Shown here piece by piece: positions 1-64,000 of a DNA stretch of 64,000 bases. Each line of letters begins with the position of its first letter. Position 1 is the first letter of the stretch. Origin of the DNA: Chrysoperla carnea (lineage: Eukaryota > Arthropoda > Insecta > Neuroptera > Chrysopidae); assembly GCF_905475395.1 (NCBI RefSeq), contig NC_058337.1:82826368-82890367 (forward strand), in the 5' to 3' direction. The notes below the pieces were generated by a model that worked only from the letters and a program-made list of their open reading frames with translations, did not search any database and was not told where the DNA came from. Position numbers and translations under genes: made by a program.

Positions 1-1222
1 AAATGTTCATATTATAAGTGAGCCAATACCTTTGACAACGACACGTCAAATACACAGTCCCAATCATAATAATATGATGACATCTTCGACAAATCACCAT
101 GACAAATCGCCAATGCATCATGACGTAAGCGATATGTATGAGTATCAACAACGGGCAAGATCTGAACGTGAAGAAAATGGGTCGCAAAATGGATCTGATT
201 ACATGATATCCGTTCCAGTAAAACCACCACGTTTTGAACGTACATCCAATGGTGGAGGAGGCAGTGTACCAAATTCTTCCGATACCGAAACAAGTAGTCG
301 AGAATGCTCGAATGGTGCATCACTTTATAAATTCAAAAACAACATCATGCAACGGATTAGTCAACAATCTGTTACCAGTTCTCTGTCCACGCATAACATC
401 AACAAATTATACAAACGACGTAAATTAGAAATGCATCAACAACATGGCGGAAATGGTGGTAGTGGTGCAATGGCGGATAGTAGTGGGGGTAGTGGCGCTA
501 CTGCCATAAACACTATATCGTCAACGAATGAGAATTATAGTTTTTCTGAGAACCATAGTAGTTCCCCAACAGATGGTTCTCAAACATCACCACCAAGTAG
601 TGACATTTATACTCGTATATCTTCAGAAAGTGATAATCAACATCGTATCTCACCAACGGGTAGTTCTGTGTCGGATAATAAAGTAACAAATGGTAGACAA
701 TCGCCGCGTAAACGTTATACCTCAAGTTATCCAAAACATTTAATTCAAATATGTCGTAACTCACAAGAGGTCTTACAAAAACATCACCATCAGTGTAATA
801 ATAATAATGTTGGTAATAATATTGGCAGCAGTACGGGGAGTACAAATGGTATGAGTACAAATAACAATAATAATAACGGTGGTCAAACAATTAGTGAAAG
901 TAAATTAAATTTAAAGACAGCAATATCTCAAATGTACCATCAAAATAAAACGAATTCATCGGAAAAACAGGCTAATTTTAGTGTACCAATATTTGTGCTA
1001 CATGCCAAGGGTTCATTTTATATACCATTAACAATTGACTATAATACATTAGTTCCATACTTGCAAAATTATAACATTTTGGATATGTTACCACAAGGAC
1101 ATACAAACATCGTGTTACATCCTGTAACCATCAACGTTAATTTTCAACCAGCGAGTGTTTCAGCGACCATTAATACTAAACATCAAAAATATAAAAGTGA
1201 AATGCAAAATGACTGGCATTAA
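1..1222 (+). CDS. cwo: C-terminal exon of a clockwork-orange-like transcriptional repressor (partial)
   Basis: This is the 3' end of a coding exon. The frame is open from base 2 with no stop (it reads NVHIISEP before the first listed codon) and ends at TAA 1220-1222, so the start lies outside the window. The visible ~407 residues are mostly low-complexity Ser/Asn/Gly/His/Gln. Two segments look conserved: SLYKFKNNIMQR near the middle and a C-terminal block beginning VPIFVLHAKGSFYIPLTIDY and continuing to HPVTINVNFQP. From memory, both resemble the C-terminal half of insect Clockwork orange, a bHLH-Orange repressor of E-box clock genes that lacks a WRPW tail. The bHLH and Orange domains would be in upstream exons, so the family assignment rests on these two motifs only. 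Polyadenylation signals follow within 60 bp of the stop. Another Ser/Asn-rich transcription factor is possible. Confidence 0.5.
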   Translation, partial: NVHIISEPIPLTTTRQIHSPNHNNMMTSSTNHHDKSPMHHDVSDMYEYQQRARSEREENGSQNGSDYMISVPVKPPRFERTSNGGGGSVPNSSDTETSSRECSNGASLYKFKNNIMQRISQQSVTSSLSTHNINKLYKRRKLEMHQQHGGNGGSGAMADSSGGSGATAINTISSTNENYSFSENHSSSPTDGSQTSPPSSDIYTRISSESDNQHRISPTGSSVSDNKVTNGRQSPRKRYTSSYPKHLIQICRNSQEVLQKHHHQCNNNNVGNNIGSSTGSTNGMSTNNNNNNGGQTISESKLNLKTAISQMYHQNKTNSSEKQANFSVPIFVLHAKGSFYIPLTIDYNTLVPYLQNYNILDMLPQGHTNIVLHPVTINVNFQPASVSATINTKHQKYKSEMQNDWH

Positions 1223-1237
1223 TTTCAGTATTTTTAT

Positions 1238-1279
1238 AATAAACAAAACTCAAAAATAAAAAAATTTTTATACAATAAA
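1238..1279 (+). terminator. Cluster of polyadenylation signals after the cwo-like stop
   Basis: AATAAA occurs at 1238-1243, 1255-1260 and 1274-1279, starting 16 bp after the stop codon. Any of them could end a short 3' UTR. In sequence this AT-rich such hexamers also arise by chance. Confidence 0.4.
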
Positions 1280-4200
1280 AACATACATAACCTCATTTTT
1301 TTGTGTTGGTTTTGATCATAGACATAGAGAATGAATTACAATGTTTGGGAATAATAATAATGCATAGAAGACCATGTACAATAAAGTAGTAATGTCCTTT
1401 CCCTTTTTTATTTCCAGCCGACGAAAAATGACTAATGTGTTTAACGTTACACTGTATTATGTTTACCTCCTTAGATTTTTGATTCATACACAAAAAAAGT
1501 CGAAAATAAAACTATCCAACGAACGTATCTTAAAACTATTTAATTTCAGACTCAGGTCATTTTCTGATTTTCTTTCTTCGGCTGTGACATTATTATACAA
1601 CGAAATTCTGTCAGCAAACATTTTGTTCCAAAATATAATCTAATAATCGGACGAAAATTAGAATAACGTATTTTTTAGATCTTGCACACTTTCGTACATG
1701 TGTAAATAACACTTTAAGAACAATTCAAAACTATGATGGTGCTAAGCGATAACTGTATTAATGAACTAAATTCAGGCCCCTGTATTTTATTAGATATTTA
1801 AGTCTGTTACAATAACAAATTTTAAATTAGTAAAAATTTTACGAAACTTGACTTAAAAAATTTTTCAAATTGTAATGGAATTTAACATGCACAATCTTAA
1901 CACAAAAACCCTCAGATTTACTTTTAATGATTCTTAATTGTGGATATTTAAAAAAAAAAAAGAGGACACATTCGATTTGACTCAGTTGTATAATAATGTC
2001 GTGCTTACTCATTGAATGAAATGATGCATCGATTAGAAGTCATATTGCCGGATTCCACTATGTCCAAAAAATAATTTGTCATTTCGTGGAAAGGCCACCT
2101 CGCACGCTAATAAATTTATAGGGTATTTATAATTAATTATCTTATCAAGAGATAAGTTTTCACACAATAATTTTATCATTAATGTAATAATATTGCCCAT
2201 ATTTTTAAATAACTAATATGATTTACTATTAATTATTTAAAATTATAGAGTCAAAACATAATTAACTTATGAATATTTCCACGCGTTGCGCTAATAAATT
2301 AGATTTCACACGGTAAAAATTACGCTTTAGCACGACATATATAAATTCAAAAGTTGGTATTATTAAACGAGATAACACATGAAATAGTATATTAACTTAT
2401 CTTATACATTCCCTGTTCTTGTTATTTGTGTCAGGTAATTGCGTATTACTACTCTTTCGTAGTAAATTTTCCTCCAAAAATAAGATAGAAAAAGCAATTT
2501 TTTTCATATTTTGTTAATTTAGCAAAGCACGTACATATTAAGCATTTTTGAGAGAGTACATTGTATATCATACAGGAATGTGTCTTTGCATTAGAAAAAA
2601 AGGAGAGATGTTTTCCAGCAGATTAGTAGTCCCTTTTCTATGTCTATGTTTTTGAGAACACAAAAAATACTGCAAATAATGGAGTATATTTTTAAATTAA
2701 AGGTATATTTTAAAATAAATTAAAAAATAAGTGTGAATGTTGTTATTTAGTTTTTTGTGTTTAGTTGTGTGTTTGAATGTTTTGATTATTGTTTTCTTTT
2801 CATATTAATTCGATGTCGATTATTTTTTGTATATAGCTAATCAATACGATTTTTAGCGATTATTTAGTATAGGTTATAATATGGTCTAGTAAATTCACTA
2901 TACTAAATTTATTTTGGGACGATTTACATATTTTTTGAACAATGCATTATTAATATTCTTCTGCTGGTAAAATTTAGGAAATATATTTGTGTAACTTTAA
3001 TGTAATACCGATATTATATTATATCATAGTCATTCGTATTTTATTAGCGAATTAATTTTGGAAAAATCGGATATTGCCAGTTCTTTCCTAAACACAATAG
3101 TTCTTTTTTAAAATCATATTTTACTTTGAAGTATGGAGGGTAAAGATAATAAAGACCATCTTAATGTATCAAAAAATGTCCATTGAAAAGCAGCAAATAA
3201 GGATAGCGTTGCTGTAGCAAAAGTGTAAGTTTTAAAAGAAGTTCTCAAAGTAATAAGAGTAAGATAAAGAAAACGATCTAAACAAATTGTTAGAGAAGGG
3301 TAGAGAAGTTCACATAAAACACATTTCGCTACACAAGGGCCATTCTGGTGAATTTCAAAATGTTATTTGATGTTTTCAGATGGGCACTTTTTTACTTTGA
3401 CCGTATTTATTATGGTTCTCTTTAGATACTTCAACCCTCTATACTTGGAAGATATAAATCTAAAAATAAGGGAAAAAATTTTCCCACCCGTTTTTTTAAA
3501 TTCATTTCTAAATATGTTTTGGATATATTGATTGATACTTATTTACCCTAAATAAATTTATATAAGAATTTTATCTAGGCCAAAAACATTTGAAGGCTGA
3601 GAATTTGTCAAAATATATAGGTTAGAATAATTTAATATTGAAGATTTGTTTTCTCTTTCTTTTTTTACTTAAACAAACAATATATAAAATGATTATACAA
3701 AAAATCTAATATAAATTATATTTAATTGTTAAATATTTCAAAAGTCTATCTTAATTGTTAAAATTATAAAAATAAAATATTTTTGGAAATGATAGTGAGA
3801 GACGGAAGTTTCTTAAAATTTAAAGTGCTATTATCCTTTCAACGGCTACATAAATTAAACTGGCTGTAGTAGCATTTGACTTTGGTTGGTGTACATATTG
3901 GATATATAAAAGAAGGCGGTCCTAAAACGATCCAAGCTATTAATATGAGATAACCTTTAATTTTATCATTAATAAACAATTAATTCAATTTTTTTTAACT
4001 ATAATTTTTCTTCTCCACTTTTTCCTATTCTATTTACTCCAACATCATATGCTCTTACACCCAGTACATGAGTTGTGTAGCAAAACATGGTCAACAAACA
4101 AAAAAATTAATCCTGATTGCTCCGTCTCTAATAATAGTAATACACCAGTATTTAGTTCGAAAAGGGTAGGGATAATCTATGAGAGATCTGATCCTGATGC

Positions 4201-7200
4201 CACTCACATTAACTGTCATTTACTTCGAAAAAAGCGATTCCTTTTTTTTATTTGCTAATTGAATCTTGCATTATTCATATAGATATAGATTTCATATAGA
4301 TAATTTTCTTGGTCCTTTTTATCAATAACTTTCAGTTTTGTTCAGATAGATAGAAGTAAACGTGATTGAAAATTATCGGAGTAGTTCCAGAATTTTTTTT
4401 GATAGATTCCCAAAAGTTGACATGTACGGTGTTAGAAATTGGGTCCCAATCCGTTTTCGGGCTAAATACTAGTCTGTTAAATACTGAATTTAGTGTTTAA
4501 AGAAATACTATTTTATAATATTTAATACTTTTGCATTTATATAGAAAGGAAAGAATTATTTAAATAAAAATGTTTAATTTATTAATCTTAGCGATTATGT
4601 TAGTGTGCAAGGTGGAAGAGAATTCAATACCGATCCCTTATAAATAAAACCCAGAAATATATAGAACTAGATTACTTTATACTCTATACTTTATCATTTT
4701 TGATGGTTCAACCGCGAACGATTCTACACGAGGGAAATTTTTGCTCTTACTTTTCCTTATCTTTTTTAGAAAATAATTTCTCCTAATAAAAAATGTATCA
4801 AGCGACAAAAATACATGACATTGCGCAGGTCCCATTGAAGCGTTTAGTGCCGTAACACGCTAGCACTGGATGACGTTAAATCAAATAGAAGCCGCATTTG
4901 CCTACCATGGAGTGGTGGACATGTAGACCATACAAAATCGTAGATGGCTAACACGAATGTCACTAAATAATAACGCATCCACCATTCTGATTTATAATGA
5001 ACTAAGAGTATTTGTCACATCAATAAAATACAAGTTTTTCGGTACCAAAATTTTTAACATACCCTCAAGTTATTTTGAATTAAATTTTTATTCCATTAAC
5101 ACAGTAAGTACAGGCGTTTGGTGGTAATGATTAGTAAGAAGCCTTGTTACCATCTGTTTCTGTCACGACGTTAAGCACGGATGTCCTCGTTGGGTTAATG
5201 CTTATAACGATTACTCTTTAACGCCATTGCTTTACGTCTCAATGTATCTGAGACGACTATTCTGTGTCCTGGTTAAACTAAAGCATGGAGTGTAAAGGAG
5301 CACAATCTCATATGGCTGTTTGACTCAAAAATATGTATATATGTAATATGCATGGTACTCTAAAACACCAATGGCATCTTAATTTAATGCAACTTAAGAG
5401 GATTACTTTTTTAACACAGAGATTGTGTTCCTATACCTCTACACTCCCTAAACGAGGAAGGTTTGTTCATTAATTTTCAATGCGTGTAGCGTTTGGAATG
5501 ATAAAAGTGTTTGAAATTATTATATGATCCGTTCTGTAGTTCTATATATCTACAATTAACATCCCGTATATTTTTGGTAAAGCTAATGTATTATTTAATT
5601 CTAAAAAGATACAAAAGTGCCATTTTTCATACACACAAAATGTTAACTTCAAACATCATTAAAAAGAAATTGAAAGTTGACTATATATAGGCTAGTTACA
5701 AAAATTATTTTTTGGTTTAAGTTGTGTATTGTAATCACAGATATCTGGTAGAACTTAGGCTTCTTGGTTATTTAAGTGCTAAAATGATCGTATGAAGATA
5801 AGAGAACCTTCGCTTGCTATACAAACGTATGATACAAACCAGAATCAACTTACAGAGGCCAGTCTTGAAAAAATAACATTTTTAAAGCACACAGTTCAAT
5901 TTAAGTAACTTGATCTTTTAATTCTGCTTTAAAATAACTTGAATTTTGCAAAATTATAAATTCGAAACTATTAAATTGTGCTATTAGGCTCAAAGACACA
6001 CTTTGAAATTTTCAAGGACGGCCTTAGTCGGTTGATTTATCATAGACTTCATAAGTGAATATGACTACCAATGTCATATGTTTTTTTCAAGCTCTATATC
6101 TGTGCTTATAATATAAATTTTGGAATTATACACATAGGACAAATTTTTGGTAAAGATAAGAATTTTCTTGTAAAAAAGGCTGTGATTGAATTTATTTTTT
6201 TTGTTATTTGTAAGACTGAAATAAAAATCTTCAAAGATATATTAAATAAACATTTTCTCACTAAAAACAAATTCTGGAAAATTTGTATATTTTTTAGAAG
6301 GAAAATAAAATATATAAATTATGATGTTTCAAAAAATTATAAAAATAATTCCATTTTCAAATAATTTAATATAATTGTGGCAGAAAATGTGATTGATTGT
6401 TACCTACTATTTGAGAAACATTTAAATCTAAAATACAATTTTTGTGTATATGAGACAAGTCGACAAAGAGCCATAAGTCATATTAAAACAAACACTAACT
6501 TCAATTGATTTATTTACTTCAATACCTTTTTTTTTTTTAATTTTATCACTTTGAAAGAAAACTATGCATGAATCTGCATGAAAAATGACATGTGTCGTTA
6601 AGTATGGTTTCGATAAATATAATAAAACTACTCATAATGATTTATAAAGTAAATAATATAACTTTTGTTAAAAAAATGGGTTACTTTAGTAGTAGGTGAT
6701 ATTTGGACTCCTTTTCAATTAGTTTAAAAATTATTTGTTAATGGAATGGAAAAAAAATTAGGCTTAGAAAGACACAACGCTTACCAAAATTTCTTTATAT
6801 AAAACAAAAAATACAAAAAGTAAATCGATAATAATGAATTATTTATATTATTTTTTAGGAATGTTAAGCTTTTCTTTTAACCATAAATTTAGTATTTCAT
6901 CTTTATCATCCATTTTACACACAGAGAAAAGTCTTATCTCTAGGATTTTACATAAACTAATGACAAAGAGCAGTGAATTCCAATAGAACTTGTTATTTTA
7001 AAAAGTGATACCTTTTATTTCGGAAAGTTTGTTAAAAAAACTAATGTGATAAAATGATCTTCCAAGATATTTGATCCAAGACAAAGACAAAGATCGAACT
7101 TATTTCTGTTTGTCCGAAACAATAATGAACCATAATTGAAATGAAAAGGTCTAAGTATGGGAACTTCTAATTTCTCTTTGAAGACAAAATGGCTGAACTC

Positions 7201-7604
7201 TCATAATGGAATACTTTATTTGTTAAAAATATAATTATTATAAAATATAATCACGTTATATCGTTTAAAAAAATGTTTATATTTGTTACAGAAACTATTA
7301 ATTGTATTTAGATTAATAAAAAGTACATAATTAAATGTTTATGCGTTTTATTCATAAGCCTTGTATTTGCGCACAGTTCATAAGTTTTATTTCAGGCGTT
7401 TCCATTGTAACGATACACTACTTACTACACTATAAATAATTGTATGGACTATGGATCAACAAACAAAAATGAAATAGATAAAAAAAATCCAATAGAGTTA
7501 CATATGATAATAAAATTAAAAAAGAATTATTTCTGCTCCTATATTCCGATAGCAATCACTAAAATAACAAATGGTCACCAAAATTTCAATAAAACAGTCT
7601 TCAC
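1280..7604. other. Long AT-rich stretch without a recognised gene
   Basis: No open frame here has coding character or flanking splice sites. The segment may hold a longer cwo-like 3' UTR and then intergenic DNA. Short frames at 1374-1643, 4049-4258 and 6071-6364 (+) are AT-driven and show no motif. A very short minus-strand frame near 6852-6914 reads MDDKDEILNLWLKEKLNIPKK, but I could not connect it to other exons. Confidence 0.5.
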
Positions 7605-7951
7605 CGATCTCACCTCTAGAAGTGAGGTTGCGTATGCAGGCACGAATGCCATTTGGTATTTGGATCCTGTAAATACTACTATATTTACAACAAATTCTGA
7701 AGAATATTTACACAGAGCACTGAGCAGAGTGGCACGGTGGCAGCGTGCTGGGCTAATAGCCCAGAGATCCTTAGATTGAAACTACGCTCTGCTAACAGAA
7801 CTTTTTTTAAACAAAATTATGGAGTTGAAGAGTGTTTATAACTGGACTCAATCACTAGAGGAGGAACTGAAACTCGTATACTCTTTTTTAAAATTTCCAG
7901 TAATGGGAGCCTTCTCCAGTTCTCCTCTATCTTAAACTCTTTTGTAATACA
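7605..7951 (+). mobile_element. TIR element carrying an initiator-tRNA-like core, copy 1
   Basis: This ~350-bp segment aligns along most of its length with the reverse complement of 15900-16256, inside the TM9SF4 gene. Shared blocks include GGCACGAATGCCATTTGG-like and CCTGTAAATACTACT sequence upstream, a 72-nt tRNA-like core at 7723-7794, then AAACAAAATTATGGAG and AACTGAAACTCGTATACTCT downstream. The right end reads CTCCTCTATCTTAAACTCTT, which matches the terminal inverted repeat seen at both ends of copy 2. The left end of this copy is degraded. It sits about 170 bp upstream of the JMJD7 start codon. Confidence 0.65.
7723..7794 (+). pseudogene. Initiator tRNA-Met-like sequence inside the TIR element
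   Basis: The 72 nt match the eukaryotic initiator tRNA-Met closely: AGCAGAGTGGC at the 5' end, GCGTGCTGGGC in the D-arm/anticodon stem, CCCAGAGATC after the anticodon loop, GAAAC in the T-loop region and CTCTGCTA at the 3' end. The length equals that of the normal gene. The anticodon-loop bases are changed (CTAATAG in place of CCATAAC), so it cannot decode AUG normally. I read it as a tRNA relic mobilised with the surrounding element rather than a working gene. Confidence 0.65.
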
Positions 7952-8118
7952 CTAGTACTAACAAGTACATCCATCAAAATTGTTATATTTCAAATTGAAA
8001 CTAACCTCTAAAGGTGAACCTAACCTAGAAATTTTAATAAACGTTATTTTCATAAATAAAATGACTTCTACTTTGATTTATTAAGAAAATTTAATTATCA
8101 GGTATCCCAATTATACTA

Positions 8119-9979
<1,861 letters not shown>

Positions 9980-10007
9980 CGATAATTTGTTTTTTCGGCT
10001 TTTTATT

Positions 10008-10195
10008 TTAATTCTTCATTTTCCTTTCCATACAAATATTTTTTGTTTCTGTTCCATAAGCCAATTTTTTTACCTTTCCTCGATGAATTAATTCTTCGAA
10101 AGGAGCAGATAATTTTGGATTCAAATTTTCATTTCCTCTTAATAGTAGAGTGAAATTACGCCTTGTGTATGGATTAAAAGTTCGAGCAATGAAAC
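10008..10195 (-). CDS. Terminal exon of an unrecognised gene, convergent with JMJD7
   Basis: On the minus strand an open frame of about 62 codons ends at TAA (10008-10010). It reads SFIARTFNPYTRRNFTLLLR, then GNENLNPKLSAPFEELIHRG, then KVKKLAYGTETKNICMERKM and KN. Composition (Pro, Arg, Gly, few AT-rich codons) looks coding, and AATAAA lies two bases after the stop (10002-10007). A candidate splice acceptor AG is at 10195-10196. I do not recognise the family. The stop is 28 bp from the JMJD7 stop, so the two mRNAs should overlap tail-to-tail. The first ~10 codons lie inside the outer end of the 10168-12108 palindrome, so the preceding exon would be across or beyond it. Confidence 0.5.
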
Positions 10196-12108
10196 TTTGG
10201 GGTTTTTCTTTTCACATCAAAATAAGTATTTTTTGAAATTTTTTACTTTCCCGGAGTGGTGCAACATGTTTAAAAAACAAAATGGCGTCAAAAATGCAAT
10301 TTTTTTCAGAAATTTTATCATTTTTATTTTATATTCGCAAAAGGAGACATCGGTGCATATCCAAATTTGGTAGGTTTTTAGTCAATGTTAAGAAATACTC
10401 CTCATAATTTTTTGGTGGGGTTTCGTCCCTTCCCCTCCCAGTTATATATATATGTATACATACATATGGTAAAACAGTTCATTTGACTGTAACTTGAAAA
10501 ATTTTTAATTGATTTTAATGAAACTAATATCAATAGTAGGTTTCATTACTTACAACTTTCGGTTAAAATTTTAGCGAAATCCGTTACATAGTTCGGCCAA
10601 GATTTCCAATTTAGTAAATTGTTTAAAATGGCTGCCATTTTATGCCATTTTGTCCTACGAGGTTAAATTTTTTTTTAAATTGTAGCATTTTTTATTATCT
10701 TTCGATTTTATAATAAGTGGCTTACCCGTAAAATGACTCCTTGATCCATATTTTTGCGAAAAACGGAAAATTTAACACTTTCTGGAAATAATTGTTTGGG
10801 GGGTGTTTTTTGCTTTGGCATGAGAAAACTATTTTTAAAAGAGGTCTATATGGTTTAAAGCAAAATTTTTAAGTTTTAACCCCCGCGCTGTAAGGGGGAA
10901 GGGGTGTATGAAATAAATGTATCTTAAAAGATTTTAAAAAGAGGTCAAAATAGTTTAAAATGCTAAAATAACCCAAAATTTTAGATGTTTTAATTAATAT
11001 AGCACTTTTTACAACATCCACCCCTTCCCCTCCCGCTTTCATATTTTTTGCAAATTCAAAATTTTTATGACGTATAAAGGGGTTTTTGGGGTCGCTGATC
11101 TCGAATTTTGCAATAGATTATCAAAAACAATTGTAATATTTTTAGGGGGTGTACTTATTTGGGCCAAAAAATCGTGATCAGCGACCCCCAAAACCCCTTT
11201 ATACGTCATAAAAATTTTGAATTTGCAAAAAATACGAAAGCGGGATGGGAAGGGGTGGATGTTGTAAAAAGTGCTATATTAATTAAAACATCTAAAATTT
11301 TGGGTTACTTTAGCATTTTAAACTATTTTGACCTCTTTTTAAAATCTTTTAAGATACATTTATTTCATACACCCCTTCCCCCTTACAGCGCGGGGGTTAA
11401 AACTTAAAAATTTTGCTTTAAACCATATAGACCTCTTTTAAAAATAGTTTTCTCATGCCAAAGCAAAAAACACCCCCCAAACAATTATTTCCAGAAAGTG
11501 TTAAATTTTCCGTTTTTCGCAAAAATATGGATCAAGGAGTCATTTTACGGGTAAGCCACTTATTATAAAATCGAAAGATAATAAAAAATGCTACAATTTA
11601 AAAAAAAATTTAACCTCGTAGGACAAAATGGCATAAAATGGCAGCCATTTTAAACAATTTACTAAATTGGAAATCTTGGCCGAACTATGTAACGGATTTC
11701 GCTAAAATTTTAACCGAAAGTTGTAAGTAATGAAACCTACTATTGATATTAGTTTCATTAAAATCAATTAAAAATTTTTCAAGTTACAGTCAAATGAACT
11801 GTTTTACCATATGTATGTATACATATATATATAACTGGGCGGGGAAGGGACGAAACCCCACCAAAAAATTATGAGGAGTATTTCTTAACATTGACTAAAA
11901 ACCTACCAAATTTGGATATGCACCGATGTCTCCTTTTGCGAATATAAAATAAAAATGATAAAATTTCTGAAAAAAATTGCATTTTTGACGCCATTTTGTT
12001 TTTTAAACATGTTGCACCACTCCGGGAAAGTAAAAAATTTCAAAAAATACTTATTTTGATGTGAAAAGAAAAACCCCAAAGTTTCGCTGCTCGAACTTTT
12101 AATCCATA
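10168..12108. repeat. Near-perfect 1.94-kb palindrome (933-bp arms, 75-bp loop)
   Basis: Left arm 10168-11100 is the reverse complement of right arm 11176-12108; the spacer is 11101-11175. The arms have identical length, so there are no net indels, and only a handful of substitutions were seen (for example near 10187, 10436 and 11028). Landmarks are ATGGATTAAAAGTTCGAGCA at the outer left end and GGGGTCGCTGATC next to the loop. No transposase-like frame is present; the open frame at 11159-11407 is incidental. It may be a fold-back transposon, a recent inverted duplication, or a source of long hairpin RNA. Confidence 0.93.
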
Positions 12109-12200
12109 TAACAGCCTTTTTTTGCTTAGATTTACTCCAGTATAAAATTAGTAGCTGCTGTTGAATTATACTTATATTTCTATATAATCTTTGCGCTTAC

Positions 12201-12328
12201 ATATCTATGTAGTTCTAAATTGTTGCCCACTGAGTTTTCAAGATTTATCTCTGGAGCAAAGCTACATGACTTTTTATTTAATTCTAAGTTCCCAAATTCA
12301 CAATCGATTTCCAACAGAGGAAAATAAA
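12201..12328 (-). CDS. Possible exon upstream of the palindrome (weak)
   Basis: A minus-strand open stretch reads PLLEIDCEFGNLELNKKSCS, then FAPEINLENSVGNNLELHRY, and is followed directly by a GTAAGC donor (12195-12200). Residue composition looks protein-like and the strand agrees with the terminal exon at 10008-10195. However, I found no convincing acceptor upstream, and its phase (0) does not match the acceptors available at the terminal exon. It may be an exon of the same unrecognised gene with the palindrome in the intron, or chance. Confidence 0.25.
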
Positions 12329-14198
12329 TTAAAAAAATTTAAATAAATTCATTTATTTACGAAAAAAAAAGTTTACATTCAAATTTATCTTATTAATCGC
12401 AGTTATTTACATTATTTTAAACATAAAAAAAAGAGATCAAAAGATCCTCATATTTGGGGTAAGAGCATAGGAGGAGCTACAAAATAACAAGGTAGTTAAC
12501 ATTTTCTTGTGCTAGAATAAAGAACAAGAAATAAATTTGCTTCTTTCAAGATTTTCTCCAAAATCTTAATAAGTTGACTTATTATATCGAGCTTCGTATT
12601 AGTGTGTACAAGTTCTTGAACTTAAACGAAATTGATTTTAATACGTTTGAGTTCAAGAGAAATGCCGTTCTATGTAACCATCGTTTTAAAATTAAAAACA
12701 TAGAAAGTGGATCTCTAAATTACAGGTATTTTAATAAACAATGTAATATTGAAGCAAAGAAATGCAGAATACAAAAGAAAGTTCTTTTTTACAGGCAAAC
12801 AGAAAATTATTTTACCAATGAGGTCATTAAGATAATTATCTCTATTATTAAAGAGCGAAAATTAATAATTAAGAAAAAATTTATACATAAAATTTGACTG
12901 ACAGTTACGATTAAAGCGATATGTTGGATATGTCCGAGATAATAGCATTTTAAGAAAGGATAAACACATGAAAAGTTTAGATGGGCAATTTGACATGTAA
13001 TTAATTAATTAATTGGTATGATAATTTTGAGTGAAATTGTAAACTCATTTAAATCTTTAGAGCATAATTAACTTATGGTCTGATAGCTAATTTGTAACAC
13101 CTAATCATAAAAGCAAAATACTTTCCAGACCAAACTATTTTAGGCTTTTTAAACACATCAATTCCATGTCATCACCTTTCAGTTCGCCAAACCTAATTTA
13201 TTTATATAGATATATATCTTGATCCAACTTTCTTTGTTTTGGATAATGTAATTTGCTCTTTAAACAGTTTAAAACACTATTTTATCTAAATAATAATTGA
13301 CTTCATAAATTTCTCACAATTATTTTTATCAATAAAATTTATGTAAATCAATTTTATTAATCGACCCATAGACGTTCAACATTCTTGTTTCATAATACGA
13401 AAAAAAACTATATCCATTTTCATATATATTGATTTCACTGAAATTTAACTAAAACAGAATTCAACTTGAATGTTAAACATAGGCGGATACTGAACGTCTG
13501 CGGGCTGCTTTATTTCTCAAACAAAAAATAAAAATAAATATACATTTTCAAGAAAAAGTAACAGTTTTTTATCACTATTTATAAAAATTAAATCACAACA
13601 TTTTCCCCTTTGTGTGTGTTAAGAGAAAAATTATAAAAATTAAATTACAAAATTACACTTAATTCATTATTAATTAAACGGTGATAGTTCTTTTAGCCAA
13701 AAATCTGATGATAAAAATGCAACATAAATTTCATTACGCTAAAATTATTTTCGAGTGTTGATATTATGATCATATTTGCCACATGTTAATAATAATAATT
13801 AGAAGGATGCCACAAGCGGATTTACCACCCAGATTAGATCTTCGCCAAGTACGGCCTTATCTCGTCATCAATTTCAGGTTTTTCGTAATCTTTTATTTCT
13901 CATGAAATTGAATAAATTCGCAATTTATAAATCATATTCCAACAATTTATTTTAGCCTAAAATGTTAAAATTTCAAATTGCTCATATAAATTTCTGATTT
14001 GGACAACTTGAGTCTCTTTTTTCTATAATATGCGCAATCTAATTAAGAGAAGAATGTTTTTTTGACAAACATAATCATATCAATACTTTAAAAACCGAAA
14101 GCTTGGTGAAAATGGAGCATCTTTTAAACCATCAGATCTTCAACTATTTCGTTAAATGAAAAAAAAAATTATATTAGTTCAATTTTTTTTTTTGTTTT
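12329..14198. other. AT-rich gap between the palindrome and TM9SF4
   Basis: No gene recognised. An open frame at 12574-12897 (+) is Lys/Ile/Asn-rich, lacks motifs and probably reflects base composition. The segment just before 14199 would contain the TM9SF4 3' UTR. Confidence 0.5.
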
Positions 14199-17100
14199 TC
14201 AATCAATTTTAACAGCACTGTAAATTTTTCTAATAAATGAATAAGCAGCAAAGAATCCTATTGTTCCAGTCAACAACCAAAATGTTAAGACCATTAAACC
14301 AGTGTATGATATATACAATAGAGTGGGGATGAATTCAGTAATTTCTAATTTTGTAACAAAATAAAATATTGAATATGCAAACACGTATACAGCTGAACCA
14401 CCTGATACGATGAAACTTCGCCACCACCAATGGTAATCCTATAAAATAAAATTTTAAAGATTTAATAACTACCATTGAATACAGCATAGCACCATAAGGG
14501 ATCATACAAGTAGCCACATATAAACGTAAATATTGATACCGAATAATGGTATATTTCTATTAAAAAAAGTAAAAGTGGCCACACCTTTTAATAATTTTAA
14601 GTTTCAAATTTAATTAAAAACTATTTATTTTTGCGAAATTTTAAATAAAAATCACGAACTCCATAATACCTAAATTATTTAATAAAAATTCTAGGTATAT
14701 TATTAAAAAGGAAATTTTATAGCCAAAAGATTATTTTTTTCAGCATATAAAAATACGTAAGAAATTCTTTAATGCGAGATTGAGATCTCTAGCTGTTCCG
14801 AGAAGTGGTTTGATGCGTAATGGCTAAGAGTAAATGACAATAATGAACAATAGTAACTTTAGGTGGAATGTGATTCGAACTGAGCGAAAATTAAAAAAAA
14901 ATATATACGTATAATAACTTATGAACTCTTTACGAAGACTGAACTGTCGAAGAAGTAATGATAATTTTTTTACGAGTACTAGCACAAATCTAATAATTTA
15001 CTAAAAAAGAATCATACAAATCAAAATGTATTATTTTTATTGACATTCCTGCGTAAACAAATAAATTTAAACTTTACATTTGAACTTACCTCTCCACATA
15101 ATTGAAAATAAACCATTACAATGGAAATTTGTGAACATGATATAACAAGTATACAAAATACAAGGAACAAAAATCCAAATAAATAATAAAATTGATTTTC
15201 CCATATTGCGGTAAATATGAAAAACAATTCAATAAATACTGCACCAAATGGTAAAATACCAGCCATTAATGTACTGCAAACACAAATACATACAAAATTT
15301 AATACATATAAAATGTGACACTTTCTTAAATATTTAAAAATATTATTTACCATAAAAATGTATTCATATACCAAACTTGCTCAGGTACTTGACGTGGAAT
15401 TTGATTTGTTCGTACCGGATGTTGATATGGTTGTTTTCGGTAACCGAAATAGTAGCCCAAAAATACCAATGGTAATGATATACAAAACCATAATAATAAC
15501 AATGCAATCATTGTGGAAAATGGTACAGCCCCACTGGAATCTTTACCCCAAATGAAAAAGTTTAATAGAAAACATGTACCAAATACAATAGCCGGATATA
15601 ATACAGCTGTTAAGAATGCAGCACGTTTCCATTGACGTCCTTTCATTGTTTTATACAACCGAGCTGAAAAATATCCGGCGATTAAACCCATAAACACGTA
15701 TAAAAATATAACAGCTGTCATTAATGCCCCACGGGATGATGGGGACAACATTCCTAACATGGCAAAAACTGCAAAATAAAAAAATTAAATTAATAAAAAT
15801 TAACGTTTAAGAGTACCTTCTAGACTTATTACAAGATAGTTTCTCAGTGTGATGGTTAATTTTTAAATTCAAACACATTTTTAAAATTAAATATCATATT
15901 ATAGACAAAGAGCTTAAGATAGAGGAGAAGGTTCTCATTACTGGCAATGCTAAAAAAGAAAAAAAGAGTATACGAGTTTCAGTGCTTTAAGTGATTGGGT
16001 CCAGTCATAAAAGTTCTCCACCTCCATAATTTTGTTTAAAAAAATTTATGTTAGCAGAGCGTAGTTTCGATCTACGTATCTCTGATTTGAGAGCCCAGCA
16101 TGCTTCCGCTGCGCTATTTCGCTCTATGTAATAATATCGTAATGTACTGATTCTGATTTAAATACAGTAGTATTTACAGGCCACTAATTACTAAATGGCT
16201 TTCGTGCCTGTATACGCGACTTTCTCTTCTATCTTATATTCTTTGATTATAGAAAAAAAAATTTCACACCATTCCCTCTCTCTCTAACTTTTAAGTCTTG
16301 CGATATAGAAATCTGGAAAGTGGCGTCAGCAATATTCAATAAAGACTATCTATGTTAATTAAAAGACGGGGGGGGGTGGATAAGCCCATTTGTATTTTTT
16401 TATGGTCACATAAATACAGTAGTACAGCGGATGATTGAATAATCAATTGGAATGCTTTTTTATTAATTAAAATATTTTATTTTATTTTACTAACAAAATC
16501 CTAAAATAAACTTCAATATGTCGTTATCATACTGAGAAACTCACTTAAGTTCAAACAGTTTTATTTTTCGGTTATTTAGAAAATATTAGAAACTTACAAA
16601 TTGTTATCAAAGCCATAAAAAATATCTGTATTCCACTGCCAATAACCGCAGCAAAGAGCCGCGTATGTCTTGGTGGACGAAACACATCTCCGTGTACCAA
16701 TTTCCATCCCGTTTCTTCAATAGCTTCATCGAATCCGTCATCCGCATTATAGCGGGCAATATCTCGTCGTAGTGTTCGGACCATAATCATTGTTAAAATT
16801 CCTAAGAAAAAAAAGAGCAATTTATAGAGGAGTTAATTTATAGAGAATTATCATAAGTTAATCCAAAATTTTATACCTGATAAGAAAAATATTACAACTA
16901 ATGAATTAATAATCGAAAACCAATGGATTTGTACATCATTCATTCCTAAATAAATATCCCAACGGGACGCCCAACTAACATCAGACTTTTCCCATTGGAC
17001 AGAATATGTAAATAATAAGGTTGTGCCTGCATTCCCATTGACTTCTTGCGGCCGTGGATTATCTGGGAATGTACATGTACCATCATTAAAATTAATTTCA

Positions 17101-17886
17101 GACAGATGAACAGATTGTGCTTCAACTTCAAAGCCCACAACTCGATATAATTGCCTAAAATACATATAAAATTTATATCTTTCTTCTGAATGTATTTTGA
17201 GGACGAAAATTTGTGTGGAATTCTGAAGTTTCAGTTCCGCCGATTTTAAATTTTTTACACTTGATATTGTCTGATATTATAGACTTGTAGTCTGATACCA
17301 AACAAAATATGTATCAAAATTCAAAAATCAATCGAACATAAAATCTTTCCAGAACTTTAATAGAAGTTTTACTTACGGCACATGTGAATGGTAGAATAAT
17401 TTAATTTTTAAATGATTATTAATATATTGTTTATTTTTAATATTTATCCCTAAAGGATATCCATGCTCTACTTGAACTTCTTGCGTATCTCGATTTAAGT
17501 ATCTTGTCGCCGCTGGTAAATTATCTACAAGCCTAAAAATTGCAAAACTCGCTATATAATTTTGATTTTTTCGACAAAATCGCTGCAAATAATTGAGGAG
17601 CTGGATACAATAACGCTGTAAGTTTACAAAGTTTGAGCGCTATATAGATAAAAAAAGATAATTTGAGACAGCTTATGTCTTTCAAGAATATCTTATGCTT
17701 AAAATTTCTTACAATTTAAGGATTTAGCTATTTATTTTCGACTTCAAAATAATTCTGTTCAAATTCCCTAACTTAAAATTTTCAACTTTTCCAATACAAA
17801 GTTTATACGTATTTTCATAAATATAAATTAATCATATAGGCTAGGCTCCTGTGTATTACATCCTAGCGTCTATGTATCGTTGTATT

Positions 17887-17917
<31 letters not shown>

Positions 17918-19717
17918 TTTTTTAAGTTTCTGTTTTTTTTTCTTTTTTAATATTTTTGTTATTTTTCAGAAGTTTGTTTTAATTATAATTGTATCGAACG
18001 TTTAATTTAATTTTTACTTAATGAAATGTATATTTTTATTTTTTGTAAATGGCTTTAATGGCTTAATGGCCCTTGCCAAAATATTTTAAATAAAAAAAAA
18101 AAAAATAAATAAATAAATAAAAAAAATATAGGCTAGGCGAAGTTAAAAAATGTCCATATTTAGACAAAATTTAATTTTATAACATAAACGTAACAAATTA
18201 GTTGCGAAAAATATCATTATCTAATTCGAACGTCTTCAGCTTTTTGCTAATTTATGGGAACATCAAAATACGAAATATTTTCTTATATTGAAATATTTTT
18301 TAGTTTTAAACAAATTGAACTGTGTTAGTATTTTCTGTATAATACTTTCAGATTAGTATTTTCTGTGTAAGTTAATGAATTGACGAACATATGTCATAAT
18401 GCACCAATTTAATTTAATTAGTGGTTACACAAAAAATATACTCAATAAAGCCATGTGCACGCCTTCAAAATTTTTGTTATAAAGCCCTTAATTTTATTCG
18501 TACCGCAATTAAATTTTGATGGAAAGTAAAAAACATTACGAGAATTTAAAAAAACCAAACGGAGCAAAAATCGCGTAAGTGTCCCTACAATCCGTTCATT
18601 TGTAATCATAGCATTTTGTAGGAAATTTTCACCGCGACATAAAACTTTGTCAAAATATTGTTTGGAAATTTTTGAAAAATATGCATAGTTTGAAACATGT
18701 ATTATTTCCATGTCCATAATGTAAAATGATTATAAGTATTTGGTTCGCCAGGCCCATAGAGACTTTTGATTAGGATCCTAACTACAAAATCCTTATATGA
18801 ACAAATTTGGCCAAAACAACATTTGTACTTTCTCGGTTAATTCAGGAATGTAAATTTTAGTTTTACAATAACCTTGTCTTAGTAAAAGTATCCTTCAGAA
18901 TTGCGCACCGGGTTTTGCGAAGGACTCTACGATGAGTTAATTGAATTATCGCTATAAATAAAGTCTCTACGTTTTGTTGCAGAAAGGCAAATCAAGGCAA
19001 TTATCTAACTAACAATGTAAGGTATACCCAATGTAATCGTCTAATTGTTGAAAATAAGGATAAAATAGGACTGCAATTAATTCAATGTGACAAATGTTAA
19101 CTTCTATTGTGCCTTGAAAATACCGAAAATTTTATTTCTCCCCTTTAAGAGTATAATGAAGTAAATATGCTATCATAAGTGCATATCTTCAATGAATACA
19201 AAAATTGTAAACTTATCTTTTTAACTATTCCAAAACATTTAAATTATCAAAGGATTGTACAGAGTGCTTTTCCCAATTTCATTATTATAAATGATACTTA
19301 CAAATGAACAAAATATTCATGACGAATTCGTTCAATAACCTTCTGTGATGCTTCGGCATTCCAATTAATTGGATCATCGTGTGAGTGACACAATAATTTA
19401 CAGTCAATATTTTCAGCCATACGCACTTCATACGGTGTATTTACAATACGATCTCCTCGTAACACTTCACCAAGATTTTCTGATTTGTATATAAGTGTGC
19501 CATTTTTCGGTAAACAAAACGGCAACGAATAATATTCGTATGGTAATTGGGTGTGAACACTAGTCATTTTAACAGCTTTCACATCAATCTTTTGACCTTT
19601 ACGAAACTCAACCGGTGCGACACCCGGTATGTAAAATTGATGTGATATTCTGAATATCTGTATGAACAGTATTAATAATATTGGATTCATATTCTGTAAT
19701 AATTTTTTATACATCAT
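14199..19717 (-). CDS. TM9SF4: Transmembrane 9 superfamily member 4 (nonaspanin), complete seven-exon gene
   Basis: Exons in transcription order are 19717-19302, 17532-17377, 17154-16877, 16801-16598, 15768-15351, 15273-15090 and 14438-14199. Every junction is GT-AG with matching phase; the total is 1896 nt, 631 aa (human TM9SF4 is about 642). The protein starts with a hydrophobic signal ([20 protein letters not shown]) and then [11 protein letters not shown]. The lumenal domain carries [28 protein letters not shown] and [13 protein letters not shown]. The nine-helix region includes [40 protein letters not shown] and [15 protein letters not shown]. The C-terminus ends KIYSAVKID, a KxD signal known in this family to bind COPI and retain the protein in Golgi/endosomes. 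The family acts in membrane-protein trafficking and phagocytosis. Introns 1 and 4 contain transposon insertions. The PIGN-family gene lies about 1 kb upstream on the same strand. Confidence 0.96.
15900..16256 (-). mobile_element. TIR element carrying an initiator-tRNA-like core, copy 2 (TM9SF4 intron 4)
   Basis: This is the better-preserved copy of the element at 7605-7951, in opposite orientation. Its ends are inverted repeats of about 26 bp. The left end reads CAAAGAGCTTAAGATAGAGG and the reverse complement of the right end reads CAAAGAATATAAGATAGAAG. ATTATAG flanks both sides and may be the target duplication. No protein-coding capacity is present, so it is non-autonomous. Confidence 0.7.
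16052..16123 (-). pseudogene. Initiator tRNA-Met-like sequence in TIR element copy 2
   Basis: Read on the minus strand, the 72 nt begin AGCGAAATAGCGCAGCGGAA, continue GCATGCTGGGC, and end GATCGAAACTACGCTCTGCT plus A. The ATCGAAAC T-loop (A54 in place of the usual T) and the A1/3'-terminal TA ends are hallmarks of eukaryotic initiator tRNA. The anticodon arm is mutated (CTGGGCTCTCAAATCAG), so it is a relic. Confidence 0.7.
17834..18138 (+). mobile_element. 5'-truncated non-LTR retrotransposon tail with 13-bp target duplication
   Basis: The direct repeat ATATAGGCTAGGC occurs at 17834-17846 and 18126-18138. Between them lie ~280 bp that start with TCCTGTGTATTACATCC, contain (TATT)n and T-rich tracts, then GGCTTTAATGGCTTAATGG and CCCTTGCC, and end in an A-rich (AAATA)n tail. 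This is what a severely 5'-truncated LINE insertion looks like. It lies in TM9SF4 intron 1. The clade cannot be told from the tail. Confidence 0.7.
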
Positions 19718-20765
19718 TTTTGTTCAAGTTTTTTTAGGTTACGTTTTATTTATTTTTTATGCAGAACTTGTATTTTCATTTGTGTCAAATACTTTCTAAA
19801 ATTCCATTGTAAAACTTACTGTAACATTGCTTTTGGAATTAAACTAATTACTTTTACAAATTGTATTTTATTGTAAAATAAAAAATTTTTGTCAGAAAAT
19901 CATGTCAAGTTTACACATCAAACTGTCATTTTTATTGCGTGTAAAACACACACGATTGCAAATTGACTTTTCTGATTTGTCTTAATACCAACTCTTAACA
20001 AAAATTACTATTATGAAAATTAATGACAAATCCCAATAGATGTCTCGAAATCACTCAATTTTTGGAAGCAACAATATTTTAAATTATTTTAAAATTTTAA
20101 TTTTGTGTCGTTGAGGACAGAATGGACTTTCTTATTTTTCGTTTCTTCCCTTCTAGCTAAAGATGTATAGCTTCATGGTGACGCTGGCTTTGAGTTTTTT
20201 ACGATTTAATTCTGCTGAAATTTTTTTTCATCCAGATGGCAGCATGGCCAAAACTGGCCACGTGATCTAATTTGACGCACAAACTCAGCGTTATACAGCG
20301 AAAATACACCTTATAGTATAAGAGATTCTCAAACCCTTAGAAAGACTTGAAGCTCTTGGAAGACGATGATTGCAATTGTAATTTAACGTAAAACGATTAT
20401 TTTCCGTTCACTTATTACGCCATCTACTGACAAAAGCTCAACCTTTGTCAATTTGTACATTTTAAAATTATTTTTGCATCTAACACCTGGAAAAACGCAT
20501 TTTACAACATTTTTCGAATGGAAGACTTACATTTTTTGCATTTCTTTGACTTTAATTAATCAAAAAAAATAAGTTTCGTCTTTGGTCAAATTTTACATTA
20601 AAATTTTTTTTTGCGTCGTTTCCCTGCAACGGATAATCTCCGTTGTGTTGATTTTATTAAGGATAAATGAAAATGATATTTTACATGTTAAAATAAGTCA
20701 CAGAATTTTATTATTTAGAAATTGAAAATACGTACAATAGCAATACATTTCTTAGACACTCACTT
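19718..20765. other. TM9SF4 promoter region and PIGN-family 3' flank
   Basis: This 1-kb spacer separates two genes transcribed in the same (minus) direction. It should contain the promoter and 5' UTR of TM9SF4 and the 3' UTR of the PIGN relative. I see no open frame, TATA-type box or repeat I can defend. Confidence 0.5.
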
Positions 20766-23700
20766 TCAAGTACGAATATGTACATTTGTTAAAAATATGG
20801 CCAATTTAAACATAATTGGTACCAATAAAAATAAAAAATTAAACAATGTGAATAAAGTAAATGGTATCATAATATCATACAAATTACCATCTGTTTTTAT
20901 TAAATAAATTAAATGTACGGTAAATAAATTAGCCGTTAACATTAATATCAAATAAAATTTATATAATGATATTTGATTCTTTATCACTAATATTGTATAG
21001 ATTGTAATAAATACAGATAATATTGGTATCAATATTTTATAAAATATTAAATATGATATTATATAATAATCTTGATCTTTTTCTGTATTCAATGCAATAA
21101 AACCATTTATCATTTTTTCATTCCATTCGAATATTTCTTTGTAATTATTTGTACCAAAAAAGGCAAGCATTATATAATAGATCTATATTTATGTAAGTTA
21201 AGAAAATATTATAGGGAATAGAGAACTTTTTTTTAATAGAACATGAAAGCCATAATATTTGCTGTCTCCGAATTAGTCAGAAATATTGTTTATTGTTGAG
21301 AGCTTCAATTTGTGGAAGTCTATAATGATGATTTTTTATAACAAATTTTAATAGTAAAAAATATTTAGAGTGTTGTAAATTTTGTTTTGCTATTTAAACA
21401 ATGGTTACATTGAAAATTATACAAATAAATGGTCACATTATGTAACAACTATATATATATAGAATTGTTACATAATGTGTGACTTCGAAAAGACTTTCAT
21501 TTGAAACATTTTTCTATAAACTTAATAAATTTAATAGAAATCGAATACGGAAAAATAAAATTTTTGACTTCAATATCTACCCTATTGTAACGACTATTTG
21601 GATTCGAAGCCAGGTGAATTCTTGGTAACTCTGATGTATACATAGAAATATAACAATTTAACAGTAAAGCAACAAGTAAAGTTATTTAAAGTTTTTTGGG
21701 GTCATTGTTTGTCAAAAGCATATCTTATAATATTTTCGTTAAGCTCACCGTTCTTTAGGTATTAACAATTTAATGTTTTGGAAAAAAAAAAACAATGGTA
21801 AAAATTTTTCTGAAATAATTTATGCACGTCCGATAACAAAATCCTGTACAGTAATTATATACAGGGTGGGCCATTTTAACCAATCAAAAACTAACTCAAA
21901 CAAAAGTTTCAGAGTGTGATGGGGGACATCATGTTCTGACGTCATCATATAGCACAGCAGTGCGTATCGTAGATTAATTTAAAAAAAATGGAAAATCGAA
22001 AATTGAAAGTGTATAATGTATGCTGTATATGTGAAATGTGTATGCTTTTGCTGTGACTATATATACAGGACATAAAATAGCCCTTTTTCACACCCTTATA
22101 TCTCAGAAACTACTTGAGCTATAATGTTGAAACTTTCAACTTAAGTAGATATTTACCCTGGGACGCCGTAAATCAAAGCTCACGTTCACGGCTCTCATCG
22201 TTTCCGAGCAATAACGCGTCAAAAAACGGCCACGCCCCGAAATTTTGTTACTGACTCATATAAATTCACAGCAAAACTGAGAAATGGTATCAAGATGCGG
22301 TTTTCATTAAAATAAATTAGAAAAAAATCATACCCCAGAAAAACTTCCAAATATCAAAATTTTTAACGGGAAATGGGAAATTTCGCTAATTAAAGGTGCA
22401 TTTTTTCCGTATTTAAAATACATGGTAAAATATGAACCAATCAGAAGGCTAGTTTTTTTTCCTATACAATTTGTATGGTAAAACTTAAATACGCTTAAAA
22501 ATTTGTTATTTATATAATTTTAATTAAATATTGATTAAATTTGAATAAATATTATATAAATATTCAAAAATTAATTGTGTAATTCAATATTTTTAACGGG
22601 AAATGGGAAATTTCGCTAATTAAAAGTGCATTTTTAGCCCTATTAAAATAACATGGTAAAATATGAACCAATCAGAAGGCTAGTTTTTTTTCCTATACAA
22701 TTTGTATGGTAAAACTAAAATACGCCTAAAAATTTGTTATTTATATAATTTTAATTAAATATTGATTAAATTTGAATAAATATTAAATAAATATTCAAAA
22801 ATTAATTGTGTATTTCAATATTTCCAACTTAAAATATTATAAAAATTAAATAAAATATATCTTATTACTAAGACCCTATGAAATTCAAAGTACCATGTAG
22901 AAAACATATTAAAATTATTATGTTACATTAATTAGGAAAATTTTAATTTGCTTTTATAGCGAAAACTGTAAGAGATAGAACAAAAGTTTAAATGCAAAAA
23001 ATGTTCCTTGCATAAAATTAAACAATTCTGTATGAAAAATTTTGTTGTAAAGGTAATTGTTTTCCCGTGAAAAGCAAATAAAGTAAAAAATTAAATTGCA
23101 ATTTTCGGAAAAACGGTAAGAGATAGAACAAAAGTTTAAATGTAAAAAATGTTCCTTACATAAAAATAAACAACTTTTGTTTGAAACATTTTTTCGAAAA
23201 AACAATCATTTTCCCTCGAGAAAGTAAATAACCAGTCCTGTTTTTTTCGTTAATGCAAAATCCAACTATTTTTGTCCTTAAATTTAAAAAAAGTATAAAT
23301 ATAATTTTACAAGAAGTTTTAAACCATTTTGCTTAAATGGCTTGTAGTGTTTACTACTAATTGTTGCAATGACAACGAATTTTATTTTCTTAAAAACAAT
23401 GGTATTGTTATGTTCAACAATAAATAATCTTGCAACCCAATTTTGAAGCCGACACCCTCAATCGATTACGTTGAAATTTTGTAAGCACGCTGACTTTGAA
23501 TGACATTGAATTTTTATGGTTGACTTGATCAAATTTTCTCTTCGCTTCCGCCATATTTTGTTAAATGGGGGGGGGGGATGTTATTACTCAATTTTAAAGC
23601 AGATATCTTCAACCGATTGAGTTGAAATTTTGTATACACGTTTAGATTTGATAACAAAACATGGTAAGGTTAGTGGCGTTATTATTTTTCCATCACTTCC

Positions 23701-26700
23701 ACTATAATTGATTTATCTATAAATGATTCAGCTATACCGATTCTAAGGGACTTCTAAATTATAGAAAGATGCGATTTTGGACATTCGACAGAGACTTGCT
23801 TGAATTGAGGGTCAACCTATGCGCAGTACTATTACATGTAATCCTCGTGTGCGCACAAGCAATTTTTAAGGCCTACATGTGCGCAGTAACAAAATATAAA
23901 TTTAGCGTATGCGCAGTTGCAAGATTCAGGATAAATGCATGCGCACAACTATAATTATTGATTAATCTGTGGGCACTTCCCGGATATAATACCCAAATAT
24001 GCGCACTAACAAAATATAAAGTCCCTGTATGTGCAGTTGTAATATTCAGGATCAACCCATGCGCAGTATTATTACATGTAATCCACATGTGCGCACATGC
24101 AATATATAAGGCCTACATATGCGCAGTAGCAAAATATTAACCAAGCTAATGCGCAGTTCTAAGATTCAGGTAAAATGCATGCGCAGAACTATCATTTGTG
24201 ATTAATTTATGCGCATTTTCAATATTTAAGGACCAAATATGCCCATTTACAAAATATAGGGTTCCCGTTTGCGCAGTTGTAATATTTAGAATCAACCCAT
24301 GCGCAGTACTACATCATGTAATCCACATGCGTGTACTAGCAATATATAAGGCCTATATAAACGCAGTAACAAAATATAAATTCAGCGTATGCGTAGTTGT
24401 AAGATTCAGGATAAATGCATACGCACAACTATAATTATTGATTAATCTGTGCGCACTTGCCGGATATAATACTCAAATATGCGCACTAACAAAATATAAA
24501 GTCCCTGTATGCGCAGTTGTAATATTCAGGATCAACCCATGCGCAGTACTATTACATGTAATCCACATGTGCGCACTAGCAATATATAAGGCCAACATAT
24601 GCGCAGTAGCAAAATATTAATGAAACTAATGCGCAGTTCTAAGATTCAGGTAAAATGCATGCGCAGAACTATAATTTGAGATTAATTTATGCGCATTTTC
24701 AATATTTAAGGACCAAATATGCCCATTAACAAAATATAAGGTCCCTGTTTGCGCAGTTGTAATATTTAGAATCAACCCATGTGCAGTAATATTTCATGTA
24801 ATCCACATGCGTGCACTAGCAATGTATTAGGCCTACATACGCGCAGTAACAAAATATAAATTCAGCGTATGCGTAGTTGTAAGATTTAGGATAAATGCAT
24901 GGGCCGAACTATAATTTGTGATTAATCTGTACGTACTTCCAATATATAAGACCCAAATATGCACACTTACAAAATTTAAGGTCAATGTGTGCGCAGTTGT
25001 TGTATTCCAGATTATCCCATGCGCAGAACAATTATATGGGATCAAAGTGTGCGCAATACCAATATATAAGACCCAAATATGCGCACTTACAAAATATAAG
25101 GCCCCTGTATGAGCCGTTGTAATATTCAGGATCAATCCATGTGCAGAACTATTTTATGAAATCAAGCTGTGCGTATTACCCATAAATAAGGCCTAAATAT
25201 TTGCAGTTACATAATATCTGTCTGTCCATATGCACATCTGTCTGCCAACACGATAACTCAAAAACGAAAAGAGATATTAAGATGAAATTTTTATAGCGTA
25301 CTCAGGACGTAAAAAGTGAGGTCAAGTTCGTAAATGATCATTATACGTCAATTGATTTCTGGGTCTGTGGAACCCATCTTGTAAACCGTTAGAGATATAA
25401 CAAAAATTTTAATGTAAAAAATATTCCTTATAAAGAAATAACCAACTTTTGCATAAAACATTTTTTCGAAAACATGACTGTTTACCCATGCGGACGCAAA
25501 TTAGGCGTAAATTATATAGAATGCATTATATAATAATCAATATCAGTTATATGAAAAGGAAATTTTCATTATAATATTTATAAATAACACTATTTTGATG
25601 ACATCTTGTTCGGCATATTTCTTGACGTACGAGGCTCAGTATTCAACAGTAATTCAATGTATGCATAATGGTGAGTTAAAATTGTTACAAACACTTTCAA
25701 CTTAAATACTATTGCCTGGCAAAAAGAAGTGATATCCCACCAAAAACATAAATGTGTAAAAAGGCGTAGATGAATTCCAATAAACTCAATTACGTCAGCC
25801 CAAAAAAGTTGTGAAATCCCGTAGAGAAAAAAATTATTCGAAAAAAAATTATAAAAATGGCATAAATTTATTGAGTAACTTTTCCGTAAAGAAACATTAA
25901 AGTATTACATTAGCAACTTTTCGGTGCCTTCATACCTACACGCACCTGTATAGGAGAACAAAAGATAATCGTTAACCCCCTACTATCTCCCTCCTCCCCT
26001 CTAATGTTATGACGTAATAATTTTTTCACAACTTTTATGAAACATCAAAATTTAAATTTAAACAATCAAAGTATTCTTTAGATTAAAGTCAAGCACCTAC
26101 TTAACAAAGGCCTAATTTTTTTTACTAAAGTAAGAAAATTATTGGTTTAAATTTCTTGTCAAGTTTCTCCTTAGTACGTATTTATTTAATATTTTACTTC
26201 GCAAGTTTTTTATTTTTAGATTCGTTTTTATATTCCGAAAACTTGCGAAGTAAAATATTAAATAAATACGTACTAAGGAGAAACTTGACAAGAAATTTAA
26301 ACCAATAATTTTCTTACTTTAGTAAAAAAAATTAGGCCTTTGTTAAGTAGGTGCTTGACTTTAATCTAAAGAATACTTTGATTGTTTAAATTTAAATTTT
26401 GATGTTTCATAAAAGTTGTGAAAAAATTATTACGTCATAACATTAGAGGGGAGGAGGGAGATAGTAGGGGGTTAACGATTATCTTTTGTTCTCCTATACA
26501 GGTGCGTGTAGGTATGAAGGCACCGAAAAGTTGCTAATGTAATACTTTAATGTTTCTTTACGGAAAAGTTACTCAATAAATTTATGCCATTTTTATAATT
26601 TTTTTTCGAATAATTTTTTTCTCTACGGGATTTCACAACTTTTTTGGGCTGACGTAATTGAGTTTATTGGAATTCATCTACGCCTTTTTACACATTTATG

Positions 26701-29700
26701 TTTTTGGTGGGATATTAGGGAGACAGGACATAATTATAAATGTAATATACTTAAGTTAAAACTAAACCAGGCCTATGCACAGATGATTAATTTTCATCTC
26801 TATAGGTGCATACTATATATGTGTATTTGAGTATTATATGTATGTATGTATGTATATTATCCTGGCAATAAATAAAATAATAAAATAATAATAATATTGG
26901 ACCTATTTCTTCCGGCTTCTTTAATAGCCAATTTAGATTCGAAACGGTAAGATAGAATAACACTTTAAATTAGAAAGTTGATCCTCATAAAAAAACTCAA
27001 TTTTTGATTAAAACATTTTTTCGAAAAACGTTAGTTTTCGGAGAAAACAGCAATCCCATGGACACAGTCAATCTCATATCCTCTATTGTCCTTGACAACC
27101 TTTGGCTTAAGTATTTTTCGTAGCGTGTTTTCTTTCGATTAAATGCAATAATGACATATTTTTAAGTCGCATTTCCTCCGAAAGCTAACGTTCGAAAAAT
27201 GTTCGTAATGTTCGTTTCGAAAAAATATTTTAAAACAATACTATATCCAATCTGATGTCAGAACATGATGTCCCCTAACATTCTAATATAAACGAGCAAC
27301 TTGCTTTGCATTGCTGCATTATGGGTCAGTATTAATGTAGTAAATCTTTCGTCGCGATTATGCAGGCTACTGTTATTTATCATGGAGTTTAAGAATAAAT
27401 GTAAAATTTAACCTGTTAAGCATCTATATTTTTGAAAAGGATACCATGAAAAGCACACGTCGAAAATCGTTAAAATATACAGAATTTTTTGATTTTCTGT
27501 AAAGATGTGTAACAGTATCTTCTTTTGTGTGGAATGTAGTCTGAAAATTTTAAATTCTTTATTATGCTTTTCTAGTACCTACTAGCTTGTATTTTTATTA
27601 AACCAGAATTATACAGTAATCGTATTCTCTCGATTATGTTGTAACAAAATATAGCCAAAAATATTCTTAGAAATTATAATACTAGTGTTGTCACCGCACT
27701 GGGCACTGACACAGAAAGAATGGAAAACCTTAATCAAACTTAAAGGGAATTTCCAATTTTTATATTTTACGAGATCAAATTATCTGATAATTATATTGTA
27801 TATTCGTTAGTTACTGGAAACCCTACAGCTTGATAAGTTACAAATTTTCAAAAGGGCTGAATGGGGAAATTATCTGATAAAAATTTGTTAGATACTGGAG
27901 ACCGTACAGCCTGATAAGTTAAATATTTTTAAAAGGGCAGAATAGAAAAATTAATTTCTTGTAAGATATTCCCTTTATATTTTTGTATTAGGAAGAGCTT
28001 TGTCGGACAGCTTTGTATTAATGCGGTCAATTTATTATTCTTACCTTCATTTCAGTATCTGTGGATTTGTTTTGTATTTCAAGTTTTTCCATTTGATTCC
28101 AAGATATTAAATTGTAAATAAATACCAAAAAAAATATATGTTCGTAAGCAATCGATGATATTAAAACAGGAACTAATAATGTATGATAAATCGAAATGAG
28201 GCGATAATTAATATTTAAAGATGTTATTAGGGTTAGTAAAAAACTAATAGCTAAAAAAGAAACATTCATCAAATTAGACTTATAGTTCAGCATGTTTATT
28301 CTAATAAATCTTTTTCTAGAAAATGTGTAGATCAGGAAGGGGTCTACACATTTTTATCATCTCGCTCCGCTGTTAACATTTACACGACACGTCATAACAT
28401 CTGCATGACATGCCGTTAAATTTGCACAACATCTAGTTAAATCCCCATACTCCCAAAATATTTTTTTTCCAACAAGAATTTTCAATTTGTTAGCTTATGG
28501 CCCATGATTAAATTAACTTATTCAAATTTTGCAAATTAATAATTTTGTTGTTTTGCTTTATGATAAAAATTTTCTTTTTACTAATAACAACTTAGAAAAA
28601 TTCAACGAAAAATTCACTTTCAAAACCACTTTATATTAAATATTTTTTGTAATACAATATCCTCCAATTTGCTAAACTCTTAATTTTTCTGGAAATATAA
28701 TGAGATCAATTCCTCAAAGCCTCATCGCATCAGCAAAAATTTTAAATTTGTTTGATATAATTTATTTGGGAGTTGTCTGTTAAGGCTGTTGTCTTGTTAT
28801 GGGCATAGTATCAGAAAATTCGAAAGTTTTGTATACTTATTAAGGGTATCATATAATTACCACCAAAAATTGAATTCGATTGACCGTCTTTAAATCGATA
28901 TAAACTCAGTTAAAGTTCGGATCATTAACACGGAGAGCGTTGGAGAGCGTTTCTGCTTTTAACAAGGTTATTAAAAAAAAAACTGTCAGAAAATAAAGAA
29001 AAAACTAACTGATCATTTATGTATTTGTTCTAAGTTATCAATTATTATTGATCGTTTCATTGTTGATATATAATAATGCAAAGCAAAACCATTTTATTGT
29101 TGAATAGAAACAGCTATAGTTAGAGTATTGTGATTGTTACAGAAATACCTATAGTAGCAGAAAAATCTGATCGTATATATAGTGTGTTGTATGAGAAATT
29201 GTTGTTTGTGTTTTACACTAGTAGACAAAAATGATATCTTATTTCACTACCAACTTATTTACTCTTACCACGTATATAATCAAGAACTTTTGGCAATATT
29301 GTTCTAAGAACTTAATTTATCATACAATTGTAGGTACTTGTTTTTCGGGGTGAAAAGTGGAACTAGTAGCTTTCTTTAACAAAGTTAATAAAAGCATATA
29401 CCTGTAACACTCCATCCAAACACTGGGACTAGTGTGATTGAAGGAAAACAATCAGATTTTTGATAATAAGTATACATTTTGATTGCTGCAATAATTGCAA
29501 CAATTATCATTTGTAAATGTGCAACTGTATTATCTGTTCGTTCAGACGATGTTGGCTGTACAGTTGTTCCATCTGCTTGTTGAACAGTTGTCCCATATGC
29601 TTTTTTTATTTTAAATCCATTCCATCGATTTGTCATAACACACTCAAAGAAACGTAAATATGCTGCCAGTATCCATAAAATTAATCCAAGTACCCTTAAA

Positions 29701-32700
29701 GTTTCAAAATACATTGATATATGTTTTATTAGATAAATAATTAATAGAAAATAGGAGTTTATAAAAATTATATAATTAAAAAAAAGTATATATATACAGG
29801 ATGTTCTATAATTGACTGCAGATCTTTGCACTTCTTGAATAAGCTGAAAAATTTGGATCTGAGCGAGATAATTTCATTAAATTCATACAAAGTTGAATGT
29901 CTTCATAAAATAACAGACCAATTAGAAAAATGTTTATTACCTCATAGTTTGTACGAGTTACCATGCAAAAATAAAACTAACAATAAAACTGATGTTGAAG
30001 CGCGGGATTAAAAAATAAATGCTTACAGAAACTGATGATAATAGTGATCTATATGACTTGAAATTGGAGGTAGATTTGGAAATATTGTTAATAAAAAACA
30101 ACTCAATATCCAATGCAAATATGTGATGTTATATGGGAAAGTATAAGTGACACCTATTAACCATAAACAAAAACCTGTGCTGGTGATGGCAAACAAACTA
30201 CGATGCTGCAAATCGGCCATCTAAAAATACAAAAATTTTATAAAACAAAAAACAAATATTTCTATAGAAGAATAATTATTCTTGTTTTATCAGCGAACGA
30301 AAAATTGTATGGTTATACTTATAAGATACGTAACAAATTGGGTTGGGGGTAAATAGAGCTTTCTTATGAATGTACACTCAATGCCTGGGGCGACAAGGTT
30401 CTACATGACAGCGGCCTGTAGAACATGGATACCGCAGAGCAACTTAACCACTTAATTTCAATACGCATTTCTATCGATCTAAAGGAAAACTAAACTAAAC
30501 GTATTAACTTTTAGCGTATAAAATCGCAGTTTTAGGATCTCTACTAGATAGATCACTACTCCATGAAATCTTATTTGTTCAACACAACCGTGTCGAGCTA
30601 GTCTCTCCGCATTTATCTCATATTTAATGAGCTTGATAATCATGGGCGTCGTCAAAGGGAAGCAGGTAGGGACAGCTGCCTCCTCTAGAGATTTCGAAAC
30701 ATGAATCACCCATTTTTGCATGGATTTTCCCATATGCCTCTGCCTCCTCCCGGTTTTGAAAAATATATAAAGTATTAATTACCAAAAATTGAATGCAAAT
30801 GAAATAAATCATGGCATTTTTTAAATAGACCCATTGTTCGTTAAATGATTTTTTAAAATATTTATAGATATATTTGTACCATACAACCGTTTTCAGTACT
30901 ACAGCCACAAATAGAAATTGCACCAGAGCAAACATTACCATGTATCTAGGTGGTGTTTTAGTTACTAAAATTGAAATTTATTCGAGTTAAGATTATTCTA
31001 ATGATATAAGTATTCTAATGATTTACAAACCAACTGAAATGGATCATCAGCAAAATACAATGCTTTTTCTATCGAGCGTATAGTTAAATTTACTTTATTG
31101 CTTGTATGTTTCACCGAAAAAAAAGAATTATTTTAGATCGGCCAATGTCCTTACGTCGTATGAACCTTCGAAAAATAACATACTAATTTTTATTGTAGAC
31201 TTATTTGACTCAAATTTTGAATGCTTCTTTAAATTTTTTAAAGGCTATTAATGCCATCATTTTTTACAAAGAACAATTGCAAAGCCAAAAAACAGAGTTG
31301 CTTTTATGCCCAGAATATTCTTCAATGCCAACCTCTTATAAAAATAAAGCTATTATGTGCTGTTCAAAAGCAACCTTTTAACAAAGAGCTCTGGAACTTT
31401 TAGGGAGCGAATCGACCGTGGTGACAAGGTGTTTGCTTTTATTTGTATAGATTATACTTACCAATTCCAAAGGATACATTGATCATTAATAAAATTACAA
31501 TTATCGTTATAAATCGATATACTTCTAAATAATCGGATTCCAATTTCGATTTTGTATAAATCGGTGTCAGATCACAAAATGCAAATAACCGATGTGATGA
31601 TTGTTCACGATTAGTATTTACAATGAATTCTAATAATAATAAATTCCAGAATATTAAAATTAATAGTAGCATTAGACGTACAAGTGGTTTATAATAATTT
31701 TCAACATATTCAAGTCCTGAATATATTTGATTAATAAGTTCTTGAGATTTTAAAATCTGGAAAATATTTTAAATATAAGAGAATTCGAACATAGGTAAAT
31801 ATTAATGAATATGGGACTTATAAATATTAATGAATATGAGAAACGCTCCTCTTACAAAACTAAGCCTTGGGAAATATATTGAGAAAAATACATAAAAATG
31901 ATATGGCCTGTTTTGTAAGTGGGGGGGGGGTTATTCAGTCTGCAATTAGACCAAGATACAATAAGCTTTCATTAGCGAATTGGGATATTCGAAAGTGAAG
32001 GCACATTAAGGTAATTAGGTACCATAATTTTTCAGTAATAATCTTAAAAGTGTGCATAGGAGAGACATACTTTTAGATGAACGGATACAGACTTCAAATC
32101 GTAAAAAAGGTTTCACAGCAGAAAACATATTGATATATCAGGAAAAGTTATATATTTATTAAAATTAATATTGTCTTACCGATAAATTATATGATCCATT
32201 ATTATTTAAAAATTTAATTACTTCTAGTAAATAAGATTCATTTAAAAATGATTTGTAAGCTTGATATCCAACGTATCGTAATTTTTTATCTTCATGTTCA
32301 TGAAACAATGATAATAAATGTTTCGCATTTGCAAAACTTATTTCAGCCATTTCTTTATCTGATACATTTAAACAACCAATTGGTACTCTACCCTACAAAT
32401 AAAAGACAAGAAAAGTTTCAGCACACTACTAGCAGAAGATCAGGCTTTTATGCATTTTCTAATTTTTTTCAATTATATTAAAAGCAAATTATTTATCAGG
32501 TAAATTATTCTGCCTCTCGTTGAAAGCATATGTTTTAAGCAAAATTTGCTTAATGAGGTGTGTAAAATATTCTTTAAAATGTAAGTACTAATATTTTTGA
32601 AAGTTCTTTTAAAGGGATAAAAGCAGCACAAGTTTTTACTTGTAAAGATGGAGAAAAATCAATTTTCTCATTTGACAATAGAAAACTCTTATTTTGAGTA

Positions 32701-35335
32701 ATCAAAAGACCAGACTGTATTCTAGCGTTCCATTTTTTCTGTTGAAATATTGTTCGATCTAGAAAGTTTATGGTCTGAGAGTGAGGGACGATAGCTGCTG
32801 TCTACTAACTTGCTAGACAAGTTAGACAACAAATTTTTTACACATACGATAGACACGTTACTCTCGTTTCATTTTGATATAATTCAGCATCTTGAATACT
32901 GGGCTTATCCTTGGGCCTGAGTATAAAAGCGTTAATGGCCGACGGAAAACTCAATTTCTGTATTAAATCCTGACTCACCACAGATTCCTTTGGAATTGAA
33001 ATATCCAATAAACTAGCGATTAACAGTGGTGTATCTGTTTGATTTAATGATATATGCATGTTTGATTTCTTAATTCCAGCACCCCATGCAAGGAATGGTA
33101 TTTGTGTATCTACATCACTTATATTTGAATGTGTTTCCAATCCACGATTGCTGGTTAAGATAAACGTTGTTTGATTATCATTTTTATAAAAATTTATGAA
33201 AAATCTTTCAATATTCATCAGTAATTCATCCAAGGACCTCAAATATAATTTAGATACACTACAAAAAAAAAATTGTTATTTACTTTAACTTTCAAGAAAT
33301 AGGTTTTCTCTGTTTGATGAACTGATTATGCAATAAATTAATGCTGAGAATCCAAAGAGATGCCTTCTCTTCGAATGATAATGATAACGATTATTGAAAC
33401 AGCGATTAATATTATTTTTCTGTCTTTAATTTAGATTTAAAGATTATAAAGAACACCTTTTTAATCCCAGAACTGAAAAGGGGTGCTATATTTTTGACCG
33501 CTATATATGTGTGTGTGTCTCTCTGTCTGTGGTATCGTAGCGCCTAAACGGATGAAGCAATTTTGATTTTATTTTGTTTCGTTTGAAATGTAAATTAATC
33601 GGTTGCATATTATTTAAAACAACTTATCCAAATAAAGAATGGCAATTCAGTTAAATTGCTGTAATTTGCTTATGAGTGTATTCACTAAGTGAATTTTGTT
33701 TTATTAAACTACAAGGGTGTGAATTGAATTTGACTGTTTTTTAGACGATAGTTACAGGTATTATCTTTTGTGCGTAGACCATACATTATAATATATAAAA
33801 TTCTGTATCACTATATTAAAAGATTTGGCAGAGTAATTGTTAAATGGAAATGGTGTGTTATAATAGACACAGAAAATTTTTAAAATTTTGACTTGAATTG
33901 GATTGTAATTACTTTGAAAATGGACCATATTTCTGAACGATGCAATTACTTCCATCTAATGATATAAAAAATAAGATTTTATCTGCGTTTAGTTTTTGTT
34001 GCAACTGCTCGCTTTTATTATGAAAACCATGGTTCATTTTATACATAATTCTTTCGACTACATACTCATCACGATCAATACAATCTATACATTTTGGAAT
34101 TTTCTTTGATCCTGTATATGTTTTATCTAAATTATGAAAAAAATTAATTAATTAATTCTAATTTTGTTGGATTTTTGTGAATATTTTTTTTCGAATTATC
34201 TAGCATTTTGCAAATCTCATATTTTATAAATAACTAAAAGAAAAATTATAATTATTAACAAATTCAAGGGTGTGCAGTTCTCTCCAGAAGTAAGAATGCC
34301 TTTGGAAATGTTTCACATTGGAGCCATTAATTTTTGATAGTATAAACTTTTACTTACTGGAAGATAAGATATTAAAAACATCTTGCTTGTCTCCAAAACA
34401 ATAAGTGAATTCTGTATAATTTACAATTGAATCATAATGAATGTTACTTGACAAATATCGCCAGTAATTTTTTTTATGACTCGGATGCTCTTTGACACCA
34501 AAAAATATTGATCGATAGCCAGAAAACTTGTCGATTTGGGGAGTAGGTTTTATTGTTCCCCATGTTCCATTAGTTTTAATTACATTTCTAAATTCAAAAT
34601 GAATAATTACTACTCTTTATTAGCGTATTAAAGAATTCTGTATGTTATTTTTCATGCATTTCAGTTTTTACACGTAGGTATCAACAGTTAAAGGTGCACA
34701 TTAAAATGTACATACAATTGAAACTCGAACAGTAGTTTTCTACATCACCTAATGTTACTTTAGTCAGGTAAAGTGTAGATAAAAAAGATAGTCATGGGGA
34801 CTGTTGACGGAAGTGAAAACAAAACTTTGGAATAGCTGGCTTTCGGTCTAGCTGGAGCCTTCGGTGGTGGAGCTCGCTGCGCTCGAATATAGCTCTAATA
34901 AATACCTATTCGAGTAAAAACAACTTTTACTTAGTTCATTTTTCCCAAAAGCTTTTCCGTGAAGAAACTTTCAGCAGGATTGCTTAAAATGGCACACCTG
35001 TTTGAAAGTATAAAATGTGAACTAGATAATTTTTCCCGTAACACGTATAATCATATGCACGTTTACAAGAATCGTGTAGGATTTGATTGATTTTATATTA
35101 CTTACTTGATAAAATTTACTCCTTCAGAGTAAGAATCGTTACTGACATTATAGATTTCATTTGCTGATAGATTATCAATGACAATTAAGACAACACGTTT
35201 TCCAAGCGGCGCTTTTCCCAGACGAGTTACATTATGTTCTTCTATGTTTAATATTGGTGTTTTGAAATAAACTTCTAAAATTGTAAAGAATATCACTAGA
35301 TATATAGTGAGTTCAATTAAAAAAATTTTAAACAT
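20766..35335 (-). CDS. PIGN-family (GPI ethanolamine phosphate transferase 1-like) protein, eleven exons, active site degraded
   Basis: Exons in order: 35335-35106, 34587-34358, 34126-33913, 33258-32979, 32392-32180, 31756-31462, 30964-30783, 30220-30027, 29694-29402, 28250-28045, 21182-20766. All are GT-AG with matching phases; total 2754 nt, 917 aa (human PIGN 931). PIGN is an ER enzyme that adds ethanolamine phosphate to the first mannose of GPI anchors. Family features seen: N-terminal signal-anchor (MFKIFLIELTIYLVIFFTIL), KRVVLIVIDN, NDNQTTFILTS, PFLAWGAGIKK, and a multi-helix C-terminal half with YKILIPIL near its end. Alkaline-phosphatase-fold motifs are replaced: TESRPGH by TPQIDKFSGY, GIDTNGHAHRP by LDGSNCIVQKYGP, SDHGM by SNRGL (residues 261-265), and the following GAGHP is missing. 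Splicing and frame are intact, so I infer a pseudoenzyme paralogue rather than a dead gene. The last intron (6.9 kb) is full of repeats. Confidence 0.88.
21858..21950 (+). mobile_element. Fragment of a TACAGGGTGGNCCAT-ended repeat family (family B)
   Basis: It begins TACAGGGTGGGCCATTTTAA and contains GGACATCATGTTCTGACGTC. The same blocks occur at 44672-45163 and 52104-52700, with a rearranged copy at 26895-27290. Only the first ~90 bp of the family are preserved here, in the last intron of the PIGN-family gene. Confidence 0.5.
22355..22818. repeat. Two tandem copies of a 230-bp unit
   Basis: TTTTAACGGGAAATGGGAAA occurs at 22361 and again at 22591. The ~230 bp after each match closely, including GAACCAATCAGAAGGCTAG and CCTATACAATTTGTATGG. 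A third partial start follows near 22815. It lies in the last intron of the PIGN-family gene. Confidence 0.85.
22955..23225 (+). mobile_element. Duplicated fragments of the Helentron-like family
   Basis: The block AGAGATAGAACAAAAGTTTA plus AATGTAAAAAATGTTCCTTA occurs twice here (from about 22970 and 23119). It is also an internal block of the complete family copies at 36007-36600, 43729-44320 and elsewhere. These are internal pieces without element ends. Confidence 0.55.
23791..25220. repeat. 30-bp minisatellite array with a 480-bp higher-order repeat
   Basis: About 47 monomers of exactly 30 bp run without a net indel: a TGCGCA-like hexamer recurs in phase at every 30th base from 23820 to about 25200. 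Monomers alternate between types such as GCGCAGTAACAAAATATAAA and GCGCAGTTGTAATATTCAGG. Blocks repeat at 480 bp (16 monomers): compare 23881, 24361 and 24841, or 24001 and 24481. A weaker 240-bp similarity is visible. Because 30 is a multiple of 3, several 60-100-codon frames appear on both strands, but stops recur and no gene is implied. The right edge passes into the GTCTGTCTGTCC tract of a Helentron-like element. Confidence 0.95.
25221..25560 (+). mobile_element. Partial Helentron-like element joined to the minisatellite
   Basis: Starting at a GTCTGTCTGTCC tract, the sequence follows the family order: ACACGATAACTCAAAAACGA, then GCGTACTCAGGACGTAAAAA and GTGAGGTCAAGTTCGTAAAT, then CATCTTGTAAACCGTTAGAG, then TGTTTACCCATGCGGACGC. 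The 5' part of the element is absent and its place is taken by the 30-bp array. The distal end is diverged. Confidence 0.65.
25732..26715. repeat. Near-perfect 0.98-kb palindrome (478-bp arms, 28-bp loop)
   Basis: Left arm 25732-26209 is the reverse complement of right arm 26238-26715; the loop is 26210-26237. Outer ends read ATATCCCACCAAAAACATAA and its complement. I saw no substitution or indel in the stretches compared. It lies in the last intron of the PIGN-family gene, so the primary transcript would contain a ~478-bp RNA stem. Confidence 0.93.
26895..27290. mobile_element. Rearranged copy of repeat family B
   Basis: The left half matches family B in plus orientation (CTTCTTTAATAGCCAATTTA, GAAAGTTGATCCTCATAAAA). 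The right half matches it in minus orientation (CATTTCCTCCGAAAGCTAAC, then CTGATGTCAGAACATGATGT). The two halves therefore form an internal inverted arrangement. Confidence 0.5.
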
Positions 35336-35822
35336 TTTATGAATATCAAAATAAACACAAATTACAGAATTATCTGCAAAATGTTTATAAATACTATCAA
35401 TTTTGTTTCTAGGTAAAATATGATTTTTAATTTAAAAAACAAACATAAATGTTGATATTAAATTTAGATGGCTAAACAAGCCTTTTGTTTTTTTATTACC
35501 TAAATTCAAGGATTTTGTATCTTAAGAAAGTTTAGTTCCTGCAATGTGATTTTTCGTAAACTTCAAATAAATCATAATGAACCTTTAATATGCGATTAAT
35601 ATTCACTGCCCTTTCATATTCACTTCATGCGCCTTTAATATTAAATGAATATATATTCATTTATCTCGTCTTTCACTCGTATTCACTTATATGCGTCTTT
35701 AATATTCTGCACTTATTTCATTTCCATTGCCAAGTGCAACTTGATTTTTTATTTTAATTCACATCTAATGCTCTAGAAACAAGCTTTTTATAGAGAAAGT
35801 AGAAAGTTTAGTTTCCGCAATG

Positions 35823-35911
35823 TGATTGGTTAACAGATCGATGTAGATCTGTTCGTATCAAATGGACAGGTAGGTCAAGATAGGTAACCACACCGATCTG
35901 TTAACCAATCA
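35823..35911. promoter_or_regulatory. 18-bp perfect inverted repeat upstream of the PIGN-family start
   Basis: TGATTGGTTAACAGATCG at 35823-35840 is the exact reverse complement of 35894-35911, with 53 bp between. Each arm contains a CCAAT-box core (ATTGG). It lies about 490 bp upstream of the start codon at 35335. A direct repeat (GAAAGTTTAG followed by GCAATGTGATT) at 35527 and 35804 lies beside it. It could be a promoter element or the ends of a very small transposon. Confidence 0.4.
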
Positions 35912-36006
35912 AAATTGGTATCAAAAAAAGGTAATTTAATTACGAAAATAATGGAATAGGCTTGAAAAAAATGTTCATGGAAAAAATTGATTAAAATTAT
36001 TTAATT

Positions 36007-36600
36007 AACAAGTGAAAACAAACAATTGACTGAGTTAATTGTTGAAATACCATGTATAGACAGTGTTGATGCGCAATTGTTTGTTTTTTTGACGTCACGT
36101 AAATAACAAAAGATATTCAATTTTAAATAGACACACACACAACTGATATTCCTATATTAATACATACTATAAAATTTTGCACCTAATTAACGCCCTCGTG
36201 GGTAAACAGTGATGTTTACAAAAAAATGTCTCAAACAAAAGTTTTTAATTTTTTTATAAGAAACATTTTTTACATTTAAATTTTTGTTCTATCTCTAACG
36301 GTTTACAAGATGGGTTCTACGGACCCAAGACCCAATTGACCTATGATGCTCATTTACGAACTTGACCTCACTTTTTACGTCCTGAGAACGCTGTAAAAAT
36401 TTCAGCTCGTTATATTTTTTCGTTTTTGAGTTATCGTGTCCACAGACGGACGGACGGACAACCGGAAATGGATTACCTAATTAGGTGATTCTACGAACAC
36501 CTATACCAAAATTTTTTTCGTAGCATCAATATTTTTAAGCGTTACAAACTTGGGACTAAACTTAATATACTATGTATATTTCATATATACATGGTATAAA
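36007..36600 (-). mobile_element. Helentron-associated-type non-autonomous element (family A), near full length
   Basis: Read on the minus strand it begins TATACCATGTATATATGAAA and has an internal (GTCC)n tract (CGGACGGACGGAC on the plus strand near 36450). It then carries the conserved ACGATAACTCAAAAACGAAA and GCGTTAATTAGG blocks, a subterminal TATACATGGTAT, and a hairpin AACAATTAACTCAGTCAATT with CACTTG at the 3' end. A 5' inverted repeat, GTCY microsatellite, subterminal inverted repeat and 3' hairpin are the layout known for INE-1/mini-me (Helentron-associated) elements. No protein is encoded. Confidence 0.7.
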
Positions 36601-39600
36601 AATAGCAATGAACACTTTCGATAGAAATAAACTATGATAGGAGTGTTTGAAAATCAATAAATCTCATCTGATTATTAGATGGGTGAAAATTGAGCTTATT
36701 TCGTCTCTTAGACCAGCTGTTTCAAAAATGATTTGATCGAAAAATAATTAAGTAAAAACTGTTTACTACCAGGAGTGAAAAGGTTCAATTGTATTTAAGT
36801 AAAACCTCATGGTATGTGATGGATTATGAGTTAAAGGACAGATTTGAAAAAAAAAAAAAAAAAACAAATAAACCGTTTCAATATATTCTATATATTTTTA
36901 AAGTGAAGTTGTTTTAAAAAATAGTATAAAGAAATTTATTTCTCTTACACAAAAAGTATTCATTAAGTCTAAATTATTTTTAACATTTGTTTATATTAAA
37001 GCCAACAATTACCTTTAAATCAATAATTAATCATTAACTAAAAACTTCAGATAAACAATCAATCATAATTTTAATAGATAAGATAACAATGATGCACTTT
37101 AATATAAACAAAACTCTTAATCTGGAAATTGAGTACCTAATAATTTTAATTTGCTCTAATGATAAAAACAATTAAAATAGCTTCTATTCTATCATCTTTT
37201 GCAAAAATGGGAATAGAAGCTAATATTTAAGTTATAATGGTCATTAAATGTTTATAACCAAAAAATAATAACAAGTAAATTAATTAACGTATAGGTACAT
37301 CTCAAACCATTTTTTGTCTTATCGATAGAGCAAAAATTTTTTATGATTATTTGGAAAGGTCCCGTCCACGAGCCTTTGAAATGAACTTATAAACAATATA
37401 ATAATGCCAATTGTTAACAGTGGTCAATAGAAATAAACAAATTAATTTCTCATTTGATACCCTAATTTCATAACATTCATAATCATACATTCGTTACAAA
37501 GTCATAGTAAAGATAAGTGAGCTTAGTCAAAGATAGTAAATTATCATTCAGTAAAATAAATATATTTATGTTTAAATTATTATTTGCATAATGGTTCTGC
37601 TTGTTTATTTACGCCATCTATCTAAGATGGTACCAAACTACCAAAGTATGACGTCATCAACTCTTTAAAAGTGTTTACTCATATAATATATGCATATAAA
37701 TAAATTAAAGGTATAAATTTAAACCATATCAAAATTTTTTTATTATCAATGAGCATTATTAGCGCTTTTAAAATTTTTTTCCACTTTTGTGATTACGACG
37801 ATTTCTTTTAAAATTGGTTAATTATCCAAAATGATTTACCAAACTGTAAAATAATTGCCTATTTACTTCCTGTAAACAATCCTTCTTGAATTGATCTGAT
37901 GAGATGGCAATCTCGCTGTCCAAGTAGGTTTTTTTTTTCTCTAAGAAAGAGAAGATGCAAAATGGGGAAAGAAGTGGGTGTGTATTCAATTGCAGCGTTT
38001 TTTCAAAAATCATAGAGGTAAAAAATAAATTGAATGAAAAATGCTTGTCATACGCGAATTCTATTCGATTTTCGAAACAATAATATTTTAACATAAGTTA
38101 TTAGTTTTTAAGCCCCGACGCAAAGAGAGAAGTGTTTGGCCGCAATGTGTACTTACGATTGCTCTTAAAAGAGGGAACCGGGTTTTCAATGTGTTTTTTT
38201 GAAAGGTGATTTAATAGAGAGTGTTCTATGTTTCAAAAAAGTCTGAGAATCGGGAGTTTTAAAATTGGGAGAATCGGGAATTTTAAAATTTCACTTTTTT
38301 TTAGAGGTACGGACTATTTTGTTATTTCAAACTTTCCGGGCGGAGTTCTACGTAATCCTCGAACCAAAGTATTTACTGATCCACTTTTGTACAGGCAACA
38401 TTTCCAGCCATTTGTTAATTCCATAGAATCGGAAATTTATACGTCATTTTTCAGAAATTTAACCGTCAGACCATGTAATTTTTGGCAAGCAAAAGTTAAG
38501 CAAACCTATTCTCATCAATACAAATCAAGGTTAACTAAAGAAAGTTAATGTTAGCTGGAAATCATTAATATTATACCCTTAAAGATTATATAGTATAAAA
38601 TATTCATTTGTGAGTGTCATTATTCATTTGTGGACGGGGTCCTAGAATCTTACAGATATTTTTGTTAAAAATTATTAATATTTTTAACCTATATAATTGT
38701 AAAACTATAAATGTAAAATCACTTTTATGAGCAAATACGTAATCCTTTTATAATTTTTTTCATTTAATAAAAAGAAAAAAAATGACAAGATTTATATATT
38801 ACAGCTATAACATTAATTACTAATTAATTACACTTGTTGCATTATATTATAAACATTTTGTAAATTTTATGGAGAATTTTATCAATCACAATGGAAAACT
38901 TGCAATGGAGAGCTTACAAAAACTTGGAAGTATTCCAGCTAAATATGCTGCCGAAAAATCTCTGATTGATCTGAACACTTAAAAAAGGCTGAGGAGGACA
39001 CTTGTTTCGCAATAATCGGTTTTAAAATTTTAATAACAGTAAATTGAGGTATTCAGTTAAAAATAACTACAACTCGTTAGGAAAACCCTCTTTAAAAATG
39101 TTTAGGTAGAAAATTTTGTTGATATACCTAGGCATACATTTTTTGTTGTTTCCGAAAAAAATCAATTTATGATTTAAAAAAATACGTAAGTAATAATTAA
39201 TTAATTAATGCAAGTTTTTCACTGTAGCTAAAAAGAGAAAATTTGTGAAATTCTTTTTATTTAAAGCTTGAAATCTGATAATTATTTTATTATTTTTGCG
39301 AAAACCTTTAATAAATTTTAGGTGAGTCGATAAGAGATTAACACTTCTATTTTTATGAATTCATTCAAAACTAATCAAAATACTTGAATTATTAAAGTAA
39401 TATTTTGAAAAATTCATAACCTAACTAAATTTTGCTAGGTATTGACACATAAAATGTCGGGTTATGTTTTGTAATATTAAAAACACACAATATAATCTCT
39501 TATAAAATAATAATTGAATTCTATTACAATTTACAATTTAAAATTATTACAATAAAAACGAAACTATATGCATAAAATAATAGTGTCAAATAGAAATAGA

Positions 39601-40490
39601 AAGTGAAAAACAACGTATGAAAATTTTGCAGAAAAATACAAAAACAAAAATACATTTAAATATAAAAAACAAACTCATACACACGACATATATATTTTAG
39701 ATTGGTTTAAAAGTAATCAGTCTGATACAATGTAGTCAAGGTTTATGTAAAACTAAAGACTGAAACAAATTTTTGTTTACCCTTGACATGTCAAGATTTA
39801 ATAAAAAATCAAAATCCATATCTATCATTGAAAAAATATTAGCAATATTCATTTTGTTTTATTTTAAAACAAAATGTGCTTGGCGTATTTTATGAATTAA
39901 GATTTTATGTACAATGTTGACATTTAAAAATCACGGATATTAGGTTATGTTTATGTGTTTCATAACCTAAATTATTTGTCAGAACACTTACAAAGTTTTA
40001 TTAATATGTATTCAAAAACAAAATTATGACTAGTAAATGGTATCGTAAATGATATTAAACATGTTTAATGAGTATTAAGACAAGCTTATAATTATCATAG
40101 CCTTTTTTACTTTAAATTTTAACAGAGGCAGTAAAAATGACGAATTTATGGTTTTTATAACACACATTATAACCTGATCAACGTAATTGAATTTTTATAC
40201 AATTAACACAATTTTATAAAATTTATCTTTGGACAAAAATTATTCTTTTTTACAATTAGTATCTAAATATTGTCCTTCTGTTTCTAGAGCCTGGAAGTGG
40301 TACGTTCTACTCCATGCACAAGGCCTGGCTACAAGGCATTTACATTTCCGAGGTACAAATCAGATAAAATTTGTTTCATATAAAAAAGAGTACCCTAAAA
40401 TTCAATACCTATATAAATAATACCTCAATACTATTCAAATAGCTGTTCTAGATAAATATGGTGGGAGCGCAAATAAATACATTTGATTAA
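36601..40490. other. Gene-poor stretch upstream of the PIGN relative
   Basis: No gene recognised. Open frames at 37822-38094 (-), 38228-38548 (+) and 40229-40420 (+) have somewhat richer composition than their surroundings but no motif, splice context or homologue I know. Region 37840-38560 might be an old transposon relic. Confidence 0.45.
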
Positions 40491-40884
40491 TAAGGGGCCA
40501 TTCATTAATTACATAAGCATAATTTTGACGGTTTTTGACCCCCCTTCCCTCACATAAACATACATAAGATTTCTCGAGCCTCCTCCGCCTCTCTTACGTA
40601 AGATTAAATCTCGTTTTTGTCGAATAATTAAATATTGCTAGAAAAGGATCATTTACACTAAAACTCACAGTTTGACGTAATTTACAGATTTCTATTCTTT
40701 AGCATAGAGACTATAGTTCGCGACGTACATACAATATTTCTAATATTAAATTTCAACTCATAAAAACTTACATAAGAATGGGTTTAACTCCCCCCCCCCC
40801 CCGTTCTCTTCTCTCACATGAGCACATTAATAGACTTACCCCCCCCCCCCCTCAATGCTTACCTAATTAATGAATGACCCCTAA
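40491..40884. mobile_element. PIF/Harbinger-like MITE with TAA target duplication
   Basis: Terminal inverted repeats read GGGGCCATTCATTAATTACA (40494 onward) and, as reverse complement of the right end, GGGGTCATTCATTAATTAGG (ending 40881). TAA flanks both ends (40491-40493 and 40882-40884). A 3-bp TAA/TTA duplication with GG-starting ends is typical of PIF/Harbinger elements. Long C-runs lie near 40790 and 40840. There is no coding capacity. Confidence 0.75.
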
Positions 40885-41389
40885 GATGTAATGCAATATA
40901 TTATTTATATGCATTTCCACCATTTATTTCGTTTTAATTTCTTGGTGCCGAGCTCTCAGAAACATTTGGTTTAGGAGGGGTTCAATTACAAACACGCGAT
41001 AACACGAGTTCCATGATTTTTGTTCACCCAAAAAGTGTTCTACGTGCTAAAAGAAGTTTTCACTTCAATAAAATAAATAATAAGGAAGTGGAGCAAACCA
41101 AATAAACCAAAACAGTTGAATCAGTTTCTTTAATTTATTTTTTCAAATTAGCTTAATAAAGGCACTATTTTCTAAATGAACGTTGTATTATGTAATATTC
41201 CATCAAAGTAACGGGAGATATACTGATTATAAACTTAGCTGAGATGTAAAAACGATCAAACACGATATGTCAACATTGTACATTATTTACAATCTTAATT
41301 TGATAAGTATTGTTCATTTGAGCAACCTATTAAGTATTTTAATAACATTTACAATAATGGCAATTTTTTAATAATATAAAAAAAGAAAT

Positions 41390-43180
41390 TTACAACGATA
41401 AAAACTTCATAAGCGCATCATAAATTAATCTAGGATTGATTGTTCCATCAGCGGTATAACGTACACCTCTTAAACTTCCATCATCATGGTTTACAACACC
41501 ATATTCCCCAACAACAAAACCATCTGAAGTGCGTTCCTCTACACGATATTTACGAAAATTTCTTCCTTCAACTACATAACCCACTTTGTGATTATTATCA
41601 GTCTTATCACCAGATGGCACTCCTGATTGTTGATCGTCTCCTTGTTGTGGAGATTGAGAATCTGATGATTGTTGCTGCCCTTGTTGCAAAGGTATAATTG
41701 GTTGCGGTGGTCGCTCTTGGATACCATGAGTCCGACCATTTGTCATTACACTTACAGATTCGTCTACTTCATAATTTTGTTCTTCAGTCGCGTACACAGG
41801 AGGAGGAGAGTATGTAGGCGTGGGAGTGGGCGGAACATAACTCTGTTCGTAATTAACTTCTGGTTGACCCCATTGTACTTCTTGTTGTTGGTAACTTGGA
41901 GACGATGTTGGGGTATTTTGAAATTTTGTTGTTTCTCTTTCATGATTACGTTCTGGTTGACCCCATTGAACTTCTGGTTGTTGATAAACAATTGGCAAAA
42001 CCGACGTACTATCAGATTTTTCTAGATTTTTGACTTCCTTTTCCAACCTTCCCCATTGTGGATAGCTTGGTGTTGGTGAGGATGTACTAACAATCTTTAA
42101 AGATTGAAAATCTTTATTAAGAACAGAGTGTGAATTTTGTAAATATGTTGGGCGCTCAATTGATTCTGCTTGTTCCCAATTTCGTTCAGCTGCTGCTGGA
42201 TGAATATTTTGAATTACTGAACTGTATGACACGGATCGAGCTCGAGTACCATCTTTTGATTGACCGTGAAATACAACCGAATGGTGATAAGGATGATGAT
42301 GTTGAACAGGATGTAATTTTTGAATTTGCTTAAAACGTTGTTGCTCCAAATAATCGGGATTTGCCCCAATTTGTCGTTGTGTTTCTTTAAATGTATTGTG
42401 TAATTCCTTGATTGGATTATTATCATCAATTGTCATTGGTTCCATTTCATCAATATTTAATATACTTTTGCTTGCAGCGGCAGCAATGTGGGCTCCATCG
42501 TTTTCTTGTTCGGAAAGCATTAGTTTCTCGGGCGTTTCAGATGAGGGTCGCTGTTGATAATTATCATATTGAGATCGTGTTGATGTTTCAATTCTAAGCT
42601 TAGTTGGTGATGGAGATTGTCCGACAGATGACGATACACGAATTGATAAAACTTGAGCTGGCGCTGAAGTATTAATTGCTATTTCGTCACTTTCTGGTAA
42701 AGCTGGATAATAAGGATGTTCATTGTCTTCGTATTCTTCAACATTTCTATTTTTATAGCCATATGAGTAAATATTACTACTACGCGAATCTCGAATAACT
42801 GTCTGTTGTTGTTCACTTTCTTCGGTTATCAAATCATTTTTTTCATCTTGGTGTATTGCTTGTGTTGATGTTGTGATAATTTGGTCACTGTGTTTCGTCG
42901 TTGTGCTTGCATTGGAAATGTCCCCTTCATATATGGTAGTAACTGTTACATCATCTTCAAAAGAATCGATTGTTGTCGACTTTGAGCTGATTCGAATTGT
43001 TGATGTATTTTCTAATTCATTTATATCTTTCGCAGAAGGTGAAGCAGCTGCCATAAATAATGACAGAAAATCTTTACCAGCTATTATGTCAGGTTTCCGT
43101 TTGCTTGTCGGATCAATTTGACTGCTTCTTCCAAATGGGGCTCCCATGGCATTCCAATTAAGTAGAGATGTATAACATAT
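41390..43180 (-). CDS. Long cuticular protein with C-terminal R&R (chitin-binding type 4) domain, last exon
   Basis: The exon runs from an acceptor at 43182-43181 (TTTTTAATTTCAG) to TAA 41390-41392. It is in frame with ICYTSLLNWNAMGAPFGRSS; the first internal Met at 43147 leaves 585 residues. About 520 residues are low-complexity (Ser, Gln, Pro, Glu, Thr), with an imperfect repeat around YQQPEVQWGQPE and YQQQEVQWGQPE. The C-terminus is the extended R&R consensus: YVVEGRNFRKYRVEE, DGFVVGEYGVVNHDDGSLRG, VRYTADGTINPRLIYDALMK. This domain binds chitin in the exoskeleton. A first exon with the start Met and signal peptide is expected upstream (higher coordinates) but I could not find it; such exons are often only a few codons long. 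No internal transmembrane segment is seen. Confidence 0.85.
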   Translation of the reverse strand: MCYTSLLNWNAMGAPFGRSSQIDPTSKRKPDIIAGKDFLSLFMAAASPSAKDINELENTSTIRISSKSTTIDSFEDDVTVTTIYEGDISNASTTTKHSDQIITTSTQAIHQDEKNDLITEESEQQQTVIRDSRSSNIYSYGYKNRNVEEYEDNEHPYYPALPESDEIAINTSAPAQVLSIRVSSSVGQSPSPTKLRIETSTRSQYDNYQQRPSSETPEKLMLSEQENDGAHIAAAASKSILNIDEMEPMTIDDNNPIKELHNTFKETQRQIGANPDYLEQQRFKQIQKLHPVQHHHPYHHSVVFHGQSKDGTRARSVSYSSVIQNIHPAAAERNWEQAESIERPTYLQNSHSVLNKDFQSLKIVSTSSPTPSYPQWGRLEKEVKNLEKSDSTSVLPIVYQQPEVQWGQPERNHERETTKFQNTPTSSPSYQQQEVQWGQPEVNYEQSYVPPTPTPTYSPPPVYATEEQNYEVDESVSVMTNGRTHGIQERPPQPIIPLQQGQQQSSDSQSPQQGDDQQSGVPSGDKTDNNHKVGYVVEGRNFRKYRVEERTSDGFVVGEYGVVNHDDGSLRGVRYTADGTINPRLIYDALMKFLSL

Positions 43181-43728
43181 CTGAAATTAAAAAACAAAAT
43201 GATTAAGCGTCTTTTTTAACATCGAACTGAAAGGTTTATTATCTGTTTGTAATCAATATATCACTAATCTTCTTTCGATGAGTTTTGAAAATACAATCGG
43301 AAAATCATAACAAAACTATTTGAAATTCCTGATTTCTTTGTTTTTTTTTGTTAATATTTCCTTTGTATTGTAAAAGGGTCTAAAAAAGGCATAAGAAGTT
43401 AGGAGAAATGTAATAAAAAACACAAATAAGAGTTCAATTTACTAAATATCAAGTTAATTATATGGTTCGATTTGTTGAAACTTACTGTTAAATTGGATCA
43501 AAAAAATTCGAAACCTTGTTAATTTATATTGTTTTTCCTGGGTTTTGTACGTATTCATCGTAGCTATTAATATTTAAGTCACCTGAAATAGTAATTTTCG
43601 GATCCCAACTAACATAAAAACGAATTTTCATGGAAATTAAAAAAATTAATATATTGTCTTTAATTTATTTTATTTTGAAGAATTTGAACGATCTTTGTGT
43701 AAACGAGGTATAGGTTTTTATGTTTCAT

Positions 43729-44320
43729 TATACCATGTATATATGAAATATACATAGTATATTAAGTTTAGTCCCAAGTTTGTAACGCTTAAAAATATTG
43801 ATGCTACGAAAAAAATTTTGGTATAGGTGTTCATAGAATCACCTAATTAATCCATTTCCGGTTGTCCGTCCGTCCGTCCGTCTGTGGACACGATAACTCA
43901 AAAACGAAAAAAGATATCGAGCTGAAATTTTTACAGCGTACTCAGGACGTAAAAAGTGAGGTCAAGTTCGTAAATGAGCATCATAGGTCAATTGGGTCTT
44001 GGGTCCGTAGGACCCATCTTGTAAACCGTTAGAGATAGAACAAAAGTTTAAATGTAAAAAATGTTCCTTATAAAAAAATAAAAAACTTTTGTTTGAAACA
44101 TTTTTTTGTAAACATCACTGTTTACCCACGAGGGCGTTAATTAGGTTGCAAATTTTATAGTATGTATTAATATAGGAATATCAGTTGTGTGTGTGTCCAT
44201 TTAAAAGTGAATATCTTTTGTTATTTACGTGACGTCAAAAAAACAAACGATTGCGCATCACCACTGTCTATACATGGTAATTCAACAATTAACTGAGTCA
44301 ATTGTTTGTTTTCACTTGTT
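43729..44320 (+). mobile_element. Family A Helentron-like element, near full length
   Basis: Starts TATACCATGTATATATGAAA and contains (GTCC)4 as GTCCGTCCGTCCGTC. It ends with TATACATGGTAATTC, a hairpin around CAATTAACTGAGTCAATTG, and CACTTG. It aligns throughout with the reverse complement of 36007-36600 and is the clearest plus-strand copy. Confidence 0.75.
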
Positions 44321-44671
44321 TTATTTTCTATTTAAATTGGCGCAACTATTTCTTATCGCAACTAAGCTTGTCGCCATATAAAACAAAGAAATATCAAAAA
44401 ATAGCTTACGGAAGTTTATTAAAAACATAATTCATAATTACAAGCACAGACCATATAATTTAAATCTAATATATGATAAATATCGTATATCTCAAATATC
44501 AGTTATAATCTCAAATCAAAAAAATTAAAATATTAGTAATTATGATTGCCGTTAGTTATACAATTATGCGTCTTATTAAATGTGTATTAAAAAATAATTA
44601 TACACAATTATTTGATTGATACATAACAATTAGCTCAAAATACTACTGACTATCAAAAAATTTACATATAA

Positions 44672-45163
44672 TACAGGATGGACCATTTTAATATATACAC
44701 CTAAATATCTCATTTATTAGTTAACCAACCAAAATATAAGTTTAAAAAAATTTGATGAAGGGCACCATGTTCTGACATCAGATTTGATCTCGTTCTTCAG
44801 GTTTCTTTAATAGCCAATTAAGATCCTGTAAGGGATAGAATAGCACTTTCAATTAGAAAGTAAATCCTCATAAAAAACTTGCATTTTTCATCTAAACCAT
44901 TTTTTCGAAAATCGTCAGCTTTCGGAGGAAATGTGACTTAAACAAAAAACACGCTAACCACGGAAAATTTCCTTAGTCAGAAGTTGTCATAGGCAATAGA
45001 GAACATTCTGTGTCCATGACTTCGACCTACAATTAATCATCGATAAACTTTCAATTAAATGACATATTTTTTAGTCGAAAAAGTTAGACTGACGATTAAA
45101 TAATACTTATTTGAGATTTGATTTAAAATTTAATCTAACGTATTCGATGGATCACCCTTTATA
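44672..45163 (+). mobile_element. Family B element with short inverted ends
   Basis: The left end is TACAGGATGGACCATTTTAA; the reverse complement of the right end is TATAAAGGGTGATCCATC. Internal blocks GGTTTCTTTAATAGCCAATT, GAAAATCGTCAGCTTTCGGA and TGTGTCCATGACTTCGACCT are shared with 52104-52700. No coding capacity is seen. Confidence 0.6.
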
Positions 45164-47107
45164 CCAAAATTATATTAATGGCTGTAAGGCATTTAATATT
45201 TAAAGTATATTGAATATCCAAATTATATGAATTTTACGTTAAAAAATACGCTAATTATTACTTTGAAAAATAAATATAATTTTAGTATTAGTAAAACAAA
45301 CAAAAATTATTTCACTTCCTGATATATTTTGGTTGACGAACTTGACATTTTGATTTGTAAATGATTATTATGTTTACTAGCATCATATATGTATTCGATA
45401 CGGAGAGCTAGGCCTTTGGAAAATAACAAAATACCGCCCTAAGTTTCTTCAGCTAGTTCTGATAAGCAAATCTTTGTTATCGATGTTATATGCTTAAGAA
45501 TTCGTCATTATTTCAGAAAACGTATGAATCAGGGTTTAAAAATTATACGCTTGGTTGAGAATACGCATGTGAATGTGAAATTCAAAAGTATAAATTCATG
45601 TCTAAGATCAAATTGACATGTATGTAAAAATATTTTGACCTTTCGATCAATTTGCTACCATCAAAATTTGCCGCCTAGGGCCATGGCCCATATGGTCTAA
45701 TATGTAAATCCAGGACTGTGGAGAGCTAACATTCTTATATACAGTCAATCATAAATATACCGATAAACTTCTAAATAGCAGGGAACATATAAATAGCCTC
45801 AAAATGAAAGTACCAAAACGCTTCGTTTTTGAGATAAAATAGTAGGTCAGTTACTAATTTTTGAAATTTCTTACCAAAAAACAACGAAAAAGATCAATAT
45901 GGTTAAAGCCTTTTCATTTTAAGCATATAAGATCTAGAGATTTATCTAAGAATCTCAAAAAATAATTTACCTATACCATTGTCATAATGCATTTTGCAAA
46001 AATAATATAGAGATTTAGCTATAAACACGAACATTTAACATTCTAATATTTTAAAATGTTGGCTTTAAAAAACTCTACAAATTTAAATTTTGTTCCGGTT
46101 ATCACACCATATTATGTTTAATTATAAGGGTTGTGTACCTATTCACATCTTTCCCGATTTTTCAAAAAAAGCATGCACACTGAAACTGTTGTGTTTTCAG
46201 TGCAACAAAAATTATTAAATGTGCATAAATATAATAAATAAGATAAAAAATAAAATATAGCGACATTTATTTTTTGAATAGAGAATATAAAATATTATAT
46301 TTTATCAATTTGCATATTTTTATTTACGATTTAAGTTTAGTGTTTTACATAAATAAAATCGTACATTACATTTACAAAACATTATCTTTTTAACTTTAGC
46401 TCAACATTGAAATTGAAATACCTACATTGAAATGGAATTTGAAACAATAAACAATCGATTTATTTTTTATTAAACAGATAGGTATGAACAGATAGATATG
46501 AATAAAATAAAATGCTTTTATTGATTTTATGTAAATTTTTACACATAATTCAAATAAGTGTACGTACCTTTATTTATAACTTGTATATCTTTGTGGTAAT
46601 CTTTATTTATCAATAAATATTGGTTTAAAGTATTTTCTACTTATAATACTTTATCTACTAGTGTTTGGTTTTATCAAGGCTATAAAAAAAAACATTTCTT
46701 AAGGGTTAACGTACCAGAGGAGACACTTAAAATAAGTGCCGCTTAGATCCTGGCAAGTAAACTCCTGGTTAATAAGGTACTCCTATCACACTTCTATAAT
46801 AAGTTAGTCATAAATTCGAACATTATTTTGATTGCGAAAATATCATTTTCATGATGACTTTAATTTCGAAAATAGCATTTGGATAGGTTATGAGAGCTAA
46901 GGAATGTTGACTGAACTATCAAAACAGAAATCGAAGATATTTATTTACATCATGGTCTCTCGATTATAATTGATGTTTTTAATATGATACATACAGGCGT
47001 AAACTAAATATTGACAAATATCTTGTCCATAATCGATTAATAGAAGTAAATTACCAAGTAAAAATAAAAAATTCAATGAGTTGAAAGAATTGCACTCTGT
47101 GTCTAGA
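45164..47107. other. AT-rich stretch, no gene recognised
   Basis: Nothing coding is evident on either strand. It lies between family-B and tRNA-like repeats. If the cuticular-protein first exon is a few codons long it could hide here. Confidence 0.4.
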
Positions 47108-47173
47108 AGTCGAATAGCCTAATTGGAAGGGCGCTTGACATGAATCCAAAAAGTACGGGTTCGAGTGTATTTT
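47108..47173 (+). pseudogene. Degraded tRNA-like sequence (possible SINE head)
   Basis: An A-box-like ATAGCCTAATTGGAAGG and a B-box-like GGGTTCGAGT lie ~35 bp apart and are followed by TTTTTTT. The spacing fits a tRNA gene, but the acceptor stem does not pair and the D-loop is shortened. Confidence 0.4.
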
Positions 47174-49312
47174 TTTCAATTCTCTTTAATTAGAAATCGA
47201 AGATTTCTCGCTTTGTTTAATAACTTCCATCTTTAGCTTGTGTAGTTTTTGGAAAAGACTGCAGCATTTTATCAGTTGTAAAGCTCTATTGCTACATAGT
47301 ATAAAATGTTTCTAATTATCACCGTATTAAATCCTATCGTATCCTATCTATCGTAACGAATTCTATCGCTAATCCTAAAGTGTCTTAAGGAAATTATTTC
47401 AAATCCATATCTAAGGTCTTGCTGGAGTTATTGGTACTAGTCAATTTTTTTATGAAATTTGATTCATGATTTTTTAGTTTGTAAAAATAGTACCAGACAA
47501 AATTTTGTACAATTATTAATTCTATTATTTTGAAGATACAAACTAAAAACTTAGCACATCATATATGAACTATTGTCTTTTCAGTTAAGTTGAGTTTGTT
47601 TACATGTCAACTACAAACAATCTATTCAAGGTAAATTCTTTTAATTTATTGTTTTGGTGTAAGAATCAGACGAATAGTATGGTTGATATACTTAAGGTAT
47701 TTCCAGCATGGTATTTGCAGTTTCTATGTTAAAGCAATGGTACAATTTTTTTTTCGACAGAATTTAACGAAAAATTAAATTTAAGAATTTAATAATGCTT
47801 ACTATTAATTCCCAAAGTTTCAGAAATTTTGACCGTTTAAAATGGGAAATAATTATGCCAACGTCCCAATTTCGATCAATTTACGTCTAAATTAATATCT
47901 CGAAAGTGAAAATTAATTTCTAAATTTTTTTTTAGAATTTTATTGTATAAACATTTTTTTCTACTTTTTCTTCAATATATAATAATATCATAAAAAATAG
48001 TTGGAGAGACCGGACATTTTACATGCTTTAAATGGGACATGACCCTCAAAATCGCGAACTTTGTCTTTAAATATCTCGCAATCTAAACGGTCAAAAATTA
48101 TGAAATTTTAGGAATTCATAAATAAAGCTATTATAAACCCGAGAAAAAAAATTCGGCCAAATCTGTCGAAAAGTGATTTCATGCTGGTGCTACCTTAAAG
48201 CGTCAAGGGAGGACTTTAAAGTACAAATAATTGTTCAGTCACTTGAATAGCATCATCTATTTTTCTTTAAGTACAGGAAACGAGACATTAAAAATTTTAG
48301 AACAATAACCGTTTCTTAAACTATAACAGCTTCAATGTTTGTTAACCCGTCAACACTCGCGTTATGAGCATTTTGCTCACAAAGACTATTTGACGCACGT
48401 GCAGAACGCGTGCAAATCTCTCATCACGCGACTAATGATTACCGAACGATTGACGAGAGATCCAAATTCGCTTGTCCACTAGATTAGTTACATATATTTA
48501 CTCTAGCCTACACGAATTTGCAGATCACAATATGCACTTTTGTTTTAAGAAGGTCGATTGTTTCAGGAACTTTTTTTCAAAATACCGCTGGTCACATGTT
48601 CTAAATAATGGTCTTTTCCAGGAATAGAAATTTATTTTGGTTTTTATTTTGATTGTTTTTTAGTGAATCATTTTGTTCCATAAAAAAGACGAAAATAATA
48701 TCATGAATTCACGAATGTTTTTTAATATGATATGAAAAATGATATGTAGAAGCTACAAAAAGCTCATAGCTCATGAAATGCCAGATTTTTGATAACTGAC
48801 GACATTTAGGTATAATTAGATCACGGGATAAACGAAGTGTGTAGCCCTCAGTCGCTAGTCCATTTTCTAGTCGGGGGATTGAAAATTATATGACAAAGAG
48901 TGGTTCAGGTCTAATCTACAATACATGTCAATGCCTAGTTTTACCATCTTACGACATTCAGGAGTTACTAACTCACTAGCTACTATATAATTAGTACCAA
49001 AACTTCGGTGTAATAAATAAGTAGGTAGAAAGGAGATATAGTAATTACAAAGCGTAAATATATATAATCGTTATAATGTGTAAAAGATAAATATTTTTTA
49101 ATGTTTCAATTTACCAATACCAGAAAATTTTTATTTCATAACTTACTTAAAAGTATCTTTAATTAAAAAATTATCAATATTAAAATGCATAGGCTCTTAT
49201 TATAATGATGGTAATGCAATATAATGCTAATGTTAATGGTATTGGTTAGCGGTTAGTGTTATGGGTTGAGATTATCTATGCAAATATTTATATTTGTATA
49301 TCATATATTAAT

Positions 49313-49490
49313 TTACATAATATCTTGGCTATAATAATCTGTGATATGACAATTATAATTTCCTAAAGGAAACCAGTCCAATAAAATAATGTCTGTTTTC
49401 ATAATGTAAGTTTTTTGTTGTTGTAATCGTTTTAAATAATAAAACAGTAAGTTACTGTGTGTTTCACGTAATGTACTACTAATATATATT
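49313..49490 (-). CDS. Terminal exon of an unrecognised gene
   Basis: After a good acceptor (TTCTTATTGTTTCCAG) the minus strand reads IYISSTLRETHSNLLFYYLK, RLQQQKTYIMKTDIILLDWF, PLGNYNCHITDYYSQDIM and stop (49313-49315). The frame continues open upstream to ~49600, so the exon start is not certain. The sequence looks like the C-terminus of a real protein but I do not recognise it. It requires a phase-2 donor, which the exon at 50639-50873 does not supply, so at least one further exon would lie between if they are one gene. A family-A transposon sits in that interval. Confidence 0.45.
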
Positions 49491-49725
49491 CTGGAAACAA
49501 TAAGAACTTCATAAGAGTGTCTAAATTTAATCCTAATAATAAATTTCATAAATTGGTTCATAAATTCCATAAGTTTCCCATACAGGCAAAGTATACCTAC
49601 ATATTAAATATATCGTCAGCGAAATCAGTTTCTTTTGTCTAATACTGTCTAATAAATTCAAAATCAATTTCAGTGTTTTAAGTAGGTAAGTAAAGTCCTT
49701 TGAACAATAACAAATAATAGTTTAA

Positions 49726-50281
49726 AAACAAGTGAAAACAAACAATTGACTGAGTTAATTGTTGAAATACCATGTAAAGACAATGTTGACCACGCAATCG
49801 TTTGATTTTTTACGTCATATAAGTAGAGATAGATGGCCAAACATACATACACACTTAACTGATATATTCCCATATAATACAAACTATATATTTTTCGCAC
49901 TGCCGGGTAAACTTGATGTTTACGAAAAAATGTTTCAAACAAAAGTTTTTTATTTTTTGTAAGGAACATTTTTTTCATTTAAACTTTTGTTCTACCTCTA
50001 ACGGTTTACAAAATGAGTCCTACGTACCCAACACTCAATTGACCTATGTTGCTCATTTACGAACTCGACCTCACTTTTATGTCCTGTACACGCTTTAAAT
50101 TTCAGCTTGATATCTTTTTTCATTTTTGAGCTATCGTGTTGACAGCCAGATGGACAGACATCCGAAAATGGACTAATTAGGTGATTTTATGAACACCTAT
50201 ACCTAGTAAAATCTTGTTGGTAGCGTCAATATTTTTAAGCGTTACAAACATGGGACTAAACTTAATATACATTGGTATAAA
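49726..50281 (-). mobile_element. Family A Helentron-like element
   Basis: The plus strand reads AACAAGTGAAAACAAACAAT at the left, then GAGTTAATTGTTGAAATACC, with GCGTTACAAACATGGGACTA and TATACATTGGTATAA at the right. It is the same layout as 36007-36600 but more diverged, and the internal GTCY tract is reduced. Confidence 0.65.
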
Positions 50282-50552
50282 CACGCTTTTGAAAATAGCT
50301 GAACTAAAAAATAGAAAATAATTTCTACAAACTATTATTTCTAAAAAAAAAAAATAGAATGATTAAAAAAAAATAATTTTATCGTAAAAAAGCGATAAAA
50401 GTAAAGTCATTATAAAATATCTTAAAAAGCCCTATACACGTTTTTAAGAAAATCACACCATTTTTTTGAGCTTACAAATTATTTTCAGTTTAGCTGAAAT
50501 TATTTTCAGTTTAGCAGACACACTAGCGTTTTATTTTTTAAACTATTATTTA
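50281..50552. mobile_element. Inverted-repeat MITE (family M), diverged copy
   Basis: The left end ACACGCTTTTGAAAATAGCT followed by GAACTAAAAAATAGAAAATA matches the better-preserved copy at 60496-60788. The right end is decayed. It directly abuts the family-A copy. Confidence 0.5.
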
Positions 50553-50638
50553 TTTTCTACTTTTCAGATCAAATTTAAAACTATATTTTAAATTTAAGTC
50601 TGAAATCTTCCTTCACATTTCGCAATTAAATGTCTTAC

Positions 50639-50873
50639 CTGCACCTCCACCATTTTTCTATTTACTAAATCCTGAAGATCATGATCAAAATAATCAGACA
50701 AACTTATTAAACTATTGTATTTTTTATTTGAAGCTAATAAAAGCGTGTTTAAAAATGTAAATTGTTGTGTTGTATTATAGTCCAGGCAATATTTGAAATC
50801 ACAGTATAAGCTTGTTCCAATTTCCGTTCCACATTGTAACGTAAATAAAAATAAATTTCGCTTAATGTTAAAA
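50639..50873 (-). CDS. Internal exon of an unrecognised gene
   Basis: This is a 78-codon open exon between an acceptor (ACTATTATTCAG) and a GTAAGA donor. It reads FNIKRNLFLFTLQCGTEIGT, SLYCDFKYCLDYNTTQQFTF, LNTLLLASNKKYNSLISLSD, YFDHDLQDLVNRKMVEVQ. It enters in phase 2 and leaves in phase 0. Three cysteines and an NTT glycosylation sequon suggest a secreted or lumenal segment. I do not recognise the family. It probably belongs with one of the terminal exons nearby. Confidence 0.45.
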
Positions 50874-51379
50874 CTGAATAATAGTTAATTTTAGACTGTT
50901 GCATATAAGGTTTAGCTACGCTCATTGATTATCCTTAAGAGAATTCACATTTGGACATGGATTTCAATGAAAATGTAGAAATAAACTACTTCAACGAAAT
51001 TCAGTAAGTTTGTAACACCGATCCATTTTTGGAACATACAGATCTATGTCTCTTTGGGTACTGGGAACTATTAGATAAAATATACACTGGTATCAAGTAT
51101 TATCAATTATTATGATCTTATCAATCAAGTAGCAATCAATTGGAATAAAAACTAGACTTAAAATGAAGTAGAAAAGATAATCAGTTAATTGATGATTGTT
51201 TATTATAGTTGTTCATGTTTTTACCGGCTTTATTATAAGTTTTTCGCAGAAAAACATTTGTAATAACACTTTACGTGACACATCTAGTAGAATACATATT
51301 TTTATATTACCCTTGATATTCATATAAATGTTCTGATATTTATTTACTTTTTATTTTTATTTTTTTAATAATAATTACG

Positions 51380-51505
51380 TTAAACTGATTTTTCAATAAT
51401 ATCCGTAAATGCTTCTGGCACAATATTACCAATCATGGAGGTATCAATGTGTAATGTAAAATCTTTATAGTTACTTTTTGAAAAAATGACTTCGTGCTTT
51501 GAGAT
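51380..51505 (-). CDS. Possible terminal exon of another unrecognised gene
   Basis: After acceptor GATCTGTTCAG the minus strand reads ISKHEVIFSKSNYKDFTLHI, DTSMIGNIVPEAFTDIIEKS, V and TAA (51380-51382). AATAAA signals follow within 40 bp. The exon starts in phase 0. It lies 0.5 kb upstream of the 50639-50873 exon on the same strand, so either there are two genes or alternative 3' ends. Confidence 0.4.
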   Translation of the reverse strand: MSKHEVIFSKSNYKDFTLHIDTSMIGNIVPEAFTDIIEKSV

Positions 51506-52103
51506 CTGAACAGATCAAGTTCAAATTAGCAAGGAATAAGCATTTGTTCTAGAAAAAGAATATTTTTGCAAATAAATTATTGCACTGCTGCCCACATTCC
51601 TATACGTATTATATTCCCGATAAATAGAATTCATGCTAATTATATCACTGTATACGAGGTTTATTCTACTTTTTTTTTATTTAAACGTTAAAATTTATTC
51701 TAAAGCCGTATCTAGCTTTATCTAGCCAGAATGTAGTCCACGTTCAAATTAACCTCGTTTAACAGTCAAACCGTAATTTAGCGGATGATGAAATCCAAAG
51801 TGTGCGCTGAGTTATTATTTTATAATGGCAAAGTTATTAAACCTTTTTTTTTAAATTCTAATAATATGTTTGTAAATTTTCTTATATAGGTAATAATTTA
51901 CTATGTGCAAAAATTTATGCGAGACACGTAATAAGTATTAGGCACTGTAATGTAATAAAAATATTTTTTTTTTAATTAAAATTTTGTCTGTGTAGCATGT
52001 AGCATTCTCTTAGTAACTATTTTGTAACTAGTGTTTGTATTTTAATTGGGGTACATTTCCCAAAGATTCTGTTCGATTAATCTCATGTCGATGAATAAAA
52101 CTT

Positions 52104-52700
52104 ATACAGGATGGGCCGCTTAACTCTATAGATAAAAACTAATAGCTCGTTTTGTACTTAACCAATCAAAAAATAACATATGGTGGGTCCACACGATACA
52201 GACTATTGTTTGTACAGACTGGAAGTCTGAGTAAAAATGTTCATGTAGACTTTACCGACCATCATACCGACTTTTGCTTGCACTAATTTGTTGCACAGAC
52301 AAAATTCTATAGTCTGTGTGAAGTTGGAATCATGTGGACCCATTATTAAACAAAAGTTGCAGTGTTTGATGACAGGGGATATCATGTTCTGCGATCAGAT
52401 TGGACCTAGTTTTTCGGGTTGCTTTAACAGCCAATTTAGACCTTAAACGGTAAGAGATAGAATAACACTTCAAATTAGAAAGTTGATCCTCATAAAAAAC
52501 TAATATGTGTCATCAAAACCATTGTTTCGAAAATCGTCAGCTTTTGGAGAAAATGCTACTTAATATGTCATTATTGTATTTAATCGAAAGAAAACACTCT
52601 AACTACGGAAAAATGCTTCAGCCAAAAGTTGTCAAGGGCAATAAAGGAAATTTGCCTGTGTCCATGATTTTAGCCTACAATTATTGATAATCATTAAGTT
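52104..52700 (+). mobile_element. Family B element
   Basis: Starts TACAGGATGGGCCGCTTAAC and shares TATCATGTTCTG, AACGGTAAGAGATAGAATAA, AATCGTCAGCTTTTGGAGAA and CTGTGTCCATGATTTTAGCC with 44672-45163. About 170 bp of unrelated sequence (near 52190-52350) interrupts the left part. Confidence 0.55.
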
Positions 52701-55700
52701 TTGAACCAAAATTGTTAGTTTTTTATATGGATCGACTGCCTAATTTTAAGTGTTATTTTATTACCGGTTAGATTCTAAATTGCTATTAAAGCCACTCGAA
52801 GCCTAGATCCTATCATCATTTTCCAATTTCCCTAGATTTATTAAAACAATCTTACGATTCGTACGAAGTTCGGTGACTTTCACTTATAGACTTGCTCAGT
52901 TTTAGTGATTTTAGTGGGCTGCATTTAGTGTTAGCTAAAAGTACGAAAAAAAAAAAAATCAAATGAATCACAAAAAATTTGTAATTTTGATTTATCGTCT
53001 GGCTATGAAAAAACCAGAAGTATAAAAAAAATACGCTATATAATAATTTATATGAACAAATTATTAACTGTTATAAAATAATAACTTTTATTATAATTAT
53101 ATATAATGCAAAAAAAGTTGTAGCTCTAAAGTTGCTCTATTTTTAGATGTAGAAACATATTGGTACATGACCTTGGGTGTGGAATTAAATATAGGTACGT
53201 ATTAATGAACTTTTTAACTCCCTTTATAATCATAATATATTTATTAATATTTATTGTCATAAATATTGCTATAATTTTATGTCTAAGTTTTAGTTTATTT
53301 ATTTTTTGTTGAAATTTATAGTTGAGAAAACGCCTTTTAAATAAAAGACCTTTTTATGGTAATTATGTTATTTATATCTAGCTTTTATGATTGAAATGCA
53401 TTTATGTCAATTTTTATTAAGTTTCTTTGAATAAATTAGCCCAAGATTACGATAGATAAAACTTATGTATTTGGTACCTATGCGAATGATTTTGAGGCAG
53501 ATTTAGTGAAAATAATCACGTGCTCAAAATAATTGAGAACTGTACTAAATTTGATATATTGTAAAATGATATATTTTGAGGGATATATGAAATTTTTTTC
53601 GAAATCTCAACTTTAGACAAATAATTTTTATCCAAGCTTAAAATCTTTATGACTAAGCAAACACCTATACGACGTAAAATACTTGGAATGATCTCTATAA
53701 TTTTTTTGGGTTATTTTTAGTGTATATTAAAAATTTTCTATAGATATTTTTGAGTCCATATTCTAATAAAAACCATTTTCAGTTTTTGTGTTTTTAATGA
53801 TAATCTGTTTTGATAGAAAAAAATTAATTTAATTTATCGTGGCTTCCACTATACTGAAATATGCTTTTTTCCATCGCCTCCACCAAATTAAAAAATTTAA
53901 TAATATTTTATTGTTACCAATCAGAAATGTAAAATTTTAGGCAGATGATGATCATAAGATAAAGATAAAAAGTCATTAGTAAATCTTCTACACTGCATTT
54001 TCGAAAAGCAGCTCGTGATATATAAGCGCTTAATTTGAGGCATTGAGTTCGACAAAGTTCAGCTATGCGATGCTGATTACCTTGGCGTTAAAATCTAATA
54101 TCTCTAAATGCAATTTTAAGATTTTTGAAACTTTGAAACCACAGTCATTAGGTTACCGGATGGAGTGCTTGTAAAGACCACACCTGAAGACCTCCTAGCC
54201 TGTTTATCGAAGCATAGCTAGAGGCGGCTGTTCTAATAGAACATTGAGATAAGTTTGAATGTTAAATCTAAGTGTTTTTACCTATTGTAAAAATATAAGC
54301 TGGTAATATATGAGGAATTAATGGATTGATAAGTTATAATAATAATCATAAATTGTATATTTGTATATACAAAACAATTAGGCATTATCTCTATATTTAT
54401 GATAATATACCATAAAATTGTATGGATATTACCTGTAATATGCAATAAACAATACTATAAAATTGGACAGAATAGATAGTAAAAAACATCAAGTTATTTA
54501 GCTAAGGACTATTTAGTAAATAGTTTTATTATAGCTGAAGAGCTTGGAGGTGTAAAATTCAAGTTAAAGAAATTTGAAACGTATGATCTGCGTAACAAAA
54601 AATTGTGTGGGCACAGTTCTTAGGTATTACAACTGCAGCTACGGGCTCGCAAAGTTTTAATTGCGTGGCTAGCTAAATAAGAAATGAAAAAATTCAACTC
54701 TCGAAATGTTGTACTACTACGAATGTATGCTTTACCGGATATCGAACAAAATGATTTTTGCATTGAATTATGCTCTTATAAGAATGGCAATAAAAACCAT
54801 TGCTCATTGTTGTTAGCCTAATAATAAAGTAATGATTATTTGCATATATAACGAAAAAATAGTAGTAAAATGTATCGAATCTGGAATCGTTGGTGGCTGT
54901 AGAAAAGTCCTTTCTAAAATGTAATGAAATAAGTCTGGCATCTAAAGTAGTTCTTTGTAAGTGTGTGTCCTGCGGAAATAAAAATTAGGTGATATGGAGA
55001 TTTCACTATGGAAACAGTTTATATGGGGGGTTCAATACAGAGACGTTTGATGTGAACAGCGCAGTTTAATATGAAGAGTTGTTGTTGAATTATTAAAAAT
55101 ATATTAGTTGGATATATTTGGAAAATCAATATTATATATCTTAATTTTGGGAAAAAATTCATAGTAACTTTTGTTTAACAGTAAAATATATCAAGTTTTC
55201 GATTAATTAACCCAGTGGTGTGAGTTTCGAACCTACGGAAAAAACGCTTCAATAATGTAAATTGAAAATTCAAAAATTATGTTTGCCCTTTCTTTTTGGC
55301 CCCCAGGAACACACTTCAATTTTGCTCATTAACAAACTGTGCATTCAAGTCACAAATATTGAGGTCTATTGTATTGATCTTATGTTAATACAAAATTTTT
55401 TCGCTTTCAAAAAAATTTGATCAAATGGTGAGTATGCCAACATCTACATCAAACTTTATAATTAATCCAAACATGCCTAATTTAGTCAATAATTTTAAGT
55501 CAATAAGAATAATAATTTGCTGTTAGTAAAAACAAAATTTTATCAATCCAATATATTGCGGTCTTCTAATATTTGTAATTTCGCCGGATATGTCGATTGA
55601 TTTTGATATAATGAATGAATTCATTATATCAAAATGCCACTTAGATGTATATTTGGAATTGATTTATCAAGGTTATTTATTTAATTTTATTAGACAAATT

Positions 55701-57835
55701 AGTAATTATATAATATTCAAAAATTAATCTCGTCAAATTTTTGACATGTTTAATATTTATTTTTTAATACATCTCTACCGATCAATATTCTAACGCAGTA
55801 GATGGATTTGAGGTTTGAAAATAGCGAAATCAAGGTTTGTGAGTTATTTTATTGCGTATAATACCAAGTTCCTGTGTATTAAAAGATATCATTTAAGGTT
55901 TGAATCAGGAAAAATCTATGAAAATTTGTAAAAATATCATTTATAAAAAGAAATCCAGAAATAAATTGCAACTAAGAGATTTTTAATATCACGTTCTAGT
56001 CCTAATGTGAAAAATATGAAAATTCAATATAACCCATCGGGAAATTTTTATACTCCATATATTTTTCGGCACCCAAATTGAAAGTCCTCCTTTTCTGACA
56101 TTAACATTTCGACATTTCGATCCAGACTAAGCCATTTTTAATATCTGATCTAATTGGTTCTAGAATTAAACAAATAATCTCTTTTAAATATCCGATACTC
56201 AGCGTGTTAACAAGTGTCTAAAATGTTTATAATTATTATGGTGTAACAAATGATCCAAAGAGACAGCCTCATAAGTATCACAAAATGCTTAAAAAATTTT
56301 ATCAAAATCAGTCTTAAAACACAAACAAAAAGACCTTAGAAATACTAAAGGCATTCAGTTAAATATTATTTATTTGTTTCAATAAATGTATTTTGAAAAT
56401 AAAATTATATATTATTAAACAATCAAAGCATTCAATCAAAATAAGATTTTATTTAAAGATTTCAATTATTTATTGAACAACAATAACAAAAACTTATAAT
56501 TATTTGTTAAATATTATTTAAAGTTTTTAACAAAATAATTCTTTAAAACCATAACTTATAGTTGCTTTGTACACGAAGAACTTTTTAAAGGAAAGAAGTA
56601 AAAAATATGTGCAATAATCGCATATATGTAAAGACGATCATATCAAACGTCTCTTCAAATGGATAATTGGAGGAAGTCTTTTGTAGAGGAATGGATTCCC
56701 CACCAATCAGAACCCCAAGTTCTTAGTTTTTAACCATAAATTTGAAATTCACGACTTAAAACCAGCACTTAAGGTCACCAAATAGAAGAAAAGTTTTCCC
56801 ACCATCTTCAGCAAGACGCATATTCGTTTGTATTTTTCAGCTATTAGTAGTATTTTTAATTAACATTAAAATTTTCGGATTAATTTCGGAGATTAGACGT
56901 TCGAAATTGGATGAAAATTGACAACTATACATACTTGAATACAAGTTAAGAGTTAATAAAGACGTGTTAAAAATTAAATTTCAAAATCTTTGATTTATGT
57001 ATTATGCGCATTCCATTTCATAAGTAGACAAATTTGAAATGTTCTCCGCATACTTTTAGTAATTTCCTCTACTGTCTTTATCCTACAAATGTCTCTACTA
57101 TATAGATTCAAACATTTCTAAAATTGAAACAAACTTTTATTATTTTGTTTTAAATGAGTATATACTTAACCCTTAAATGGCTCTTGTAGATCATTTGTAG
57201 ATCGCATTTGGAACCTTAATAAATGACTCAATACCTGAAGAAAAGTTGTTATACCATTTAAAGGAAATAATAAGAAAAATTGTTTGCATGTTTTTTTTAT
57301 AATTTTGAATTTTGTAAACTCAACCCCAGCTTATTGACGATCATTCACCGCGTTGTCATAAGCAAGCAAGGCAAGCAAGTTGTCATAATAACTTGCATTT
57401 AGGGAAACAATTGTTGATGTTAAAAGAAGATGACCTAATTTTATTTTGAAAATGTATTGCTGTGGTTGCAAAATTAAGGCATGGAATTCGATTTTCTCGA
57501 CAAGACCGACATACTTTACAATAAGACCTTTAATTATTTCAGCCATTCTTAAAATTAATATTTTTGTATGTTAGTATCAAGTCGTGATGCTAGATAAGGG
57601 TTAAATTCTAGTGTCACGATTTTATAAATGCTCCATTGAACTACTTAATTAGAGATAGTAAGTGCATACTATGATTTTGAAAACTAAAACCTAAGCAATA
57701 ATCAAAATATCACAATGTAAGTAATACCTATGTAACAATAACAAGTTTAATAGGCGAACAAAATTTATTTATAGTATTTTTAGAAATGTTTACTTTCATT
57801 TACAAAAAAATTAGTAAATTATATAATTCGTTTTT
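52701..57835. other. AT-rich stretch without a recognised gene
   Basis: No convincing exon. A small relic at about 54131-54215 reads VIRLPDGVLVKTTPEDLLAC on the plus strand and may come from an old transposon. A perfect hairpin lies at 55600-55634: arms TTTTGATATAATGAA with a 5-base loop. Confidence 0.4.
55600..55634. repeat. 35-bp perfect hairpin
   Basis: The 15-bp arms TTTTGATATAATGAA and TTCATTATATCAAAA flank TGAAT-type loop sequence. No element is recognisable around it. Confidence 0.6.
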
Positions 57836-58369
57836 ATACCATGTATATGAAATATATTAAGGTATATTAAGTTTAGTACCAAGTTTGTAACGCTTAAAAA
57901 TATTGATGATACAAACAAAATTTTGGTATAAGTATAAGTCAGTCTGAACTCAAAAAAGAAAAAAATATATCAAACTGAAATTTTTACAGTGGGTTCAGGA
58001 CGTAACAAGTGAGGTCAAGTTTTTAAACGAGCAACGTAGGTCAAGGTCTTGGGTCCGTAGGATACAGTTTGTAAACCGTTAGAAATAGATGAATAATTGA
58101 AATGTAAAAAATGCTCCTTATGAGAAAATAACCAACTTCTGTTTGAAACATTTTTTCGAAAAACATCACTGTTTATTCGAGAGGGTGCAAAATATATAGT
58201 ATGTATTATATGGGAATATCAGCTATATGTGTGCCATGTATGTTTATGAGGCTTTTTAAGAGTGGCTATATTTCTTTACTTACATGACGTAAAAACGATT
58301 GCGTTATCAACATTGTCTATACATGGTATATCAACAATTAACTCAGTCAATTGTTTGTTTTCACTTGTT
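57836..58369 (+). mobile_element. Family A Helentron-like element, internally deleted
   Basis: Begins TACCATGTATATGAAATATA, contains GGTCAAGTTTTTAAACGAGC and GTAAACCGTTAGAAATAGAT, and ends TATACATGGTATATCAACAA plus the hairpin and CACTTG. The GTCY tract and ~60 bp around it are lost relative to 43729-44320. Confidence 0.65.
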
Positions 58370-60495
58370 GTTTTTAAATTTATTGTCTGTTTGTATGCCA
58401 CCTACGTAATCATTCATAAAATTGAATCAGTTTAGTTAATTTCTTTGTGTATGAAATAAAAAATATAACACCAGCAGTTACCCGCTCGTAACAATTTAAT
58501 AATGGCGGGGGTATGATCTTTTAATTTTTATTTCTTCTACCGTTTGTTATTATACTATTTGAACAAAGAGTGTCTAATATGCACTTTTTTGAGATATTGG
58601 TAAATATAAATTTGTTAAATTTTTAGGTTTAAAAATAATTCTATTAACGATTGATACATGAATTCCGTTAATCCGTCAGCACTCGCGTCAACCGTTTAGT
58701 AATCTTTAGTCGTTTGATCAAAGATTTGTACACTCGTTCTACACATGCATCAAATATTTCACGTGTTAAATATTGTTTAACTTTGTAAATGATAACCTTT
58801 AAATAATTTTATATAAAATTCATTTTTTAATACACTAACTAATAAAAAATAGTTTAAATGATAATTGAACAATGATGTTTGAGAATGAAAATATTCTATC
58901 AGAGAAATAATCTAAGTAATTATATTAATTTTTCTCTAATTTTACCATATTTCTATTACAAGTTTTTCTTAATTTACTGAGGATTTCCCAAGTTAATATT
59001 TTTTGCTTACACCTTTACTTTTGTGACGAGAGAAATTTTTACAATTTCTGAAGGACTTAAAAAAAATATTTTAAAAAAAACTGTAGATAGGTTGAACGAA
59101 ATTGAAAAGTTCCTAATTCGAAAATAGATAAAATTATATGAAGATAGAAACAGTTTCAACCACATATGCCATTTGAATAATAAAAGTTATTTATGTTTTA
59201 AATCGATCGTGAGTACAATTCTTATCGCACGAGTGTGTAATGGAATCACGTTACCCACTAAAAAACAACTTACCTACATGGAAACCAACATTAGTTCCAT
59301 AAGAATCTAAATTTAATAATTCAGTTCAATCATCTGACGGGTTGAAGGAAAATGGCTCATAGTTTTGAATACTTGAAAATTTTCATAGAAAAATATCGAC
59401 TTTAGAGGTTAAATATATAATATAAAAAGCAATTCGGCTTAAAACGTAGTATTTCATTTTTTTCTAAAAATAAAGACAAAGTAAAATAGATCTGGTAGAT
59501 ATTAGTTTGTAAGTTTTGAAATTACTATAATTGCCACTATTACAATAAGTTATGAAATTATTAAAGGAAATATAAGTTAGAGGAAGAGCGAACTTCGTTT
59601 TCAAACCAGTTTGAATGATTATTAACAGGATACAAAATTATTTCAAGAATACACCGTGTGACCAAATTGTAAAAAATCCTGTTACAAATATCATTATTCA
59701 AAATAATTTATAATGAAGCCACCACTGTTTTAAAACTGGTAGGAGTGAGTGCTCGTTATAAAAGAAGAAGTGTATGACACTTGTTGACTTCCTTCAAATG
59801 TGGTTTTGATATGGTTTAGATAAAAAGAATAAATTTTATTACTGTGCAAGTAAGAAAATAACACCTTTTAATTTTTTTCCTGTTGCATCAAAGTCTAGAC
59901 AGATATCATGATTCGACCTTGTTGGTTCAATATAAATTTTTTCAAAACCATTTTAAAGATTGTTTTTGCCCTTAAATGTAAAATACTGTTTTAATTGTAT
60001 CATAAATTTATTTTGAATGACTCATAACACATTATATTGACCCCGAATACGTTCTATTGATTTTACTATCGTAATTTTTCGTGTGAATATTTTTCGACCC
60101 TAAGGTGTATTAATCTGAGACATCAACTTAATGGTTAATTGTATAACACAATCTATATTTCACAAAATCATGCAATAAAAATGTCGAATGATTTCGATTA
60201 AACTGTGTCGGATTAAGCAAGCGCGGAGCTTGTAATCAATTCCATATGTATGTAACGGAAACTTTGAACATGATTTTGACCCCCTTCAAAACGTCGGATT
60301 AACTCGAAATTTGACATTCTTATCAAGGACTGATGGCAATACAATAATTTATAAAGTTTATTTGATTATCCTGATTAGGATTATCAGGAATAAAGATTTC
60401 TAACGATCTGAAAATATATACGTTTATTTACGCTCCCACCATATTTATGCCGATTTTTTAATAAATAAATAATAGTCTAAAACACAAAATAAATA

Positions 60496-60788
60496 ATAAT
60501 TTAAATAACTAAAAAACACGCTTTTGTAACTAGCTGAACTAAAAGATAAAAAATAATTTCTTTAAATTCAAAAAAATCATTTTATGGTAAAAAAGCGTGG
60601 GGTGCTTTTTAAGATATTTTATAACGACTTTACTTTTACCAATATCTGTTTATAAAATATTTACAATAATTGAAATTTAGCACCTCACGTTTTTTTATGA
60701 TAAAATGATTTTTTGGATTTAAACAAATTATTTTCTACCTTTTAGTTCAGCTAGTTACAAAAGCGTGTTATTTAGTTATTTTAAACTA
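60496..60788. mobile_element. Inverted-repeat MITE (family M), best copy
   Basis: The ends are imperfect inverted repeats of roughly 110 bp, including ACACGCTTTTGTAACTAGCT and GAACTAAAAG at the left and their complements at the right. It has no coding capacity. A diverged copy is at 50281-50552. Confidence 0.7.
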
Positions 60789-62845
60789 TTATGTATTTTT
60801 TTTATGGTTGCTCTTCACAGAAAGCTTGTCTATATTGTTTTTATTTTTTAGCCAAAGAGTATTTCATCACTTTTTTTAACCTTTGTAACAACCATCCTTA
60901 ATCCACCGCCTTTATCTTTTACCCGGATTCTCATCAAAAACTTTTTTTACGCTAAGATAAAAATAGCTTGTTTTATTTTCTATATGCTACTCTTGCTATA
61001 TGACTAATCCGCTACTGTGATTTAATGATGAAAATTTGGACCTTAGAGAAAGAATAAAGAATAACGCTGCGTTTGTTTGGATAATTAATAGTAATTAAGT
61101 AAAAGTTAGAGTTAATAAAGTTAACTATTTTATAAACTTTTATTTCCATACAAAATTTTATTGCCAAGTTTTTATGACATCTATTATTTGTATTCGAAAT
61201 CTAGGAAACCGGATTGGATTCTGTCTAATGTATGTACGTTAAATATGAATAAATACGTTAAAAATTGACTGTTATTGATCGATTTTTTATGTAAATATCG
61301 CCATTCTCTTAATCGTAGGATGTAATGCGGTACTAGAAATTACACGAGGCGATACCGCGGGCAACATACTTAGACAATAATAAACAAACAAACAGATTTT
61401 TCATATAAATCTCCAATTATAATTTAGAATTAGACAAATTAAAAAATGAATAAATACAATAATAATTTATATTAATAAATAATATTTTTTTAAGTAATAA
61501 TAAAAAAATAATACTATTTAATAATAGCTCTATTATCATTTAATTTAATTAAATAATTTATGATTTGATTGAATTAAAATGTTATTATTTGTAAATAATA
61601 TAAAGTAAAATAAAATAAAACTGAATAAATCCGTATACATGGGAAGATCGTGATGGTCGGCCATGTTTGTGACATTTTGCCATTTCATTTTTAGAAACAA
61701 TTTGAAAAATTTAAGCACAAAGATCTGTGGGTAAAATTCTTTATTCTATATGTATTTTTGCCTAGGTTATCTTATATATTTAAACGAGCAATTCTTGTAT
61801 ATATATATCAACGATCTTGGAAATGGCTCCAACGATTTTCATGAAAATGAGTATGCAGGGTTTTTTTGGGGCAAAAAGTCGATCTAGCTAGTTTTCATTT
61901 TTAAAAAACGTCGTTTCATGAAAAACTGAAACCGGCAATGCAAATTATAACTCTTCTTGACATCTATTGGTGTATATCGTAGTTAATGAAATACAATGCA
62001 AATTATAACTCTTCCTGACATCTATTGGTGTATATCGTAGTTAATGAAATAAAATACATTACCGGGACATTCAAATTGGTATTTGTGTGGAGACATTTAA
62101 AACGGTCTTCTATTAGTGATAAAATTTGTGTCTTTTTAAGAATACCGAGCTAAGCTCGGTCATCCAGATATTAAATAATAATATAAATATATATATTTTT
62201 TTATAATGTTATAATATATACTCTGCGTCACAAAAGCTGCACAAGTTGGTTATCCATTTTTATTAATTCAGTAAAAATTCTAAGGTTTCTAATGTTTAAA
62301 ACTTCAAAGCATTGTAAAAATAGTTATGACATGTATATATCACCAAATATATTTTAGAGAAAAAAATATGGCACAATTTTGCAAGTATACATTGCCTATA
62401 TATATTTTTGTCTGGGTTTGCCCATTACTGACATATAGGCTGAAACGATTGGAAATGGTGTAATAATAATAAGCCTTATCCAATTTTCTTAGTTAAAAAA
62501 ACAATTTTTGCAAATGCTTCAAATCTACCAAATTTATAATGATTTGATCGACTCGGCCATTTATTACGAAATGTACCTACATAATAATTGATTAAACTGA
62601 ATTAAAAAGCACAATGGATGACTTTTTGATTTATATTCAAATTATTCTTTAGTTTTGTTTTGTAGTGTTGCAAGACGCAACTGTGTTTAATTACTTCCTT
62701 GCCATATTTTGTTTCACTTATATACCCATATTGAAAATTTTATTTCCAGTGATTATAAAACATATGTGGATTATTCAAATTTGTAACAGCACGAAAAAGG
62801 TTTCTTACTTGTACGAAATTAATAAACTTTCATGGAAGACAATAG
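60789..62845. other. AT-rich stretch without a recognised gene
   Basis: It contains a 58-bp tandem duplication at 61937-62052 but no convincing exon. The frame at 62665-62898 (+) runs into the SINE and is incidental. Confidence 0.45.
61937..62052. repeat. 58-bp tandem duplication
   Basis: AATGCAAATTATAACTCTTC starts at 61937 and again at 61995. The two copies differ at very few positions, so the duplication is recent. Confidence 0.9.
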
Positions 62846-63113
62846 GTTACGTTAGGTTAGGTTATATTGGCTGTCCACGAAGGACACACTTAGGCTAAAG
62901 AGCCAATCGAATACCATATATGTGTTTTACCACCTTTCCGCGGACAATTTCATTTATCAGCTCCTTAATTTCAAAGGTAGAGTGCACCTCCTTCATGCAT
63001 ATACCATGCACTACACCAGCCCATCACAACTATTAATTAAATTAATTTGGTTGCGTCGGCGGGAATCTTCCTTCATTAACCAACTGAGCAAATAGGGCGA
63101 CGGAAGACAATAG
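62834..63113 (-). mobile_element. tRNA-headed SINE with a CCTAA-repeat tail and 12-bp target duplication
   Basis: GGAAGACAATAG occurs at 62834-62845 and 63102-63113. Between them (62846-63101) the minus strand starts GTCGCCCTATTTGCTCAGTT, an A-box-like tRNA head, and continues GGTTAATGAAGGAAGATTCC. It ends AATATAACCTAACCTAACGT followed by AACC. The direct repeat, tRNA-like start and repeated-pentamer tail identify a SINE. The tail is made of CCTAA units, the complement of the common insect telomere repeat TTAGG, instead of poly(A). Confidence 0.65.
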
Positions 63114-63647
63114 AAAGAGTAAAATATTTCAATGGGCCGATTTAGACGTTGAAAGTATCTATCTAGACAGCTTTCTCCTGTATTATTACAAATTAAATAA
63201 CAATTAACATTTCATATTGACCTTGTTGTCACTTTCGTGTGTTCAACACTGTTCAAATAATAAAGTTATTTAATATTATTTTTAAAGTGTGAAAGTGAAG
63301 TGAATTAAATTCAATTAAATAACTTTAAGTAATAAAATAATAAAAATATACAAATTATAAAACCACACTGTTCAATCAGTGCAGCCTACTTTAATTAAAA
63401 TTATATTCAAGATTTTGTATACAAAGGTATTTATTTTTATGTATCTATTTAAAAAATTGTTTGAAATAAATTCAAATTATGAAAACATTAAAATGTGAAT
63501 ATTTATTATTAGTTTTTTTTGTTGTTGTAATTATATTATTATTTGTATATTGTTAATATGTCATTCACGGTCATTTTTACACGCAGTTAATAAATATATG
63601 TATATACACATGTGAATATTTTAATTTTTATTTATTTAGATCATTAA

Positions 63648-64000
63648 AAACAAGTGAAAACAAACAATTGAATGAGTTAATTGTTGAAATACCATGTATA
63701 GACACATACATAACCGATATTCCCATATAATACATACTACACAATTTGCGCCCTCACGGATACACAGTGATGTTTACGAAAAAATGTTTCAAACAAAAGT
63801 TGTTTACTATTTTATAAAGAAAATATTTTACGTTTACACTTTTGTTCTATCTCTAACTGTTTTCAAGATGGATCCTACGGGCCCAAGAGCCAATTGACCT
63901 ATGTTGCTTATTAACGAACTCGACCTCATTTTTTACGTCTTAAGCCCACTATAAAAATTTCAACCTAATATCTCTTGTCTTTTTTGAGTTATCGTGATGG
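63648..64000 (-). mobile_element. Family A Helentron-like element, cut by the window edge
   Basis: The plus strand reads AACAAGTGAAAACAAACAAT, then TTAATTGTTGAAATACCATG, ACACAGTGATGTTTACGAAA and GAACTCGACCTCATTTTTTA. It continues past base 64000, so only its 3' half in element orientation is visible. Confidence 0.65.

Follow-up and report, generated by a model that had tools for sequence, protein, structure and literature searches.

A full-length PIGN-family gene of Chrysoperla carnea with most of its putative metal ligands replaced

The window, a 64-kb stretch of DNA from Chrysoperla carnea, contains a gene of the PIGN family on the minus strand. It consists of twelve exons that join in phase to give 949 codons and a stop, and all eleven introns are of the GT-AG type. 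The exon ends were set by hand, with the open frames and the PIGN sequence as guide, and the re-splicing bears out the outer coordinates and the strand given in the first-pass annotation. The earlier count of eleven exons and 917 amino acids has to be corrected. The first ten exons (779 residues) and the last (138 residues) add up to 917, so that the earlier model lacks exon 11, which had been overlooked and which restores the stretch preceding LAFFGTNN. The exons and the other features of the window are presented in Table 1.

Table 1. Coordinates of the PIGN gene, its exons and the neighbouring features in the window
Feature	Position	Strand	Remarks
PIGN gene	20766..35335	-	
Exon 1	35106..35335	-	First hydrophobic segment; Asp54 (VIDN vs canonical V.DG)
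Exon 2	34358..34587	-	PTPQIDKFSGY in place of TESRPGH region; N133 sequon NYT
Exon 3	33913..34126	-	DTxGH region replaced (N214, Q218)
Exon 4	32979..33258	-	NRGL for DHGM (N262, R263); His268 and WGAGIK retained
Exon 5	32180..32392	-	GRVPIGCLN; luminal domain ends here
Exon 6	31462..31756	-	PigN multi-TM region begins
Exon 7	30783..30964	-	
Exon 8	30027..30220	-	
Exon 9	29402..29694	-	
Exon 10	28045..28250	-	
Exon 11	27445..27540	-	NDFRRVLFM; absent from the earlier 11-exon model
Exon 12	20766..21182	-	Runs to the stop codon
AATAAA, candidate polyadenylation signal	20707..20712	-	About 50 nt after the PIGN stop
Inverted repeat, intron 11	25732-26209 and 26238-26715		478 bp, perfect; 28-nt spacer
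Minisatellite, intron 11	23804-25217		120 bp, about 11 copies
EMP70-like open frames	15350-19723	-	Four frames
Cupin_8-like open frame	9500-9976	+	1.9e-39
Open frame of 598 aa	41393-43186	-	

The protein has the full-length architecture of the PIGN type, with an N-terminal transmembrane segment, a luminal domain and a multi-spanning part; its hydropathy peaks are found at residues 1-31 and then from residue 411 onward. Residues 403-910 match the Pfam family PigN (PF04987) with an E-value of 5.3e-41 and a score of 141.3 bits (cut-off 25.4), in agreement with the earlier view that the C-terminal half follows the family. The sole further Pfam match up to E = 1 is MGT5A_N, at E = 0.1 and under its cut-off. 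The protein resembles PIGN/Mcd4 (GPI ethanolamine phosphate transferase 1) in the order of the luminal domain and the multi-spanning PigN domain, and the N128-type sequon, the WGAGIK motif and the NSVG..P joint are also shared. However, it is about 20 residues short after WGAGIK, and four of the six metal ligands as well as the TESRPGH and DTxGH motifs are replaced.

The replacements were assessed over the N-terminal 460 residues in 96 alignments, made with 48 parameter sets and two references, human PIGN and yeast Mcd4. These alignments are not independent and serve to gauge robustness. The two references may contain errors. We take the six aligned residues to be the metal ligands and the Thr of TESRPGH to be the nucleophile; this assignment is supported because the DTAGH and DHGM motifs of the yeast sequence align to those of ENPP7. 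The human reference agrees with the literature at the one point that was checked, the glycosylated Asn being residue 128 (PMC7255764).

The Asp of DTxGH corresponds to Asn214 in 91 of the 96 alignments (Asp211 in one, a gap in four) and its His to Gln218 in 93 (a gap in three), while the Asp and His of DHG correspond to Asn262 and Arg263 in all of them. The two ligands retained are the Asp of V.DG, found as Asp54 in every alignment, and the His of SHG, found as His268 in 86 (a gap in ten). The first-pass annotation was therefore right that the motifs of the two-metal site are replaced, four ligands being changed in 91 to 96 of the 96 alignments, and right about the survival of Asp54; His268, the second surviving ligand, was missing from its list. 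Its suggestion that one Thr may survive stands in part, since the place of the nucleophile is taken by Thr92 in 41 alignments, by Ile95 in 54 and by Gln94 in one.

The whole window was scanned in six frames with 13 patterns, namely eleven catalytic motif patterns and two positive controls. Both controls were recovered, whereas none of the eleven motif patterns matched inside the gene, whichever frame was read; three matches outside the gene (at 40274, 43139 and 48819) are all in unrelated frames. The exon ends were chosen by hand and from the sequence alone, and this might suggest that the gene model is wrong and that the canonical motifs lie on other exons. However, when the window was searched by tblastn with the N-terminal parts of the two references, four matches were obtained at E < 0.1, all of them on exons 2 to 4 to within about 20 bases. 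Together with the motif scan, this search rules out hidden canonical exons, and an erroneous gene model appears extremely improbable.

For the N-domain of the protein (368 residues), Pfam gives no match with an E-value of 1 or less. The yeast Mcd4 N-domain matches PF01663 (1.5e-10), PF00884 (3.6e-10) and PF01676 (2.4e-5), and in the PDB it matched 25 sequences, mostly sulfatases and ectonucleotide pyrophosphatases; six coronavirus proteases among them are chance matches near E 0.4. PIGN itself was found neither in this PDB search nor in the one with the window protein, which matched two sequences of the alkaline phosphatase PafA. Residues 260-321 match the PafA model NF042991 at 1.5e-5, but this match is limited to a C-terminal piece of the domain and amounts to 23.6 bits against a cut-off of 650. 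In the weak alignment with 5tj3 (E 0.073), His268 is located opposite the THS histidine of PafA, which is thus retained and which is presumably a zinc ligand. A literature search on PafA H486 found no paper.

Some metal binding may be left in the protein, since Asp54 and His268, and perhaps Thr92 as well, are retained and the alkaline phosphatase model still matches residues 260-321. The same observations could be explained by a protein that is still an enzyme, with a site rewired from Asp54, Thr92, His268 and new ligands. However, by the site layout of the superfamily one of three ligands would be left at each metal position, and the residues that replace Asp, His, Asp and His (Asn, Gln, Asn and Arg, respectively) coordinate metals poorly. 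This makes a rewired enzyme improbable. The aligned residues, the Pfam comparison and the motif scan support a loss of the two-metal site, and we infer that the transferase activity is lost as well. The protein would be unable to build the two-metal site of the alkaline-phosphatase type, and for this reason no ethanolamine phosphate would be transferred to the first mannose of GPI.

In 218 columns the human and yeast references are identical. The window protein agrees with them at 73 of these and has another residue or a gap at 145. The fraction that is kept is approximately the same as for the metal ligands (two of six), so that the active site gives the impression of having been released, not specifically targeted. 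This low similarity to the canonical N-domain also favours a diverged extra copy, which would have another role or drift under partial constraint, while an active canonical PIGN would be encoded elsewhere; EtNP transfer is termed essential in C. elegans (PMC7255764), which points the same way. A tandem second PIGN copy was sought by tblastn and none was found in the 64-kb window, a result that bears on the window only and not on the rest of the genome. The eleven introns exclude a retrocopy and likewise say nothing about the rest of the genome. An extra copy is therefore a serious possibility, although we regard it as having less than an even chance. In a search for relatives, the window N-domain gave no pattern match in viral contigs; the yeast Mcd4 piece gave 11 pattern matches in viral contigs and 150 in genome contigs, none of which was confirmed.

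Neutral decay was simulated by mutating the coding sequence towards the composition of the window, with indels and splice sites ignored. Stop-free copies numbered 33 of 300 at 0.01 substitutions per site and 5 of 300 at 0.02, and there were none among 300 at each of 0.05, 0.1, 0.2, 0.4 and 0.6. An open frame this long is not due to chance. With 145 of the 218 conserved columns altered or gapped, much change must have passed without any stop. The G+C content differs between the codon positions, and shuffles as extreme were found in 2 of 2000 cases for the N-domain and in 0 of 2000 for the C-part. The intact twelve-exon frame and the decay simulation argue for selection on the frame, an argument of another kind than a dN/dS, and the protein has probably been kept by selection. 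A young pseudogene still without a stop codon would account for the lost catalytic motifs. However, the frame is open through twelve exons with intact splice sites, no simulated copy was stop-free at 0.05 substitutions per site, and the contrast between codon positions persists, which makes such a pseudogene very improbable. A pseudogene bearing nonsense codons is ruled out by the in-phase open frame.

The candidate glycosylation site Asn133 occupies the place of human Asn128 in all 96 alignments. In C. elegans PIGN-1 the corresponding residue, Asn127, is glycosylated, and in the N127Q mutant aggregates of collagen and in the ER build up, yet the animals are viable and fertile, and on this ground the authors infer that EtNP transfer is undisrupted (PMC7255764). 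The account of a GPI-independent role of PIGN-1 is taken by that paper from Ihara 2017. The Asn required for this non-canonical role in C. elegans is thus Asn133 here; PIGN-1 differs in being also an active transferase (PMC7255764), whereas the transferase site of the window protein appears to be lost. There are 16 sequons in the 368 residues of the N-domain, and, since they are so common, an N-X-S/T would occur in the Asn128 column at about 4% by composition alone; the match of Asn133 is suggestive and is not proof. The non-enzymatic quality-control role proposed in the first-pass annotation gains support from an Asn at the position required in C. elegans, to the extent that this suggestive match allows.

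The explanation that we favour, at roughly even chances and from the sequence, is a full-length PIGN of the ER membrane that would have no catalysis. Selection would retain it for a non-catalytic job, of which the likeliest would be a GPI-independent protection from protein aggregation in the ER, as for C. elegans PIGN. This job would depend on N-glycosylation of the first luminal loop, here at Asn133. Both the location in the ER and the role should be regarded as putative. In human cells without PIGN, GPI proteins are still expressed, at a level of about 50% according to one report (PMC8222316); in another, the loss of GPI proteins is minor except for CD59 (PMC9168625). The persistence of GPI proteins in these cells suggests that a loss of the activity is tolerable at the cell level. 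If the catalytic loss is true, the GPI anchors of this animal are predicted to be without the first-mannose side chain.

It could further be proposed that this is the sole PIGN of the genome, that the lineage has dropped EtNP on the first GPI mannose, and that PIGN has become purely an N-glycosylated quality-control protein of the ER. We consider this more far-reaching proposal doubtful. If it is true, the two functions of PIGN have been separated naturally. Mutants of an active enzyme can hardly settle whether the anti-aggregation role of PIGN is separate from the transferase, and a lineage in which the protein and its key glycosylation site persist while the catalytic site is gone would provide a natural experiment. 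Among the literature matches listed, no paper had insect PIGN as its subject, and none by its title concerned fly PIGN or the loss of PIGN in insects; a search for PIGN as a pseudoenzyme gave no paper whose title concerned PIGN, and one on pseudoenzymes of the alkaline phosphatase superfamily gave nothing but an unrelated paper. PIG-N is given as present in Drosophila by a table in the preprint PMC13174539.

Several other features are located in the window. The four open frames immediately 3' of PIGN, likewise on the minus strand, match EMP70 (PF02990, TM9SF family). The open frame matching Cupin_8 probably represents one exon of a gene for a JmjC-type protein. The frame of 598 residues matches no Pfam family, and its C-terminus is cuticle-protein-like by eye. 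Intron 11 of PIGN contains an inverted repeat that reflects either a foldback duplication of very recent date or an error of assembly. No target-site duplication of 3-19 bases adjoins it, and at E 1e-3 the window contains no further copy of it. The minisatellite in the same intron has a higher-order period of 240 bp and is rich in ATGCGCAG words.
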